From NCBI RefSeq assembly GCF_025151215.1, contig NZ_CP102286.1:806001-870000 (forward strand): DNA of 64,000 nucleotides, written 5' to 3'. Under the pieces are notes generated by a model. The model was not told the origin of the DNA, ran no database searches, and saw only the letters and a list, made by a program, of their open reading frames with translations. Of the stretch, positions 1 to 64,000 are shown piece by piece (position 1 is the first letter of the stretch; each line of letters opens with the position of its first letter). Position numbers and translations under genes: made by a program. This DNA is from Parabacteroides merdae ATCC 43184. Its GTDB lineage: Bacteria > Bacteroidota > Bacteroidia > Bacteroidales > Tannerellaceae.

Positions 1-1151
1 CTTTCGGCAATGATGACGGCTTTTTCGATTGTGTGTTCGAGTTCCCGGATATTCCCGAACCAAGGTTGCGCTTTCAGCTTCTCTTTGGCATCCAGGCTGA
101 GACACATGGCTGTTTTTCCATATATCTTGGTATATTTGGAAAGGAATATTTCGGTAAGGGGTACGATGTCTTCCGGTCGTTCTCTGAGTGGCGGTATCTC
201 CACATGAATCGTATTGATACGATAGAGCAGATCCTCGCGAAAATCTCCTTTCTGTACCATTTCCTGTAAGTCACGGTTGGTGGCACAAATCAGGCGAATA
301 TTGACCGGGATAGGCGTATTGCTTCCTACACGGACGATGCTACGGCGTTGCAAAGCAGTCAATAATTTGGCTTGCAAATGGTAGGAGAGGTTTCCTATCT
401 CGTCAAGAAACAGTGTACCTTTGTTGGCAACCTCGAATTTCCCCGGACGGTCTGCCCGAGCATCGGTAAATGCACCTTTGACATGTCCAAACAGTTCGCT
501 TTCGAAAAGAGTTTCCGTGATGGCCCCCATATCGACTGGGACCAATGTCTCCTTTTTCCGGTTGGAAAGTAGATGGATCTCGCGGGCAAGCATCTCCTTA
601 CCTGTCCCGTTTTCCCCAGTCACCAATATGTTGGCATCCGTCCGGGCTACTTTTTCAATTAGGGAACGAAGTTGCTGCATGGCGTTACTTTCCCCCCAAA
701 ACATTCCGCTTTCTTTGGAAACGACGAGTTTGTCTGTGGCGATCGAAATGCCTTTACGGTTTGCCGTCCGGATATTATAGGCCGTTTTCAATGTTTCCAG
801 CAGTTTGGCGTTATCCCAGGGCTTGACCACGAAATCGGCCGCTCCTTCCTTGATTCCCCGTACGGCAAGGTCGATGTCCGCATAGGCCGTGAAAAGAACG
901 ACCTGTATCGAAGCATCTTCCTTTTTTATTTCCGAAAGCCAGAACAACCCTTCGTTGCCGGTATTGATACCGGCACTGAAATTCATATCTAGTAAAACCA
1001 CATCAATATTTTCATCATGCAGTGTGGCTTTTATTTTATTGGGAGTAGAGATCGTGATCACCTTCTCGAAGTAAGTGCCTAACAGCATCTGTACTGCGGT
1101 AAGGATTCCTTTGTTGTCGTCAACTACCAGTATAGTGCCTTGTTTTGTCAT
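1..1151 (-). CDS. sigma-54-dependent response regulator (NtrC family), 3' end cut by window edge
   Basis: I read this open frame directly on the minus strand. It starts at the ATG at 1149-1151 and runs off the left edge after about 383 codons. The N-terminus is a receiver domain, with acidic residues in LVVDDN near 10-12 and the phospho-acceptor in VVLLDMN at D55. An AAA+ sigma-54 activator domain follows, with Walker A GENGTGKE, a GAFTDA loop (residues 226-231), Walker B TLFLDEIG and a Sensor-type RIN motif. The C-terminal Fis-like HTH should lie outside the window. A -7 box (TATCTTTG on the minus strand, 1175-1182) sits just upstream, giving a short leader. The gene diverges from a transport operon with a sigma-54 promoter, so that operon is its likely target. 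The partner histidine kinase is not in the window and probably lies to the left. Confidence 0.93.
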   Translation of the reverse strand, partial: MTKQGTILVVDDNKGILTAVQMLLGTYFEKVITISTPNKIKATLHDENIDVVLLDMNFSAGINTGNEGLFWLSEIKKEDASIQVVLFTAYADIDLAVRGIKEGAADFVVKPWDNAKLLETLKTAYNIRTANRKGISIATDKLVVSKESGMFWGESNAMQQLRSLIEKVARTDANILVTGENGTGKEMLAREIHLLSNRKKETLVPVDMGAITETLFESELFGHVKGAFTDARADRPGKFEVANKGTLFLDEIGNLSYHLQAKLLTALQRRSIVRVGSNTPIPVNIRLICATNRDLQEMVQKGDFREDLLYRINTIHVEIPPLRERPEDIVPLTEIFLSKYTKIYGKTAMCLSLDAKEKLKAQPWFGNIRELEHTIEKAVIIAE

Positions 1152-1271
1152 CTGTTTTTCTTGTATGTCTGCTGCAAAGATAATTTGTTCTGCTGAGTAA
1201 CTGATAATTTAAAAGAAATTTTGTTGTTTTACTGGTAGTCTTGTTTTTGTCTGCCACTAATTATTAATTAG

Positions 1272-1347
1272 GGCATATGCCCAACTATCTTTATGCCATT
1301 ATCGAACTTATCCGAGCAGAATAGAACCCTGCTCGGATGACGGTCAT
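1272..1347. repeat. cluster of palindromes in the divergent intergenic region
   Basis: Three dyads follow one another: GGGCATATGCCC at 1272-1283 (perfect 12 bp), a hairpin with a 10-bp stem ATCCGAGCAG/CTGCTCGGAT at 1311-1320 and 1329-1338 with an 8-nt loop, and ATGACGGTCAT at 1337-1347. None is followed by a T-run, and both flanking genes point away, so they do not look like terminators. They are candidate operators, which is inference only. The rest of the 332-bp gap (1152-1483) holds the -7 box of the regulator gene, two further palindromes and the sigma-54 promoter. Confidence 0.6.
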
Positions 1348-1385
1348 TGTCTAATTCTTTTACAGTATTGTCTAATTTTTTGACA
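1348..1385. promoter_or_regulatory. tandem 17-bp palindromes, likely enhancer sites of the sigma-54 activator
   Basis: TGTCTAATTCTTTTACA (1348-1364) and TGTCTAATTTTTTGACA (1369-1385) are two copies of a TGTC-N9-GACA dyad; the first has a degenerate right arm. They start exactly 21 bp apart, two helical turns, and lie about 90 and 111 bp upstream of the predicted start site of the sigma-54 promoter. This spacing and position are typical of upstream activating sequences for NtrC-type dimers. The binding protein is presumed to be the regulator encoded divergently. Confidence 0.7.
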
Positions 1386-1440
1386 CTTGGTAAAAGTACT
1401 GAATTTGTTAACATGTTGTGATATAATGTTTTGACTGTTT

Positions 1441-1456
1441 TGGCACGCTCTTTGCA
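1441..1456 (+). promoter_or_regulatory. sigma-54 (-24/-12) promoter of the TolC/HlyD operon
   Basis: TGGCACGCTCTTTGCA matches the RpoN consensus TGGCACG-N4-TTGCA at every defined base. GG lies at 1442-1443 and GC at 1454-1455, which places the start site near 1467, about 17 bp before the ATG at 1484. A sigma-54 activator gene lies divergently upstream. Confidence 0.88.
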
Positions 1457-1483
1457 TTTTATCAGGTAGAAAATAATATAGCA

Positions 1484-2818
1484 ATGAAAAGAATTATATT
1501 TACAACAGTACTTTCTTTTGCTCTGGCAGCCTCGATAATGGCGCAGAATAAAATATGGAGTTTGGACGATTGCATGCGCTATGCAGTGGAGAACAGTCCG
1601 AAGGTAAAGCAGCAGCTTTATACCAATAATACATACAAGGCTGAACATCAGTCCGCCATAGCCTCTTTTTTGCCTTCGATAAGTACACAAGTAGACGCTC
1701 AGTACCGATTCGGACGCTCTGTAGACCCGGAAACGAATACCTATGTAAACACTTCCACCTTTAATAACGGTTATGGGGTATACGCTTCTTTGCCGCTTTT
1801 CAGAGGTGGGCAGTTGATTAACCAATGGCGGTTGGCAAATGTGAATCGCTATATGGGGAGAAATGATTTGCAGAAGCAGAAAGATGATTTGGCAATCAGC
1901 ATTATGGATGCGTTTATTACGGTTGTCTATTATCAGGGATTGGTGAAAATGTGTTCTGAAAAGTTGGAAGACAGCCAGCGTCTTTTATACAAAACGCGTC
2001 GCCAGGAAGAATTGGGTTTGAAAGGGAAGGCAGACGTTGCCCAGATCGAATCGCAGGTAGCTGGTGACGATTACAATCTGACGCATCAGCAGAACCTTTA
2101 TAATACGGCGATGATGACCTTGAAGAACGCGATGAACTATCCGTCGGATTTGGCACTTGATGTCGATACGGTTGTTCCTCCCGTACAGGATATGTTGACC
2201 GAGGAATCTGTCAGTGCCATTCAAGATTATGCTATGGCAAATAATCCGACTGCTTTGCAGGCCGCTTTTCAATTGAAAGCTAGTAAAATGAATTACTTGA
2301 TAACAAAAGGAAAATTACTTCCGACTCTTTCCGTCGAAGCTGGAATCAGTACCAGTTATTTTGAAAATCTGAAATCGGAAAACGCTCCCGTTGCTTTTAA
2401 AAACCAGTTTAAAAATAACCGTGGGGAATATATTTATTTTAGTTTTAGTTTTCCTTTTTTTGACGGCTTGTCTCGGATTACCAATATGCGCCGTGCCCGC
2501 AACAATGTCCGGATTGCTTATGAAAAGCAAACCGAAACACTTCGTCAGTTGCAGAAAGATGTAGAGCAAGCCGTTCTCGATCGGGAGGGCTATGCTAAAG
2601 AAACGATCCAAATGGAGAAGAAAGTAAAGGCCGATGCTTTGGCTTATCAGATAACCCTGCGTAAATTTGAGGAAGGACTGATGAGTCCACTCGATGTGCA
2701 GACAAATGCGACGATTTTGTTGAACTCAAAGGCTGATCTTTTACAGAGGCGTTTGCTGTACATAATGAAGTGCCGTCAGGTTGATTACTATAAAGGACAA
2801 CCGTTGATTGGGAATTAA
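1484..2818 (+). CDS. TolC family outer-membrane efflux protein
   Basis: The 444-residue protein has a signal peptide of about 20 residues ending ASIMAQ. It then shows the two-fold outer membrane efflux protein pattern: long amphipathic helices rich in Q, K and E, with beta segments such as YFSFSFPFFDGL near residues 322-335. The early motif SLDDCMRYAVENSP is typical of Bacteroidetes TolC proteins. It should form the trimeric outer-membrane channel of a tripartite exporter. It is the first gene after the sigma-54 promoter and is followed after 35 bp by the periplasmic adaptor. The inner-membrane pump is not downstream and may be encoded left of the window. Confidence 0.93.
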   Translation: MKRIIFTTVLSFALAASIMAQNKIWSLDDCMRYAVENSPKVKQQLYTNNTYKAEHQSAIASFLPSISTQVDAQYRFGRSVDPETNTYVNTSTFNNGYGVYASLPLFRGGQLINQWRLANVNRYMGRNDLQKQKDDLAISIMDAFITVVYYQGLVKMCSEKLEDSQRLLYKTRRQEELGLKGKADVAQIESQVAGDDYNLTHQQNLYNTAMMTLKNAMNYPSDLALDVDTVVPPVQDMLTEESVSAIQDYAMANNPTALQAAFQLKASKMNYLITKGKLLPTLSVEAGISTSYFENLKSENAPVAFKNQFKNNRGEYIYFSFSFPFFDGLSRITNMRRARNNVRIAYEKQTETLRQLQKDVEQAVLDREGYAKETIQMEKKVKADALAYQITLRKFEEGLMSPLDVQTNATILLNSKADLLQRRLLYIMKCRQVDYYKGQPLIGN

Positions 2819-2853
2819 AAATCAAGAATTAAAAAATAAAAAAACATACAGTC

Positions 2854-4104
2854 ATGGATATACAATTAGAAAAAAAGAAAGGTTTTCAAAAGAAGCATAT
2901 TCCTTATGTAGCAGGTGGTGCTTTTTTCTTGATTTTGGTGGGATGGATTGTTTTCGGTGATCACGCTTCGACATTGAAAGTGGATGCCCGCGGTGTCAAT
3001 ATAGGGAATGTAACGAAAGAGCAATTTAACGATTTCGTTCGTGTGAACGGTCAGGTACAGCCCATTACGGTTGTGCAGCTCAGCCCGGAAGAAGGTGGTA
3101 TCGTGCAGGAAAAAGTAGTGGAAGAAGGGGCACAGGTGAAGAAAGGGGATGTGATTATTCGTCTTTCCAATTCAAATCTCGACCTGCAGATCTTGGATGC
3201 TGAGGCACAGTTGGCGGAAAAGCAGAACTTTCTTCGTAATACACAGGTGACGATGGAACAGGACAAATTGAACAATCAATTGGAAAAAGCACAGCTGGAT
3301 GTCGACATGACACGCTACCGTCGTGCTTATAACCAGCAGAAAAAGTTGTATGAAGAAAACTTGATTGCAAAGGAAGAATTCCTGAAAGCAAAAGAAGATT
3401 TTGAGTTGGCAAGTAAGAAATATGACTTGGTTGTGGAACGTTTGCGTCAGGATTCGATCTCTCGTACGATCCAGATGGACGAAATGGAAACTAGTTTGTC
3501 TAATATGCGTAAAAATATTGCTTTGGTTCATGAACGCAAGGAACATTTGAATGTCCGCTCGCAGATTGACGGTGAATTGGGATTGTTGGATGTCGTGTTG
3601 GGCCAAAATGTTTCGGCCGGACAGAAGATCGGACAAATAAACGATTTGTCGGACTACAAGATCGAAGCTTTGATCGATGAACATTATATCGACCGCGTGA
3701 AAAAGGGATTGTCCGCAACATTCGAACGTCAGGGGTCGGATTTTGAATTGAACGTACGCAAAGTCTATCCGGAAGTGCGAGACGGTAAGTTCCGTACGGA
3801 TTTCGTCTTTACCGGTGAACGCCCAGATAATATCCGTAGCGGACAGACCTATTACATTAATCTGGAACTTGGACAGCCGACAGAAAGTATCATCATCCCG
3901 CGTGGAACCTTTTTTCAGAGCACAGGAGGTAGCTGGATATTCGTTCTTGACAAAGACGGCAAGAAAGCATATCGCCGCAAGATCAAGATTGGTCGCCAGA
4001 ACCCGCAATATTACGAAGTCATCGATGGCCTTGAAGCGGGTGAAAAGGTAATAGTTTCCAGCTATGAAAGCTATAAGGACAACGAGGTGCTGGTACTTGA
4101 ATAG
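2854..4104 (+). CDS. HlyD/MacA-type periplasmic adaptor (membrane fusion) protein
   Basis: This 416-residue protein has one N-terminal membrane segment (about residues 17-35, IPYVAGGAFFLILVGW). A lipoyl/barrel half with VNGQVQPIT and EEGAQVKKGDVIIRL follows, then a long coiled-coil hairpin (about 90-215) and the returning barrel half. The design fits adaptors that bridge an ABC exporter and TolC, more MacA/HlyD-like than RND-like because it is anchored by a transmembrane helix rather than a lipid. It lies in the same operon as the upstream TolC protein and should share its sigma-54 control. The substrate cannot be told from the sequence. Confidence 0.9.
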   Translation: MDIQLEKKKGFQKKHIPYVAGGAFFLILVGWIVFGDHASTLKVDARGVNIGNVTKEQFNDFVRVNGQVQPITVVQLSPEEGGIVQEKVVEEGAQVKKGDVIIRLSNSNLDLQILDAEAQLAEKQNFLRNTQVTMEQDKLNNQLEKAQLDVDMTRYRRAYNQQKKLYEENLIAKEEFLKAKEDFELASKKYDLVVERLRQDSISRTIQMDEMETSLSNMRKNIALVHERKEHLNVRSQIDGELGLLDVVLGQNVSAGQKIGQINDLSDYKIEALIDEHYIDRVKKGLSATFERQGSDFELNVRKVYPEVRDGKFRTDFVFTGERPDNIRSGQTYYINLELGQPTESIIIPRGTFFQSTGGSWIFVLDKDGKKAYRRKIKIGRQNPQYYEVIDGLEAGEKVIVSSYESYKDNEVLVLE

Positions 4105-4165
4105 TGGTTACCGAATGAACCGATTGTAACCGAACATGAGCGAGAAATCAATGACAAATGGAACA

Positions 4166-4197
4166 GTCACTTCTGCAGATGATAGAGCAGAAGTGAC
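4166..4197. terminator. perfect 11-bp stem hairpin between convergent genes
   Basis: GTCACTTCTGC (4166-4176) pairs with GCAGAAGTGAC (4187-4197) around a 10-nt loop. It lies between the end of the adaptor gene and the end of the minus-strand flavoprotein gene, so it could end transcription from both sides. The T-run is weak on either strand. Confidence 0.55.
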
Positions 4198-4222
4198 GTT
4201 GAAAAAACTTTTGTGTCCTGAC

Positions 4223-5164
4223 CTATAACGCCAGTTGTATCTTTTCCATTCCTTTGCGGAAGTCTTCCATGATTTCTTTCATGACTTCGGACACGGTCTG
4301 CATTTCACGGAATAAGGATGCGACTTGTCCGATTTCCAGTTCGCCTTCTTGAAGATTTCCTTCGAAAATACCTTTCTTGGAACGGCCTTTTCCTAACAGT
4401 TCTTTCATTTCCTCGGCGGAAGCCCCACGGGCTTCGGCTTCTTCGACAGCTGTAGTGAATTCTCCTTTCACCAAACGGGTGGGGGAAAGTTTTTTCAACA
4501 AGAGCTTCGTGTCACCTTCGTTCAGGTTGAGACACAATTGTTTAAAGTTTTCATGTGCGGAACTTTCTTCTGTCAGGGCAAAACGGGTACCGATCTGAAC
4601 CCCTTCGGCTCCGAGAGCGAAAGTTGCCAGCATGGCGTTACCTGTTCCGATACCGCCGGCAGCAATTAATGGGAGAGTCGTGGCACGGCGTACAGCAGGT
4701 ATCAGGCAAAGAGTCGTTGTCTCTTCTCGCCCGTTATGCCCGCCAGCTTCAAAACCTTCAGCAACGATAGCATCGACACCGGCTTGTTCACATTTGACAG
4801 CAAATTTGGAGCTGCTGACGACATGGGCGACTTTTATCCCGTGTCCTTTTAGAAAGCCTGTCCAAGTTTTAGGATTGCCGGCTGAAGTGAAAACAATCTT
4901 CACACCTTCTTCCACCAATATATTCATCAAAGCGTCGATTTCCGGATACATCAAGGGTACGTTCACTCCGAAAGGTTTGTCGGTGGTTGACTGGCATTTA
5001 CGGATATGTTCGCGTAAAACCTCAGGGTGCATGGAGCCGGCTCCTATCAGGCCGAGACCACCTGCGTTGCTGACTGCCGAGGCCAGCCGCCATCCGCTGC
5101 ACCAAACCATTCCGCCTTGAATAACAGGGTATTGAATACCGAAAAGTTGGCAAATTCTATTCAT
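4223..5164 (-). CDS. enoyl-ACP reductase II (FabK)-like / nitronate monooxygenase family flavoprotein
   Basis: The 313-residue TIM-barrel FMN protein opens with the family motif IQYPVIQGGMVW. It carries the phosphate-binding region PLIAAGGIGTG and the EAGGHNG motif with H143, at about the position of the catalytic histidine in FabK (near 144 in the pneumococcal enzyme, from general knowledge). The length matches FabK (about 315) better than the longer nitronate monooxygenases. If it is FabK, it catalyses the last reduction step of fatty-acid elongation; the alternative is oxidation of alkyl nitronates. Sequence alone does not fully separate these. It stands alone, with its promoter side facing the long intergenic region at 5165-5745. 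Confidence 0.82.
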   Translation of the reverse strand: MNRICQLFGIQYPVIQGGMVWCSGWRLASAVSNAGGLGLIGAGSMHPEVLREHIRKCQSTTDKPFGVNVPLMYPEIDALMNILVEEGVKIVFTSAGNPKTWTGFLKGHGIKVAHVVSSSKFAVKCEQAGVDAIVAEGFEAGGHNGREETTTLCLIPAVRRATTLPLIAAGGIGTGNAMLATFALGAEGVQIGTRFALTEESSAHENFKQLCLNLNEGDTKLLLKKLSPTRLVKGEFTTAVEEAEARGASAEEMKELLGKGRSKKGIFEGNLQEGELEIGQVASLFREMQTVSEVMKEIMEDFRKGMEKIQLAL

Positions 5165-5383
5165 ATTTATCTTTTATTTAGTACATATAGACTGCAATAT
5201 TAATAAAATATGTAGCTTATTCTTATCATCTATAGCTATATTTGTAACTTGTCGCAAGTTTTAAGTAAAAGCTATTGAGGATGTTTTTCTGTAGGAGATA
5301 CCGTCTTTTTTGTTGAAATACGTGACTTATTTTGCTTCAAACAGGCAGAAAAAGTGCCGAAGATTCCCGTTTACAGGCTTTTT

Positions 5384-5452
5384 ACACCCGGATGTGAACG
5401 GTCTTGACACCCGAGTGTGAATGATATCGAGACCCGGGTGTCAATGGTCTTA
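5384..5452 (+). repeat. three tandem 23-bp repeats with ACCCGGGT core (copy A)
   Basis: Units start at 5384, 5407 and 5430. They read ACACCCGGATGTGAACGG.., ACACCCGAGTGTGAATGA.. and AGACCCGGGTGTCAATGG.., with ACCCG at 5386, 5409 and 5432, so the period is exactly 23 bp. Each core approaches the palindrome ACACCCGGGTGT. The same triple with the same period lies at 33391-33461. Confidence 0.85.
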
Positions 5453-5507
5453 TCTTATTATGTTATTGAAAATAAGTCATATGAAGAAAAATATCGGACA
5501 GGCAGTT

Positions 5508-5556
5508 AATGATAGTATGATAGATGGAATCGGCATCCATCATACCTACTATCATT
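5508..5556. repeat. hairpin of copy A with ATGATAGTA arms
   Basis: AATGATAGTA (5508-5517) and TACTATCATT (5547-5556) form a perfect 10-bp stem. The inner 10 bases on each side pair only partly, leaving a small loop. The segment 5509-5523 (ATGATAGTATGATAG) recurs exactly, inverted, at 33146-33160. Confidence 0.75.
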
Positions 5557-5745
5557 GCTTGTGTCTATTGATATTCAATTGATAAAAGGAAATTAGTGAT
5601 AGTATGACAGTTGTTTTTCAAATTAATCCTAGTAATAGGATAAAGCTGGCTGATGAAGGCTATGCAAAATTTATTTCGGGGAAATTTAAACAGGCTCTTA
5701 GTTTAATTCATACCTTTACACCAAGAACAAATAATAATTACAAAT

Positions 5746-7866
5746 ATGAATAAAACACTTATGGCTGCTGGACTTGCAGTTGTTTTAGGGGCATGCAACT
5801 CATCAAAGAAGAGTGATGGAGTTGATACTTCCGCCGTGAATCCATTCTTTACCGAGTACACGACACCGTTCGGCGTTCCTCCTTTTGAACAAATCAAAGT
5901 TGAACATTACAAACCTGCTTTCCTAAAAGGAATGGAGGAACAAACAGCAGAAGTAGAGGCGATCGTAAACAATCCGGACAAAGCTACTTTTGAGAATACG
6001 ATTGTTGCACTGGACCGTAGTGGAGAATTGCTTATGAAGGTCGCTTATGCCTTCAGCGGTCAGGCGAGTGTCAACACAAACGACGAGATTCAGGCTCTTG
6101 AACAGGAACTTTCACCATTGCTCTCCAAACATAGTGACGATATCAGCCTGAATCCGAAACTTTTTGCCCGTGTGAAGTCTGTATATGAGAATCAGGCGAA
6201 GTTGAACTTGGATAAGGAGCAGAAGAAACTGCTTGAAGAAACTTATAAAGGGTTTGTCCGGGGCGGTGCTAACTTAGATGCCGACGAACAGGCGGAGCTT
6301 CGTAAACTGAACGAACAGATTTCTATGTTAGAACTGACTTTCGGACAAAATTCGTTAAAGGAGACGAATGCTTTCCAGCTCGTGGTCGATAAGAAAGAAG
6401 ACTTGTCCGGTCTGCCTGAAACATTGATTGCCGCCGCCGCTACTACAGCTAAAGAGGCCGGACTGGATGGAAAGTGGGTTTTCACATTGCATAATCCGAG
6501 TGTGATGCCTTTCCTGCAATATGCCGACAATCGTGCTTTGCGTGAGAAAATCTATAAAGCCTATGTTTGTCGTGGCAATAACAATAATGCAAACGATAAC
6601 AAGGATGTAATCAAGAAGTTGGTTGTCGCCCGTTTGGAAAAAGCCAAATTATTGGGCTATGAAGACTTTGCCGCATACGTGTTGGAAGAAAACATGGCGA
6701 AGAATGAAAAGAATGTATACGATTTGTTGAACAAGATCTGGATTCCCGCTCTTGTAAAAGCGAAGGAAGAGCTGGCGGATATCAATGCCGAGATTAAGAA
6801 AGAAGGTGGTAACTTCGAAGCGGAAGCCTGGGATTGGCGTTATTATTTCGAAAAAGCCAAGAAAGCGAAATTTGACTTGGACGAAAACGAAGTTCGTCCA
6901 TACTTGGAGCTTAACAATGTCCGGGAAGGTGCTTTCTATGTGGCGAACAAACTGTATGGCATCACTTTTACTTCGTTGCAGGACATGCCGCTTCCCGATC
7001 CGGATGCCCAGGTTTTCGAATGTAAGGACAAGGATGGTACATCTTTAGGTGTACTTTATATGGACTTCTTTACTCGTCCGGGAAAGAGTGGTGGAGCATG
7101 GTGTGGTGGTTATCGCGACCAAACGTATAAGGATGGTAAGCGCATAACTCCGGTAGTGACGACTGTGTTTAATTTCTGTAAACCGGCAGATGGACAGCCT
7201 GCCTTGTTGAGTGTTGACGAGGCTGAAACTGTTTTCCACGAGTTCGGACATGCTTTGAATGGACTTTTTGCTGATGTCCATTATAATGGAGTGGCTGGTG
7301 TTCCCCGTGATTTCGTTGAACTTCCTTCGCAGGTAATGGAGCATTGGGTGTTCGAACCGGAAGTCTTGAAAGTTTATGCCAAGCATCATGAAACAGGCGA
7401 AGTGATCCCGCAGGCTATTGTCGATAAAATAGTGAAGAGTGGTAGATATGGACAAGGTTTTGCAACAACTGAATATGTGGCTTCTTCTTTGTTGGATATG
7501 GACTATCATGTTCTGAAAGAGGTTCCGGTGGATTTGAATATAGAAAAGTTTGAATTAGATGCTATGTATGGTCGAGGTTTGTTGAAGCAGATTGCTCCTC
7601 GTTATTGGGGCACATATTTCGGTCATACGATGGAAGGTGGTTATACAGCTGGCTACTACAGCTACATTTGGGCGGAAGTGCTGGATTGTGATGCTTTCGA
7701 GGCGTTTAAAGAAACGGGGGACATCTTCAGTCCCGAAGTGGCCGCCAAATTTCGTACATACGTTTTGTCTCCGGGCGGTATTGATGAAGGTATGGATATG
7801 TACAAAAATTTTCGAGGTAAGGAACCGGACACGGAGCCTTTATTGAAGAACAGAGGTCTTAAATAA
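5746..7866 (+). CDS. dcp: M3 family metallopeptidase, peptidyl-dipeptidase (Dcp)-like lipoprotein
   Basis: The 706-residue protein begins with a lipoprotein signal whose lipobox LGAC gives Cys17 as the lipidated residue, so it is probably anchored on the periplasmic side of a membrane. The M3 zinc motif HEFGH is at residues 498-502, followed by the downstream glutamate region DFVELPSQVMEHW. Length and architecture match bacterial peptidyl-dipeptidase Dcp/oligopeptidase A. It should release dipeptides from the C-termini of peptides in the periplasm, fitting amino-acid nutrition in this group. A short mutarotase-like gene follows 22 bp later and may be cotranscribed. The composite repeat element lies in its upstream region. 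Confidence 0.93.
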   Translation: MNKTLMAAGLAVVLGACNSSKKSDGVDTSAVNPFFTEYTTPFGVPPFEQIKVEHYKPAFLKGMEEQTAEVEAIVNNPDKATFENTIVALDRSGELLMKVAYAFSGQASVNTNDEIQALEQELSPLLSKHSDDISLNPKLFARVKSVYENQAKLNLDKEQKKLLEETYKGFVRGGANLDADEQAELRKLNEQISMLELTFGQNSLKETNAFQLVVDKKEDLSGLPETLIAAAATTAKEAGLDGKWVFTLHNPSVMPFLQYADNRALREKIYKAYVCRGNNNNANDNKDVIKKLVVARLEKAKLLGYEDFAAYVLEENMAKNEKNVYDLLNKIWIPALVKAKEELADINAEIKKEGGNFEAEAWDWRYYFEKAKKAKFDLDENEVRPYLELNNVREGAFYVANKLYGITFTSLQDMPLPDPDAQVFECKDKDGTSLGVLYMDFFTRPGKSGGAWCGGYRDQTYKDGKRITPVVTTVFNFCKPADGQPALLSVDEAETVFHEFGHALNGLFADVHYNGVAGVPRDFVELPSQVMEHWVFEPEVLKVYAKHHETGEVIPQAIVDKIVKSGRYGQGFATTEYVASSLLDMDYHVLKEVPVDLNIEKFELDAMYGRGLLKQIAPRYWGTYFGHTMEGGYTAGYYSYIWAEVLDCDAFEAFKETGDIFSPEVAAKFRTYVLSPGGIDEGMDMYKNFRGKEPDTEPLLKNRGLK

Positions 7867-7888
7867 TCTTATAATCAGATATTAGAAG

Positions 7889-8269
7889 ATGAAACAGACA
7901 GGATATAAGATGAAAGAATATGGTATACCAACAAAGCGGTATTGCCAGACATTGGATCTGAAAGATGATCCCGAACTGATCTCTGAATATCGGAAACGGC
8001 ATACGGAGAACGAAGCATGGCCGGAGATTCTGCAAGGTATACGGAGTGTCGGTATTTTAGAAATGGAGATTTATATCTTGGATAACCGTCTTTTTATGAT
8101 CGTGGAGACTCCGTTCGATTTTGATTGGGACGAGGCTTTTGCACGGTTGGCTACTTTGCCTCGCCAGGAGGAGTGGGAAACGTATATGTCCATCTTTCAG
8201 GTTGCCCGCCCGGGTGCAACATCTGCCGAGAAATGGCGGATGATGGAGCGGATATTTCATTTATATTGA
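7889..8269 (+). CDS. L-rhamnose mutarotase family protein
   Basis: This 126-residue protein resembles the RhaM family (alpha/beta-barrel dimers that interconvert sugar anomers). It shows the YRKRHTE...WPEI motif near the N-terminus, a GI..MEIYILDNRLFMIVE strand and a C-terminal aromatic segment. A start at Met8 (7910) is possible, but AGAAG stands before the first ATG. It follows the M3 peptidase by 22 bp. No rhamnose catabolic gene is in the window, so the substrate sugar is uncertain. Confidence 0.8.
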   Translation: MKQTGYKMKEYGIPTKRYCQTLDLKDDPELISEYRKRHTENEAWPEILQGIRSVGILEMEIYILDNRLFMIVETPFDFDWDEAFARLATLPRQEEWETYMSIFQVARPGATSAEKWRMMERIFHLY

Positions 8270-8316
8270 TCCCGAAATAGCTGATCTGGCTTAAGAAAAT
8301 ATAGGCGAAATAAAAG

Positions 8317-8350
8317 AAAAGGGGGCACTTCAATTTTGATGTCCCCTTTT
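8317..8350. terminator. bidirectional terminator between convergent genes
   Basis: AAAAGGGGGCA (8317-8327) pairs with TGTCCCCTTTT (8340-8350), one G-T pair allowed. T-rich sequence follows on the plus strand and an A-run precedes the stem, so it can serve both the mutarotase gene and the minus-strand DUF4861 gene. Confidence 0.85.
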
Positions 8351-8372
8351 ACTTTTTTATTTGGATTTGAAT

Positions 8373-9581
8373 TTATTTTATTGTTACAGTCAGTGGCTCT
8401 TTCAGATTTTGCGCGAATTTCTGTACATAATCGAACCATTTGCTGGAGTTTTCAAATCCCCATTTGCTCCAACCGGCACCACTATAATATGTATAGCTAC
8501 AACCAGGGGTGTAGGTGCTGTAAGCCAAAACATGGCCGTCTGCGCCTCGTTCAGCCTTTTCTTTGTCGGAGAATGTGATAGCTTTAGCTTCGTTAACCTT
8601 CTCCGGGAATACGGCTGCTACATAAATTTGTCCGTTTACGGGATCAGCAGGATCGGCATAGGCAATGTAACCTTTTGCTGTATCGGCCTGATAGTCTTTG
8701 CTCGGCTCGTGCAAAACGATACCGGTTACAACCGGGGTCGCTTCGGTCAGATTATCGTAAGTGATTGTGAACTTATTCATTTGGGAACCTGCATCGAGAG
8801 AAATTATGCGGTTTTCGATCACATTATTGTTCCCTTTCACAGTCAGAGGATTGTAAACCAGCTTTACAGTGAAACGTAACGGACCGTTGTCTAAAATTTG
8901 GTAGTCTTTGTAGCAATACGGATAGACGATAGAGTCGTTTGCTAATAGAGCGGAAGTTCCGGCTCCCAATGTTGGGCCTACCTTATAGTAATCCAATCCG
9001 TTACCATGATCGATATGATAGGAAACAGATTCGGACAATTGCTGTGCTGCTTTCGGGTCGGTCTTGCGCAGTTCTGCAATCTTAGCTCTTGTTTCCGGAT
9101 CTAGTTCGGTTTTGTAACGCATGTCGACAATCGGTTCGGATACACATTTTACCCAAATATCGCAACCATAAGCTTTCTCGCCGGTAGCTTGCAAGGCCGG
9201 ACCGTAGGTACGGAAGGCGATACGGTCGTTTTCCCAGGCAATATCGTCCACTCGTTCGGGATATTGTTTACCGCAGGCAATTGTTTTGAACGCTTCAGGT
9301 GTTCCTGGGGTGATCTTGTAGGTCACGTTTTCACCCCCCTTGACGGAAACAGGAAAAATAATCTTGTTGTCATACGTTATCTGATAGGGAACTTGCGAGC
9401 CTGTATTGTCAGAAATGATGAATGTCTCACCCTTCAGTTTGGTGATGGCGTCCGAAGTGATTTCGGTGATTTCGTTTGTGCGGTCTGTGGTAGACGGATT
9501 ACTGATGGTTATCTCGACCACCTTCTCTTGCGTGCACGCAAACGCGGAGGCCGCTAACAATAAGCTGAAAATCTTTTTCAT
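8373..9581 (-). CDS. DUF4861 family lipoprotein
   Basis: The 402-residue protein has a lipoprotein signal (SAFAC, Cys16). The body contains YPERVDDIAWENDRIAFRTYGP, the hallmark of the DUF4861 family found in Bacteroidetes carbohydrate loci. An N-terminal segment of beta strands resembles an Ig-like or carbohydrate-binding fold. No enzyme activity can be assigned from the sequence; relatives are thought to act on or bind polysaccharides. It lies 47 bp downstream of the truncated GH20 gene in the same direction, suggesting one transcript. Confidence 0.85.
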   Translation of the reverse strand: MKKIFSLLLAASAFACTQEKVVEITISNPSTTDRTNEITEITSDAITKLKGETFIISDNTGSQVPYQITYDNKIIFPVSVKGGENVTYKITPGTPEAFKTIACGKQYPERVDDIAWENDRIAFRTYGPALQATGEKAYGCDIWVKCVSEPIVDMRYKTELDPETRAKIAELRKTDPKAAQQLSESVSYHIDHGNGLDYYKVGPTLGAGTSALLANDSIVYPYCYKDYQILDNGPLRFTVKLVYNPLTVKGNNNVIENRIISLDAGSQMNKFTITYDNLTEATPVVTGIVLHEPSKDYQADTAKGYIAYADPADPVNGQIYVAAVFPEKVNEAKAITFSDKEKAERGADGHVLAYSTYTPGCSYTYYSGAGWSKWGFENSSKWFDYVQKFAQNLKEPLTVTIK

Positions 9582-9628
9582 AAATTTGTTATGTGTTTAA
9601 TTTTAATGTATTTGTTGATATTGGTTTC

Positions 9629-10243
9629 TCAAAATCCGGTTGTAAAAGTAGGAATATTCATTAAGTTTTCAAAAGTAAGCATCAGTTTGTTGAGCCGATT
9701 TCGGAAATTATCCGCCTGGGTGAAGAAATTTGTTCCAGAAACAAGAATCTTTTCCTCACTCATCAATGAACGGTAACTGAAACGGGGTTGATCGTCGATT
9801 TCGATTGGTGCAATCTTTCCCGATAGAGTCCGGCATACATCTCCTAACAGAATCTGATCTAAGGTCATAAGTCCGTACAGAATGGAACCCTGTGTTGCCC
9901 CTTTTATGGAAACTGTTTTCTCGGATACGGATAACAGGTAATGTCCATCTCCTTTGGCTGAAGGATCCAGTATGAGGCGAATGACGGAACTGCCGGATCC
10001 GGAAGAGGATAGAGTTGGTGTTTTCCCTGTTCTTTGTCGCAAGATGTCTTTTAACTCTGCAATGCAAAAAGCATCCTCCGGCAGATTCGTTTGTATGGTC
10101 GTCTTTCCGCTTATGATGAAATCTTTCTTACTTTCGATTTGTTTGACTTGGTTCGGCATAGGAAGCAATGCTGACAAATTATCTTGCGCCGACAAGTATC
10201 CGGCAAACAGCAACATGTATGTGATAAGTTTGTATTTTTTCAT
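9629..10243 (-). CDS. GH20-type N-terminal (zincin-like) domain protein lacking the catalytic barrel
   Basis: The 204-residue protein has a signal peptide (ending LSAQ) and a clear beta-N-acetylhexosaminidase N-terminal domain: LLPMPNQVK, AELKDILRQRTG, GHYLLSV, SIKGATQGSILYGLMTLDQIL and finally DDQPRFSYRSLM. In full GH20 enzymes this last motif leads straight into the TIM barrel. Here about 40 unrelated residues follow and the frame stops, so the Asp-Glu catalytic pair is absent. Full enzymes have 500 or more residues. It is either a decayed gene or a stand-alone binding domain. A -7 box TATTTTTG lies on the minus strand at 10269-10276. Confidence 0.75.
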   Translation of the reverse strand: MKKYKLITYMLLFAGYLSAQDNLSALLPMPNQVKQIESKKDFIISGKTTIQTNLPEDAFCIAELKDILRQRTGKTPTLSSSGSGSSVIRLILDPSAKGDGHYLLSVSEKTVSIKGATQGSILYGLMTLDQILLGDVCRTLSGKIAPIEIDDQPRFSYRSLMSEEKILVSGTNFFTQADNFRNRLNKLMLTFENLMNIPTFTTGF

Positions 10244-10416
10244 GAATTTAATTTTGACATTTCACCTGCAAAAATACGTAAATAAAGCGGGGCGTGATCT
10301 TTGGTTTTTGTAAAAAAGTGGAATTAATTGGTCTATTTGATATATTCTTGGCTTTCGAGGGATAATATCTCGGAAATATTTCTATCTTAGAGGCATAATC
10401 ATTAAATCGAAAGATC

Positions 10417-11748
10417 ATGGGAGCAAAGAAGAATTTTGTGCTTGACACGAATGTCATATTGCACGACTACAAGTGTATTGAGAACTTTCAGGAGAATGAT
10501 ATTTATCTTCCGATTGTCGTGTTGGAAGAGTTGGATAAGTTTAAAAAGGGGAGCGACCAGATCAACTACAATGCCCGTGAGTTTGTACGCGAGTTAGATA
10601 CGTTGACCAGCAATGACCTCTTTTTGAAAGGAGCTTCACTGGGACCTGGCAAAGGCACTTTGCATGTGGTGACCGGGGACAAGTATCAGGAGAAAATTTA
10701 CCAGTCGTTTCCGGAAAAAACCGCAGATCATCGTATTCTGTCGTGTACGCTGTCGGTTGCTGAGTCTGAAAAAGACCGGAAGGTGAAAACCATTCTGGTG
10801 ACAAAGGATGTGAACCTGCGTATGAAGGCGCGTTCGTTGGGTATCGAAGTGGAAGATTATATAACCGACAAGGTCATTAATGTCGATATTTTCAAACGTG
10901 CACAAGACATTTACGAGAATATAGATCCGGATTTGATTGATAAGATGTATGCATCTCCTGATGGCATCGATGCTGATCTGTTCGATATAAAGTCGAAGCT
11001 GGAGCCGAACGAATGTTTTATTTTAAAGAGTGTGCGTAATTCTGTCCTGGCCCGTTATAATCCGTTCACCAATAAATTCAAAAAAGTGGAAAAAGCCAGC
11101 AATTATGGTATTCAGCCCCGCAATGCGGAGCAGAGTTTTGCTTTTGAGGTGCTGAATGATCCGGATGTAAAACTTATCGGGTTGACAGGAAAGGCCGGAA
11201 CCGGTAAAACCTTGCTGGCTTTGGCTTCTGCATTAAAACAGGCGAATGTTTATAAACAGATTCTGCTGGCACGTCCTATTGTTGCTTTGGCAAATAAGGA
11301 TTTAGGATTCTTGCCTGGCGATGAGAAGCAGAAGGTGGCTCCTTATATGCAGCCCTTGTTTGATAATCTGAATGTTATTAAGGGACAGTTTGCACCCGGT
11401 GGATCAGATGCTCGTAAAATAGATGATTTGCAAAAGAACGGGCAACTTGTGATTGAAGCATTGGCTTTCATCCGCGGTCGAAGTCTTTCGGAAACGTTCT
11501 GTATTATCGATGAGGCGCAGAACCTGACTCCGCATGAGATTAAAACGATTATCACCCGTGCAGGAGAGGGAACGAAAATGGTATTTACCGGGGATATCCA
11601 GCAGATAGACTCTCCTTATCTGGATGCACAGAGTAATGGTCTCGCTTATATGGTTGATAAAATGAAAGGGCAAGAATTGTTTGCTCACATCAATCTGATC
11701 AAAGGAGAACGTAGTCAATTGTCCGAATTAGCTTCTGACTTACTCTGA
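10417..11748 (+). CDS. PIN-PhoH ATPase (PhoH2 type)
   Basis: The 443-residue protein fuses an N-terminal PIN nuclease domain (LDTNVILHD, with acidic residues in LEELDKF and NAREFVRELD; about residues 5-150) to a C-terminal PhoH helicase-like ATPase. Walker A GKAGTGKT is near 258-265 and Walker B is CIIDEAQNLTPHE. PhoH2 proteins of this layout are RNA helicase/ribonucleases in studied bacteria; the physiological role here is open. The gene is alone, diverges from the GH20-like gene and ends in a strong terminator. Confidence 0.93.
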   Translation: MGAKKNFVLDTNVILHDYKCIENFQENDIYLPIVVLEELDKFKKGSDQINYNAREFVRELDTLTSNDLFLKGASLGPGKGTLHVVTGDKYQEKIYQSFPEKTADHRILSCTLSVAESEKDRKVKTILVTKDVNLRMKARSLGIEVEDYITDKVINVDIFKRAQDIYENIDPDLIDKMYASPDGIDADLFDIKSKLEPNECFILKSVRNSVLARYNPFTNKFKKVEKASNYGIQPRNAEQSFAFEVLNDPDVKLIGLTGKAGTGKTLLALASALKQANVYKQILLARPIVALANKDLGFLPGDEKQKVAPYMQPLFDNLNVIKGQFAPGGSDARKIDDLQKNGQLVIEALAFIRGRSLSETFCIIDEAQNLTPHEIKTIITRAGEGTKMVFTGDIQQIDSPYLDAQSNGLAYMVDKMKGQELFAHINLIKGERSQLSELASDLL

Positions 11749-11763
11749 TAAAAGAAATATTGA

Positions 11764-11805
11764 AAAGGAGGTGTGCCATATTATGAATTTTGTCACACCT
11801 CCTTT
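11764..11805 (+). terminator. terminator of the PIN-PhoH gene
   Basis: AAAGGAGGTGTG (11764-11775) pairs perfectly with CACACCTCCTTT (11794-11805), with an 18-nt loop, just after the stop codon. Confidence 0.88.
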
Positions 11806-11849
11806 ATTATAGTAGTGTTTTTGGAATGGTTAAAGGATTATAACAGACG

Positions 11850-12188
11850 ATGAAACAATTAATTGCATGTTGCGGGTTGGATTGTGAAGGTTGTGATGCT
11901 CGCATAGCCACAGTCGGAAATGACAATGAATTAAGAGAAAAGACTGCCCGGAAGTGGAGTGAGATGAACAACGCACCCGAGATTACGGCTGCAACCATAA
12001 ATTGTATGGGATGTCGGGCAGACGGTGCTAAATTTGCCTATTGTAGCGATTATTGCGAAATCCGTAAATGCGTAAATAAAAAAGGATTGAATACTTGTGG
12101 CGACTGTAAAGAGTTGAATAGTTGCCCGATAGTTGGTGCCGTTTTCCTGCATGCCCCTGATGCAAAAGAAAATCTTCTCTTTCGTTAG
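11850..12188 (+). CDS. DUF3795 cysteine-rich protein
   Basis: This 112-residue protein has many cysteines arranged as CCGLDCEGC, CMGC, YCSDYCEIRKC and CGDCKELNSCP, the pattern of DUF3795. The cysteines probably bind metal, either zinc or an iron-sulfur cluster. No signal peptide is seen, so it should be cytoplasmic. No function is established. The 170 bp after it, up to the DUF456 gene, show no feature I can support. Confidence 0.85.
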   Translation: MKQLIACCGLDCEGCDARIATVGNDNELREKTARKWSEMNNAPEITAATINCMGCRADGAKFAYCSDYCEIRKCVNKKGLNTCGDCKELNSCPIVGAVFLHAPDAKENLLFR

Positions 12189-12358
12189 ATACGGATAATG
12201 CGACCGTTAAAAAGGATGAAGTGTTCACCGCCAACCTGTTCCTGTTTATGGTGGGTGAGGCAGCACTGAGAGGAAAACGATTTGGATTTATATTTTACTG
12301 TTTTCGTGTTTTTTCGTATTATTGCATATGAATACTTATACAGCTAAAATATAACTAT

Positions 12359-12835
12359 ATGGATATCTTTCTTATTATTTTGGGGGTACTTTGTTTGCTG
12401 GCCGGGTTGGCAGGTTGTTTTTTGCCTGTATTACCCGGTCCGCCTGTTTCTTATGTGGGTTTGTTGCTTTTGCACTTTACGGACAAAATCCATTTCAGTA
12501 CTACACATTTGATTTTATGGGCTTTTTTGGTCATTATTGTCCAGGTGATGGATTATGTGACGCCCATGTTGGGCACAAAATACAGTGGAGGCGGTAAATG
12601 GGGGAATCGGGGATGTATGATCGGGACGATCGCCGGTCTTTTCGTCTTTCCACCCTGGGGTGTGTTGATCGGTCCGTTTGCAGGAGCCGTAATTGGCGAG
12701 TTGTTTGGAGGGAAGAAGTCTGCCGAGGCTTTTAAAGCCGGGTTAGGGGCTTTTGTCGGTTTTCTGTTCAGTGTGGTGGTGAAAGTGTCGGTTTGCGGCT
12801 ATTTTATTTACAGCTTTGTTGCGGCGCTATTTTAA
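12359..12835 (+). CDS. DUF456 membrane protein
   Basis: The 158-residue integral membrane protein has about four hydrophobic segments. It carries the DUF456 hallmark motifs PVLPGPPVSYVGLLLLHF, DYVTPMLGTKYSGGGKWG and GPFAGAVIGELFGGK, with glycine-rich helices. The function of the family is unknown. The next gene, a thioesterase, starts 67 bp after the stop and has its own -7 box TACCTTTG at 12861-12868. Confidence 0.9.
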   Translation: MDIFLIILGVLCLLAGLAGCFLPVLPGPPVSYVGLLLLHFTDKIHFSTTHLILWAFLVIIVQVMDYVTPMLGTKYSGGGKWGNRGCMIGTIAGLFVFPPWGVLIGPFAGAVIGELFGGKKSAEAFKAGLGAFVGFLFSVVVKVSVCGYFIYSFVAALF

Positions 12836-12902
12836 TAAACCTTATTTCTGCTTTTTTTGTTACCTTTGTAAATTAATAGGGCTGTGGCAAAAATTATCAA
12901 AT

Positions 12903-13376
12903 ATGAAAAAGATTATTAATCCCTGGGAAGGATTGGATGGATATATGTGTTTTGGCTGTGCCCCGAGCAATCCGATGGGACTTCATATGGAGTTTTATGA
13001 GGATGGCGACGATATTGTAGCTTATTGGGAGCCGGAAGCTCATTATCAGGGGTGGTTGAATACGTTGCATGGTGGAATCCTGACAACATTGATGGACGAA
13101 TTGGCAGGTTGGGTAGTGCTTAGGAAGTTACAGACTTCAGGAATGACCTCACGCTTGGATGCCCGCTTTCTGAAAAGTCTTTCTACTTGTGAGCCCAGGC
13201 TGACAATCAGGGGGCGTATCAAAGACCGTAAACGAAATGCAATCTTTATTGAAACGGAGATCTATAATTCACAAGATGAGTTATGTACGCGTGCCGACTT
13301 GGTCTATTTTATAGTTACACAAGAACAGGCGACAGAAAAATTTCATTTTGCAGGATGCAAAGCAGAAGGTGAATAA
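12903..13376 (+). CDS. PaaI-type hotdog-fold thioesterase
   Basis: The 157-residue protein has the hotdog motif LNTLHGGILTTLMDELAGWV, in which the HGG loop precedes the central helix with its catalytic acidic residue. The N-terminal NPWEGLDGYMCFGCAPSNPMGLHMEF matches the PaaI/YbgC-like acyl-CoA thioesterase group. I chose the ATG at 12903: the frame is open further upstream, but the -7 box at 12861-12868 would start transcription near 12875, and the upstream residues do not fit the family. The acyl substrate is unknown. Confidence 0.85.
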   Translation: MKKIINPWEGLDGYMCFGCAPSNPMGLHMEFYEDGDDIVAYWEPEAHYQGWLNTLHGGILTTLMDELAGWVVLRKLQTSGMTSRLDARFLKSLSTCEPRLTIRGRIKDRKRNAIFIETEIYNSQDELCTRADLVYFIVTQEQATEKFHFAGCKAEGE

Positions 13377-13398
13377 ACAATAAAACATAAATAACATA

Positions 13399-14235
13399 AT
13401 GAAGTATATTGGAGCACATGTGTCGGCATCGGGTGGAGTTGAGAATGCTCCAGTGAATGCGAATGCGATTGGGGCGAAGGCATTTGCTTTGTTTACCCGT
13501 AATCAGCGTCAATGGAAATCTTCTCCGCTGACAAAAAAGAGTATTTCTCTTTTCAGAGAGCGTTGTGAGGAATTTGGTTATGCGGCAGAATATATTCTGC
13601 CGCATGACAGTTATCTGATCAATCTGGGACATCCGGAAGCAGAAGGTTTGCAGAAGTCACGGGATGCTTTCTTGGATGAAATGCAACGTTGTGAGCAACT
13701 GGGATTGAATCGTTTGAATTTCCATCCTGGAAGTCATTTGAACCAGATGGAGGTGGAGGACTGTCTGACGCGCATAGCTAATTCGGTTAACTGGGCATTG
13801 GATCAGACTTCGGGTGTATGTGCCGTATTAGAAAATACAGCCGGACAGGGAACCAATCTGGGATATACTTTTGAGCAACTTGCTTACATTATCGATAAAG
13901 TGGAAGATAAATCCCGTGTCGGAGTTTGTATAGATACTGCTCATACATTGGCTGCAGGTTATGATATCAAGACTGTCGAAGGTTTTACGGAGACATTCCG
14001 ACATTTTGACGAGGTAATAGGTTTTTCTTATTTGCGTGGCATGCATATAAACGATTCCAAAAAAGATCTGGCTACCCGTGTGGATCGCCATGATAGTATT
14101 GGGAAAGGAGTGATGGGATTGACTACATTTAAGATGCTGATGGATGATCCCCGGTTTGATAACATTCCTTTAATTCTGGAAACACCGGATGAGTCTATTT
14201 GGTCGGAAGAAATAGAATATCTGTATTCTATATAA
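13399..14235 (+). CDS. nfo: endonuclease IV (AP endonuclease)
   Basis: This 278-residue protein is a clear endonuclease [19 protein letters not shown] at the start, [63 protein letters not shown] and DRHDSIGKG supply the trinuclear zinc ligands. It cleaves DNA 5' to abasic sites in base-excision repair. It follows the thioesterase gene by 22 bp, so cotranscription is likely. Confidence 0.97.
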
Positions 14236-14370
14236 TAAAAACGAAAGGAGGGGGCTTTTCAGACTATTCTTTTGTTTAACTAAAATTTATAATGCTTTTT
14301 GGTATGCAAGAGCTTGGAATGAAAAATTCTTTCTTTTGTGATTTGATAATAAATTTAAATATATTGTACT

Positions 14371-15780
14371 ATGTTTATTTTAATGCCTGTCATCTTTGTT
14401 TTAGGGATTCTTGCAATCGCGCTGGAAGATAAGATAAAGATAAATAAAGCTGCGATAGCTTTGTTTATGGCAATATCACTATGGATGATATTGATGTTTG
14501 ACGCCTATGATATTTTTGTCGAACGCTCCAGTCCTTTGTTTCAGGAGTTTCTGACCCAAAACCCGGAAATGGCAAATGCTCCTCTGAAAGATCAGTTTAT
14601 TACATTTATTACAAACCGTTCGATTGTTTATCATTTAGGGAATGTATCCGAAACGCTTTTCTTTGTCATGTGCTCCATGCTGATTGTCGATATCGTGGAT
14701 AAGCATGGTGGTTTCCGGGCTGTTACCGGATATATCCGTACTGCCAATAAAAGGAAATTATTGTGGTATATAAGTTTTGCCGCTTTTTTCTTTTCTGCTT
14801 TGTTGGATAACTTGGCTGCTGCTATCGTGATTATGGCCGTGTTACGGAAACTGGTTCCGGACCGGACAGATCGTTTGAAATATGCTTGTATGGTGATTAT
14901 TGCTGCGAATGCAGGTGGTTCATGGTCTCCGATTGGTGACGTGACGACCATTTTGCTTTGGGTGGGCAAGAACGTCACGGCTATGCACCAGATTTCGCAT
15001 GTATTCTTTCCGGCATTGATAAACTTGCTTGTGCCTCTGACGATTGCTAATTTTTGGTTGTTTAAGAAAGATGCGACTTTACGTGTGATGAGCGAGGAAG
15101 AAATGGCAGACGAATATGCACCGGAAATACCGAATCATTCGCGTCGGGTGATCTTTGTGATTGGTGTACTTTCGTTGGCTTTGGTTCCGGTCTTTCAGAT
15201 GGTGACAGACCTTCCACCTTTCTTAGGTGTTTTGTTGGGCTTGGTGGTCCTGTGGTTTTATACGGATATCATGTATAGCAAACTGCATATGCACGAATCT
15301 AATAAGTTACGTATTTCTCAGTTACTTCCGAACATCGACCTAGCGACGATCTTTTTCTTTTTGGGTATCCTGATGGCGGTAGGGGCTTTGGAAACCTCCG
15401 GCCAGTTAGGGTTGATGTCTGCTTTTCTGGATAAGCATGTACATGAACCTTATCTGATCAGCTTTGTGATCGGTGTTTTGTCTTCCTGTGTGGACAACGT
15501 AGCTTTGGTTGCGGCAACAATGGGTATGTATCCGATTGTACCGGATGCGGCCAATCTGACTCCTTATGCTCAGTTCTTTGTATCGGACGGAGGTTTCTGG
15601 ACATTCCTTGCCTACTGTGCCGTGACTGGCGGTAGTATCTTGATTATCGGTTCTGCAACAGGTGTAACGGTAATGGGATTGGAAAAGATTGATTTTATGT
15701 ATTATACCAAACGATTTTCAATTTTGGCGTTGATCGGCTATTGCTGCGGTGCCGGCGTATATATGTTATTATTTGCATAA
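14371..15780 (+). CDS. nhaD: Na+/H+ antiporter, NhaD family
   Basis: The 469-residue protein has about 12 membrane segments and the arsenite/NhaD ion-transporter motifs: LLDNLAAAIVIMAVL, AANAGGSWSPIGDVTTILLW, and a second half SSCVDNVALVAATMGM and GGSILIIGSATGVTVMGLEK. It should exchange cytoplasmic sodium for protons in the inner membrane. The dipeptidase gene starts 12 bp after its stop codon, so the two are probably on one transcript, without an obvious functional tie. Confidence 0.93.
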   Translation: MFILMPVIFVLGILAIALEDKIKINKAAIALFMAISLWMILMFDAYDIFVERSSPLFQEFLTQNPEMANAPLKDQFITFITNRSIVYHLGNVSETLFFVMCSMLIVDIVDKHGGFRAVTGYIRTANKRKLLWYISFAAFFFSALLDNLAAAIVIMAVLRKLVPDRTDRLKYACMVIIAANAGGSWSPIGDVTTILLWVGKNVTAMHQISHVFFPALINLLVPLTIANFWLFKKDATLRVMSEEEMADEYAPEIPNHSRRVIFVIGVLSLALVPVFQMVTDLPPFLGVLLGLVVLWFYTDIMYSKLHMHESNKLRISQLLPNIDLATIFFFLGILMAVGALETSGQLGLMSAFLDKHVHEPYLISFVIGVLSSCVDNVALVAATMGMYPIVPDAANLTPYAQFFVSDGGFWTFLAYCAVTGGSILIIGSATGVTVMGLEKIDFMYYTKRFSILALIGYCCGAGVYMLLFA

Positions 15781-15791
15781 ACTTTATTTAT

Positions 15792-17432
15792 ATGGGAAAA
15801 ACATGGATTTTGATGGTAACCTGTGCTATTATGCTTTCCGGAATGGAAGCCTTTGCATGTACAGGTCTACTGGTGGGAAAGAAAGCCTCGGTTGACGGCT
15901 CTGTTATGATCAGTTATGCGGCAGATTCGCATACGTTATATGGTGAACTGTATCGCTGGCCGGCTGCGACTTGGCCGAAAGGGGCGATGCTGGATATCAT
16001 CGAGTGGGACACCCATAAACCGTTAGGACAGATTCCGCAGGTTGAACAGACCTATTCTGTAGTTGGTAATATGAATGAACATCAAGTTGCGATTACGGAA
16101 AGCACTTTCGGGGGGCGTCCCGAACTAGTTGACACGACCGGTATCATGGATTACGGCAGTCTGATTTATGTCACTTTGCAACGTTCCAAGACGGCGCGGG
16201 AGGCTATTCGGATTATGACTGACCTGGTGAAGGATTATGGCTACTATAGCAGTGGGGAAACGTTCTCTATTGCTGATAAGAACGAAGCTTGGGTGATGGA
16301 AATGATCGGTAAAGGTCCGGGTAATAAAGGAGCAGTCTGGGTTGCTATTCGCATTCCGGACGATTGTATTTCGGCTCATGCCAATCAATCTCGTATTCAG
16401 CAGATCCCGTTTGATGATAAGGAGAACTGCATTTATTCACCGGATGTTGTCTCTTTTGCTCGTGAAAAGGGATATTTCAGTGGCAGGGATAAGGATTTTA
16501 GTTTCCAGAAAGCCTATTGCCCGTATGATTTCAGTGCTCTGCGTGGTTGTGAAGCCCGTGTGTGGTCTTTCTTTCGCAAATATGATAAATCGATGGATCA
16601 ATATATGGATCTGATTAAGGGTGATGCAATGAAGAAGCCTATGCCTTTGTATGTAAAGCCTGATCGTTTGTTATCCGTTCGGGATGTGCAGAACGGTATG
16701 CGCGACCATTTCGAAGGAACTGATTTAGATATGACGAAGGATGCCGGTGCAGGTCCTTACAAAGTTCCGTATCGTTGGCGTCCGATGACTTTCGAAGTGG
16801 ACGGTCAGGAATATACGAACGAGCGTGCGATTGCTACGCAGCAGACCGGTTTTGTGATTGTTCCTCAGATGCGTAATTGGCTACCGGATGCCGTCGGTGG
16901 TATTCTTTGGTTCGGTGTGGATGATGCAGACATGGCTGTCTTTACGCCGATCTATTGTTCGGTGACAGCTTCTCCCGAATGTTATCGTGTCGGAAACGGT
17001 GATATGATGAATTTTTCTTGGACATCCGCTTTCTGGATTCATAACTGGGTGGCTAATATGGCGTATGGCAAATATAGTTATATGATTCAGGATATCCGTC
17101 TTGTTCAGCAGGAGTTGGAGAACAGCTATCAACAGACAATTCCGGCTGTCGATAAGGCTGCATCGGAACTGTATGCCAAGAATCCGGCGGAAGCGGTCAA
17201 GTTCCTGACCTGGTTTAGTTCTACTACTGCCGACCAGGCAACAGCCCGTTGGAAGAAATTAGGAGAATACTTGTTAGTCAAATATATGGATGGTAACGTG
17301 AAGAAGGAAGAAAACGGACATTTTAAGCAGAATGGTTACGGATTATCCGAATATCCGGATTTCCCTGGCTATGATGAAGACTATTATCGTAGCATTGTAA
17401 AAAGTGCAGGTGATAAATTAAAAGTAAAGTAA
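15792..17432 (+). CDS. C69 family dipeptidase (PepD-like), secreted
   Basis: The 546-residue protein has a signal peptide ending EAFA, directly followed by Cys23 in ACTGLLVGKKASVDGS. In this Ntn-hydrolase family the mature protein starts with that catalytic cysteine, so export and processing generate the active site. Further family signatures are EHQVAITESTFGGR, GETFSIADKNEAWVMEMIG and the NQSRI segment. It should cleave dipeptides outside the cytoplasm. I chose the ATG at 15792 because upstream codons overlap the antiporter gene and do not give a signal peptide. Confidence 0.9.
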   Translation: MGKTWILMVTCAIMLSGMEAFACTGLLVGKKASVDGSVMISYAADSHTLYGELYRWPAATWPKGAMLDIIEWDTHKPLGQIPQVEQTYSVVGNMNEHQVAITESTFGGRPELVDTTGIMDYGSLIYVTLQRSKTAREAIRIMTDLVKDYGYYSSGETFSIADKNEAWVMEMIGKGPGNKGAVWVAIRIPDDCISAHANQSRIQQIPFDDKENCIYSPDVVSFAREKGYFSGRDKDFSFQKAYCPYDFSALRGCEARVWSFFRKYDKSMDQYMDLIKGDAMKKPMPLYVKPDRLLSVRDVQNGMRDHFEGTDLDMTKDAGAGPYKVPYRWRPMTFEVDGQEYTNERAIATQQTGFVIVPQMRNWLPDAVGGILWFGVDDADMAVFTPIYCSVTASPECYRVGNGDMMNFSWTSAFWIHNWVANMAYGKYSYMIQDIRLVQQELENSYQQTIPAVDKAASELYAKNPAEAVKFLTWFSSTTADQATARWKKLGEYLLVKYMDGNVKKEENGHFKQNGYGLSEYPDFPGYDEDYYRSIVKSAGDKLKVK

Positions 17433-17497
17433 TATACTTTTGTTAAGGAAAAATACTATATTTGGCGATAGATATTGTTGTACTAAATAAGAAAAGT

Positions 17498-17968
17498 ATG
17501 AAAAAATTAATTGTTATGTTGATGTTGACGCTGTTTAGTATAGGTGCATATGCACAGACGCAGCAAGGTCAATCCTCGTTTGGCTTCAACTTGGGTTATA
17601 ATTTTAATGATGTCGGCAATGCTACTATCGGCATCGATTATCGTTATTGTGTAACGGATGCGTTTCGTTTGACCCCGTCTATTACTCATTTAGTAAAGAA
17701 TGATGGGTTAAGTGCATGGGCAATTGATATGAATGCTCATTATGTATTTAAATTGAGTGAGATGTTCGGTTTTTATCCGTTGGCAGGCTTAAGCCTTTCG
17801 TTTTGGAAAGCAGGTCCTTGGGATGCAACTCGTTTTGGAGCCAATATCGGCTTAGGAGGTGAAGTGTATGCGACAGATCGGATTTCTGTCGGCTTGGAAG
17901 CCAAGTATAATATCATAAAGGATTTGGATGCCGCAGCGTTGGCTGTCCGTGTCGGATATAATTTTTAA
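17498..17968 (+). CDS. small outer-membrane beta-barrel protein
   Basis: The 156-residue protein has a signal peptide (MKKLIVMLMLTLFSIGAYAQ) and then alternating amphipathic beta strands with aromatic ends, finishing in VRVGYNF, the terminal Phe signature of outer-membrane barrels. It resembles OmpX/OmpW-size porin-like proteins; eight strands fit the length. No ligand can be predicted. A terminator lies directly downstream. The ATG at 17498 is chosen because it begins a proper signal peptide. Confidence 0.85.
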   Translation: MKKLIVMLMLTLFSIGAYAQTQQGQSSFGFNLGYNFNDVGNATIGIDYRYCVTDAFRLTPSITHLVKNDGLSAWAIDMNAHYVFKLSEMFGFYPLAGLSLSFWKAGPWDATRFGANIGLGGEVYATDRISVGLEAKYNIIKDLDAAALAVRVGYNF

Positions 17969-17992
17969 GTAATCGGATTTTTGTACAATAAG

Positions 17993-18020
17993 AAGGGGAG
18001 TGGCGGCACATCCCCTTTTT
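17993..18020. terminator. terminator between convergent barrel and HAD genes
   Basis: AAGGGGA (17993-17999) pairs with TCCCCTT (18011-18017) and a T-run follows. It probably also ends the minus-strand HAD gene. Confidence 0.85.
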
Positions 18021-18035
18021 ATTTTTATGTCCGTT

Positions 18036-18680
18036 CTACCACTGTTTGTATTCTTCGAACGTAATGTTTTGGAAGTCGGGTATGACCTGATAAACTTTGT
18101 CTTTTAAAGACTCTTCGGAATTGGTCGTGCTAAGTCCGATAACCCGCATACCCGCATTGGTCCCGGCCTGTATTCCGGCAAAAGAGTCTTCAAATACCAG
18201 ACTGTCGGAAGGTGATACATGCAGGTCGGAGGCGGCAAGCAAATAACACATTGGATCGGGTTTCCCTTTTGTGATCCGGTCGGCACTCACGACCGTATCG
18301 AACAGATTGTCGAGTTTCAAAAGGCGGAAAGCCCGTTTTAGCTTGGCATCATCGGAGCTGGTGACCAAACCGACTTTTACATCTTTACTTTTCAGAAGAT
18401 GGATAAACTCCATCGCACCCGGAACCGGTGGAAAAGGCATCTGCTGTTCGAATTCCATTGATTCGCGGATTACCTTTTCCTTAAATTCTTCAGATCGGTC
18501 GGAAAAATACTTCTCCAATATATAAGGTAATGTCGTCCCTTTGATGTGGGATGCGAAATTGGGGATTCCCGTCTGATAGCGTTTTCCTGCTTCATTCCAG
18601 TAAATATCGTAAATAGGTTCTGTGTCTACAACCACACCGTCGAAATCAAAAAAGGCAGTCTTCATAAACTGTTGTTTCAT
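18036..18680 (-). CDS. HAD-superfamily phosphatase (beta-phosphoglucomutase-like)
   Basis: This 214-residue protein carries HAD motif I FFDFDGVVVDTEP, motif II LVTSSD, the lysine region ITKGKPDP and motif IV VFEDSFAGIQAG, with a helical cap between I and II. This is the subfamily IA layout of beta-phosphoglucomutases and small phosphosugar phosphatases; the substrate is not predictable. The -7 box TATATTTG on the minus strand (18717-18724) would start transcription near 18710, so a start at 18719 is unlikely. I use the ATG at 18680; 18665 is also possible. In 18681-19063 (383 bp) I see this promoter, weak imperfect repeats near 18795-18885 and the promoter of the next operon. Confidence 0.88.
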   Translation of the reverse strand: MKQQFMKTAFFDFDGVVVDTEPIYDIYWNEAGKRYQTGIPNFASHIKGTTLPYILEKYFSDRSEEFKEKVIRESMEFEQQMPFPPVPGAMEFIHLLKSKDVKVGLVTSSDDAKLKRAFRLLKLDNLFDTVVSADRITKGKPDPMCYLLAASDLHVSPSDSLVFEDSFAGIQAGTNAGMRVIGLSTTNSEESLKDKVYQVIPDFQNITFEEYKQW

Positions 18681-18988
18681 AAAAATCAATTCGTTTATAA
18701 TAAGGTCATTTGTCTGCAAATATACTTCTTATTGGGATACAGGAGAACAAATTTGTAAATCTTATTTACTTTATTCTTTTATTGCGTAATAAAAAATGGC
18801 CTTACTGCCATATTATTCTTAAATCAATGGCAGCGACTATGTAATTGGCTGCAGTGATTATATAATCGCCGACTCTGATTTTAAAATAATAGCAGGGAGA
18901 GTGGGAAATAGACGGCTTGTAAAGAGCTATTTTAGTGTAGTTATTCTAACTTTTTTGAGATTTAATGCAATGATAGTGCAAAAACTTA

Positions 18989-19008
18989 TATCTTTGTGCA
19001 CGTACACA
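18989..19008 (+). promoter_or_regulatory. -7 box and near-palindrome upstream of the DUF1080 operon
   Basis: TATCTTTG (18989-18996) fits the Bacteroidetes -7 consensus TAnnTTTG; no good TTTG lies at the right distance upstream. Immediately after it, GTGCACGTACAC (18997-19008 region) matches its own reverse complement at 10 of 12 positions and overlaps the expected start site, a placement typical of a repressor operator. The regulator is unknown. Confidence 0.5.
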
Positions 19009-19063
19009 TGTTTGTTAACTAAAGGAAATTAATTGTCTAACTAATTATAGTATCAGAAAGCAA

Positions 19064-20443
19064 ATGAAAGCGTATTTGAAATTAGCAGCTTTGTCTCTGA
19101 CTTTGCTGTGTGGTGCCTGCCAACCTAACGACGGATGGCAGCAATTGTTTAATGGTAAGGATTTTACTGGCTTCAAGCAGTTGAATGGTAAGGCTCCCTA
19201 TCGTGTAGAGAATGGATGTATGGTCGGCCAGACTGTGGATAAAGAACCGAACAGTTTTATGGCAACAGAACAAACGTATGGTGATTTTATTCTGGAGTTT
19301 GAAGTGAAATGTCATCCAGACTTGAATTCCGGGGTGCAGTTTCGAAGCGAAAGTAAGCCGGATTACAATAATGGACGTGTGCATGGCTATCAGTGCGAAA
19401 TTGACCCGTCCGACCGTGCTTGGAGTGGTGGGCTTTATGATGAGGCGCGACGCGGTTGGCTGGCTCCTTTAACGAATAACGAAGCTGGACGAGCCGCCTA
19501 TAAGAAAGATGATTGGAACAAGTATCGAATTGAAGCTATCGGCAACAGTATCCGCATCTGGCTGAATGGTGTGAACACTTCGAATGTAGTAGATGATATG
19601 ACACCGGAAGGTTTTATCGCTTTCCAGGTACATGGCATTTTCGGGAAAACGGAGAATGTCGGCAAGGAAATTTGGTGGCGTAATATCCGTATTAAGACGG
19701 AAAATCTGGAGGCAGAGCGTATGCAAGGCCCGTTAGCTCCGGAAGTGAACTGTATTCCGAATACGCTGACAGAAGCAGAAAAAGCGGCTGGTTGGAAACT
19801 GTTGTTTGACGGTAAGACTTCTAACGGATGGCGGGGTGCCGGACAGGAAACATTCCCTGAAAACGGATGGAAGATTGAAAATGGTGAATTGACTGTTATG
19901 AAGAATGGCGGTCCGGAAGGTAAAAGAGGTGGTGATATCCTGACAGTCGATGAGTTTGGCGCCTTCGAGCTGAGCTTTGAGTTCAAGTTGACGGAAGGTG
20001 CAAATAGCGGTATGAAATATCTGATTCAGGAAAGCAAGAAGAATAAAGGCTTTGTGATCGGTCCGGAATACCAGGTTCTGGATGACAAGCAACATCCGGA
20101 TGCCAAACTGTACACGACTTATCCTGGTAGCCGTACGGTTTCCAGCTTGTACGATATTATCCCTGCGAAAAACAAACGCTTCAATGGTGTCGGACAGTGG
20201 AATAAGGGAGTTATCAAAGTATTCCCTAACAAACATGTCGAACATTGGATGAACGGCTTTAAGACCGTTGAGTATGATTGGGCTTCGGATGCATTCTTGG
20301 AAGTCGTGAAGGGAAGCAAATTCGCGAAGAAGGAATATGCCGAATTTGGACCTTTCGGTACTGCTGAAAAAGGTCATATCCTTTTGCAGGATCACTGGGA
20401 CGAAGTTTCTTTCCGGAATATCAAGATTAGAGAACTTAAATAG
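19064..20443 (+). CDS. lipoprotein with two DUF1080 (3-keto-disaccharide hydrolase) domains
   Basis: The 459-residue lipoprotein (lipobox CGAC, Cys19) contains two related concanavalin-like domains, each beginning with the DUF1080 motif: GWQQLFNGKDFTGFK (about 24-220) and GWKLLFDGKTSNGWRG (about 240-458). Domain hallmarks such as FILEFEVKCHPDLNSGVQFRS and FELSFEFKLTEGANSGMKY occur in both. Recent work on gut Bacteroides assigns such proteins to hydrolysis of 3-keto-glycosides after an oxidoreductase makes the keto sugar. The next gene, 20 bp downstream, encodes such an oxidoreductase, which supports this role. The glycoside substrate is unknown. Confidence 0.9.
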   Translation: MKAYLKLAALSLTLLCGACQPNDGWQQLFNGKDFTGFKQLNGKAPYRVENGCMVGQTVDKEPNSFMATEQTYGDFILEFEVKCHPDLNSGVQFRSESKPDYNNGRVHGYQCEIDPSDRAWSGGLYDEARRGWLAPLTNNEAGRAAYKKDDWNKYRIEAIGNSIRIWLNGVNTSNVVDDMTPEGFIAFQVHGIFGKTENVGKEIWWRNIRIKTENLEAERMQGPLAPEVNCIPNTLTEAEKAAGWKLLFDGKTSNGWRGAGQETFPENGWKIENGELTVMKNGGPEGKRGGDILTVDEFGAFELSFEFKLTEGANSGMKYLIQESKKNKGFVIGPEYQVLDDKQHPDAKLYTTYPGSRTVSSLYDIIPAKNKRFNGVGQWNKGVIKVFPNKHVEHWMNGFKTVEYDWASDAFLEVVKGSKFAKKEYAEFGPFGTAEKGHILLQDHWDEVSFRNIKIRELK

Positions 20444-20463
20444 TTAACTAAAAAATAGGAACC

Positions 20464-21804
20464 ATGACAACACGTAGAGATTTCCTTAAACACAGCGCCT
20501 TAGGTGCAGCAGGTCTGACTATTGGCGGACTGGGATTCAGTACAGAGAGTTTCGCTAACATAATGGGCGCAAACGAGAAGATTCGTGTGGGTATCGTCGG
20601 CTTTTCAGACCGTGCCCGCCATTCTTTGATTCCTGCTTTTATGGCCTGTGCCGATGAGTTAGGCTTTGAAATCGTCGCTATTTCCGACATTTGGAAACGG
20701 CGTAGAGAAGAAGGTGTTGCTTTCTTCCAGGAGAAATATGGAAAGAAAGTGAAAGCATTCCGTAACAACGAAGAACTGTATGACGCAAAAATGTGTGATG
20801 CCGTGATCGTTGCCACATCCGATTTCCAGCATGCTTTGCACTGTATCGAAGCGGTTAAAGCCGGATGCGATGCCTATGTAGAGAAACCTTTTGCTGAAAC
20901 GATGGAAGATGCTCGTGCTGCCCGCAAAGCTGTGTTGGAAAGTGGAAAGATCGTGCAGATTGGTTCCCAACGCCGCTCGGCCCCAAACTATCATGCTGCC
21001 AACGACTTTATCCGTTCTGGTAAGTTTGGCAAGATCACGATGGTGGAAATGTGTTGGAACGTTAACCAGCCCGGACGCTGGCGTCGTCCGGCTTTGGTCG
21101 CACAATGTTTTGAGAGGGATACTGATTGGAAGCGTTTCCTGCTGAATCGCCCGTACGAAGAATGGGACCCGCGTAAGTATTTGGAATATCGCCTGTTCTG
21201 GCCGTATTCTTCCGGCATTCCCGGCCAGTGGATGTCACATCAGATCGATACGGTACACTGGTTTACTGGTTGCAACCACCCGAATAGTGTCGCAGCCAAT
21301 GGTGGAATCTATCAATGGAATGACGGGCGCCGCAGTTATGATACGATGACGGCTGTGTTCGATTATGGAAAAGCAGGCGAGAATTTCCAGGTCGTATATT
21401 CTTCCCGTATGCATAACTCGGCAGGCGGAACAAAAGAATTGTACTTCTCCAATGGCGGTACGTTGAACCTGGATACAAATAAAGTGACATCGGAAGGTGG
21501 TTTGACCAAACGTTTCGCGGATGAAATGGGAATGCAACCGAACCTGTTGGAAGAATTCAAATTGCCTTCTATCAAGGTGGAAACGGGTTCCAATACAGGA
21601 GCCGATCCAATGACAAACCTGCATATGCGTAATTGGATGGAATGCGTGAAAAGCCGCAAGCAACCGAATGCTCCGGTAGATGCCGGCTATAATCATTCTA
21701 TTGCCAACATCATGTGTACGGCTTCTCTTCGGACAGGAGAAAAAGCTACATTCGATGAAGCAAGACAGGAAGTGCTTGCCGGTGGCAAAGTCTTTAAATA
21801 TTGA
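20464..21804 (+). CDS. Gfo/Idh/MocA oxidoreductase with Tat signal
   Basis: This 446-residue protein starts with a twin-arginine signal (TTRRDFLKHSALGAAGLTIGG), so it is probably exported folded with its NAD(P) cofactor. A Rossmann domain (IRVGIVGFSDRAR) is followed by the conserved EKPFAE motif, with E140-K141-P142 near the nicotinamide, and a C-terminal alpha/beta substrate domain. With the DUF1080 protein it probably forms a periplasmic pair: oxidation of a sugar at C3, then hydrolysis of the keto glycoside. Its stop codon directly abuts the stop codon of the convergent glycosyltransferase gene, with no terminator between. Confidence 0.92.
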   Translation: MTTRRDFLKHSALGAAGLTIGGLGFSTESFANIMGANEKIRVGIVGFSDRARHSLIPAFMACADELGFEIVAISDIWKRRREEGVAFFQEKYGKKVKAFRNNEELYDAKMCDAVIVATSDFQHALHCIEAVKAGCDAYVEKPFAETMEDARAARKAVLESGKIVQIGSQRRSAPNYHAANDFIRSGKFGKITMVEMCWNVNQPGRWRRPALVAQCFERDTDWKRFLLNRPYEEWDPRKYLEYRLFWPYSSGIPGQWMSHQIDTVHWFTGCNHPNSVAANGGIYQWNDGRRSYDTMTAVFDYGKAGENFQVVYSSRMHNSAGGTKELYFSNGGTLNLDTNKVTSEGGLTKRFADEMGMQPNLLEEFKLPSIKVETGSNTGADPMTNLHMRNWMECVKSRKQPNAPVDAGYNHSIANIMCTASLRTGEKATFDEARQEVLAGGKVFKY

Positions 21805-23571
21805 TTATTCGTTTCGTAAGAAGCTGCATAGTACGATTCTTTGACGTACGTCGGCAATAACATTCTTTGTGGAGGTAAGTAGACTGAATGTGTACTTATC
21901 TCCATAATTTTTTTGTACAGTTTCCAAGTCTTTCACGGTACAGAAAAAGAAGCCGCTTACCGGCTGTTCCTGCCCGAAATTATGGAACTTGTTGCCCAAA
22001 TAGAAATTCAGCCCGTAAAGATTAGCATATGTCTTCAGATCATTCATTACATACATATTCATGTCATCCAACGGATATTCTTTCTGAACCTGCTTGGCAA
22101 ACGGACGGGCGGAGCTTCCCTGGCGTATGCCGCGCATGACAACCCCGTCGATCAATAAGTTAATGGCAAAGGCCAATGCAATCGTGGCATACAGGATCTT
22201 GATGTTGATCTTCTTGAACATCTGATAATAGACAGTCGCCAGAATAGCCAAAAGGACTATCAGGATGCAAATTGTCAGTCCGCAGGGATATGCGAACATA
22301 TTCGATACCAACTCGACCATTTCCAGTGTCGATTGGTGGCTTGTGTACTGACTCGCAATCTTGACAGGATCGATTGCTCCGGCCATTGTCAGAGCGACAG
22401 CAATCATGACGACGGCAGTAATGGAGGCCATGAAAGCGGCAAATACTCGGGTTACCTTCGTCCGGTATTCCGTAATGTATAATGTATATTGAGCCAAGAA
22501 AATAGCAATAAACGGATATGCCGGCATCAAGTATACGCTTCGTTTGCTGGAAGGTATCGAATAGAAGAAAATTATACAAACCAATGCAACTAAGCTGAAC
22601 AGTTTCTCTTTTTCCATCGATCGAATATTATTCCAAGTGCTAGCCAGTATCTCTTTCACCGACTTTTCTGGTTTGTGCAGTTTTAATCCGAATAAAGAGA
22701 AAAAGAAGAAGATCGTCCAGGGAACAAATCCCGCAGCCAGTGTCATGAAATTATACCAGACTCCGTTTTCATGCCCTAAATTGTAATGGATATCAGGCGT
22801 GCTGAGGTGGAAGAAACGACCGAAATTCTCTGCTAACATTACATTCAGGAACGTATCGCCTCCCTGTTTCCAGGCAGCGACATACCACAATAGAGGCAGG
22901 AATATCGAAGAAATACCAGCATAAAGAAGTGCTTTGAATATCACTAAATAAGAGTATTTACGAAGCATCAGCAAATAGACACCGAAAACAAATAGCGGCA
23001 GAATAATACCTACAGGTCCTTTTGTCAGTACGGCACATCCCAATAAGGCCGGAATAGCGATCGGCACCCCTTTTAACTCCAGTTTGTCTTCCCACCTGTA
23101 TAGCTGATAAAGCCCGATCACTATAAAGGTTGTCAGCAGCATGTCCACACGCGTGGTCATAGCAGCCCGGTGTATCTCGATACAGGTGATGAGCAATAGC
23201 GTGGCGATGAATGCCTGCTGGAACCGCAACCGCTTGCCAAAGAAAACCAGTGTGAAACCGATCAGTATAATAAAAGCCAACGCAGACGGCAGGCGGGAGG
23301 TGAACTCTGAAACATATCCCTGCGGCAGGGAAGCGGCTGCCATCAGCCAATGCGCCAACGGTGGTTTGTAGGCAAATTCGTTCGCATAGACCTGTGGCAA
23401 AACCCAGTTGCCGGTTTCGAGCATGGAAACGGCAACCGCCGCTTCGCGAGGTTCTCCCTTAGTCGAAAAATCTCCCAGCCCGATCCAGGGAAGGACTGAG
23501 ATTATGCAAATGACAATAACCATCGTTATCGGCTTTTGCAGATAAAGATATTGAAGAGTAGGTGTGCGCAT
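21805..23571 (-). CDS. GT39/ArnT-like membrane glycosyltransferase
   Basis: The 588-residue polytopic protein has about 12 membrane segments. Near the N-terminus is the GT-C signature GDFSTKGEPREAAVAVSMLETGNWVLP, followed by the AYKPPLAHWLMAAASL loop typical of dolichyl- or undecaprenyl-phosphate-sugar transferases (PMT/ArnT family). It should transfer a sugar from a lipid carrier to lipid A, another glycolipid or protein on the periplasmic face. The neighbours give no clue to the acceptor. Confidence 0.88.
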   Translation of the reverse strand: MRTPTLQYLYLQKPITMVIVICIISVLPWIGLGDFSTKGEPREAAVAVSMLETGNWVLPQVYANEFAYKPPLAHWLMAAASLPQGYVSEFTSRLPSALAFIILIGFTLVFFGKRLRFQQAFIATLLLITCIEIHRAAMTTRVDMLLTTFIVIGLYQLYRWEDKLELKGVPIAIPALLGCAVLTKGPVGIILPLFVFGVYLLMLRKYSYLVIFKALLYAGISSIFLPLLWYVAAWKQGGDTFLNVMLAENFGRFFHLSTPDIHYNLGHENGVWYNFMTLAAGFVPWTIFFFFSLFGLKLHKPEKSVKEILASTWNNIRSMEKEKLFSLVALVCIIFFYSIPSSKRSVYLMPAYPFIAIFLAQYTLYITEYRTKVTRVFAAFMASITAVVMIAVALTMAGAIDPVKIASQYTSHQSTLEMVELVSNMFAYPCGLTICILIVLLAILATVYYQMFKKINIKILYATIALAFAINLLIDGVVMRGIRQGSSARPFAKQVQKEYPLDDMNMYVMNDLKTYANLYGLNFYLGNKFHNFGQEQPVSGFFFCTVKDLETVQKNYGDKYTFSLLTSTKNVIADVRQRIVLCSFLRNE

Positions 23572-23671
23572 AGTTTAAATTGGTAAGGAGCTTCCGCCCC
23601 GTTGCATATATTTTTCTAAGTTACAAAAGAACGACTTTTTACGGACTTTTTGTTCATTTCGGGAAACTTTT

Positions 23672-25231
23672 TTATGTCCCTAAACATTCTTTGATGGAAG
23701 TCCGGATGACAATCGCATCTTCTTTATTCTCTTTCAGAATGGAAAGGACGAGGTTTAAATAACTCTCCTTATTGCTGATACCACAATATTTGCAGAGTTG
23801 GGACTGAGGCAACATCCCTTTCTGATTGTAAACGCGAAGGATGTTTTTGTAATCTCCGGTTTCGGCAAACCGAATGAATTTCTCCTTGATTCCCGCATAT
23901 ATTTCGTCTACATGTACGGTGTTGTGGATGCTTTCCACATGTTCGGTCAGTTCATCCACCGTACTCATCTTCCGGTTCAGAGCCGTTTCCAGCTTTTTCT
24001 GTACGCGATGGCGGGCATGAAGCAAAACCTGGCTTTCGAGATCTTTTAGGAAAAGCTTGATGACGTTTTCTTTGACCTGGCTGAAGACCTGTTCCGGATC
24101 TTTCATCAGACGGGCGGCAACGGTCTTGATAACAGGCTCCAGCATCAGCAGGTTTTCCACTTCGGCAACGTTAGGAACATAGATATGCTGTTCGCGCAGG
24201 TAAGCTATTTCTCCTTCCGTGCGACGGTCACGGTCAACGATCCCTTTGGAATCCAGCGTATGGAAATCTTTCAACTGGGCGAATGCCTTTGTTGTTTCGA
24301 TTACTTTCTGGCAACCTCCCATCGGTTTTACCTTGTAGTCGGGAAAGATAAGCGGGTAGAGGCGGCTGTCTATGCTGTTGGAGTCGGTCCCTTCGATGAA
24401 TAAGATCGGTTTGCGGCTGCCTAAGATCTCCATATAGACCTCTTCCGGGAAGCTGTCATTGTTTTCGATCAGTTCGTAGTCCCATATCCGGGCGTCTCCA
24501 TTGTAAGAACGTATCCAGAGGCGCTTGCTGTTGTCGCGGGAGGCGGCGAAGTCGATGTCGTGCGTCAGATACACGTATGTGCAGTCCGGGCGCATGGCTT
24601 CTATCTCGTCCCACAAAGGATTTTTGATGGAGTCGTGGAGCAGGACTTCCGGCTCTTCAATGATTAACAACGCATTGTCGGGAGCACAGAGCACGGCGCC
24701 TATCAGATAGAACACCAGCTTTTCACCGTCGCTCATCCGGCCGGCCGTATAAGAGTCTCCGTCGATGCTGGTGGAGGCCAGTTCAATAAAACCCGATTTG
24801 CGTACCAGGCGGTTATGCGGGAACATCTTCTCCCAAATCGTCTGGATACGGTCTATCTTGGTAACCGGCGGTAATAGATCGGGTGTCAGCTTGCTTTCTT
24901 CCTTATACTGGACGGCAGCTTCAAATTCTTCTGTTTGCAGGTGCAGGATCAACTTTTCATATTCTGACATACGTGGTATGAAAAGTCGCTCCGCAATCAT
25001 GGACTGAAGCCGTGTCAGCTCGTTGCCGTTGACAGGAGTCTTGTTCTCTTCGCTGCTAAGGAAGAGGGAATGCATTCCGGATATCCATACGCTTTGCCCG
25101 GCGTAGCGTTGGTGTAAGTTTCTGCCGAAGGAGCTTTTACCGGCTCCGTTAGCCCCGATTACGACCAGCACTTTCGTGTCAAGGGTAACGGGGGCTGAAG
25201 TATTTTGATTGGTAGGAAGAATTAAATCCAT
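23672..25231 (-). CDS. AAA ATPase with TOPRIM-like DUF4435 domain
   Basis: The 519-residue protein has an SMC/ABC-like ATPase half, with Walker A VIGANGAGKSS (about 24-34), signature-like RMSDGEKLVFYLIGA (about 175-190), Walker B NALLIIEEPEVLLH and switch TYVYLTHDIDF. The C-terminal half carries PILFIEGTDSNSIDSRLY and GIVDRDRR, spaced like the glutamate and DxD motifs of TOPRIM nucleases. This is the logic of OLD-family proteins, many of which act in phage defence, but I see no partner gene. Family knowledge: DUF4435. A repair, RNA or defence role is possible. It lies downstream of proS in the same direction, separated by a terminator. Confidence 0.85.
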   Translation of the reverse strand: MDLILPTNQNTSAPVTLDTKVLVVIGANGAGKSSFGRNLHQRYAGQSVWISGMHSLFLSSEENKTPVNGNELTRLQSMIAERLFIPRMSEYEKLILHLQTEEFEAAVQYKEESKLTPDLLPPVTKIDRIQTIWEKMFPHNRLVRKSGFIELASTSIDGDSYTAGRMSDGEKLVFYLIGAVLCAPDNALLIIEEPEVLLHDSIKNPLWDEIEAMRPDCTYVYLTHDIDFAASRDNSKRLWIRSYNGDARIWDYELIENNDSFPEEVYMEILGSRKPILFIEGTDSNSIDSRLYPLIFPDYKVKPMGGCQKVIETTKAFAQLKDFHTLDSKGIVDRDRRTEGEIAYLREQHIYVPNVAEVENLLMLEPVIKTVAARLMKDPEQVFSQVKENVIKLFLKDLESQVLLHARHRVQKKLETALNRKMSTVDELTEHVESIHNTVHVDEIYAGIKEKFIRFAETGDYKNILRVYNQKGMLPQSQLCKYCGISNKESYLNLVLSILKENKEDAIVIRTSIKECLGT

Positions 25232-25292
25232 AACAGGTTTCTAATTAGTTTCCCCAAAGGTAAATAAAAATTTCATTGGTAGGAAACAAAAA

Positions 25293-25330
25293 TTCCATAA
25301 GCATGGAACAAGAGTTTCGTGCTTATGGAA
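25293..25330 (-). terminator. terminator of proS
   Basis: On the minus strand TTCCATAAGCA and TGCTTATGGAA (25320-25330 and 25293-25303) form a perfect 11-bp stem followed by a T-run. The 128-bp gap between proS and the ATPase gene is mostly this structure. Confidence 0.9.
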
Positions 25331-25359
25331 CTTTATTTTCTTTTGTATGTACGGACGGT

Positions 25360-26841
25360 TTAGTAAGCCCGTGCGAACAATACGCGCTGTGCGGAAGGTC
25401 TGCCGGTCACCATGCATTTGCCCGGAGTCTTGTCGCCTTCCAGTGGAATACAGCGGATCGTGGCTTTCGTTTCGTTCTTCACCTGCTCTTCCGTTTCGGG
25501 CGTTCCGTCCCAGTGAGCCATGATGAAGTAGCCCTCTTCGATCTTTTCCTTGAACTCTTCGTAGGTGTCGACTGTAATAGTCTTTTCCGTGCGGTGGTCG
25601 AGTGCTTTTTGGAAGATGTTCTTCTGGATTTCTTCCAACAGGTTCTGAACATATGTTTCGATGTTGTCGCAAGTTACGGTTTCTTTCTCCAGTGTATCAC
25701 GACGCATCACTTCGATCGTATTGTTTTCCAAGTCGCGTCCGCCCATAGCCAGACGTACGGGAACGCCTTTCAGTTCGTATTCGGCAAACTTCCATCCCGG
25801 CTTCTTGTTGTCGGCATTGTCGAATTTGACCGAGATGCCTAACGCTTTCAGCTTGGCAACGATGCCGTTTACCTTTTCGCTGATCTGCGCCAACTGCTCT
25901 TCGCTGCGGTAGATCGGGATGATTACCACCTGGATAGGAGCGAGGTGAGGCGGCAATACCAGACCGTTATCGTCGGAGTGGGACATGATCAGGGCGCCGA
26001 TCAGACGGGTTGAAACCCCCCATGAAGTCGCCCAGGCGTAGTCGCTCTTTCCGTTCTTGTCGATAAAGGTAACGTCGAACGCCTTGCCGAAATTCTGTCC
26101 CAAGAAGTGGGAAGTTCCAGCTTGCAGCGCTTTTCCGTCCTGCATCATCGCTTCGATCGTGTAGGTGTCCAATGCACCTGCGAAACGTTCGCTTGCAGAT
26201 TTGACACCTTTGATGACCGGCATCGCCATATAGTTTTCGGCAAAGTCGGCATAGACTCCCTGCATCTTCTTTGCTTCGATTTCGGCTTCTTCGCGTGTCG
26301 CGTGAGCAGTATGTCCTTCCTGCCACAGGAATTCTGCGGTACGGAGGAAGAGGCGGGTACGCATTTCCCAACGCATCACGTTTGCCCATTGGTTGCAAAG
26401 AATAGGCAGGTCGCGGTAAGACTGGATCCAATTACGATAGGTGTTCCAGATAATTGTCTCGGATGTCGGACGGATAATCAGTTCTTCTTCCAGCTTGGCG
26501 GCCGGGTCGACCACGACACCTGTACCGTCATGATTTGTTTTTAGACGATAATGTGTTACAACGGCACATTCTTTGGCGAAGCCTTCTACATGTTCGGCTT
26601 CCTTGCTCAGGAATGATTTCGGGATCAGCAAGGGGAAGTAAGCGTTTACGTGGCCTGTTTCCTTGAACATATCGTCGAGGATACGTTGCATCTTTTCCCA
26701 AATTGCATATCCGTAAGGCTTGATCACCATACAGCCGCGTACTGCAGAATTCTCTGCCAGATCCGCTTTGATTACCAGATCCTGGTACCACTGCGAGTAG
26801 TTCACACTTCTCGGAGTCAGTTCTTTCAGCTCTTTTGCCAT
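25360..26841 (-). CDS. proS: prolyl-tRNA synthetase, eukaryote/archaeal-like type
   Basis: This 493-residue class II synthetase begins with [30 protein letters not shown], characteristic of the short archaeal/eukaryote-like ProRS without the bacterial INS editing insert. Motif 2 lies around [27 protein letters not shown], motif 3 near [15 protein letters not shown], and an anticodon domain plus C-terminal extension end in VLFARAY. It charges tRNA-Pro. This ProRS type is usual in Bacteroidales. A -7 box TACCTTTG (minus strand, 26890-26897) lies upstream. Confidence 0.97.
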
Positions 26842-26904
26842 TTCCTTATAATTCTATATGTTTTTCTATTAATTCCAAAATATAACGCGCAAAGGTACAA
26901 AATT

Positions 26905-26937
26905 GGATTGACAATTGATAATTGACAATTGACAATT
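26905..26937. repeat. short tandem repeat of the AATTGACA type
   Basis: ATTGACAATTGATAATTGAC and the following ACAATTGACAATTC form about four copies of an 8-9 bp AATTGAcA unit, upstream of proS and close to the terminator of pgk. It is self-complementary around each CAATTG. No function is apparent. Confidence 0.6.
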
Positions 26938-26975
26938 CATGCAATTCAATACGTCGTTTTGATAAAAAGCAATAA

Positions 26976-27005
26976 AAAAGGCCACTCCGTGAGAAGTAGC
27001 CTTTT
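26976..27005 (-). terminator. terminator of pgk
   Basis: On the minus strand AAAAGGCTACT pairs with AGTGGCCTTTT (one G-T pair), followed by a run of T. It separates pgk from proS. Confidence 0.88.
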
Positions 27006-27026
27006 ATTTATGGATAAGGATTATTC

Positions 27027-28298
27027 TTATTTGTATGCTTCGCCCTTAACGGCAGCGATGCCCGGAAGAACTTTGCCTTCGATGGCTTCCAGCAGAGCGC
27101 CACCACCTGTAGAAACGTAAGAAACGCCACTTGCCAGGCCGAACTTGTTGACACAAGCTACAGAGTCGCCGCCACCAACTAATGAGAATGCACCGTTCTT
27201 GGTTGCTTCAACGATAGCTTCGCCAACTGCGCGGGAACCGTCTGTAAAGTTTTCGAATTCGAATACGCCGGTAGGACCGTTCCACAGGATCGTCTTGGAG
27301 TTCTTGATAACCTCGGCATAAAGAGCGATTGTCTTCGGACCGATATCAAGGCCTTCCCATCCGTCGGGAATTTCGTTTACGTCAGCATAAGCAGTCTTGG
27401 CATCGTTGCTGAAATCGTCAGCGATCTTAGCGTCGATGGCCAATACCAAGTTTACACCTTTTTCTTTTGCTTTCTTCATAAGGTCGAGCGCCAGATCCAA
27501 CTTATCATCTTCGCAGATTGATTTACCGATCTTGCCACCCATAGCCTTCGTGAAAGTGTAAGTCATACCGCCGGTGATGATCAGGTTGTCTACCTTGTTT
27601 AACAGGTTCTCGATGATTTCGATCTTGGAAGAAACTTTGGAACCACCCATGATTGCAGTAAACGGACGAGTGATGTCGTTCAATACCTTTTCAACAGCTT
27701 TTACTTCTTTTTCCATCAGGTAGCCGAACATCTTGTGGTCAGTGTCGAAGTAATCGGCGATCAATGCCGTAGAAGCGTGAGCGCGATGAGCTGTACCGAA
27801 TGCGTCATTTACATAGCAGTCGGCATAAGATGCCAATCTCTTTGTAAATTCTTTCTGGCTTTCCTTAACGGCTTTCTTGGCAGCTTTCTTTTCTTCGTCC
27901 GTAGCATCTTCAGCCAAACCTCTCGGCTTGCCTTCTTCTTCTGCATAGAAACGAAGGTTTTCAAGCAACAATGCTTCGCCCGGTTGCAGGGCGGCAGCCT
28001 TGGCGCCGGCTTCTTCGCCGATACAATCGTTAGCAAACTGAACATCAACACCCAACAGTTCGGAAACGTGTTTCAGGATGTGTTTCAGTGAATATTTGTC
28101 AGTAACGCCTTTCGGACGTCCTAGGTGAGAACCGATAATTACACTGCCGCCGTCTGCCAAAATCTTTTTCAAAGTAGGAAGGGCGGCACGGATACGAGTG
28201 TCGTCTGTGATGTTGAAGTTTTCGTCCAGAGGAACGTTGAAGTCAACTCTTACAAATGCCTTTTTGCCGGCAAAATTGAAATTGTCAATTGATTGCAT
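27027..28298 (-). CDS. pgk: phosphoglycerate kinase
   Basis: The 423-residue glycolytic enzyme starts [28 protein letters not shown] and carries SHLGRPKG, the inserted charged segment ([24 protein letters not shown] in part) often seen in Bacteroidetes, [20 protein letters not shown] and GGGDSVACV. It converts 1,3-bisphosphoglycerate plus ADP to 3-phosphoglycerate plus ATP. I use the ATG at 28298: upstream codons lie within the promoter region, where the -7 box TAAGTTTG occurs on the minus strand at 28346-28353. Confidence 0.98.
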
Positions 28299-28562
28299 AA
28301 CTCTTATATTTAAGTTCTGTATTAAAATATCACGCTTAGCGGACGCAAACTTACATAAAAATATTTTATTTCGTTGTTTCATATTCTATAATTATTGGCT
28401 TGAATGTAAAACTTCCTTACGCTTCGGTCAAAACATATGGGGAAGTGGGGGAGCAGGGGGTGTAATTTTTTTTTAATACTTTTAATAGACAGTAATAAAG
28501 AAGACTTCTATATTTGTCGCCAGCTATTGATAAACAATTTTGTACTAAAATTTTTTATAGTA

Positions 28563-29708
28563 ATGCGAACGAATCATCTTAATCTATTACTTGTACTCGT
28601 ACTTGTATTATTTCCGATGAGTACACGCGCATATGGCGCTGATGAATGTGTGATGTTGTATACTCCCTACACTAAGATTGCGGTTCCGCCGGGAGAGTCT
28701 ATCAATTACAGTGTTGACGTCATTAATAATTGTGACGAAGTGAAGAATGCCTCTATTTCCGTCTTAGGAATGCCGCGAGGTTGGAAGTATGAGATGAAAG
28801 CCGGAGGTTGGACAGTCGATCAGGTATCCGTTCTGCCGGGTGAAAAGAAGAATTTCTCTTTCAAGGTGGATGTCCCGTTTAAAGTAAATAAAGGAACGTA
28901 CCATTTTACGCTGACTGCCCCTGGCGTGGCGGAATTGCCGTTGACTGTGACTGTCTCCGAACAGGGAACTTATCAAACTGAATTTGTGACAAAGCAACCC
29001 AATATGCAAGGCAATTCGAAATCAACCTTCAATTTTAACACGACGTTGAAAAATCAGACAGCAGACCAGCAGCTATATGCATTGATGGCAGACGTTCCGA
29101 GAGGATGGAATGTCACTTTCCGGGTAGCGGGCAAGCAAGCCACTTCTGCACAAGTGGAAGCCAATGCGACGGAAAATATCAGTATCGATATTAATCCGGC
29201 GGCTAATGTGCAGGCGGGCACTTATAAGATTCCGGTCCGTGCGACAACTAGTTCGACCTCTGCCGATATCGAGTTGGAGGTGGTTGTCACTGGTTCCTAT
29301 GATATCGAGCTGACGACTCCGAGGGGATTGTTGAGCGCGGAGATTACGGCAGGAGATATGAAACGCATTGATCTGCTCGTACGCAACAATGGGTCTGCCG
29401 AACTGAAAGATGTCCAGTTGACAGCCTCTAAGCCGGTTGACTGGGAAGTTACCTTTGAACCTTCTAAAATAGAGAAACTGACGGCCGGTGGCACGACGAA
29501 TGTTACTGCGACGATAAAAGCATCCGGAAAGGCCCTTCCGGGCGATTATGTGACGAAGATGACGGCCAAGACGCCTGAAGTCAATACGACTGCGGAGTTC
29601 CGCATATCCGTTCATACTCCCATGGTTTACGGTTGGTTGGGGATTTTGATTATTATGCTCGTGTTGGGCGGTGTGTATTATCTGTTCCGTAAATATGGAA
29701 GGAGGTAA
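28563..29708 (+). CDS. NEW3-domain membrane-anchored protein of an ABC transporter operon
   Basis: The 381-residue protein has a signal peptide (ending TRAYGA), three Ig-like beta-sandwich repeats and a single C-terminal membrane helix (YGWLGILIIMLVLGGVYYLF) with a basic tail. The repeats show the NEW3/COG1470 pattern, such as GMPRGWKYEM, DVPRGWNVTF and KPVDWEVTF, each followed by GTY or GDY. It should stand on the outer face of the inner membrane. The ABC ATPase follows after 3 bp, so it is probably an accessory or substrate-contacting subunit. I chose the ATG at 28563 because it begins the signal peptide; a -7 box TATATTTG lies at 28509-28516. Confidence 0.85.
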   Translation: MRTNHLNLLLVLVLVLFPMSTRAYGADECVMLYTPYTKIAVPPGESINYSVDVINNCDEVKNASISVLGMPRGWKYEMKAGGWTVDQVSVLPGEKKNFSFKVDVPFKVNKGTYHFTLTAPGVAELPLTVTVSEQGTYQTEFVTKQPNMQGNSKSTFNFNTTLKNQTADQQLYALMADVPRGWNVTFRVAGKQATSAQVEANATENISIDINPAANVQAGTYKIPVRATTSSTSADIELEVVVTGSYDIELTTPRGLLSAEITAGDMKRIDLLVRNNGSAELKDVQLTASKPVDWEVTFEPSKIEKLTAGGTTNVTATIKASGKALPGDYVTKMTAKTPEVNTTAEFRISVHTPMVYGWLGILIIMLVLGGVYYLFRKYGRR

Positions 29709-29711
29709 ATC

Positions 29712-30452
29712 ATGTGCCAGTATGTGATCGAACTTACCGGTTTGACGAAAAAGTATGGAGACTTTACTGCCGTGAACGACTTGAACTTGCAGATTCGCAA
29801 AGGTGAGATATTCGGGTTGCTGGGGCCGAACGGGGCAGGGAAATCGACGACCATACTGATGATGCTGGGCCTGACCGAACCGACAACTGGTTCCGTAAAG
29901 GTATGTGATATCGACTCCACCACTCATCCGATAGAAGTGAAGCGCAAAGTAGGATATCTGCCGGAGGATGTGGGTTTCTACGAGGATATGACAGGAATCG
30001 AGAACCTTGTTTATACAGCCGCCCTTAATGGTATCCGGAGGAAAGAAGCGCGTGCGAAAGCAGAGCGGTTGCTTGATCGGATAGGATTGGTGAAGGAAGC
30101 GGATAAAAAGGCCGGTAAATATTCCAAAGGGATGCGTCAACGCCTCGGATTGGCTGATGTGCTGATAAAAAGCCCTGAAGTAATTATTCTGGATGAACCG
30201 ACTTCCGGGATAGATCCGGCCGGTGTGCAGGAATTTATGGATCTGATCCGGCAGTTGAGCCGGGAAGAGGGATTGACCGTCCTGTTTTCTTCCCATCATC
30301 TGAACCAGGTCCAGCAAGTTTGCGACCGGGTAGGATTGTTTGGAGGGGGAAAGTTGCTGGCGGAGGTCGAACTGACAGATTTGCATAAGACTGAGCATGG
30401 GCTTGACCATATCTATAATCAATATTTCGGGGGAGGACGCGGCCATGAGTAA
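29712..30452 (+). CDS. ABC transporter ATP-binding protein
   Basis: This 246-residue ATPase shows Walker A LGPNGAGKST, the signature YSKGMRQRLGLAD, Walker B VIILDEPTSGIDP and the switch histidine in LFSSHHLNQVQQV. It resembles exporters of the CcmA/NatA group. It sits between the NEW3-domain protein (3 bp) and the permease (8-bp overlap), forming a tight three-gene operon. The transported substrate is unknown. Confidence 0.95.
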   Translation: MCQYVIELTGLTKKYGDFTAVNDLNLQIRKGEIFGLLGPNGAGKSTTILMMLGLTEPTTGSVKVCDIDSTTHPIEVKRKVGYLPEDVGFYEDMTGIENLVYTAALNGIRRKEARAKAERLLDRIGLVKEADKKAGKYSKGMRQRLGLADVLIKSPEVIILDEPTSGIDPAGVQEFMDLIRQLSREEGLTVLFSSHHLNQVQQVCDRVGLFGGGKLLAEVELTDLHKTEHGLDHIYNQYFGGGRGHE

Positions 30453-31401
30453 TACGAATCATCCTTTTTGGGTTATTGTCAATAAAGAAATCTCCGATTA
30501 TGTGAGAAGCTGGCGTTTTATTATCCTGATCGCTATCATTGCACTGACATGTATGGGTTCGTTGTATACGGCTCTGACAAATATCCGTGAAGCGATAAAG
30601 CCGAATGATCCTGATGGAGCGTTCCTTTTTCTGAAACTGTTTACGGTTTCGGACGGGACGTTGCCTTCTTTTGCTGTGTTTATCAGTTTTTTAGGGCCAT
30701 TGTTAGGAATTTCATTAGGGTTCGATGCCATTAATTCGGAACAAAATAAAGGGACGTTGAGCCGTATATTGTCTCAGCCGATTCACCGGGATTATTTGAT
30801 TAATGCGAAGTTTGTGGCGGCTTTGGCTGTAATTGGCATCATGCTGTTCATGTTGGGATTCTTGGTTATGGGATTCGGACTGATTGCGATCGGAATCCCG
30901 CCTACGGCTGAAGAGTTTATGCGTGTCGTCTTCTTTCTGTTCGTAAGCCTCTTTTATGTGGCATTCTGGTTGAACTTGTCGATATTCTTTTCAATCCGTT
31001 TTAAACAAGCGGCGACTTCGGCATTGGCTTGTGTGGCTATATGGTTGTTTTTCAGCGTGTTCTATAATATGATTATCAACCTTGTCGGAAAGGCATTGAG
31101 TCCTTCGGCTTGGGCTTCTGACTATCAGGTGATCGCTTACCAGCGGTTTATGTTGAATTTGCTGCGTTTTGCACCGAGTGAGTTGTTTAATGAAGCGACG
31201 ATGACATTGCTGATGCCTTCCGTGAGGAGTTTGGGGCCGCTGACGATGGAGCAGGTGCATGGCGCGATTCCAAGCCCGTTGCCTTTAGGCCAGAGCCTTT
31301 TGGTCGTTTGGCCGCAACTGACCGGATTGATTGCTGCGACAGTTGTATGTTTTGCTTTGTCGTATGTCTCTTTTATGAGGAAAGAAGTACGGTCAAGGTA
31401 A
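30445..31401 (+). CDS. ABC-2 type transporter permease
   Basis: The 318-residue protein has about six membrane segments and the ABC-2 pattern: an N-terminal helix, then INSEQNKGTLSRILSQPIHRDYLINAKF, the coupling region typical of NosY/CcmB-like permeases. The ATG at 30445 lies in ATGAGTAA, overlapping the stop codon of the ATPase gene, which favours translational coupling and this start. It ends the operon; a long inverted repeat lies just beyond. Confidence 0.92.
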   Translation: MSNTNHPFWVIVNKEISDYVRSWRFIILIAIIALTCMGSLYTALTNIREAIKPNDPDGAFLFLKLFTVSDGTLPSFAVFISFLGPLLGISLGFDAINSEQNKGTLSRILSQPIHRDYLINAKFVAALAVIGIMLFMLGFLVMGFGLIAIGIPPTAEEFMRVVFFLFVSLFYVAFWLNLSIFFSIRFKQAATSALACVAIWLFFSVFYNMIINLVGKALSPSAWASDYQVIAYQRFMLNLLRFAPSELFNEATMTLLMPSVRSLGPLTMEQVHGAIPSPLPLGQSLLVVWPQLTGLIAATVVCFALSYVSFMRKEVRSR

Positions 31402-31403
31402 AT

Positions 31404-31478
31404 AATATGCCAATTCGTAAAATGTGCCGATGAATAGGAAACTCCTGTTGATCGGCACATTTTACGAATTGGCATATT
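31404..31478. terminator. 28-bp perfect inverted repeat, bidirectional terminator
   Basis: Bases 31404-31431 are the exact reverse complement of 31451-31478, with a 19-nt loop that holds a small AGGA/TCCT hairpin of its own. Pairing of TAAATAAT with ATTATTTA continues past a short bulge. It fills the gap between the convergent permease and AlaX genes. A terminator is the simplest reading, though 28 perfect pairs is unusually long. Confidence 0.8.
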
Positions 31479-31486
31479 CTCATTAT

Positions 31487-31954
31487 TTATCGTTCTGTTA
31501 ATTTGAAACGCAGGCGTAGCCGTCCGTCGGTGTAATCGTATGTGAGCATTTTGAAATGTCCGATTTCTGACGTGTTATTGACATGTGCTCCGATACACGC
31601 GCAAGTGTCATAGTCTCCGATGCGGACAATGCGCAATGTCTCGCTTGCGTCTTCCGGCAACTTGCTGAGATCGACGATCTTTCCGGCTTCCGCTTTCGGC
31701 ACAAATTCGATTGTAACCGGCAGATGCCGGTCGATCACCTCATTTATCCGACGTTCTACTTCTTCCATCATTTCGGCGGTCGGTTCTTCCTGCAATTCGT
31801 AGTCGCATTTGCTCTTTTTCCGTTCTATATGTGCATTCTTCGAACGGGGACAACCGAACATGCGAACCATTGTCTGGTTCAATATATGTTCAGCCGTATG
31901 CATAGGAGGATATTCCTGTTTGTTGTGCTCGTTTAATTGGATTTCCTGTTCCAT
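31487..31954 (-). CDS. AlaX-like alanyl-tRNA editing protein
   Basis: This 155-residue protein matches the stand-alone editing domain of alanyl-tRNA synthetase. The zinc ligands are visible as HTAEH (H19, H23) and the later CACIGAH motif. The protein is short, like the small AlaX type, and lacks the synthetase part. It should hydrolyse tRNA-Ala mischarged with serine (or glycine) in the cytoplasm. Its start overlaps the end of the double GNAT gene by 22 bp, so the two are translated from one message. Confidence 0.88.
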   Translation of the reverse strand: MEQEIQLNEHNKQEYPPMHTAEHILNQTMVRMFGCPRSKNAHIERKKSKCDYELQEEPTAEMMEEVERRINEVIDRHLPVTIEFVPKAEAGKIVDLSKLPEDASETLRIVRIGDYDTCACIGAHVNNTSEIGHFKMLTYDYTDGRLRLRFKLTER

Positions 31955-33024
31955 TGTTCTATTTCCTTCTTTAATATACTATATACATTAACATTCACGT
32001 ATTCACCGGAAGTCAGCAATTCGCCTTCCCGTTCTGTACCTTCCAGTGTGAATCCCAATCGCTTCGGGACAGCGTTGCTCGGAATGTTGCCGACGGCGCA
32101 CCGGATTTGGATGCGGTTCATGTTCCGTTCGCGCACGGCCCATTGGCAGAGATAACGGACGGTATTCGTGACGATCCCTTTTCCCCGGTAGGCGGGAAGC
32201 AGCCAGTAGCCTATTTCCGTTCGCCGGTTAGGGGCATCGGAGAAGTGGAACCCGGCCAGCCCGCAAATAGCTTCTCCTTGTTCCAAAATGTAGACCGGAT
32301 CGCGCTGTTCGTAAGGGACAGCCAATACGGATTGCAGGAATCCTTGTTCATCTGCAACACTCTTGAGCCCGTCGATAAAAGGCAGCCAGATGCGCAGATC
32401 TTCCCGGTTTTTATCAATCGCTTCGAAAATCAGGGTTGCATCTTCAAAAGTTGCTTCCCGAATCGTATAATCGGAAATGCCTATCGGGTGGGAGTAAGGG
32501 CGGATTGTCTTTTCGAAAGCTTTCCTTGCACTGTTGTTCCGGTAATACACTTCGCCACAGTATTTGAATCCCAACGTGTCGATCAGGCGAAGCATATAAG
32601 CATTGTCATATTTCGTATCTACGCGGAAATTGTAGACACCTTTCTTTCGGCTTACTTCTTCCGCTTGCAACATAAACTGTTTTGCCATGCCCTGCCGTTT
32701 CATCTCGTCGGCAATGGCCAGGCGGTGGACGATGACATAAGGCAGATCGTTCGACCATTTGCCTTCTATATCTTTATAGACAGGTTCACCATCGAATGAA
32801 ATGACTCCGTATGCAACAACCCGGTCTTCCCGGCAAATGACGTATCCGTTTCCGTCTTGTATGTCTTGACGGATATGTTCGATTGCAGGGTAGTTCTCGT
32901 CCCATTGTTGACTTCCAAGGCGTTGCATTTGGGCTTTTGCTTGTCCGATGATTTGCCAGATTCGTTCGATATCTGTCTCTTCTGCTTTTCGGAATATGTC
33001 AGATGGTATACTTGAGATTGCCAT
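31933..33024 (-). CDS. two GNAT acetyltransferase domains in one protein
   Basis: The 363-residue protein joins two GNAT folds. The first (about 8-165) carries VHRLAIADEMKRQGMAKQFM, the second (about 175-355) is RimJ/RimL-like with IGYWLLPAYRGKGIVTNTVRYL. Both have the acetyl-CoA loop pattern R/Q-x-x-G-x-G/A. Substrates are unknown; protein N-termini or small amines are possible. A start at 33057 is ruled out because the promoter TTTG-N18-TATCTTTG (minus strand) overlaps it, so I use the ATG at 33024. The composite repeat element copy B lies upstream. Confidence 0.85.
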   Translation of the reverse strand: MAISSIPSDIFRKAEETDIERIWQIIGQAKAQMQRLGSQQWDENYPAIEHIRQDIQDGNGYVICREDRVVAYGVISFDGEPVYKDIEGKWSNDLPYVIVHRLAIADEMKRQGMAKQFMLQAEEVSRKKGVYNFRVDTKYDNAYMLRLIDTLGFKYCGEVYYRNNSARKAFEKTIRPYSHPIGISDYTIREATFEDATLIFEAIDKNREDLRIWLPFIDGLKSVADEQGFLQSVLAVPYEQRDPVYILEQGEAICGLAGFHFSDAPNRRTEIGYWLLPAYRGKGIVTNTVRYLCQWAVRERNMNRIQIRCAVGNIPSNAVPKRLGFTLEGTEREGELLTSGEYVNVNVYSILKKEIEQWNRKSN

Positions 33025-33054
33025 TTGTCTTTTGATTTTATTGTAATGAATCCT

Positions 33055-33084
33055 CAAAGATAGTTTTTATTTTATTATTCCAAA
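33055..33084 (-). promoter_or_regulatory. promoter of the GNAT-AlaX operon
   Basis: On the minus strand TTTG (33081-33084) is followed after 18 bp by TATCTTTG (33055-33062), close to the Bacteroidetes consensus. Transcription would start near 33048. Confidence 0.7.
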
Positions 33085-33198
33085 TAGAGGCAATCAGTCC
33101 TTGTCTTTACACGGGCATTTCTATATAAAGTCTTTAGCAAAACAACTATCATACTATCATAATTGAGTTTATGTGATTGTAAAACAGTATGTTATTCT

Positions 33199-33225
33199 AT
33201 GATAGTTCTTGTTTTTAACTATCAT
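33199..33225. repeat. hairpin of copy B
   Basis: ATGATAGTT (33199-33207) and AACTATCAT (33217-33225) form a perfect 9-bp stem with a 9-nt loop. It corresponds to the hairpin 5508-5556 of copy A. Confidence 0.75.
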
Positions 33226-33390
33226 TCATCTATCATAACCATCATGGGTGAAAAGCAATAAAGCATTATATATCAATATTTTATCAAATGAAGGATATGT
33301 TCTGAAGCTGATACAAAATAGATTAAAGAGGCTCGTTTTTTCATGAAGACAAGCTACTTTTTAGGCAAAAACAACTTGAAAAGTTTCTTC

Positions 33391-33461
33391 AGACCCGGGT
33401 GGAAGGGCATGGGAGATCCGGGTGTGGAGGAGGTGGAGACCCGGATCTACGTGAAACCGGA
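33391..33461 (-). repeat. three tandem 23-bp repeats with ACCCGGGT core (copy B)
   Basis: On the plus strand ACCCGGGT begins at 33393, ATCCGGGT at 33416 and ACCCGGAT at 33439, so the period is exactly 23 bp, as in copy A. The sequences between cores differ between the copies, while core and period are kept. Confidence 0.8.
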
Positions 33462-33725
33462 ACGGGGATGTGGAGCTGTTTATCTGCCTTGTTTGAGGAG
33501 ATTTTATGCACTGTTTCTGATTATAATCCAGTGGATTACCTTGTGTATCCTCCCATGGCATGATCGCTTCCTTCTTTATTGGAAAGAGAATGTTAAAAAG
33601 ATAAGTCGGTAAGGTCGTTTTCATAAACATTTGCTATTCTTAACCTGGTAATTCCAATCAAAACAGTTTAATTTTTGTTATAAAGATAGATTTAAGTCTG
33701 AAACGGTCTAAACAAATTATTAGGT

Positions 33726-35303
33726 ATGATACGAAAACTTTTGATTCGGGATCTGACTCTCCGGGATGGTCAGCAATCTGCTTTTGCGACGCGAATGTCA
33801 CAAAAACAGATAGACAAAGTGCTTCCTTTTTATAGGGAAGCCGGTTTTTATGCGATGGAAATATGGGGGGGTGCCGTGCCCGATTCTATCATGCGATATT
33901 TGGGAGAAGATCCCTGGGAGCGGTTGGAGAAAATAAAAGCTTCGGTAGGGAATACCTCTAAGTTGACGGCCCTTTCACGCGGGCGTAACTTGTTTGGTTA
34001 CAATCCTTATCCCGATAAGATTATTAAAGGCTTCTGTCGCAATTCTATAGAATCCGGATTGGATATCATGCGCATATTTGATGCGCTGAATGATGTGGAG
34101 AATATAAAATCGACAGTCAAATATGTAAAACGCTTCGGAGGAATGGCTGATTGTGCCGTCTGTTACACGATTGATCCGTATCACTCGGCTGTTGAAAGAA
34201 TTGTCGCAGCTTTACACGGGCATCCGTTGCATAAGCCTGTTTTTACAAATGAATACTTCTTGGATAAAGCGCTTCAAATGGAGGCTTTAGGAGCCGATAT
34301 GATCACGATTAAGGATATGAGTGGCCTGATTCCACCGGGAAGAAGCGCTGAAATAGTACGTTTGTTCAAAAAACATCTCAAAGTTCCGGTAGATTTTCAT
34401 ACTCATTGTACGCCAGGATATGGTCTGGCTTCGGTTTTGGCCGCTATTGTCAACGGGGTGGATGTTGTCGATACCAATATCTGGTATTTCGCTGGTGGAA
34501 CGGCTGCTCCGGCAATCGAACTGGTGTATGTGTTTTGTAAGAAAATGGGGATCGAGCTGGATATCAATATGGAGGCGATCGCGAAAATCAATGCTCATCT
34601 GTTGGATATCCGCAAAGAGTTGTCTGTTTTCGATATGGCAAAACAACTACCTAAGCCATTTAACCCTTTGACAGACAGAATACCGACTGAGATCGACCGT
34701 TTTTTTAACGATGCGATCGACGCAGCCCGGAAAGACAAAGAGGAAGATTTGCTTATCTTCTGCCGTGCCATAGAAGAATATTTTGGTTTCCCCGAACCGA
34801 ATGAACTGGTGAAGAAGGCCCAGATACCGGGAGGTATGTATACGAATATGGTAGCTCAGTTGAAGCAATTAGGACAGTTGGACTTGTTGGAAAAAGCAAT
34901 GTCGTTGATCCCCCAGGTGCGTATGGATGCAGGTTTGCCGCCTTTGGTAACGCCGACAAGCCAGATCATCGGGGCTCAAGCAGTATCGTGCGCGTTGGAT
35001 CAACTGAAAGGACGTCCGATGTACAGTAATCCGTCCAACCAATTCGTCGCTCTGGTAAAAGGAGAGTATGGAAAGACGCCGGTTCCGATTGATCCGGAAT
35101 TTCGTTTGAAGATTACGGGTTCGCGGGATGAGGTCCCCTATGATCCTTCCGATTATGAAATGCAGGAGAATCCCGTAATAGAAGAAGTTGGTGTCCAATT
35201 GGCTGAGAACGAAAAAGAGGTCTTGCTTCTGGAGCTTTTTCCGATGATGGCACATAATTTCCTAGCGAAGAAGAAGCAGAAACAAGCACATGTTGCCACA
35301 TGA
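33726..35303 (+). CDS. biotin-dependent carboxyltransferase subunit (pyruvate carboxylase B / oxaloacetate decarboxylase alpha / 5S-like)
   Basis: This 525-residue protein has the DRE-TIM carboxyltransferase barrel: RDLTLRDGQQSAFATRM at the start, EIWGGAVPDSIMRYLGEDPWERL, the catalytic-lysine region DMITIKDMSGLIPP and the metal ligands in VDFHTHCTPG. A conserved C-terminal PYC/OADA domain follows (about 300-470). It ends without a biotinyl domain (no AMKM), so it needs a separate biotin carrier, as in the 5S transcarboxylase subunit. It moves a carboxyl group between biotin and pyruvate/oxaloacetate, relevant to the succinate-propionate route. No carrier gene lies beside it. Confidence 0.9.
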   Translation: MIRKLLIRDLTLRDGQQSAFATRMSQKQIDKVLPFYREAGFYAMEIWGGAVPDSIMRYLGEDPWERLEKIKASVGNTSKLTALSRGRNLFGYNPYPDKIIKGFCRNSIESGLDIMRIFDALNDVENIKSTVKYVKRFGGMADCAVCYTIDPYHSAVERIVAALHGHPLHKPVFTNEYFLDKALQMEALGADMITIKDMSGLIPPGRSAEIVRLFKKHLKVPVDFHTHCTPGYGLASVLAAIVNGVDVVDTNIWYFAGGTAAPAIELVYVFCKKMGIELDINMEAIAKINAHLLDIRKELSVFDMAKQLPKPFNPLTDRIPTEIDRFFNDAIDAARKDKEEDLLIFCRAIEEYFGFPEPNELVKKAQIPGGMYTNMVAQLKQLGQLDLLEKAMSLIPQVRMDAGLPPLVTPTSQIIGAQAVSCALDQLKGRPMYSNPSNQFVALVKGEYGKTPVPIDPEFRLKITGSRDEVPYDPSDYEMQENPVIEEVGVQLAENEKEVLLLELFPMMAHNFLAKKKQKQAHVAT

Positions 35304-35329
35304 TATCAGATTGTTTTTATGTATTTAAG

Positions 35330-35368
35330 AGCTTTTCCCCGGCTATTTGTCCGGAGGAAAGCTTTTTT
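35330..35368 (+). terminator. terminator of the carboxyltransferase gene
   Basis: AGCTTTTCCCCGG (35330-35342) pairs with CCGGAGGAAAGCT (35351-35363), two G-T pairs, followed by six T. Confidence 0.87.
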
Positions 35369-35406
35369 GTTTTACATTTGTCTGCCGGAAATAAGCTGGA
35401 GTCGAA

Positions 35407-37050
35407 ATGGGAAAGAGGTACAGGATAATTCTGTTTTTGTTTTTTACTGCAAATATGGTTTTTGCGGAAAGTAACCTCGACTCTTTATTAGTCAATTTGG
35501 ATCAAACGATTCTCCAGCATGAGATTTATAAAGACAGGAGAGAAGCCCGGATCCGTGAATTGAAAGGAAAAGCAACCAAGACAGCTCCGAACTCTATTGC
35601 CGCTTACCAGCTCAACGATAGCATTTATCGGGAATATAAATCTTATATGTGCGATTCGGCTGTCCTCTATCTGACCAAAAATATCAGGATCGCCCGTAAT
35701 TTGCGTGATCAGGAGCGGGAGTACAAAAGTAAATTGCTGTTAGCCTCCCTGCATGCTGCAACTGGCATGTATCAAGAAGCGATCGATGTATTGGAGGAAG
35801 TCCGCCGTGAAGATTTGCCAGCTTCTCTTACCCGTGATTATTACGCCTGCAAAGAGCAGGTATACAGGGAGATCTCCGGTAATTCCCGTGATCCGCAAAG
35901 TATACGCCGCTATGAAGATAAATCTTTCGTCTATCGGGATTCTTTAGCGATGATGTTGCCGGAAGGTGCCGGCAAGCGGGTTGAGTTGCAGGAACTGGCT
36001 TTGAGGGCTGACGGACATACTGATGAAGCCCTTCGGATCAATGATACACGTTTGGCAAAAATTCCGTTCGGAACTCCTGAATATGCACTTACTTCTTATC
36101 AGCGTGCGATGATCTACCGCCAGAAAAAAGATCGGGAAAAAGAAAAGTATTATTTGGCCCTTTCTTCCTTGTCGGATATTCAGTCGGCTATCACAGATCA
36201 TGCTTCCTTGTGGATGTTGGCTGATTTATTGCTTAAAGATGGCGATATCGAGCGTGCTTATCATTATATCCGTTTTTCTTGGGATGAGACGAACCGGTTT
36301 CGTGCCCGCTCAAGAAGTTGGCAGAGTGCGGATATCCTTTCGTTGATCGATAAGAACTACCAGGCTACGATAGAAGGGAAGAACCGGATACTGGTCGCAT
36401 ATCTGACGCTGATCAGTGTACTTACCTTGTTATTGATCTCTGCCATCGTCTATATATATCGGCAGATGAAGCGACTGGCGGAGGCCCGCAATCATTTGCA
36501 GGAGACAAACGAGCAGTTGAAGGTGCTGAACGGCGAATTGTATCAGATGAACGATCGTTTGCAGTCCGCCAACCTCGAACTGTCTGAATCCAACCGGATC
36601 AAGGAGGAATATATCGGGCGTTTCATGAGTCTGTGTTCTTCTTATATCGATAAACTCGACGGTTATCGCCGTATGGTTTATAAAATGGTTTCTTCCGGAC
36701 AGATCGGGGAACTGGTTAAAGTTACCCGATCGTCAAAGGGTTTGGAGGCGGAGCTGAATGCACTTTATAAAAATTTTGATACTGCATTTCTCCATCTGTT
36801 CCCGAATTTTGTGACACAATTTAATTCACTTTTGCTTGAAGATGAGCAGGTGGTACTGAAAAGGGACGAGTTGCTGAATACGGAACTTCGTATTTTTGCG
36901 TTGATCCGTTTGGGGATAAACGACAGTTCTCAGATAGCCGAATTCCTTCGCTATTCGGTGAATACCATCTATAATTATCGGGCAAAAGTAAAGAACAAGG
37001 CATGCGTTTCCAGGGATGATTTCGAGAATTTAGTCCGGGAAATTCATTAA
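35407..37050 (+). CDS. DUF6377-type membrane-bound transcriptional regulator
   Basis: The 547-residue protein has a signal peptide (ending NMVFA), a helical TPR-like periplasmic sensor half (about 25-320), one membrane helix (about 328-350, VAYLTLISVLTLLLISAIVYIY), a coiled coil (about 355-405) and a cytoplasmic C-terminus. The end, LNTELRIFALIRLGINDSSQIAEFLRYSVNTIYNYRAKVKNK, is a LuxR-like helix-turn-helix. The layout matches the DUF6377 family of Bacteroidetes one-protein sensors that bind DNA while membrane-anchored. A -7 box TACATTTG (35373-35380) lies 26 bp upstream. Its target is unknown; no nutrient genes are adjacent. Confidence 0.83.
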   Translation: MGKRYRIILFLFFTANMVFAESNLDSLLVNLDQTILQHEIYKDRREARIRELKGKATKTAPNSIAAYQLNDSIYREYKSYMCDSAVLYLTKNIRIARNLRDQEREYKSKLLLASLHAATGMYQEAIDVLEEVRREDLPASLTRDYYACKEQVYREISGNSRDPQSIRRYEDKSFVYRDSLAMMLPEGAGKRVELQELALRADGHTDEALRINDTRLAKIPFGTPEYALTSYQRAMIYRQKKDREKEKYYLALSSLSDIQSAITDHASLWMLADLLLKDGDIERAYHYIRFSWDETNRFRARSRSWQSADILSLIDKNYQATIEGKNRILVAYLTLISVLTLLLISAIVYIYRQMKRLAEARNHLQETNEQLKVLNGELYQMNDRLQSANLELSESNRIKEEYIGRFMSLCSSYIDKLDGYRRMVYKMVSSGQIGELVKVTRSSKGLEAELNALYKNFDTAFLHLFPNFVTQFNSLLLEDEQVVLKRDELLNTELRIFALIRLGINDSSQIAEFLRYSVNTIYNYRAKVKNKACVSRDDFENLVREIH

Positions 37051-37232
37051 TCCTTTTATATTTGATCCACTTTTTTAGTAATATAAAAGATTTGTATCTT
37101 GTTGTTAGATAAATATTTGAGTGTTTTGTCTGTCCACTTATTTATTCACCGTCTCCCTTAGCTTTCCTTTTCTTCTTAATTTTGAATCACACATTTCAGG
37201 TCAGCAGATTATTCATTAAAAAAGTAATACGC

Positions 37233-37400
37233 ATGGAAAAGAACATAGGGGAGTATCTTTCCCGCAAAAGTACGGAAGTGATTGCTATAGTGGCTTGTAT
37301 CGGTTTGATCATAACTATTATTCTGGCTGCCGGGTCAATCAGGACTGAGCAGGAGAAGGCTCATATGGTCTTGCATTCAAGCTGTCTGCAAACGAAATAG
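37233..37400 (+). CDS. possible small single-pass membrane protein
   Basis: The 55-residue frame begins MEKNIGEYLSRKSTEV and has one hydrophobic segment (IAIVACIGLIITIILAAG) followed by a charged tail. I do not recognise it. It lies alone between the regulator and the tRNA genes, without a clear promoter or ribosome-binding site. The next 210 bp (37401-37610) hold a possible tRNA promoter and otherwise nothing I can support. Confidence 0.4.
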   Translation: MEKNIGEYLSRKSTEVIAIVACIGLIITIILAAGSIRTEQEKAHMVLHSSCLQTK

Positions 37401-37560
37401 GCAGATGCTTGTTTTCTAAAAAGAGTGTTTTAATTTCTCTATATATAATTTATATCCGGTTCCTGTGCATAGTAGTAGGAATCGGATTTTTTTTATGTGT
37501 CTGATAATCAGAAATGGAGGAATGAAATACGAAAAAAGTAAAAAGAAATGAAATGAAAAA

Positions 37561-37592
37561 CTTGCATAATTCAAATAAACCATCTACTTTTG
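37561..37592 (+). promoter_or_regulatory. promoter of the tRNA-Ser genes
   Basis: CTTG (37561-37564) and TACTTTTG (37585-37592) are 20 bp apart, close to TTTG-N19-21-TAnnTTTG. The first tRNA begins at 37611. Confidence 0.6.
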
Positions 37593-37610
37593 CACCCGTC
37601 TTAGAGACAA

Positions 37611-37695
37611 GGAGAGATGGCAGAGTGGTCGATTGCGGCGGTCTTGAAAACCGTTGAACTGAGAGGTTCCGGGGGTTCGAATCCCTCTTTCTCCG
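37611..37695 (+). tRNA. tRNA-Ser (anticodon UGA)
   Basis: The 85-nt gene starts GGAGAGA and ends TTTCTCC plus discriminator G, giving a seven-pair acceptor stem with one G-T. The anticodon loop CTTGAAA gives UGA, a long variable arm typical of serine follows, and the T-loop is GTTCGAATC. CCA is not encoded. Confidence 0.95.
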
Positions 37696-37698
37696 CTG

Positions 37699-37720
37699 AA
37701 AGCAGCAAAAGCTGCTTTTT
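37699..37720 (+). terminator. hairpin between the two tRNA genes
   Basis: AAAGCAGC and GCTGCTTT flank an AAAA loop and run into TTTT. It could end or attenuate transcription after the first tRNA. Confidence 0.7.
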
Positions 37721-37769
37721 ACGTTTTATGGAGGCAGGTTGCTTCTTGATATACATAATCAACCGAAAA

Positions 37770-37857
37770 GGAGAGATGCTCGAGTGGTTGAAGAGGCACG
37801 CCTGGAAAGCGTGTAAACCCCTAAAGGGTTTCGCGGGTTCGAATCCCGCTTTCTCCG
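37770..37857 (+). tRNA. tRNA-Ser (anticodon GGA)
   Basis: The 88-nt gene has the same acceptor stem (GGAGAGA / TTTCTCC), the anticodon loop CTGGAAA giving GGA, a variable arm TAAACCCCTAAAGGGTTTCG and the T-loop GTTCGAATC. CCA is not encoded. It reads different serine codons (UCC/UCU) from its neighbour. Confidence 0.95.
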
Positions 37858-37860
37858 CAA

Positions 37861-37893
37861 AGTCCTGATGATTTATTATCGTCGGGACTTTTT
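37861..37893 (+). terminator. terminator after the tRNA-Ser pair
   Basis: AGTCCTGATGA (37861-37871) pairs with TCGTCGGGACT (37879-37889) with two G-T pairs, followed by a T-run. Confidence 0.87.
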
Positions 37894-37917
37894 CTTTATG
37901 GGATTAATTAACGGTAT

Positions 37918-37948
37918 TTTGAAATAAGATATGGATTCTTTATCTTTG
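37918..37948 (+). promoter_or_regulatory. promoter of the RND efflux region
   Basis: TTTG (37918-37921) and TATCTTTG (37941-37948) are separated by 19 bp, a full match to the Bacteroidetes housekeeping promoter. The ATG at 37971 follows GGGAAGG. Confidence 0.85.
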
Positions 37949-37970
37949 CAAAAAGTTTTTTAGGGAAGGA

Positions 37971-38348
37971 ATGTTAGTAACTACCGTGGATAAAAAGATA
38001 AAGTTTTACCAGCGTGTGATTTTGATGATCATGTTGGTCTTTATGCCGTTTTATTCAGTTGGCAGCGATTTCTTTCTGGAAGGTTTCCCAAGTTCTTCCA
38101 TCGAGGTGGTAGAGAATGGAGTGCATGATGTACTTGATTTTGACGATAATGCCTCGTTGCGTACTGTCCGGCAGGAACAGATTCAAATCCAACAGTTTGT
38201 TGCAGACTTTATAGCCGACTGGCTGACTATAATAAATGTGCATGAGCTGATTCATTCTCTTGAATTGCAGCAATGTGCATTCTTACCTATATTTTATCAA
38301 CTTCATAAAACCCAGAGTTTTGTCTGGTTTTGTTCCTATCTGATTTAG
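37971..38348 (+). CDS. unknown 125-residue protein leading the RND efflux operon
   Basis: I do not recognise this protein. It has a hydrophobic N-terminal stretch (VILMIMLVFMPFYSVGS, about 16-32) that may be a signal peptide or anchor. A moderately acidic middle (EVVENGVHDVLDFDDN) and a C-terminal half with HELIHSLELQQC and aromatic residues follow. It has a good promoter and a purine-rich ribosome-binding site (GGGAAGG), and is followed after 142 bp by the RND adaptor gene on the same strand. It could be an accessory factor of the pump or a regulatory leader. The gap 38349-38490 shows no clear second promoter. Confidence 0.65.
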   Translation: MLVTTVDKKIKFYQRVILMIMLVFMPFYSVGSDFFLEGFPSSSIEVVENGVHDVLDFDDNASLRTVRQEQIQIQQFVADFIADWLTIINVHELIHSLELQQCAFLPIFYQLHKTQSFVWFCSYLI

Positions 38349-38490
38349 GTCTTATCCGATTCTTTTTATTTTTCAGAGCGTGTATGGGTATGTTGTGCCG
38401 GTATGCGGAAGGTTTTGTCGTATCCCTGATATTGCACGCTTTATCATGTTTATAATTATAACCTAAAAATAAACTAATCAGAAACGATTT

Positions 38491-39654
38491 ATGACGAGAA
38501 GATTATTTTTTAACTATTTACCTTTTTTGTTTTTAATAGCCAGCTTTTTTACCTCTTGTAACCGGAGCCATGAAAAAAAATCCGGAAGTAAAGACAATAC
38601 GCTGGTGGTGAAGCTGGTAGCTACGAGTATCGAAGTGGCTCAATCGTATGTAGCCGATGTGCAGGCTGTCCAGTTTGTGGAGGTTAAACCGAAAGTGGAA
38701 GGGTTCGTTGAAGATGTCTTGGTTGACGAAGGAGAGCACGTGAAGAAGGGACAGGTCTTGTTCAAGCTTTCCTCTGCCGAACTGTATGAAGAGGTCAAAG
38801 AGGCGCAGGCCAATTATAAGCAAGTGCAGGCCGAGTTGAAAATGGCGGAAGTCGAAGCGGACCGTGTAAAGCGCTTGGTGGAAAAGGACATCATTTCGCC
38901 GATCCGCTTGGAACAGGCATTGGCGGAAGCCGATGTCGCCCGTTTGCGGGTACAGCAGGCCAAATCGCGTTTGCTTCGTGCGGAAACGAATTATTCCTAT
39001 ACGACCATCACGTCTCCTTTCGAAGGGTATGTGGACCGTATACCGTTTAAGGTCGGTAGCTTGGTCACGCCGTCCAGCTTGTTGACCTCCCTGACGGATG
39101 TTTCGGAAATGTTTGCCTATTTCAAGATCAACGAGAAAGAATATCTTGAATATAAACGTACGCAGTTGAGCGGAGTGGAACAGCCGGAGTATAACAACCT
39201 GGAGTTGATCCTGTCGGATCAGACAACCTATCCGTACAAAGGAACGGTCGAAACCGTAGAAGGTGATTTTGAACGTGGTACGGGTTCCATTGCTTTTCGT
39301 GCGCGTTTTGCCAATCCGGACCGCCTGTTGCGACATGGTGTTTCGGGTAAAATCCGTATGCTGACAGAAATGGAAGACGTGATACTGGTCCCGCAACGTT
39401 CGACATTCGAGATTCAGGATTTTACTTACGTGTATACTGTTGATGAAGAAGGCAAAGTGAGTGTCCGCAGTTTCGAACCACTCTCTCGTCACGGTGCCTA
39501 TTATGTAACGAAAGACCTGCCTGACAATACGCTGATCGTTTATGAAGGAGTCCAGCAAGTGAGTGACGGGATGGTTATTACGCCTGAGATTGTGGATGCC
39601 GAAACGGTCCGTAAACAATTGGAATTGTCTGATGAAGTCGAAAATAATAAGTAA
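38491..39654 (+). CDS. RND efflux periplasmic adaptor lipoprotein
   Basis: The 387-residue lipoprotein (lipobox FTSC, Cys23) is of the AcrA/MexA type: a lipoyl domain with VKPKVEGFVEDVLVDEGEHVKKGQVLFKL, a short coiled coil (about 95-160), the other lipoyl half YTTITSPFEGYVDRI, a barrel and a membrane-proximal domain. It links the RND pump to the outer-membrane channel encoded downstream. The pump gene starts 5 bp after its stop codon. Confidence 0.95.
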   Translation: MTRRLFFNYLPFLFLIASFFTSCNRSHEKKSGSKDNTLVVKLVATSIEVAQSYVADVQAVQFVEVKPKVEGFVEDVLVDEGEHVKKGQVLFKLSSAELYEEVKEAQANYKQVQAELKMAEVEADRVKRLVEKDIISPIRLEQALAEADVARLRVQQAKSRLLRAETNYSYTTITSPFEGYVDRIPFKVGSLVTPSSLLTSLTDVSEMFAYFKINEKEYLEYKRTQLSGVEQPEYNNLELILSDQTTYPYKGTVETVEGDFERGTGSIAFRARFANPDRLLRHGVSGKIRMLTEMEDVILVPQRSTFEIQDFTYVYTVDEEGKVSVRSFEPLSRHGAYYVTKDLPDNTLIVYEGVQQVSDGMVITPEIVDAETVRKQLELSDEVENNK

Positions 39655-39659
39655 GCCGT

Positions 39660-42600
39660 ATGTTTGAAATATTCATCAGACGCCCGATTCTGTCCGGTGT
39701 CATTTCTGTTGTGATTGTTTTTCTGGGTTTGCTGGCTATTACCTCTTTGCCGATTACCCAGTTTCCCGATATTGTTCCGCCTTCCGTTACGGTGACGGCC
39801 CGTTATACGGGAGCCAATGCCGATGTGATGGCTAAAACTGTGGCGACTCCCTTGGAACGTGCTATCAATGGTGTGCCCGGAATGACCTATATGACGACCG
39901 TTTGTACGAACGACGGTATGTCGCTGACGACGATCTATTTTAAGGTAGGAACCGATCCGGATGTCGCCTCCGTGAATGTGCAGAACCGTGTGACGACAGT
40001 CCTCGATGAACTTCCCGAAGAAGTGATCCGTGCCGGTGTGATTACCGAGAAAGAGGTAAACAGTATGTTGATGTATCTGAACATCATGAGCACGGACAGT
40101 TCGCATACCGAGAAGTTTGTGTACAATTTTGCCGATATCAATATCCTGCGTGAGCTGAAGCGAATCGATGGGGTCGGTTTTGTCGAGATCATGGGAAGCC
40201 GCGATTATGCGATGCGCGTGTGGCTGAACCCCAACCGGCTGGCAGCCTATAATATGTCACCGCAGGAGGTGACCGCCGCTATCCGTTCGCAAAATATCGA
40301 AGCTGCTCCTGGGAAGACCGGTATCAGTTCGGATAAGATTCCGCAGCAGTTGCAATATGTATTGCAATATAGCGGGAAGTTCAGCACTCCCGAAGAATAT
40401 GGCGAGATCGTGTTGAAGGCGTTGCCGGACGGTTCGGTTCTCCGGTTGAAGGATGTGGCGACGATTGAGTTCGATTCGGAAGACTATAATATGATTTCCA
40501 TGACCGACGGCAAGCCTTCCGCCTCTATCATGATCAAGCAGCGTCCGGGTTCGAATGCCCGTGAGGTGATTCAGAATATCAAAGCCAAGATGGAGGAAAT
40601 CAAGGAAAGCAGTTTTGCCCCCGGAATGGATTATAATATATCGTACGATGTTTCGCGATTTCTGGATGCTTCGATTTCGGTTGTGCTCCGGACACTGTTG
40701 GAAGCCTTTTTGCTGGTGTTTATCGTGGTATATTTGTTCCTGCAGGATTTCCGTTCGACGTTGATTCCGGCGATAGCCGTTCCTGTTTCGCTTGTCGGGA
40801 CTTTCTTCTTTATGCAGATGTTGGGCTTCTCCATCAATATGCTGACACTGTTCGCACTGGTGCTGGCAATCGGTATCGTGGTCGATAATGCTATTGTCGT
40901 GGTGGAGGCGGTACATGTGAAGATGCACAACGAAAAACTTCCACCGGCAAAAGCCACCGAAGCCGCCATTCGTGAAATCGGCGGGGCGATTATTGCCATT
41001 ACTTTGGTGATGTCTGCCGTGTTCGTTCCGGTAGGTTTTATGTCCGGTACGGTCGGTATTTTCTATCGGCAGTTCTCGTTGACATTGGCGGTGGCGATTG
41101 TTATTTCGGGCGTGAATGCCTTGACGCTGTCTCCCGCACTCTGCGCCTTGATGCTGAAGCCTGTCTCGCATGACAAAAAGGTGAAGAAAAGTTTGTTGGC
41201 GCGTTTCTTCGACGGATTCAATAAGCGCTACGATCATCTGGAACGCCGTTATAAGATCAATCTGCGTTTGTTCCTGAACAGGCGTTTCCTGACCTATGCG
41301 TCGTTGATTATTTTCTGTCTGGCAACATGGGGTATGACGTTTGTGTTGCCTTCGGGTTTTATCCCTAATGAAGACCAGGGAATGATCTATGTGAATGTCG
41401 ATGCGCCTCCCGGAGCGACTCTCGAACGTTCGGAAGCTGCTTTGAGCAAAGTGCAGGCCGCTCTGTTGCCGTTGGAAGAAGTGGAAACGGTTTCCACATT
41501 GGCAGGCTACAGCTTGATGACGGAAACGGAAGGAGCCAGTTTTGGCATGGGGATGATCAACTTGAAGCCTTGGAACGAACGCGAGCAGACGGCCGAGGAA
41601 CTGATGCGCGTCTATGCTGACCGCGTGTCGCATATCAAGGATGCGGATATCCAGTTCTTCCTTCCACCGACGGTTCCCGGTTTCGGTAATGCCAGCGGTT
41701 TCGAACTTCGTTTGCAGGATAAGACTGCCGGGACATTTGCCGAGTTGGACGAAGTGGCCAAATCGTTTGTGGCCAAGCTGAATGCCGATCCTCGTTTGTC
41801 GGGTGTCACATCCGGTTTCAATCCGAACTTCCCGCAATATCTGTTGCGGGTCGATCTGGCCAAAGCGGCAAAACTGGGAATTGATGTGAACGAGTCGATG
41901 GAAACTTTGCAATCCTATGTCGGGAGTTTCTATTCTTCCAACTTCGTCCGTTTCGGGCAAATGTACAAGGTGATGTTGCAGGCTGCTCCCGAATATCGTA
42001 TGAATCCGGAGGATCTGTTCGGTTTGTATGCTAAAAATAAAGAGGGGAACATGGTTCCGTATTCCAACTTCATGACAATGGAGCGCGTGTATGGTCCGAG
42101 TCAGATTACCCGTTATAACCTGTTTACTTCGGCCATGATTACCGGTGAACAAGCACCGGGAGTCAGCTCGGGTGAAGCCTTGGAAGCCGTAGAGGAGATT
42201 GCTGCCGAAGTGTTGCCGAGAGGCTACGATATAGAATGGTCCGGCGTTGCCCGTGAGGAGAAAGAATCCGGTGGACAATCCTTGGTTATTTTCGCGATCT
42301 GTCTGGTCTTTGTCTATCTTCTTCTGGCGGCCCAGTATGAAAGCCTTTTGCTGCCGCTTCCGGTTATCCTCTCGCTTCCGGCAGGTGTGTTCGGATCATT
42401 CCTTTTACTATATGCGGTGGGACTGGAGAATAATATTTATGCTCAGGTGGCACTCGTGATGCTGATCGGCCTCTTAGGTAAGAATGCGATCCTGATTATC
42501 GAGGTGGCGAACCAGTGCCGCAAGGAAGGCGTCAGCATTATGGGAGCGGCCATCCAAGGGGCAACCAGCCGTTTGCGTCCGATTCTGATGACTTCTTTTG

Positions 42601-42812
42601 CTTTTATCAGCGGTTTGATCCCGTTGGCGGTAGCCAGTGGCGCTGGTGCTTTGGGCAATCGTTCCATCGGGACGGCGGCGGCCGGAGGTATGCTGATCGG
42701 TACGTTCGTGGGGATCTTCCTGATACCGGGGCTTTATGTGATATTTGAATCGTTGGCAACTTACTTAAAGGAAAAGAAACAAAAAGCAAATGAAGAAGAA
42801 TATGAGTTTTAA
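39660..42812 (+). CDS. RND family multidrug efflux pump (AcrB/HAE1 type)
   Basis: This 1050-residue inner-membrane protein begins MFEIFIRRPILSGVISVVIVFLGLLAI, typical of the HAE-1 family. It has 12 membrane helices in two halves with large periplasmic loops. The proton-relay helix contains ALVLAIGIVVDNAIVVVEAV with the paired acidic residues, and the second half has GLLGKNAILIIEVA. It should expel drugs, bile salts or detergents using the proton gradient. It lies between its adaptor and its outer-membrane channel gene, the standard order; the channel gene overlaps it by 23 bp. Confidence 0.97.
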   Translation: MFEIFIRRPILSGVISVVIVFLGLLAITSLPITQFPDIVPPSVTVTARYTGANADVMAKTVATPLERAINGVPGMTYMTTVCTNDGMSLTTIYFKVGTDPDVASVNVQNRVTTVLDELPEEVIRAGVITEKEVNSMLMYLNIMSTDSSHTEKFVYNFADINILRELKRIDGVGFVEIMGSRDYAMRVWLNPNRLAAYNMSPQEVTAAIRSQNIEAAPGKTGISSDKIPQQLQYVLQYSGKFSTPEEYGEIVLKALPDGSVLRLKDVATIEFDSEDYNMISMTDGKPSASIMIKQRPGSNAREVIQNIKAKMEEIKESSFAPGMDYNISYDVSRFLDASISVVLRTLLEAFLLVFIVVYLFLQDFRSTLIPAIAVPVSLVGTFFFMQMLGFSINMLTLFALVLAIGIVVDNAIVVVEAVHVKMHNEKLPPAKATEAAIREIGGAIIAITLVMSAVFVPVGFMSGTVGIFYRQFSLTLAVAIVISGVNALTLSPALCALMLKPVSHDKKVKKSLLARFFDGFNKRYDHLERRYKINLRLFLNRRFLTYASLIIFCLATWGMTFVLPSGFIPNEDQGMIYVNVDAPPGATLERSEAALSKVQAALLPLEEVETVSTLAGYSLMTETEGASFGMGMINLKPWNEREQTAEELMRVYADRVSHIKDADIQFFLPPTVPGFGNASGFELRLQDKTAGTFAELDEVAKSFVAKLNADPRLSGVTSGFNPNFPQYLLRVDLAKAAKLGIDVNESMETLQSYVGSFYSSNFVRFGQMYKVMLQAAPEYRMNPEDLFGLYAKNKEGNMVPYSNFMTMERVYGPSQITRYNLFTSAMITGEQAPGVSSGEALEAVEEIAAEVLPRGYDIEWSGVAREEKESGGQSLVIFAICLVFVYLLLAAQYESLLLPLPVILSLPAGVFGSFLLLYAVGLENNIYAQVALVMLIGLLGKNAILIIEVANQCRKEGVSIMGAAIQGATSRLRPILMTSFAFISGLIPLAVASGAGALGNRSIGTAAAGGMLIGTFVGIFLIPGLYVIFESLATYLKEKKQKANEEEYEF

Positions 42813-44235
42813 GATAATTGCTACAGTTGGCTTGTGGGCCGCGATCGGCCTTACAGCTTGCAAGGCTCCGCAGCTCTCTCCGGATGGGGAACGTGCCGTA
42901 CTGCCAGAAGGAGATGGGCATACCTATGACACTGCATTTGTAAAGCCGTTGGAGTGGAATGTGTTTTTCCAGGATTCCATCTTACAAGGATATGTGGAGG
43001 TCGCTTTGCAGAATAACTATTCGTTCAAGCAAAGCATGGAACGGGTGACAATGAGCCGGGCCAACCTGCAACGGGCAAAAGGCTTGCTATTGCCTGAAGT
43101 TAGCCTCGGCATCGGGACTTCGGTCAACCGTTTCGGCGAATATACGATGGACGGAGTGGGGAATAGCGAGACTAATGTTCCTTCCTTGGCGAAAGACAAA
43201 CATATCCCGGACCCTTACCGTGATTTCGGACTTTTCCTGAATTTCCAGTGGGAAGCGGATATATGGGGGAAGCTGACACGTAAGAAACAGGCGGCTGTAG
43301 CTCGTTGGATGGCTTCGGTTGAGGCAACCCGTTTTGCGCAGTCGGTCCTGATATCCGAATTGGCTGTCCACTATTATGAACTGATCGGTTTGGATAAACG
43401 TCGGGATGTCTTGGAAGAAGCCCATATCAGTTCCAAACGTTCGTATGAGCTAACTCGCCAGCTGAAGAAGGAGGGGGCCGAGACGCAGTTGGCTGTCGAC
43501 CAGTTTCATGCCCGTATGCTACTGATAGAAAGCAAACTGTTGGAAAATGACCAACTGATCGGGGAGAAAGAGCGTGCGATAGCCTGCCTGTTAGGTGTCT
43601 TTCCGTTTGAAATCAGGCGTATGAGTTTTGAAGAGCTGCGTCAGATCCCTTTCCCGCTATCAGACGGTGTTCCGGCGAACATGCTGACCTTACGTCCCGA
43701 CGTACGGGCCGCCGAGATGGAATTGCTGGCTTCAAAGGCGGATGTAATGGCGGCTAAAGCAGCCTTCTATCCTTCGTTGGTGTTGGGTGCGGGAGGCGGC
43801 TTCAATAGCTTTGATCTTGGCAAATGGTTCACAGCGCCTGCTTCGCTGGTTTACGATTTGGCAGCAGGAATTACTGCACCAGTCTTCCAGCGGAACCAGA
43901 TTCGTTCGATGTGGAACGAGGCGCGTGCTTCGCAACGGATTGCCTTGTCGCAATATCACGAAACGGCCTTGAAGGCCTATACGGAAGTATTGGATTTGTA
44001 TTGTGCCGGTCTAAACCAAGTGGAGCGTGTCCGCCTGAAAGAAGTGGAGACCGTAGCTCACCAACGTTCGGTCACCAATGCCAATGAACTTTTCAAATTG
44101 AATTATGTCGGCTTCCTCGAAGTGCTCTCTGCCAATGAACGTTATCTGGATAGCGAATTGGAACGTATCGACATCATCACCGACCTTTGCCGGAAAAAGA
44201 TCCTTCTCTACCGGGCGTTGGGCGGTGGTTGCTAA
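42790..44235 (+). CDS. RND efflux outer-membrane lipoprotein (NodT/OprM type)
   Basis: The 481-residue protein has a lipoprotein signal (GLTAC, Cys24) and the OprM-like double repeat of helices and strands, with VALQNNYSFKQSMERVTMSRANLQRAKGLLLPEVSL and TLRPDVRAAEMELLASKADVMAAKAAFYPSL. It forms the outer-membrane exit duct of the tripartite pump. The start at 42790 overlaps the pump gene; Met5 at 42802 is an alternative. A strong terminator ends the operon. Confidence 0.95.
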   Translation: MKKNMSFKIIATVGLWAAIGLTACKAPQLSPDGERAVLPEGDGHTYDTAFVKPLEWNVFFQDSILQGYVEVALQNNYSFKQSMERVTMSRANLQRAKGLLLPEVSLGIGTSVNRFGEYTMDGVGNSETNVPSLAKDKHIPDPYRDFGLFLNFQWEADIWGKLTRKKQAAVARWMASVEATRFAQSVLISELAVHYYELIGLDKRRDVLEEAHISSKRSYELTRQLKKEGAETQLAVDQFHARMLLIESKLLENDQLIGEKERAIACLLGVFPFEIRRMSFEELRQIPFPLSDGVPANMLTLRPDVRAAEMELLASKADVMAAKAAFYPSLVLGAGGGFNSFDLGKWFTAPASLVYDLAAGITAPVFQRNQIRSMWNEARASQRIALSQYHETALKAYTEVLDLYCAGLNQVERVRLKEVETVAHQRSVTNANELFKLNYVGFLEVLSANERYLDSELERIDIITDLCRKKILLYRALGGGC

Positions 44236-44247
44236 AGCTTTTAGACG

Positions 44248-44283
44248 AAAAGACGGATGTAGAAGGTTTGCATCCGTCTTTTT
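44248..44283 (+). terminator. terminator of the RND operon
   Basis: AAAAGACGGATG (44248-44259) pairs perfectly with CATCCGTCTTTT (44271-44282) and ends in T. Confidence 0.93.
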
Positions 44284-44360
44284 GGCTATCATGGAATTTT
44301 TGTTTCATCCAGATGAAACTTTTTATACTTTTGCATCGTTCTTAAAAACTGAAATGAGAA

Positions 44361-45893
44361 ATGGAACATGCTCCTAAGATTAACAAAGTAGAGGTCCGTA
44401 CTTTGCAGATGGCGGACTACCGACAATTATCTCAATCTTTTACAAGAGTTTATTCAGACGGCTCGGATGTGTTTTGGACACGTGAGCAAATCAAGAAGTT
44501 AATCACTATTTTCCCGGAAGGGCAGGTGGTTACGGTCGTGGATGATAAGATCGTGGGGTGCGCCTTGTCTATCATTGTCGATTACGACAAGGTAAAGAAC
44601 GACCATACTTACGCCTTTGTTACTGGAAACGAAACCTTTAATACGCATAATCCAAAAGGCAATATCCTGTATGGAATAGAGGTCTTTATCCATCCCGATT
44701 ACCGGGGCCTGCGTTTGGCACGGCGTATGTATGATTATCGGAAGGAATTGTGTGAAAGCCTGAACTTGAAAGCGATTATGTTCGGCGGACGTATCCCGAA
44801 TTATCATAAATATGCGGATACGATGCGCCCGAAGGAATATATTGATAAGGTCCGTAAAAGAGAAATTTATGATCCGGTGCTGACTTTTCAAATATCGAAT
44901 GATTTCCATGTTCGTAAAGTGATGACGAATTATTTGCCGAACGATGAGGAATCCAAACATTATGCGACTCTGTTGCAATGGGACAACATTTATTATCAGC
45001 CGACTCCAGAAATAGTTTCGACCAAGACGACCGTTCGCGTCGGCCTTGTCCAGTGGCAGATGCGGCCTTACAAGGGGCTCGATGATGTGTTTGAACAGGT
45101 GGAATTTTTCGTGGATGCCGTATCTGATTACAAGAGCGATTTCATACTTTTCCCCGAATACTTCAATGCCCCTTTGATGGCTAAGTTCAACCATATGAGC
45201 GAGTCGGAAGCGATCCGTGAGCTGGCGAAATACACGGACGAGATGCTGAATCGTTTCATCAACTTGGCGATCAGCTACAACATCAATATCATTACCGGGA
45301 GCATGCCGTTGATCAAAGACGACGGGTTGTATAACGTCGGTTTTCTCTGTCGCCGTGACGGTAGCTATGAGACATATGAGAAAGTTCATATTACGCCTGA
45401 TGAAGCGAAGAGCTGGGGACTTTCCGGAGGTAAGATGGTGCGGACTTTCGAAACGGACTGTGCCAAGATTGGTGTCCTAATCTGTTACGATGTCGAATTT
45501 CCGGAATTGTCGCGTATCATGGCGGACCAGGGAATGCAGATCCTGTTTGTACCCTTCTTGACCGATACGCAAAACGCCTATTCGCGTGTCCGTGTTTGCG
45601 CGCAGGCACGTGCGATCGAAAACGAATGTTTTGTCGTCATAGCCGGTAGTGTCGGCAACTTGCCCCGTGTCCATAATATGGATATTCAGTATGCACAGTC
45701 AGGTGTCTTCACTCCGTGCGATTTTGCTTTTCCGACAGACGGTAAAAGAGCTGAGGCGACTCCGAATACGGAAATGATCCTGGTGTCGGATGTGGATCTC
45801 GATTTGCTGAATGAATTGCACACGTACGGAAGTGTTCGCAATTTGAAAGATCGCCGGCACGACCTGTATGAAGTGAAGATGAAGCGGAAGTAG
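44361..45893 (+). CDS. GNAT acetyltransferase fused to a nitrilase-like carbon-nitrogen hydrolase
   Basis: The 510-residue protein joins a GNAT domain (about 8-215; LYGIEVFIHPDYRGLRLARRMY) to a C-N hydrolase (about 225-505). The hydrolase triad is visible as E266 (LFPEYF), K341 (YEKVHIT) and C375 (LICYDVEFPEL). This fused family is widespread but its substrates are not settled; amide hydrolysis of a small metabolite is the expected chemistry. It is a single gene after the RND terminator. Confidence 0.92.
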   Translation: MEHAPKINKVEVRTLQMADYRQLSQSFTRVYSDGSDVFWTREQIKKLITIFPEGQVVTVVDDKIVGCALSIIVDYDKVKNDHTYAFVTGNETFNTHNPKGNILYGIEVFIHPDYRGLRLARRMYDYRKELCESLNLKAIMFGGRIPNYHKYADTMRPKEYIDKVRKREIYDPVLTFQISNDFHVRKVMTNYLPNDEESKHYATLLQWDNIYYQPTPEIVSTKTTVRVGLVQWQMRPYKGLDDVFEQVEFFVDAVSDYKSDFILFPEYFNAPLMAKFNHMSESEAIRELAKYTDEMLNRFINLAISYNINIITGSMPLIKDDGLYNVGFLCRRDGSYETYEKVHITPDEAKSWGLSGGKMVRTFETDCAKIGVLICYDVEFPELSRIMADQGMQILFVPFLTDTQNAYSRVRVCAQARAIENECFVVIAGSVGNLPRVHNMDIQYAQSGVFTPCDFAFPTDGKRAEATPNTEMILVSDVDLDLLNELHTYGSVRNLKDRRHDLYEVKMKRK

Positions 45894-45976
45894 CAGAAAG
45901 GTGGCGAATAGGTCCCTTGTTTTGTCATTTTGTTGTGATTTGTAAGACTTTTAAGATGTTTTATAAGTAACATGCT

Positions 45977-46006
45977 TTTGATGGTTAGAGAAAAATGTTA
46001 TATTTG
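45977..46006 (+). promoter_or_regulatory. promoter of the KamA-like gene
   Basis: TTTG (45977-45980), an 18-bp spacer and TATATTTG (45999-46006) match the Bacteroidetes promoter form. The chosen start codon is at 46062. Confidence 0.75.
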
Positions 46007-46061
46007 TAGACAAATGACTTCAAAATAACATTCAATAATCCTTCCTCAAAAGTATTTGCTT

Positions 46062-48173
46062 ATGATTAAAAGAAGATTACTTTCGTATGACATTTCGCAA
46101 TTGACAAAAGCATTTAAAAAAGATTTTCCCCAACTGGTAACGATGGCGGAAGAAAGTGAGAGCGCAGCGCTTTTTAAAGAAGCCTTGCGCTCTTTTGTTT
46201 CTTCCCGTATTGACAGGACGGTTGGCGGGAGCAATATGGGAAATGCCGTGGCGAAGCGTATTCTTCTGTTGATCGAACATGACGGTATGATGGTCTCCGA
46301 GCTTTCAACAGGTGAGGAGATACCGGTATGGACGATTACCTGCCTGTGGCAGTTCCTGGCCGGGAAGCTGGAGGAAGATGTTTCGCCGGACTTCTTTATC
46401 GACCTGTACCGGCAATTCGAATTGCTGGAGAAGCCGGAGGAAATCGTTCCGGACCGTTCGCTTGTCAAACGGCAGATGAACCGTTGGCCGACCGGACTGG
46501 ACGAGGAGGTGATGGCGATCCGTCACTCCAACAAAGAGCGAATCATTGCCGGGTTGATACGTAAGATCGAACGGCGTCATGCCCCGACCTCTCGGTTCCA
46601 GTTTACGGAAGGGATGAGCTATGCCGAGAAATACGTCAAAGTGCAGGAATGGTGGAATACCGGCCGTTTCCATCTTGCGATGGCTTTCAAAAGCCCGACG
46701 GAACTGAACTATTTCCTTGGCGGTTCCCTGTCGGCTGGAACGATGGACCTGTTGGCACGTGCTCGTAAGAAAGGCATGCCGTTTTTTGTGACTCCTTATT
46801 ACCTTTCCCTGCTGAACACGAATACAAGCGGATATGACGATGCAACTATCCGCTCTTATATCCTTTATTCGGAAGAGCTGGTCGATACATACGGCCGGAT
46901 CAAGGCGTGGGAGAAAGAAGACATTGTCGTGTCCGGACAGCCAAATGCTGCAGGATGGTTGTTGCCGGAAGGACACAACATACACCGTCGTTATCCGGAA
47001 GTAGCGATCTTAATCCCCGATTCGATGGGGCGTGCCTGTGGCGGGCTGTGCGCTTCCTGCCAGCGGATGTATGATTTCCAGAGCGAGCGCTTGAATTTTG
47101 ATTTCGAATCTTTGAAACCAAAGGAAACATGGGATAAGAAACTGCGTCGGTTGATGCGCTATTTTGAAGAGGATGCGCAGCTTAGGGATATCTTGATTAC
47201 TGGAGGCGACGCGTTGATGAGTCAGAACGCGACGCTCCGCAACATACTTGATGCTGTCTATAAGATGGCGGTCCGGAAACGAAAAGCCAACGAGAGTCGT
47301 CCCGAAGGGGAGAAGTACGCTGAGTTACAACGGGTCCGCTTGGGTTCTCGCCTGCTTGCCTACTTGCCTCTCAGAATCACGGACGAACTAGTCGGCATCT
47401 TGAGGAGTTTCAAAGATAAAGCCTCACGTGTCGGTGTTACGCAGTTTATTATCCAGACACATTTTCAATCCCCGTTGGAGGTCACGCCGGAAGCAAAAAA
47501 GGCGATCGAGGCGATTCTCTCCGCCGGTTGGATCATCACTAACCAGTTGGTCTACACCGTTGCCGCTTCTCGGCGTGGGCATACGGCAAAACTTCGTCAG
47601 ACGTTGAATGCGATGGGGGTGGTGTGCTATTACACTTTTTCGGTTAAGGGTTTTCACGAGAACTATGCCGTGTTCGCTCCTAATAGCCGTTCTTTACAGG
47701 AACAGCAAGAAGAGAAAGTTTTCGGCCTTATCCCCAAAGAGAAGCAGAAGGAACTGTATCGGCTGATCCGCTATGAGCGACCCTTAGGAAAGAAATTGTC
47801 CGGTTTTTTGAAAGAGAACCATCTTCTTTTTGCTGCCACCGACCGCAGTGTGTTGAATCTTCCAGCCATCGGCAAAAGCATGACTTTTCGGACGGTCGGT
47901 TTGACAGCAGAGGAAAAGCGTATCCTGAAATTCGACCACGACACCGGACGCCGTCACAGCCCGATTATCGATCGGATAGGAGAAGTCTACATCGTCGAGA
48001 ACAAGTCCGTCGCCGCCTACCTGCGCCAATTACAGGATATGGGTGAAGATGTGCGGGAGTATATCAGTATTTGGAATTATTCCGAGGGGGGGACTGAACC
48101 TCGTTTCAGTATTTACGAATACCCCGACTATCCATTTGATGTTACAGAAAAGATGACAAATCTTGAGCTATAA
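46062..48173 (+). CDS. KamA-family radical SAM protein, large form
   Basis: This 703-residue protein has a long N-terminal region (about 1-310) without motifs I recognise, then a radical SAM cluster site RACGGLCASCQRMYDF with C326, C330 and C333 (CxxxCxxC), followed by DILITGGDALMSQNATL as in lysine 2,3-aminomutases. Authentic lysine aminomutases are about 420 residues with CSMYCRHC, so this is a distinct, larger relative. The reaction is unknown; AdoMet-dependent radical chemistry is the safe statement. I use the ATG at 46062, not the in-frame TTG six bases upstream. Confidence 0.87.
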   Translation: MIKRRLLSYDISQLTKAFKKDFPQLVTMAEESESAALFKEALRSFVSSRIDRTVGGSNMGNAVAKRILLLIEHDGMMVSELSTGEEIPVWTITCLWQFLAGKLEEDVSPDFFIDLYRQFELLEKPEEIVPDRSLVKRQMNRWPTGLDEEVMAIRHSNKERIIAGLIRKIERRHAPTSRFQFTEGMSYAEKYVKVQEWWNTGRFHLAMAFKSPTELNYFLGGSLSAGTMDLLARARKKGMPFFVTPYYLSLLNTNTSGYDDATIRSYILYSEELVDTYGRIKAWEKEDIVVSGQPNAAGWLLPEGHNIHRRYPEVAILIPDSMGRACGGLCASCQRMYDFQSERLNFDFESLKPKETWDKKLRRLMRYFEEDAQLRDILITGGDALMSQNATLRNILDAVYKMAVRKRKANESRPEGEKYAELQRVRLGSRLLAYLPLRITDELVGILRSFKDKASRVGVTQFIIQTHFQSPLEVTPEAKKAIEAILSAGWIITNQLVYTVAASRRGHTAKLRQTLNAMGVVCYYTFSVKGFHENYAVFAPNSRSLQEQQEEKVFGLIPKEKQKELYRLIRYERPLGKKLSGFLKENHLLFAATDRSVLNLPAIGKSMTFRTVGLTAEEKRILKFDHDTGRRHSPIIDRIGEVYIVENKSVAAYLRQLQDMGEDVREYISIWNYSEGGTEPRFSIYEYPDYPFDVTEKMTNLEL

Positions 48174-48215
48174 AACGAGTAATTATTATCTTTGTTCGTG
48201 CTAAACCAATATAAA

Positions 48216-48749
48216 ATGATACAGAACGAAAGAGAAATACGACACGAGTATGTGTTACAGGCTGTTCGTCAGATGATGACAGCCGCTCGGACAGCTCCGA
48301 AAGGGAAAGGCATCGATATTATTGAAGTGGCGATGGTGACGGATGAAGATATCAAACGCCTTTCCGAAGAGCTTGTCATCATGTCCGGCGAAACCGGTTT
48401 AAAATTCTTTTTGCGTGATGCTGACAATATTCTTCAGGCTGAAGCCATCATGATTGCTGGTACGCGCCAGCAGGTTCAGGGTTTGAATTGCGCGCACTGC
48501 GGGTTTCCGACTTGTGTGGAGAAGCCGGAAGCCGTCCCTTGTGCGATTAATTCGGTGGACTTGGGCATTGCGGTCGGTTCGGCTTGTGCCACGGCGTCGG
48601 ATTTGCGCCTGGATACACGTGTGATGTTCAGTGCCGGTATGGCTGCACAGCGTTTGGGAATGTTGGGCGACTGCAAATGTGTGATGGCGATTCCGGTAAG
48701 TGCGTCCTCGAAAAACCCGTTCTTCGATCGAAAACCCAAAACAGAGTAA
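48216..48749 (+). CDS. DUF2148 ferredoxin-like protein
   Basis: The 177-residue cytoplasmic protein carries a cysteine cluster LNCAHCGFPTC plus later cysteines (VPCAIN, GSACA, DCKC), the pattern of DUF2148, thought to bind an iron-sulfur cluster. The role is unknown. The -7 box TATCTTTG (48187-48194) would start transcription near 48200, so translation begins at the ATG at 48216. It follows the KamA-like gene closely; an electron-transfer link is possible but not shown. Confidence 0.85.
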   Translation: MIQNEREIRHEYVLQAVRQMMTAARTAPKGKGIDIIEVAMVTDEDIKRLSEELVIMSGETGLKFFLRDADNILQAEAIMIAGTRQQVQGLNCAHCGFPTCVEKPEAVPCAINSVDLGIAVGSACATASDLRLDTRVMFSAGMAAQRLGMLGDCKCVMAIPVSASSKNPFFDRKPKTE

Positions 48750-48752
48750 GTT

Positions 48753-49709
48753 ATGATAAAGTTTGATAACAAACTCGAACTGCGGTACTACTTCAATGAT
48801 AAGTCAAACTACATGGATGCCATGATCAAACATCGTTCAGAAAAGGAGGTACTCTCGCTTGTTCGGACGTTAGCAGACATGTTGGATATCAAAATGACTG
48901 TCTATTGCGAGTCTTTTGCCCAACAGGAGGGCTTTCGCGAAATCTGGTCGGTGGCAGGTGAAAACAGCCGCCTGATCTCTGTTCTCCTTAACTTGTTCAT
49001 GCAGGTATGGACGCGTCCGTCCCTTTTGGTCGGTGGACAACCGGTTGTGGACCGTTCGGTGGCCGACGAGGAAAAGATGCAGCGCGAAATTGCCTTATTG
49101 CGTAGTAATTTGAGAAAAAAAATACCCGGTATTACCGTGACGCGCGAGTTGGTGGAACTGCTCAGTGCATCGCCGCGTTTTTGTAAATGCAAATCGAACT
49201 TTTACGAAGCTGTACGCGGTTATCCGAAGGTGACAAAGTTCACTTTACGCGAACTGAACGAAAATAACCGCAGCCGTTCGGGATCGTTGGAGGTCAAACG
49301 CGAACAGTTTGACTATTACATCCTCCGTTCCGACGAATTGCCTCCTGTTAAAGACAACAAAGCAACGATAGAAATCATCTCACCTGTGCTGAAAGATGCC
49401 CGTTACCGTTGGAAAGGCATCTACAACAAGGGCGGCGAGACAATCGACTTTTACATGTGCGACGAAGATTTCAAGAAAGATATGTTCGATGAAAAGATTG
49501 CCTTCAAGAGCGGTATGTGTATAGATTGTGTGCTAGAGATACAACGGAAGATGAGTGAATTAGGTGAAGTGGTTAACATCAGCTACACGGTCGAGACGGT
49601 GATCCGTACCCGCTTCGATAAGATGGAAATCATTACGCCGCAAGGGAAACGCCACCTCAGGAAGCTCGAAGCTGAGAAAAAGCAGTTGACGCTTGATCTT
49701 TTCGGATAA
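48753..49709 (+). CDS. unknown 318-residue cytoplasmic protein
   Basis: I do not recognise this protein. It starts 3 bp after the stop of the DUF2148 gene, so it is surely cotranscribed. It has no signal peptide or membrane segment. The middle has a basic region (SNLRKKIPGITVTRELVELLS) and a cysteine pair FCKCKSNF. The C-terminal half has strands such as KATIEIISPVLKDARYRWKGIYNKGGETIDFYMCDEDFK, then SGMCIDCVLEIQRKMSE. It could be a small regulator or enzyme; no function should be assumed. Confidence 0.85.
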   Translation: MIKFDNKLELRYYFNDKSNYMDAMIKHRSEKEVLSLVRTLADMLDIKMTVYCESFAQQEGFREIWSVAGENSRLISVLLNLFMQVWTRPSLLVGGQPVVDRSVADEEKMQREIALLRSNLRKKIPGITVTRELVELLSASPRFCKCKSNFYEAVRGYPKVTKFTLRELNENNRSRSGSLEVKREQFDYYILRSDELPPVKDNKATIEIISPVLKDARYRWKGIYNKGGETIDFYMCDEDFKKDMFDEKIAFKSGMCIDCVLEIQRKMSELGEVVNISYTVETVIRTRFDKMEIITPQGKRHLRKLEAEKKQLTLDLFG

Positions 49710-49808
49710 TAAACCGTCTTTTCGTCCGTGAATTGACAGTTTTATAATCTTAAAAAATGGAATGTTTTTTATGTCTCCAAAGCGTCCATGTAATTAATAA
49801 ATAAGAGA

Positions 49809-51179
49809 ATGGTAAAAGCAAAAACGGTATATGTTTGCTCCAACTGTGGGGCTGACTCTCCGAAATGGATCGGGAAATGTCCTTCCTGCGGGGAGTGGAA
49901 CACGTATGTTGAGGAGATCGTGGTAAAGGAACCGGTCGGAAAGCGGGCACTTTATGGCGTTTCGGATGGTGGCAAAGTGCGTCCCGTCCTGCTTCGAGAT
50001 ATTACTTCTGAAGAGGAGACGCGTGTCGACCTCGGAGACCGGGAGTTGAACCGTGTTCTTGGCGGCGGTCTGGTAAAAGGATCACTGGTCTTGATCGGCG
50101 GGGAACCGGGTATCGGGAAATCGACCCTCGTCCTGCAAACCGTTTTGGGGTTGAAGGGACTCCGCACGCTTTACGTCTCCGGCGAGGAGAGCAGTCGCCA
50201 GTTGAAACTCCGTGCCGACCGCATCGCGCACGAGAATCCAGATTGTTTCATTCTCTGTGAGACCAATCTCGAACAGATATTCGTACAGACCAAGAACGTT
50301 CAACCCGACCTCTTGATTATCGACTCGATACAAACCATTTATACGGAGGTGGTCGAATCTTCTCCCGGAAGTGTTTCGCAGGTACGCGAGTGCAGTGCGG
50401 CTATTCTGAAATATGCGAAGGAGAGCGGCACACCTGTCCTTCTGATCGGCCATATCAATAAGGAAGGGAGTATTGCCGGGCCGAAGGTGTTGGAACATAT
50501 CGTTGACACCGTACTTCAATTTGAGGGTGACCAGCATTATATGTATCGTATCCTCCGCAGCATCAAGAACCGTTTCGGAAGCACGGCGGAATTAGGTATT
50601 TACGAGATGCGCCAGGATGGTCTTCGCGAAGTCAGTAACCCTTCAGAACTACTCCTAACGCAGAATCATGAGGGATTGAGCGGCGTGGCGATCGCGGCTG
50701 CGATCGAGGGGATCCGTCCCTTCCTGATCGAAACACAGGCGTTGGTGAGTTCTGCTGTCTATGGGACGCCTCAGCGTAGCGCGACAGGATTCGATCTTAG
50801 GCGTATGAACATGTTGCTCGCGGTGCTCGAAAAGCGTGCCGGATTTAAGCTGGTTCAGAAAGATGTCTTTTTGAATATTGCTGGTGGGCTGAAGGTGAAT
50901 GATCCGGCGATCGACTTGGCGGTGATCAGTGCAATTCTTTCTTCTAGCCTCGACATTTCGATCGAGCCGGGTATCTCGATGTGTGGCGAGGTGGGGCTTT
51001 CGGGAGAGATCCGTCCGGTGAACCGTATCGAGCAGCGCATCCTAGAAGCGGAAAAATTGGGTTTCTCGCGCATTATCATCCCGCACAATAACCTGAAAGG
51101 TTTCGACACATCCAAATGCAAGATGCAAATCGTGCAAGTGCGCAAGGTGGAAGAGGCTTTCCGGCAATTGTTCGGATAA
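49809..51179 (+). CDS. radA: DNA repair protein RadA
   Basis: The 456-residue protein has the RadA zinc finger (CSNCGADSPKWIGKCPSC, about 10-27), Walker A GGEPGIGKST (about 95-105), the family-specific KNRFGST motif and a Lon-protease-like C-terminal domain (about 290-450). It acts in branch migration and processing during homologous recombination. Two genes for envelope proteins follow closely (6 bp), with no evident functional tie. Confidence 0.98.
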   Translation: MVKAKTVYVCSNCGADSPKWIGKCPSCGEWNTYVEEIVVKEPVGKRALYGVSDGGKVRPVLLRDITSEEETRVDLGDRELNRVLGGGLVKGSLVLIGGEPGIGKSTLVLQTVLGLKGLRTLYVSGEESSRQLKLRADRIAHENPDCFILCETNLEQIFVQTKNVQPDLLIIDSIQTIYTEVVESSPGSVSQVRECSAAILKYAKESGTPVLLIGHINKEGSIAGPKVLEHIVDTVLQFEGDQHYMYRILRSIKNRFGSTAELGIYEMRQDGLREVSNPSELLLTQNHEGLSGVAIAAAIEGIRPFLIETQALVSSAVYGTPQRSATGFDLRRMNMLLAVLEKRAGFKLVQKDVFLNIAGGLKVNDPAIDLAVISAILSSSLDISIEPGISMCGEVGLSGEIRPVNRIEQRILEAEKLGFSRIIIPHNNLKGFDTSKCKMQIVQVRKVEEAFRQLFG

Positions 51180-51191
51180 GTTTATATGTAT

Positions 51192-52175
51192 ATGAATAAA
51201 AGTGTTGTTTATCTATTTGTAAGTGTTTTCTTCTTGTTTACAAGCTGCGAGTATCGGCTGGGGGAGAATTTTATGGATTTTGAAAAGTGGCAGGCTGATT
51301 CGGTTGCGATGAGTGTGGACTTCTATGGTCCGTTTATCCATGATTTGGAAAACAAAATCTTTGTGGTGGAACATAGTGGTAATGCTGCTTGCCAAATCAG
51401 TCCGTTGCTCGGATTTGAGGTTGAGAAGCAGATCGTCCGCATTGGAGAGATGGAATGGGAAAGCGATGGGACACGATGTGATTTCATGCTGGATGTGGAT
51501 CTGATTCCGAATGGCTCTTATGAGTTGTCGTGTGAGGTTTTCGCCCGGACGAATAATGGGACGGTTGCCGGACAGGTCGGGGCCGAGCGATATGTGGAAA
51601 AGCGTAGTTGGCCTCTCAAGATAAACGCGCGTACCGAGTCGGAGTTCTCTTTGCGGCATCGTGTGAATGAAGAAGGACTGATCGAAATATTTTGGGAGGT
51701 AGACGGGGCACTCCGTGCCGGATTCGACCATTACCAGATAGAGTTCAGTACGATTGACGAGAATGCTCATTCAACCTATATCACGCAAAGGTCGGATTTC
51801 GACAAATGTTTTTATGCCGATAAGCGATATGCTGGGGAGAAGGGGGTATATAAGGTCTATATTTATTTCAAGTCGGAAGCCGACCGTCCCCGTTCGCTTG
51901 GATCGCTTGATTTGGAGCAAGCTGAACCAGAGGTGCAGGTAGAATATATGAAGGAAGATCGCATACGCTTGTCCTGGACATATCCTTACCATTCGGCAGT
52001 CGATGTCGTCTATGGTGGTGAAATCGTGGCGGAGAAGGTGACGGACGGCATTGCGGAATTTTCTCTTGCCGGGCAGGAAGTGCGTGTGGTTGAATTGCGT
52101 TTTTCTCCCGTCGGTGACTGGGGTTATAAGAATGCGAATTATTCGTTTAACCTCGAAAACTGTCCGAATATATGA
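51192..52175 (+). CDS. unknown lipoprotein paired with a beta-barrel protein
   Basis: The 327-residue protein has a lipoprotein signal (LFTSC, Cys19) and then several beta-sandwich-like segments (DLIPNGSYELSCEVFARTN, EIFWEVDGALRAGFDHYQIEFST, KVYIYFKSEA). These resemble fibronectin type III or Ig-like modules. I cannot name the family. Its last codons overlap the ATG of the next gene by 4 bp (ATGA), so the pair is translationally coupled. The first ATG of the frame lies six bases further upstream; Met at 51192 gives the cleaner signal. Confidence 0.8.
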   Translation: MNKSVVYLFVSVFFLFTSCEYRLGENFMDFEKWQADSVAMSVDFYGPFIHDLENKIFVVEHSGNAACQISPLLGFEVEKQIVRIGEMEWESDGTRCDFMLDVDLIPNGSYELSCEVFARTNNGTVAGQVGAERYVEKRSWPLKINARTESEFSLRHRVNEEGLIEIFWEVDGALRAGFDHYQIEFSTIDENAHSTYITQRSDFDKCFYADKRYAGEKGVYKVYIYFKSEADRPRSLGSLDLEQAEPEVQVEYMKEDRIRLSWTYPYHSAVDVVYGGEIVAEKVTDGIAEFSLAGQEVRVVELRFSPVGDWGYKNANYSFNLENCPNI

Positions 52176-52882
52176 AAAAGGTATTGTTATTTATAGCCAT
52201 TCTGTTCTTTTTCGACCGTTTCGGGCAGGCTCAGTCGTTGACAATCGAATATAATATCGGTCACGGTTCGTATCAGATGTCCGATATGAAAGATATATTG
52301 AAAAATCAGATGCTTCCTGTTACCAATGTACAGGTTACAGATAATTTCCCCGGTTATGTGACGCAGGATGCCCGTGTCGGAGTCGAATGGCGGCGCCATC
52401 ATGTGGGAGTTCTTTTTAACTATATGAATACGGCGGGCAAGAATGGAGTAACGGATTATTCCGGCTCTTGCGACTACGAGCTGCGTAACAAAGGATATAA
52501 GCTCGGTGCTTTTTACCACTTCTGTCTGGTGAAGGAAAAAGTCAGTATCTTTACATTCGAGCCGTATGTGGGGCTCTCGACTGGTTTTGTGCTGAACAAG
52601 GTGAACGAGATAAACCGCCTGTTCGTCGAGTCCGACCCGGAAGTTGGATACCGGAAGGATAATACTTTTTCCGGCAGGAATTTCTTTGTGGAGCCTACTT
52701 TTGGCATCAAGTTTAGCCTATGCCGCTATGTTGCATTAAACATGAGTATCGCTTATGAATGGGATGCTGTGATGCAGGAGCATCAGAGTCGGAATCCAGA
52801 TTTTCCATCGACTTTCAAAGTGGATTGGAGCGGATACAGGGCGCAAGCCGGTTTGATTTTTTGTTTGAATTTAAAGAAGTAA
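52172..52882 (+). CDS. outer-membrane beta-barrel protein
   Basis: The 236-residue protein has a signal peptide (ending RFGQAQ) and alternating strands rich in Y, F and G, such as VGVEWRRHHVGVLFNYMNT and FEPYVGLSTGFVL. It ends AGLIFCLNLKK, a less typical terminus than the usual aromatic. It probably forms a small barrel in the outer membrane. The overlap with the upstream lipoprotein gene suggests a two-part envelope complex. Confidence 0.8.
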   Translation: MKKVLLFIAILFFFDRFGQAQSLTIEYNIGHGSYQMSDMKDILKNQMLPVTNVQVTDNFPGYVTQDARVGVEWRRHHVGVLFNYMNTAGKNGVTDYSGSCDYELRNKGYKLGAFYHFCLVKEKVSIFTFEPYVGLSTGFVLNKVNEINRLFVESDPEVGYRKDNTFSGRNFFVEPTFGIKFSLCRYVALNMSIAYEWDAVMQEHQSRNPDFPSTFKVDWSGYRAQAGLIFCLNLKK

Positions 52883-52884
52883 CA

Positions 52885-54471
52885 ATGATACAAGAATTAC
52901 AACTCCGTATATTGCCTGAAGAAGCAGTCAGCGAACAGTCGCTGAAGCAGGTGGTGGCTCGCGAGACGGGAATATCTGTCCCGTACATCCACACCGTTCG
53001 GGTACTAAAACGTTCTATCGATGCACGTCAGCGTACGATCTATGTGAATGTAAAACTGCGTGCTTTTATCAATGAGCAGCCAGATGAACCAGAATTTCAA
53101 TTGGTGGAATATAAAGACGTATCAGCAGGGAAGCCTGTCGTGGTGGTAGGAGCGGGGCCGGGTGGTTTGTTTGCCGCTCTTCGTCTGATTGAGCTCGGCC
53201 TACGTCCGATCGTGATCGAACGTGGAAAGAACGTGCGCGAACGTAAAAAGGATATCGCTCTGATCAGCCGTGAGCATAAGGTGGACGGAGAGTCCAACTA
53301 TAGTTTCGGTGAAGGGGGAGCCGGTGCCTATTCTGACGGCAAACTTTACACCCGCAGCAAGAAACGAGGTTCGGTCGACAAGATTCTGAATGTCTTTTGC
53401 CAGTTCGGGGCGAGCACTTCGATTTTGGCGGACGCCCATCCGCATATCGGTACGGACAAGTTGCCGCGCGTGATCGAGAATATCCGCGAACAGATTATCC
53501 GCTGTGGTGGGGAGGTCCATTTCGAGACACGAATGGATGCCTTGGTCATCCGGAACGGGGAAGTCGTAGGTGTCGAAACGAATACGGGCGAGAACTTTCT
53601 GGGACCGGTCATCCTGGCAACCGGTCATTCCGCCCGGGATGTGTATCGCTACCTCCATGACCGGCAAATCCCTATCGAAGCCAAAGGCATTGCTGTCGGC
53701 GTCCGTTTGGAACATCCGCAGATGCTGATCGACCAGATACAATATCATCGTAAGGAGGGCAGAGGAAACTATCTGCCGGCAGCCGAATATAGTTTTGTGG
53801 CGCAAGTCGGCGGACGGGGAGTCTATTCTTTTTGTATGTGTCCAGGTGGTTTCGTCGTCCCGGCGGCAAGTAGTTCCCGCCAGGTGGTAGTCAATGGAAT
53901 GTCTCCTTCCAATCGTGGTTCCCGCTGGGCGAATTCCGGCATGGTGGTGGAGATACGCCCGGAAGACTATTCCGAATTGATGAAACACGAAGAAATGGCG
54001 GTCAGCAAGGATTCGCCGCTCGCTTTGATGGCTTTCCAAGAACGTTTGGAAGAACTTTGCTGGCTGAACGGCGGGATGAAGCAAACCGCCCCTGCACAGC
54101 GGATGGTTGATTTCGTGAATAAGAAAAACTCTTTCGATCTTCCCGAATCCTCTTATACGCCCGGTCTGCTGGCTTCCCCGTTGCATTTCTGGATGCCGGA
54201 GTTCGTCACCGGCCGCTTACGTGAGGGCTTCCGCCATTTCGGTAAAGTATCCAGAGGCTTCCTGACCAATGACGCGGTGATGATCGGGGTGGAAACCCGG
54301 ACCTCTTCGCCCGTCCGTATCTTGCGCGACAAGGAAAGCTACCAGCATATAACCTTGAAAGGTCTTTTTCCTTGTGGAGAAGGCGCCGGCTATGCAGGCG
54401 GAATCGTCTCTGCTGCTATTGATGGTGAACGGTGTGCGGAAGGGGTTGCCGGATATTTATCCCTTGTTTAA
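52885..54471 (+). CDS. FAD-dependent oxidoreductase (BaiN/HI0933-like large flavoprotein)
   Basis: The 528-residue protein has an N-terminal domain of about 90 residues, then the FAD-binding VVVVGAGPGGLFAALRLIELG (about 96-116) and a second dinucleotide signature GPVILATGHSARDVYRYL. The end PCGEGAGYAGGIVSAAIDG is the typical C-terminal FAD site. Conserved NYSFGEGGAGAYSDGKLYTR marks the uncharacterised FAD dehydrogenase family found in many anaerobes. Its substrate is unknown. I start at 52885 because the upstream in-frame codons overlap the barrel gene and do not match the family. Confidence 0.9.
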   Translation: MIQELQLRILPEEAVSEQSLKQVVARETGISVPYIHTVRVLKRSIDARQRTIYVNVKLRAFINEQPDEPEFQLVEYKDVSAGKPVVVVGAGPGGLFAALRLIELGLRPIVIERGKNVRERKKDIALISREHKVDGESNYSFGEGGAGAYSDGKLYTRSKKRGSVDKILNVFCQFGASTSILADAHPHIGTDKLPRVIENIREQIIRCGGEVHFETRMDALVIRNGEVVGVETNTGENFLGPVILATGHSARDVYRYLHDRQIPIEAKGIAVGVRLEHPQMLIDQIQYHRKEGRGNYLPAAEYSFVAQVGGRGVYSFCMCPGGFVVPAASSSRQVVVNGMSPSNRGSRWANSGMVVEIRPEDYSELMKHEEMAVSKDSPLALMAFQERLEELCWLNGGMKQTAPAQRMVDFVNKKNSFDLPESSYTPGLLASPLHFWMPEFVTGRLREGFRHFGKVSRGFLTNDAVMIGVETRTSSPVRILRDKESYQHITLKGLFPCGEGAGYAGGIVSAAIDGERCAEGVAGYLSLV

Positions 54472-54620
54472 AGCATATATGTTAATAAGTAAACAATTGA
54501 TTCCATTCAAATGTTATTTTGCATAATGAAAACAGTGGGATAAATACGTTGGTTTTGCAGGATCCGAGGACGGAATACGTTTTCTGTTTGTGACAGGACT
54601 GGGCATTTGATCTGTTTTTG

Positions 54621-54628
54621 TATCTTTG
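54621..54628 (+). promoter_or_regulatory. -7 box of the HTCS gene
   Basis: TATCTTTG lies 21 bp before the ATG at 54649. No good TTTG stands at the right distance. A small CGTAA/TTACG hairpin (54632-54646) lies between it and the start codon. Confidence 0.6.
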
Positions 54629-54648
54629 TAGCGTAATGCTTTTACGTT

Positions 54649-57600
54649 ATGAGGAAAACATATTTGATCACTCTTTTGCTTTGTTGCTTTAGTGCCTTGC
54701 TGAATGGGGCTGTTTCACCTTTTTCTTTTTCTTCTTTAAAAATGGAAGAAGGTTTGTCGCAGCTTTCCGTCTTGAAAATACATCAGGATAAGAGCGGTTT
54801 CATGTGGTTTGCCACGCGTAACGGCTTGAATCGTTATGACGGTAATTCTTTTGTCGTGTATAAACATAGTAATGGCGACTCATTAAGCTTGTCCAGTAAT
54901 CATGTGACAGCATTGGCTGAAGATGACCGTGGAAACTTGTGGGTAGGCACGATGAACGGTCTGAACCGGATGGATTTGAGGGTGGATCGTGTATATTCTC
55001 TCAACGATATGGCTGCTTATAAGCAGTCTCCCCTTTATCATACGTGGATTTCAAGCTTGTATGTGGATAGACAAAAGCGTTTTTGGGTTGGAACAAATAA
55101 AGGTCTATACTTGTATGATTATGAGAATGATTCGTTTATCTTGAACGACTTGGAGGGAGAACTGCCACGTGACCAGATTATGGTTATCAACGAAGACCAT
55201 GATGGCAATCTGTTAGTCGGAACTTTACAAAACGGACTTTATATCTGTGACAGTAAGTTGAATCTCTTGTCTCATTATTTTAAAAATACGACTCCCTTTT
55301 CATTAACGGATAATAATATATCTGCTATCCATGAAGACAGCGAAGGACGTCTGTGGGTGGGAACCCGTTCGGGTGGATTGAACCGGATCGACACGGAGAC
55401 AAATGCTGTTACGCATTATACTGCTTGGAACGGCAGACTGGGAAATAATTCGGTTCGTACAATCAATACTTATAATGGTCAACTAGTGGTCGGAACTTTT
55501 AACGGATTAAGTCTTTTGAACTTGGTGGACGGTTCATGTACGACCTATACGAATTTTGACGAACAAAAAGGAGGCCTTAGTCATTTTTCCGTCTTTTCTG
55601 CTTTCGTAGATAATGCGAATACGTTATGGATTGGCACATACGCTGGAGGTGTCAGTTACAGTAATCCTTTGAACAGCCGTTTTACTTTTTACGATTTGCA
55701 GGGTGGTTCAGACAAGCTGTTTGGAATCTTTGCCACGATGGCCTATCAGCCGGACCATACTTTGTGGATTGCTTCGGAAGGGCGAGGCCTACTTTCACTG
55801 GATTTGAATACAGATATGTTTGAACGTTTTCTGCTGGATGCTCGGCCGAATGCTCTGAATGATCGGAATATTATCAAATCTCTGTTTGTGGAGGGCGATT
55901 TCGTTTGGTGCGGAACGCAGAAAGGCACTTTATACCGATTCGATACCCGGACAAAGAAATTCTCTCTTTTTTATACTTTTCATAAGGAGGTTAGTATTTA
56001 TACGATCACGCGTTGCAGTGATGGTGCATTGTGGTTGGGAACGACAGACAACACGGGAATTGTCCGTGTGTTTCCGGACGGCAGGATCGCTCCGTCGGAT
56101 TCTGTTTTCGCCTTGTTGCCAAGTGTACGCAGTTTCCTGGAGATACGGGACGGTGTTTATTTGGTAGGTATGCATACCGGCGGACTGGCGCTCTACGATT
56201 CCCATACGCATAAGTTGATAAAATATAATACTCGTGAGGAAGGTTCCCGGAAGTTATACAACGACCAGGTAAGTAATATCGTAAAGGATAGGGAGGGGCG
56301 AATCTGGATCGGTACTTTCGGTGGAGGTTTTTGTCGCTTTGACGAAGAAAAAGGCATTATGGAGTGGTTGACGGCCGTCGAGGGGCTGAGCGACGATAAT
56401 ATCAATTCGATAATTCCCGGAGACGACGGGAAACTTTGGATCAGTACCGGTAACGGTATTTCTGCCTACGATCCTGAATCGCGCCAGTTTACCAATTATA
56501 TGGGTAGAAGCGAGATCCCAGTTAATGAATTCAGCATGAAAGGCGGCATCAAATTGCCCGGTGACCGAATCTATTTCAGCGGAAGCAACGGCCTTGTCTC
56601 CTTTTACCCTGAACGGTTGATAGAAAACCGTTTTATACCTCCGGTCGTACTGACCTCTTTTACGGTTAACAATAAACCGGTTGTTCCCGGCGACCCTTCG
56701 GGGTTGCTCGATAAAGTTCTTGATTATACGCAGGCGATAGATCTTGATTATAATCAGAATAACTTCTCTGTTGGGTATGCCGCTTTAAACTATCTTTATC
56801 CGAATCAGAATAAATATGCTTATATGCTAGAAGGGTATGATACGGACTGGAATGATGCTGGTTCTCGAAAGGAGGCTTTCTATACGAACTTGAAACCGGG
56901 AGATTATGTTTTTCGTGTTCGCGCCTCCAATAACGACGGTCTTTGGAACGATGAAGGGCGGTCGTTGTCGATTCATATTCGGACTCCATTCTGGCAGACC
57001 TGGTATGCCTATATGTTGTATCTGTTGATTATAGGTGGCATCTTTTATGTGGTCTGGTATTATCTGCATATGAAACGTAAGCTGGAACAGGACCTGGTCG
57101 AAAAGCAGAAGGAGCAGCAGCGGCAGGAGGAGTTCCATCAGTCCAAAATACGCATGTTTACCAATTTTTCGCATGAATTGCGTACACCGTTGATGTTGAT
57201 CCTGTCTCCTTTGGAAGAGGTGTTGCAACGGGTAGATATGAACCCGAACCTGAAAGGTTCGTTGCGTCTAGTCTATGGAAATGCCCAGCGTCTTTTGTTG
57301 CTGGTGAACCAGTTAATGGATCTGAGGAAGAACCAGAGTGGTAACCTGCAACTACGTGTTTCGCATAATGATCTGTATCTGTTTACGCAGGAGATATATA
57401 TTGCCTTTAATCAGATTGCGGTCAAGGAACGGATTATCTTTCGTTTGGAATCCGATGAGTCGGGAATAGATGCGTGGTTCGACCGTGTTTTATTGGAGAA
57501 GGTATTTTTCAATCTTTTGTCGAACGCTTTCAAACATACGGCTCCGGATGAGTCGATAACCATTCGTTTGCAATTGTTCTCAGTTGCCGGATTGCAGGAG

Positions 57601-58782
57601 CAATTTCCCGGCAGGATAAGTGGGGAAGTTCGGGGGACTTCTCGATATGTTTGTCTGTCTGTAGAAGACACAGGGAAAGGGATAGACGATTCCGACAAGT
57701 TTCATATATTTTCCCCTTTTTACCAGGGAACGGATGAAAGTGAGTCGAATACGGCTGGAACTGGTATAGGGTTGAGTCTGGTACTCTCTATCGTGAAATT
57801 GCATAAAGGGGTTGTATGGGTAGAAGACAACAAACCAAAAGGGGCTGTATTCCGTGTCTTGATTCCGGTAAACCGCGAAGTATATGCTCATGAGCAATTT
57901 GCAGAAGATGACTCTTCTGCGAGGAATCCCTATGGAGGAATTGAAGTAGCTGAGGATGAATCCAAAGTCCCTGACAATATGCAGGAACAGCTGCCTGTTT
58001 CCGGTCAGCGTTATACCTTGTTATTGGCCGAAGATAATCCGGATGTCCGTCGGTATATCTGCAAACATCTCGAACCTTATTTCGATGTGCTTGAAGCGGA
58101 GAACGGGGTAGATGCTTTCAATAAAATTGCAGAAACCTTGCCGGATCTGGTGGTAAGCGATATTATGATGCCGAAAAAAGACGGCTTGCAACTTTGTTCG
58201 GAGATCAAGCAGGATTTGCGGACCGGACATATCCCGGTTATCATCATTACGGCGAAATCGATGGTGATGCATATCAAAGAGGGATTTCAGTGTGGTGCGG
58301 ACGATTATATCGTGAAGCCTTTCAATATGGAGGTCCTGCTGTGTCGTATTCGGAATATCTTGGCTTCTCGTGAACGGTTGAAGGAATTGTATGGGAAAAA
58401 ATTTTCGTTGGAGTCATTGGGTTTCGAGACGACATCGGCGGACGATACATTTATGCAAAAATTGTTCGGGGTGATTGAGCAGAATCTTTCCAATCCGGGG
58501 TTGAATGTGGAGATTCTATGTAAAGGAGTCGGTATGGGACGTGCCAACTTCTATAGGAAGCTGAAAGCGATAACCGACCTTTCGCCGGTGGATTTGATCC
58601 GTAACAAACGTCTTGAGATTGCTGCAAGAATGCTGCTGGAAACGGATATGAACATATCTGAAGTTTCTGCCAATATCGGTTTCAATTCCCATGCTTATTT
58701 TGCTACTTGTTTCAAAGCGATGTACGGCATGTCGCCGACCGAATATGTGCAACAAAATAAAAAAAATCTATATCATGTATAA
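54649..58782 (+). CDS. hybrid two-component system regulator (HTCS) of a polysaccharide utilization locus
   Basis: The 1377-residue protein combines, in order: a signal peptide; about 14 beta-propeller repeats of the Reg_prop type with GxLWVGT or GRIWIGT motifs (about 25-680); a Y_Y_Y domain (about 690-780, YMLEGYDTDWNDAG); one membrane helix (about 785-807); a histidine kinase (FSHELRTP with H842, then N, G1 and G2 boxes); a receiver (LLLAEDNPDV, phospho-acceptor D1171 in VVSDIMMP); and an AraC-type HTH (about 1270-1370). It senses a carbohydrate in the periplasm and activates the linked genes. The lyase gene overlaps it by 8 bp. Confidence 0.97.
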   Translation: MRKTYLITLLLCCFSALLNGAVSPFSFSSLKMEEGLSQLSVLKIHQDKSGFMWFATRNGLNRYDGNSFVVYKHSNGDSLSLSSNHVTALAEDDRGNLWVGTMNGLNRMDLRVDRVYSLNDMAAYKQSPLYHTWISSLYVDRQKRFWVGTNKGLYLYDYENDSFILNDLEGELPRDQIMVINEDHDGNLLVGTLQNGLYICDSKLNLLSHYFKNTTPFSLTDNNISAIHEDSEGRLWVGTRSGGLNRIDTETNAVTHYTAWNGRLGNNSVRTINTYNGQLVVGTFNGLSLLNLVDGSCTTYTNFDEQKGGLSHFSVFSAFVDNANTLWIGTYAGGVSYSNPLNSRFTFYDLQGGSDKLFGIFATMAYQPDHTLWIASEGRGLLSLDLNTDMFERFLLDARPNALNDRNIIKSLFVEGDFVWCGTQKGTLYRFDTRTKKFSLFYTFHKEVSIYTITRCSDGALWLGTTDNTGIVRVFPDGRIAPSDSVFALLPSVRSFLEIRDGVYLVGMHTGGLALYDSHTHKLIKYNTREEGSRKLYNDQVSNIVKDREGRIWIGTFGGGFCRFDEEKGIMEWLTAVEGLSDDNINSIIPGDDGKLWISTGNGISAYDPESRQFTNYMGRSEIPVNEFSMKGGIKLPGDRIYFSGSNGLVSFYPERLIENRFIPPVVLTSFTVNNKPVVPGDPSGLLDKVLDYTQAIDLDYNQNNFSVGYAALNYLYPNQNKYAYMLEGYDTDWNDAGSRKEAFYTNLKPGDYVFRVRASNNDGLWNDEGRSLSIHIRTPFWQTWYAYMLYLLIIGGIFYVVWYYLHMKRKLEQDLVEKQKEQQRQEEFHQSKIRMFTNFSHELRTPLMLILSPLEEVLQRVDMNPNLKGSLRLVYGNAQRLLLLVNQLMDLRKNQSGNLQLRVSHNDLYLFTQEIYIAFNQIAVKERIIFRLESDESGIDAWFDRVLLEKVFFNLLSNAFKHTAPDESITIRLQLFSVAGLQEQFPGRISGEVRGTSRYVCLSVEDTGKGIDDSDKFHIFSPFYQGTDESESNTAGTGIGLSLVLSIVKLHKGVVWVEDNKPKGAVFRVLIPVNREVYAHEQFAEDDSSARNPYGGIEVAEDESKVPDNMQEQLPVSGQRYTLLLAEDNPDVRRYICKHLEPYFDVLEAENGVDAFNKIAETLPDLVVSDIMMPKKDGLQLCSEIKQDLRTGHIPVIIITAKSMVMHIKEGFQCGADDYIVKPFNMEVLLCRIRNILASRERLKELYGKKFSLESLGFETTSADDTFMQKLFGVIEQNLSNPGLNVEILCKGVGMGRANFYRKLKAITDLSPVDLIRNKRLEIAARMLLETDMNISEVSANIGFNSHAYFATCFKAMYGMSPTEYVQQNKKNLYHV

Positions 58783-59932
58783 ATTATTACTTTATGTTAT
58801 TTTTTTGTTATTTTGCCAATGCAAGAGAGATCATTCTTTAAAGGAAGAAGTGACGGATTTACTCCGAACTGAAATTGTTATTCGTGGAGATAAAGCCTTG
58901 GCAGAAGAACCTGTGACCATTACTGCATATAGAGCGGAAAGGAGTGCCGGAGGGATTCATGATTTCTACTCCGAAGGCGATTATTGGTGGCCCAATCCGA
59001 TAAATCCGGATAGTGCCTATATACGTCGGGATGGGCAGACAAATCCCGATAACTTTGTTGCTCACCGTCATGCCATGATCCGCTTCAGTTCGCTGGTTGG
59101 CGACTTGACCTCCGCCTGGCTGGTGACGAAAGACGAGAAATATATTCGGCAAGCGGTTAAGCATATCCGCGCCTGGTTCATCGCCCCCGAAACTCGGATG
59201 AATCCAGACCTGCAATACGCGCAGGCGATCAAAGGGATCGTGACAGGACGGGGGATCGGTATCATCGATACGATCCATCTCTTGGAGGTCGTGCAATCCC
59301 TTATCAAGATGGAAGAGGCCGGCGTTCTTGCTGTCGAGGATGTGGCTGGTAGCCGTACTTGGTTTTCCGATTATCTGAAATGGTTGACAACGCATCCTTA
59401 CGGGGTAGACGAGATGAATGCTAAAAACAATCATGGAACTTGTTGGGTGATGCAGGTAGCCCAGTATGCTAAATATACCGGCGATAAGGAGATTCTCGAC
59501 TTTTGCCGGAACCGTTACAGGTCTGTTCTGCTTCCTTCACAGATGGCGGAGGACGGCAGTTTTCCGCTTGAACTGAAACGGACGAAACCGTACGGCTATT
59601 CCTTGTTCAATCTGGATGCCATGGCTACGATCTGCCATATTCTTTCGGACGGGGAAGATGATTTGTGGCAGTACTCGATGGACGACGGTCGCAATATGCA
59701 AAAGGCGGTTGCTTGGCTATTCCCGTATATAGCAGATAAATCGAGCTGGCCTTTTGCCGAAGATGTCATGTTTTGGGATGAATGGCCGGTTGCCCAGCCT
59801 GCCCTTTTATTCAGTATTTGTAACACATCTAATAGGACTTATCTGGAAATTTGGAAAAGTTTGGAACATTTTCCGACAAACGATGAGGTAATCCGTAACT
59901 TGCCGATCCGACATCCGTTATTGTGGCTATGA
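58775..59932 (+). CDS. alginate-lyase-superfamily polysaccharide lyase, possibly PL38
   Basis: This 385-residue protein has a hydrophobic signal with C14 and C16 near its end (possibly a lipoprotein). An alpha/alpha-barrel alginate lyase fold follows: DYWWPNPINPD, HRHAMIRFSSLVGDLTSAWLV, MNPDLQYAQAIKG, the catalytic-type NNHGTCW (N219-H220) and the tyrosine region RTKPYGYSLFNLDAM. This fits Pfam alginate lyase; some gut Bacteroides members are glucuronan lyases (PL38). The target is therefore likely a uronic-acid polymer, the exact sugar being inference. The ATG at 58775 overlaps the HTCS stop (ATGTATAA). Confidence 0.85.
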   Translation: MYKLLLYVIFLLFCQCKRDHSLKEEVTDLLRTEIVIRGDKALAEEPVTITAYRAERSAGGIHDFYSEGDYWWPNPINPDSAYIRRDGQTNPDNFVAHRHAMIRFSSLVGDLTSAWLVTKDEKYIRQAVKHIRAWFIAPETRMNPDLQYAQAIKGIVTGRGIGIIDTIHLLEVVQSLIKMEEAGVLAVEDVAGSRTWFSDYLKWLTTHPYGVDEMNAKNNHGTCWVMQVAQYAKYTGDKEILDFCRNRYRSVLLPSQMAEDGSFPLELKRTKPYGYSLFNLDAMATICHILSDGEDDLWQYSMDDGRNMQKAVAWLFPYIADKSSWPFAEDVMFWDEWPVAQPALLFSICNTSNRTYLEIWKSLEHFPTNDEVIRNLPIRHPLLWL

Positions 59933-59950
59933 AAACGGTTTAAAAAATGG

Positions 59951-60062
59951 ATCTATTTTCTTTCAATATTGTATCTATTTTCTGAAACCCGCTTTGAATG
60001 CGGGTTTTTAATTTTTTGCCAGAACTGAATTTTAAAGTAAAAGAGATAAATTTTAAATAGAT
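59951..60062. promoter_or_regulatory. ATCTATTTTCT direct repeats and inverted AAATAGAT upstream of SusC
   Basis: ATCTATTTTCT occurs at 59951-59961 and 59973-59983, 22 bp apart, and the inverted core AAATAGAT at 60055-60062, just before the -7 box of the SusC gene. These could bind the AraC-type domain of the HTCS; this is inference from position. Confidence 0.4.
59985..60010 (+). terminator. terminator between the lyase and SusC genes
   Basis: AAACCCGC (59985-59992) pairs with GCGGGTTT (60000-60007), followed by T-rich sequence. It suggests that the HTCS-lyase and SusC-SusD units are separate transcripts. Confidence 0.88.
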
Positions 60063-60078
60063 CGAAACCGCCATCTCA

Positions 60079-60086
60079 TACATTTG
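60079..60086 (+). promoter_or_regulatory. -7 box of the SusC/SusD operon
   Basis: TACATTTG fits TAnnTTTG and lies 46 bp before the ATG at 60132. The -33 region has TTTT rather than TTTG, as expected for an activator-dependent promoter. Confidence 0.6.
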
Positions 60087-60131
60087 CAACTAAAGAAAAA
60101 CACAAAAAGTTTCAATCTTAATAACAATATT

Positions 60132-63100
60132 ATGAATTACACGTACATGAAAGGTTGTGCTCTGTGCATGACATTGTGCCTGACTTCGGCTGCTCTGCCT
60201 GGCAGGGCGAATGCAGAAAGTTCGGCTATCGTGAATGAAGTCTTGCAGTCATCTGTTGTGAAAGGGGTGGTAAAAGACTCGAATGGTGAACCTCTGTTAG
60301 GGGTTAATGTCCTTGTAAAAGGTACGACAATCGGTGCCGTCACCGATATAGACGGAAACTTTTCTTTTGAAGCTCCTGCCGGTTGTACATTGGTTATCTC
60401 TTACATTGGATTTGAATCGCAGGAAGTAAAAGTAAAAGGCAATGCTCCTCTGAACATTATTCTGAAAGAAGATTCCGAAGCATTAGACGAAGTGGTAGTG
60501 GTCGGTTATGGCGTACAAAAGAAAAGTGACGTGACTGGAGCTCTTTCTTCTGTGAAAGGCGATGATCTGACAAAATTGTCCATATCACGTACCGATCAGG
60601 CTTTGCAAGGACAGATGGCCGGTGTGATGGTACAGAATAGTGTGGCTGCACCAGGTGAATCGCCTAACATTATTATTCGTGGCGGTAACTCCTTGAAAGG
60701 CGAAAATGCTCCGTTGGTTGTGATTGACGGTGTTCTCGGTGGTGACCTTTCTTTGATAGACCCGAATGACATTACTTCTATCGAAGTATTGAAAGATGCT
60801 TCTTCTACCTCTATTTACGGTTCCCGCGGAGCGAATGGTGTCATCATGGTGACGACCAAACGTGGGCAGACTGGTAAACCGACCGTTTCTTATAGTGGTT
60901 ATGTTTCGCTTTCGCAGGTATCAAAGAAAATGGATATGCTGAATGGTCAGGAACTATATGGCTTATTGAAAGAAGCACAGGAGAAATATCCTACGACAGC
61001 ATTGAAAATACCGGAGTGGATAGATCCTAATAACTTGAATAATACCGACTGGCAGGGTGAAGTGTTCCGTACGGCCCCTATCACGGGCCATTCGTTGTCT
61101 GTAAGTGGCGGAACAGAAACGACACGCTATAGTTTGTCTGGTAACTACTTGATGCATCAGGGTATTGTGAAGAACTCTGATTTCAATCGTGCCGGCATAC
61201 GTGCCAATATCGAACAGAAACTGGGAAAGAAGGTGACGGTCGGAGCTCTTATCAATGCTTCCCGTTCGTCGTCTTCCAACGCCAGTGTCAATCAGATGAA
61301 CGGTTCTGATGGTGGTGGTGTCACGTTCTCTGCTTTAGGTTTTGGGCCATTGGTCCCTGTCTACAAGGAAGACGGCAGCCTTAGCGGTCCGCTAAAGGAT
61401 GGAGCACAGATGAATAATCCGGTAGCTCTGATTAATGATCAGGTTGTGGATAAATTCCGTAATTATTTTCAGGGTACTGCTTTTCTGGAATGGGAAATCT
61501 TGAACGGCTTGAAATTTAAGACAGCTTGGACTTACACATATAGCGACCGTAAACAACGCCAGTTTACTTCCGGAGAGAATCTTCTTTCTTATAAAGGGCA
61601 GGGATATGCTTACATGAACGATCAGGAAACCACAAACTGGCTTGGTGAAAACACGTTGACTTATTCCAAGACATTCAATAAAGATCACTCTTTGAATGTT
61701 GTTGCCGGTTTTACTGCTGAGGCTTCCGATTATTTCAACAATAACAGCAGTGGTAAAGGGTTCGACATCGAATCGCTTGGTTATTGGAATATGGGACTTG
61801 CCAATAGCAGTCTGTTGTCTGTCGCTTCCGGTGGAAACCATTCTGCCATTGCTTCTTGGTTGGGCCGTGTGAACTATGCTTATAAAGGTAAATATTTGGC
61901 ATCTGTTAGTTTCCGTGCTGACGGTTCTTCCAAGTTTGCGAAGAATAATAAATGGGGATATTTTCCTTCTGCTGCTTTGGGATGGCGTATCAGTGAGGAA
62001 GATTTTATGAAAGACATTTCTTGGATACAGAACCTGAAACTGCGTGCCAGCTATGGTGAAACAGGTAGCCAGGCGATTACAGCCTATCAGTCGTTGGCTA
62101 GTTTCAGTACGACCAGTTATGTCCTGAACGGAAGTTCTGCAGTGGCTCTTGTTCCAGGTCGTGTACCGAATCCCGACTTGAAATGGGAAACAACTAAACA
62201 GACGGATATAGGCATTGATTTGAGCGTATTGGGCGGACGTATATCTTTGGTTGCGGATTATTATTATAAAAAGACAGTCGATCTGCATTATGACAAGATC
62301 CTTCCGTACTATACAGGTTATTCTTCACAGACACAGAACATCGGTAGTAAATCCAATAAAGGTTGGGAATTTTCTCTGAATACACAGAATTTAGTGGGTG
62401 ACTTCAAGTGGTCTACTTCTTTGAATATCGCTTTGAATCGGGAAAAAGTGCTTGACCTTGGCGATGATGAATACTTTTATACAAATGGTTCCGGAGGTGC
62501 TTTGGGAGCTGGTTTCAATGAAACTGGTATTGTGAAGGTCGGTGAGCCGTTGGGGAACTTCTACGGATATGTCTTTGACGGTATCTATCAGAATGAGGCA
62601 GAAGCCAAGGCGTTGGGGCTGACAAAAGATGATGTCGGTAGCGTGAAGTTCAAGGATTTGAATGGTGATAACAAGATTACGACTGAAGACCGTACGATCA
62701 TCGGTAATGCTAACCCGGACTTTATCTTTGGTATTGGTAATGACTTTTCGTATAAGAATTTTGATCTGAGCTTTATGTTTCAGGGAACCTATGGCAATGA
62801 TGTCTATAATTTGTTGAAAGTGACTTTCAGCGAATTACCGAGCAACTCGAACAATACCGGAAATGCTTTTGCGTTTGTAAAGGATTCCTGGAGAGGTGAA
62901 GGAACTTCGAATACGCAACAGGCATTTAACAAGGGTGTGGGTCCGTCTTCATCTCGTTTTGTGGAAGATGGATCTTATATTCGCTTGAAAAATTTGACGT
63001 TCGGCTATACTCTTCCTAAATCAGTTACATCCAAATGGGGCATTTCTAACTTACGTTTCTATCTGAGCGGACAGAACCTATTTACAATTACCGGCTATTC

Positions 63101-63212
63101 CGGTTATGACCCTGAAGTCAGTTCCCGTACAGGTAACTATAACTTAGGTTTTGACGGTGGTAGTTATCCGGCAACCCGCTCTTATACCTTCGGATTGAAT
63201 CTTACATTATAA
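60132..63212 (+). CDS. susC-like: SusC/RagA family TonB-dependent glycan importer
   Basis: The 1026-residue protein has a signal peptide (ending ANA), a carboxypeptidase-like regulatory domain (VVKGVVKDSNGEPLLGVNVLVKGTT), the TonB box region DEVVVVGYGVQKKSDVTGAL, a plug domain with IIRGGNSLKGENAPLVVIDGV and SIEVLKDASSTSIYGSRGANGVIMVTTKRG, and a barrel ending in FGLNLTL. It imports oligosaccharides across the outer membrane with the SusD partner encoded next. Start at 60132; Met6 at 60147 is possible. Confidence 0.97.
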   Translation: MNYTYMKGCALCMTLCLTSAALPGRANAESSAIVNEVLQSSVVKGVVKDSNGEPLLGVNVLVKGTTIGAVTDIDGNFSFEAPAGCTLVISYIGFESQEVKVKGNAPLNIILKEDSEALDEVVVVGYGVQKKSDVTGALSSVKGDDLTKLSISRTDQALQGQMAGVMVQNSVAAPGESPNIIIRGGNSLKGENAPLVVIDGVLGGDLSLIDPNDITSIEVLKDASSTSIYGSRGANGVIMVTTKRGQTGKPTVSYSGYVSLSQVSKKMDMLNGQELYGLLKEAQEKYPTTALKIPEWIDPNNLNNTDWQGEVFRTAPITGHSLSVSGGTETTRYSLSGNYLMHQGIVKNSDFNRAGIRANIEQKLGKKVTVGALINASRSSSSNASVNQMNGSDGGGVTFSALGFGPLVPVYKEDGSLSGPLKDGAQMNNPVALINDQVVDKFRNYFQGTAFLEWEILNGLKFKTAWTYTYSDRKQRQFTSGENLLSYKGQGYAYMNDQETTNWLGENTLTYSKTFNKDHSLNVVAGFTAEASDYFNNNSSGKGFDIESLGYWNMGLANSSLLSVASGGNHSAIASWLGRVNYAYKGKYLASVSFRADGSSKFAKNNKWGYFPSAALGWRISEEDFMKDISWIQNLKLRASYGETGSQAITAYQSLASFSTTSYVLNGSSAVALVPGRVPNPDLKWETTKQTDIGIDLSVLGGRISLVADYYYKKTVDLHYDKILPYYTGYSSQTQNIGSKSNKGWEFSLNTQNLVGDFKWSTSLNIALNREKVLDLGDDEYFYTNGSGGALGAGFNETGIVKVGEPLGNFYGYVFDGIYQNEAEAKALGLTKDDVGSVKFKDLNGDNKITTEDRTIIGNANPDFIFGIGNDFSYKNFDLSFMFQGTYGNDVYNLLKVTFSELPSNSNNTGNAFAFVKDSWRGEGTSNTQQAFNKGVGPSSSRFVEDGSYIRLKNLTFGYTLPKSVTSKWGISNLRFYLSGQNLFTITGYSGYDPEVSSRTGNYNLGFDGGSYPATRSYTFGLNLTL

Positions 63213-63237
63213 TTGAACCATTAATATAAAGACGAAA

Positions 63238-64000
63238 ATGAAAACATATATATATAAAGCAGTTGCAGGGGTGTGCTCCCTGATGCTATTGATGAGTAGT
63301 TGCGAGTCTTTCTTGTCGGAAGAACCGAAAGATTTCCTCTCGCCTGAAAACTTACCGAACACGGAGGCTGAATGCAATATGCTGCTGATGGGATCGCTGT
63401 CTTATTGGCGTAGCAACAACTTCGAACGTCATATTAACTTTATAGCCGAAGCAACGACTGATGCTGTTGTCAGTGCTACAGCCAATAATGTGGCTCGCGA
63501 TGAAATGAACTCTTTGACTTGGCAAAGCGATAACGAGAGCCTTTATAAGCCCTGGCAGCAATTTTATGCTTGTATCAATGCTTCTAACATCATGATCGAG
63601 AAAGTTCCGAATGCTTCGAAAGTTTCGGATGAGGTCAAGACACGTTATGTCGCAGCTGCCCGTTATATGCGTGCGATGTCCTATTTCTATCTGGTGCGTA
63701 TCTTTAATGATGTTATTTATCTGGACACGCCGGTGAATGACTTTACCAGTGCGAATAACATGACAAAGACACCGGCTAAAGAAATATATAATAAGATTGT
63801 TGAAGATTTGGAATATGCAGAAGCCAATCTTCCCGTAAAATGGGATTCTGGAACGGAACGTCCGACTGTCGCTGCCGCCAAGTCTTTGCTTTCATGGGTT
63901 TATATCACGATGGCCGGTGAACAGGTTAAAGACAATACCATGTGGGCGAAGGCGGCTTCCAAAGCGAAGGAAGTCATTGATAATGCCGCTACTTACGGTA
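63238..64000 (+). CDS. susD-like: SusD/RagB family glycan-binding lipoprotein, cut by window edge
   Basis: I read 254 codons directly, from the ATG at 63238 to the window end. The lipobox MSSC gives Cys22. Typical SusD features are FLSEEPKDFLSPENL, WQQFYACINASNIMIEKV, a helical TPR pair around AAARYMRAMSYFYLVRIFNDVIYL and TPAKEIYNKIVEDLEYAEANLP. It should sit on the cell surface as the lid of the SusC channel. The C-terminal half is outside the window, and further enzymes of the locus probably follow there. Confidence 0.95.
   Translation, partial: MKTYIYKAVAGVCSLMLLMSSCESFLSEEPKDFLSPENLPNTEAECNMLLMGSLSYWRSNNFERHINFIAEATTDAVVSATANNVARDEMNSLTWQSDNESLYKPWQQFYACINASNIMIEKVPNASKVSDEVKTRYVAAARYMRAMSYFYLVRIFNDVIYLDTPVNDFTSANNMTKTPAKEIYNKIVEDLEYAEANLPVKWDSGTERPTVAAAKSLLSWVYITMAGEQVKDNTMWAKAASKAKEVIDNAATYG

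Follow-up and report, generated by a model that had tools for sequence, protein, structure and literature searches.

Intergenic repeats of Parabacteroides merdae look like gene-less derivatives of a two-gene HU/primase-helicase element

The window analysed here, i.e., the whole 64,000-bp stretch at positions 806,001 to 870,000 of the 4.38-Mb chromosome of Parabacteroides merdae ATCC 43184 (genome G000), carries two copies of a composite noncoding element, both located between divergently transcribed genes according to the list of open reading frames (ORFs). Copy A (5270..5697, plus strand), delimited by alignment with nine other copies and with an approximate left limit, is a truncated member of a subfamily termed F1; it has lost its left terminal repeat and keeps only the right F1 end. 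It comprises (i) a CAAACAGGCAGA segment (5338..5349, plus), (ii) three 23-bp units with an A[CT]CCGGGTGT core (5386..5454, plus), which start at 5386, 5409, and 5432 and correspond to the HU-gene leader array of the coding elements described below, (iii) a terminal module (5508..5617, plus) made up of a TGATAG hairpin (~5509-5555), a 39-bp spacer, and a 22-bp box (5596..5617, plus; from the box pattern search), and (iv) the intact right outer terminal repeat of F1, GAGCCTGTTTAAATTT (5682..5697, minus; from the end-pattern search). The module was matched by a sequence profile at G000:C1:811508-811617 with an E value of 7.8e-13, copy A itself being part of the training set of that profile.

Copy B (33080..33542, minus strand) was aligned with six other copies, which places it in a second subfamily, F2, with approximate limits and with outer terminal repeats that are degenerate or lost. 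On the same strand it contains a CAAACAAGGCAGA segment (33483..33495), three 23-bp units (33378..33446; at 33446, 33423, and 33400), and a terminal module (33139..33246) ending in the 22-bp box (33139..33160); this module was matched at G000:C1:839139-839246 (E 5.5e-17) by a profile trained on four other F2 copies and not on copy B. All five parts that the initial annotation had assigned to each copy are therefore where it had placed them, the triples stepping by 23 bp and the two boxes having the same letter at 20/22 positions. The distance from box to next ATG, counted by eye, is 128 bp for A and 114 bp for B. When the resemblance was checked against shuffled sequence, as had been suggested, the A-versus-B local alignment scored 42, the best of 500 shuffled versions of B reaching 27, and the parts were found to recur together elsewhere in the family.

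The view that the element occurs twice applies to the window alone. Across the chromosome, the 22-bp box has 40 matches with at most three mismatches, compared to 0 for the reversed pattern, indicative of a large family rather than a pair. The ~108-bp module, in which a hairpin of TGATAG repeats is followed by ~38-40 bp of spacer and then by the box, was aligned from 38 sequences and modelled from 36 of them, once L014 (hairpin absent) and L019 (similar to other F1 rows) had been dropped. A search of this and related genomes had been proposed from the outset, and it was productive: the profile gave 68 matches in this genome, matches in 10/38 genomes of the genus, in 15/123 genomes and 4/16 genera at the family level, and, under stricter filters and a lower E limit, in 2/393 genomes at the order level, both of the present genus. 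When genomes of named species were scanned with an exact pattern, nine stretches were returned, eight of which belong to Parabacteroides (P. faecis with five, plus P. goldsteinii, P. gordonii, and P. massiliensis). The ninth, on a Bacillus pumilus contig (L325; NZ_NKHG01000119.1, 3209-3278), combines an exact box with a weak module match (E 0.001) and represents either contamination or chance.

The hairpin-spacer-box unit is a terminal module, often present as inverted pairs ~400-740 bp apart. Array units at 22-24-bp spacing were detected within 32 of 34 such short pairs (20 from five other genomes, 10 from this genome, two of G004, and two of subfamily F6), compared to 0.2 expected from shuffles; one of the two pairs lacking an array, L070, is a fragment whose limits were placed approximately. 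A length of 503-505 bp recurs among the pairs of five genomes, and ten elements of about this length display identities of 55-64% between the main genome groups and 74-88% within them. The third 23-bp unit does not strictly follow the coding element of its own genome, L262 and L266 being exceptions. Separately, the right flank of one short element (L274 of G030; query positions ~1401-1601) is repeated at several G030 sites and constitutes another dispersed repeat family adjoining it.

Both copies had also been described as always pointing at a gene start. This carries little information, since at a divergent intergenic site, such as those of A and B, either orientation faces a gene start. By crude longest-ORF gene calls, the box is directed toward a start in 17/20 one-ended copies and the opposite end likewise in 14/20, with the box toward the start in 4/5 tandem sites (p = 0.375). 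A directional link to gene starts was thus rejected, as the opposite end faces a start nearly as often and tandem sites show no bias, and box direction is no evidence of promoter function. The initial annotation had left the choice between parts that are under selection and an old mobile family; the mobile family has stood, and the link to gene starts fell once the type of intergenic region was considered.

A coding relative is bounded by the same modules. Among the matches listed, at least five module pairs are separated by 2967-3167 bp (G000, G045, G030, G031, and G069, the last from another genus), and a BT4734-like/VapE primase-helicase gene lies within each of the five, with a clear HU ORF beside it in four; the G069 ORF is shorter (524 aa) and about 42% identical. 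Pfam searches of three coding elements (L099, L150, and L100) identified HU-HIG, BT4734-like_N, VapE, DUF3874, and DUF5906, with no transposase or integrase domain in the three; CRISPR-associated PrimPol was matched below its cut-off. VapE at an identity of at least 67% is present in 7/38 genomes of the genus, at one copy each, and modules were detected in 7/7 of these compared to 3/31 others (Fisher 9.5e-6, a value that is too favourable since the genomes are related). Module matches in the absence of a close VapE came from two draft genomes, G021 (6) and G004 (15), and from G001 (one). Thirty VapE loci were scanned out of 39 matches listed: eight carry modules (the seven plus the 58% relative L100), 7/8 at both ends, and 22 carry none; one of the eight, L099, was in the training set. 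This genome alone encodes eight BT4734/VapE-type loci.

The short elements are connected to the coding form by its leader as well as by its ends. In 8/8 coding elements checked, 23-bp-spaced ACCCGGGTGT units upstream of HU start 28-29 bp after a TAnnTTTG box, which we take to be the Bacteroides -7 promoter consensus. Short elements align with this leader across the module, the array, and the following bases; TAnnTTTG at 24-34 bp before the array was found in 0/35 of them, A and B included. These comparisons indicate that the conserved parts of A and B correspond, in all likelihood, to the termini and leader array of a longer, gene-bearing element. Judged from sequence, there is good support for the family, for its ends, and for a tie to the HU/primase-helicase element; A and B are very probably gene-less relatives of that element family, and they look like one-ended, gene-less derivatives of it.

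Comparison of coding elements between genomes provides a view of their history. For G000 and G002, the alignment spans 2979 bp at 83% and stops about 6 bp or less from the boxes, the flanks being unmatched; for G000 and G029, it spans 2804 bp at 95% and stops no more than 5 bp from the box on the right, the left module giving a weak match. G029 and G002 also match each other for 274 bp (81%) roughly 1 kb beyond the element and thus probably share a site, different from the placement in G000. In 6/7 genomes, oadB is 0.5-11 kb from the element, compared to 75 kb in G029; the oadB side is common to G000 and G031. VapE and OadB identities disagree, at 84 and 99%, respectively, for G000-G031, and 98 and 97% for G000-G029. 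No target duplication was found at the element ends in the aligned copies. A single copy near oadB in 6/7 genomes suggests that the coding element moves rarely if at all, and its history may be read as one of rare relocation or exchange. In an empty-site search with the joined flanks of 10 elements in 10 genomes, nine stretches were obtained and four of these inspected; L271 versus L311 gave a left boundary, and the other three were too rearranged for precise empty sites.

Carriage by phage was rejected: among 519 phage-collection records, the best match (61%) is an unverified contig with the chromosomal locus of L100, and the other nine listed are at 49% or less. Plasmid carriage was likewise rejected, with the ten matches listed from 76 plasmid records at 46% or less. 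Three viral-contig relatives (46-47%) gave no match to the module. One record filed as "Bacteriophage sp." (L334; MT838192.1) encodes VapE and neighbouring genes that are the same as those of the chromosomal L100 locus, and is thus probably a bacterial contig.

These observations can be brought together as follows. The parent would be a ~2.97-kb element with genes only for an HU-type DNA-binding protein and an archaeo-eukaryotic-primase/VapE-helicase, bounded by inverted hairpin-spacer-box modules, with the promoter, three ACCCGGGTGT-type 23-bp units, and then HU arranged between them. Internal deletion would have removed the promoter and the genes, leaving the array together with one end module or both; for the direction of change, deletion from the coding form would be the simplest reading. 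The array and modules, having been kept despite gene loss, are probably sites needed in cis by a trans-acting machinery, and a role in cis for the array is suspected chiefly because it persists where promoter and genes are gone. By the logic of RAYT/REPIN systems, which offers the likeliest model, a single-copy gene pair would act on its own ends and array, and would copy or relocate the short elements at a low rate. Some short forms would also have become flanked by transposase-type terminal repeats and multiplied as ordinary MITEs, with A and B descending from two such lineages (F1 and F2). Action of the HU/primase-helicase pair on the short elements is a tentative proposal to which we give somewhat less than even weight; the overall explanation, i.e., MITE-like deletion derivatives served by this pair, is in our estimation evenly poised between right and wrong. 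Weighing against it are the genomes with modules but no close VapE, the absence of target duplications at the aligned coding elements, the rarity of their movement, the mismatched third units, and the outer repeats treated below. More speculative is that these elements represent a new class of mobile element, in which HU and a primase-polymerase/helicase, without transposase or integrase, would recognise hairpin-iteron ends and an origin-like three-unit array, copy rarely, and drive promoterless, gene-less satellites across the genome that bear those cis sites.

The outer ends of the subfamilies bear directly on this explanation. Subfamily F1 includes five 464-bp copies with exact 16-bp inverted ends, and the inspection of flanks for target duplications that had been suggested revealed identical 3-bp flanks (TAA or TTA) in 4/5 of these full copies, the fifth having TAA and TTA. 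The F1-end pattern has 17 matches in this genome, 14 of which are accounted for by F1 copies, two of the other three having been inspected in part. The intact F2 member L009 (513 bp) has GGGCAACC-type ends with a 10-bp direct repeat outside, the F4 member L001 has ends of the same type with a direct repeat of about 11 bp, and two F6 copies checked have no direct repeat outside their ends; GGGCAACC-type ends are carried with two different interiors (F4 and F6). Given the outer terminal repeats and target duplications of F1, F2, and F4, conventional transposases account for part of the spread, with a clear contribution in some subfamilies. The exact F1 ends and their flanks, the direct repeats at L009 and L001, and the end type common to two interiors favour plain MITEs, moved only by IS-type transposases via their outer repeats, for which the HU/VapE-related interior would be passive cargo captured more than once. 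We consider this a serious contender, albeit one that probably does not hold. Plain MITEs would not need the array and end modules, yet these were kept in 32/34 pairs. Moreover, neither GAGCCTG- nor GGGCAACC-type ends were found within 130 bp on each side of 15 pairs from G045, G027, and G030, such that the modules themselves may serve as ends. Nor was a parent IS seen among the inspected own-genome matches to both end patterns, which are short elements or single ends.

With regard to F6 (L195, L196, L176, L178, and L183, all in G000), its members combine a GTGATAGAGTGATAGAGG box and GGGCAACC-type ends with an array and a ACACCCCCATGT motif as in the L100 leader. The second coding element, L100, may by this resemblance have given rise to a separate family of short elements.

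Another alternative to service by the HU/primase-helicase pair is host regulation, with the array and modules as sites for HU or another nucleoid protein, kept for transcription or for titrating a repressor of the HU operon. The position of the array just downstream of the promoter box in 8/8 coding elements is indeed operator-like, and divergent intergenic regions house most one-ended copies; however, polymorphic insertions and target duplications are signs of mobility, the divergent location may reflect survival only, and tandem sites (4/5) are without directional bias. As a full account we therefore deem it improbable; a regulatory role would nonetheless be compatible with derivation from the HU/primase-helicase element and does not exclude it. 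Chance resemblance of two intergenic stretches is already refuted by the box counts (40 versus 0) and the module profile matches, with the A-B score also against it, and can be set aside.

The hairpin helix is paired in 98% of alignment cells, with nine two-sided changes compared to 2.6 in shuffles, and the number of pairs with two-sided changes (two) is ordinary (296/500 shuffles). The same pattern would be expected of a protein site that occurs in either orientation; hairpin covariation thus does not separate RNA from DNA. Rfam returned 0 matches above the gathering score over positions 5200-5760, with no known structured RNA at copy A.

That no named family matches, as had been noted initially, holds as far as tested, and no description of the present repeat family was found in the open-licence PMC literature. 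The nearest named family is BrickBuilt, a MITE of Porphyromonas gingivalis which, in the excerpts of its description, is intergenic, occurs at ~20 copies per genome, and has 23-nt direct repeats and IS5-type terminal repeats (PMC4596501). Intergenic siting and 23-bp repeats are held in common, as are 3-bp target duplications in F1 (PMC4596501). In contrast, BrickBuilt (i) has GAGACC(T)TTGCA-like ends (PMC4596501, table 2), compared to GAGCCTGTTTAAATTT in F1 and GGGCAACC-type ends in F2/F4, (ii) contains 1 to 22.8 repeat units rather than three, (iii) has a distinct leader and a distinct tail where the present family has inverted end modules, and (iv) has no coding relative described in those excerpts (PMC4596501). 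As terminal repeats and repeat number differ, the family is not filed as BrickBuilt, a separation made on these two features and not on the sequence of the 23-mers.

RAYT/REPIN systems offer the nearest logic, without their transposase. In the excerpts of PMC8049555, as here, a single-copy gene accompanies a population of short, hairpin-bearing intergenic elements, often as inverted pairs. There, however, RAYT is a tyrosine transposase, whereas HU and a primase-helicase are present here, with no Y1 transposase detected by Pfam; furthermore, the present elements are ~500 bp and contain an internal 23-bp array, unlike REPINs (PMC8049555). F1 itself resembles IS-family MITEs in its 464-bp length, exact inverted ends, and TAA/TTA duplications, but differs from ordinary MITEs in that its interior is related to a transposase-free HU/primase-helicase element and is common to subfamilies with other outer ends.

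PMC5862659 places BT4734-like proteins among the archaeo-eukaryotic primase families and gives VirE/VapE domains as predicted helicases of mobile elements. The same protein families occur in the integrated BT4734/VapE elements of that account, which have integrases and many genes, as opposed to two genes between hairpin-iteron ends here (PMC5862659). Such primase-helicases are common in gut Bacteroidales, and no function for them was found in the open-licence PMC texts as excerpted. Should their ends and leader array mark out a mobile unit attended by dozens of satellites, these enzymes would gain a testable role, the Parabacteroides intergenic repeat population would be explained, and DNA movement by a primase-helicase instead of a transposase would be open to direct test. 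Were the gene pair inert, the family would still be a clear case of the cis sites of one element residing on MITEs whose ends are of two or more kinds. In this genome, another HU and VapE pair (L101; G000:C1:119000-131000), which has no end modules, lies beside ORFs that, in the ORF list, resemble a translated CRISPR array and Cas1/Cas2-like ORFs.
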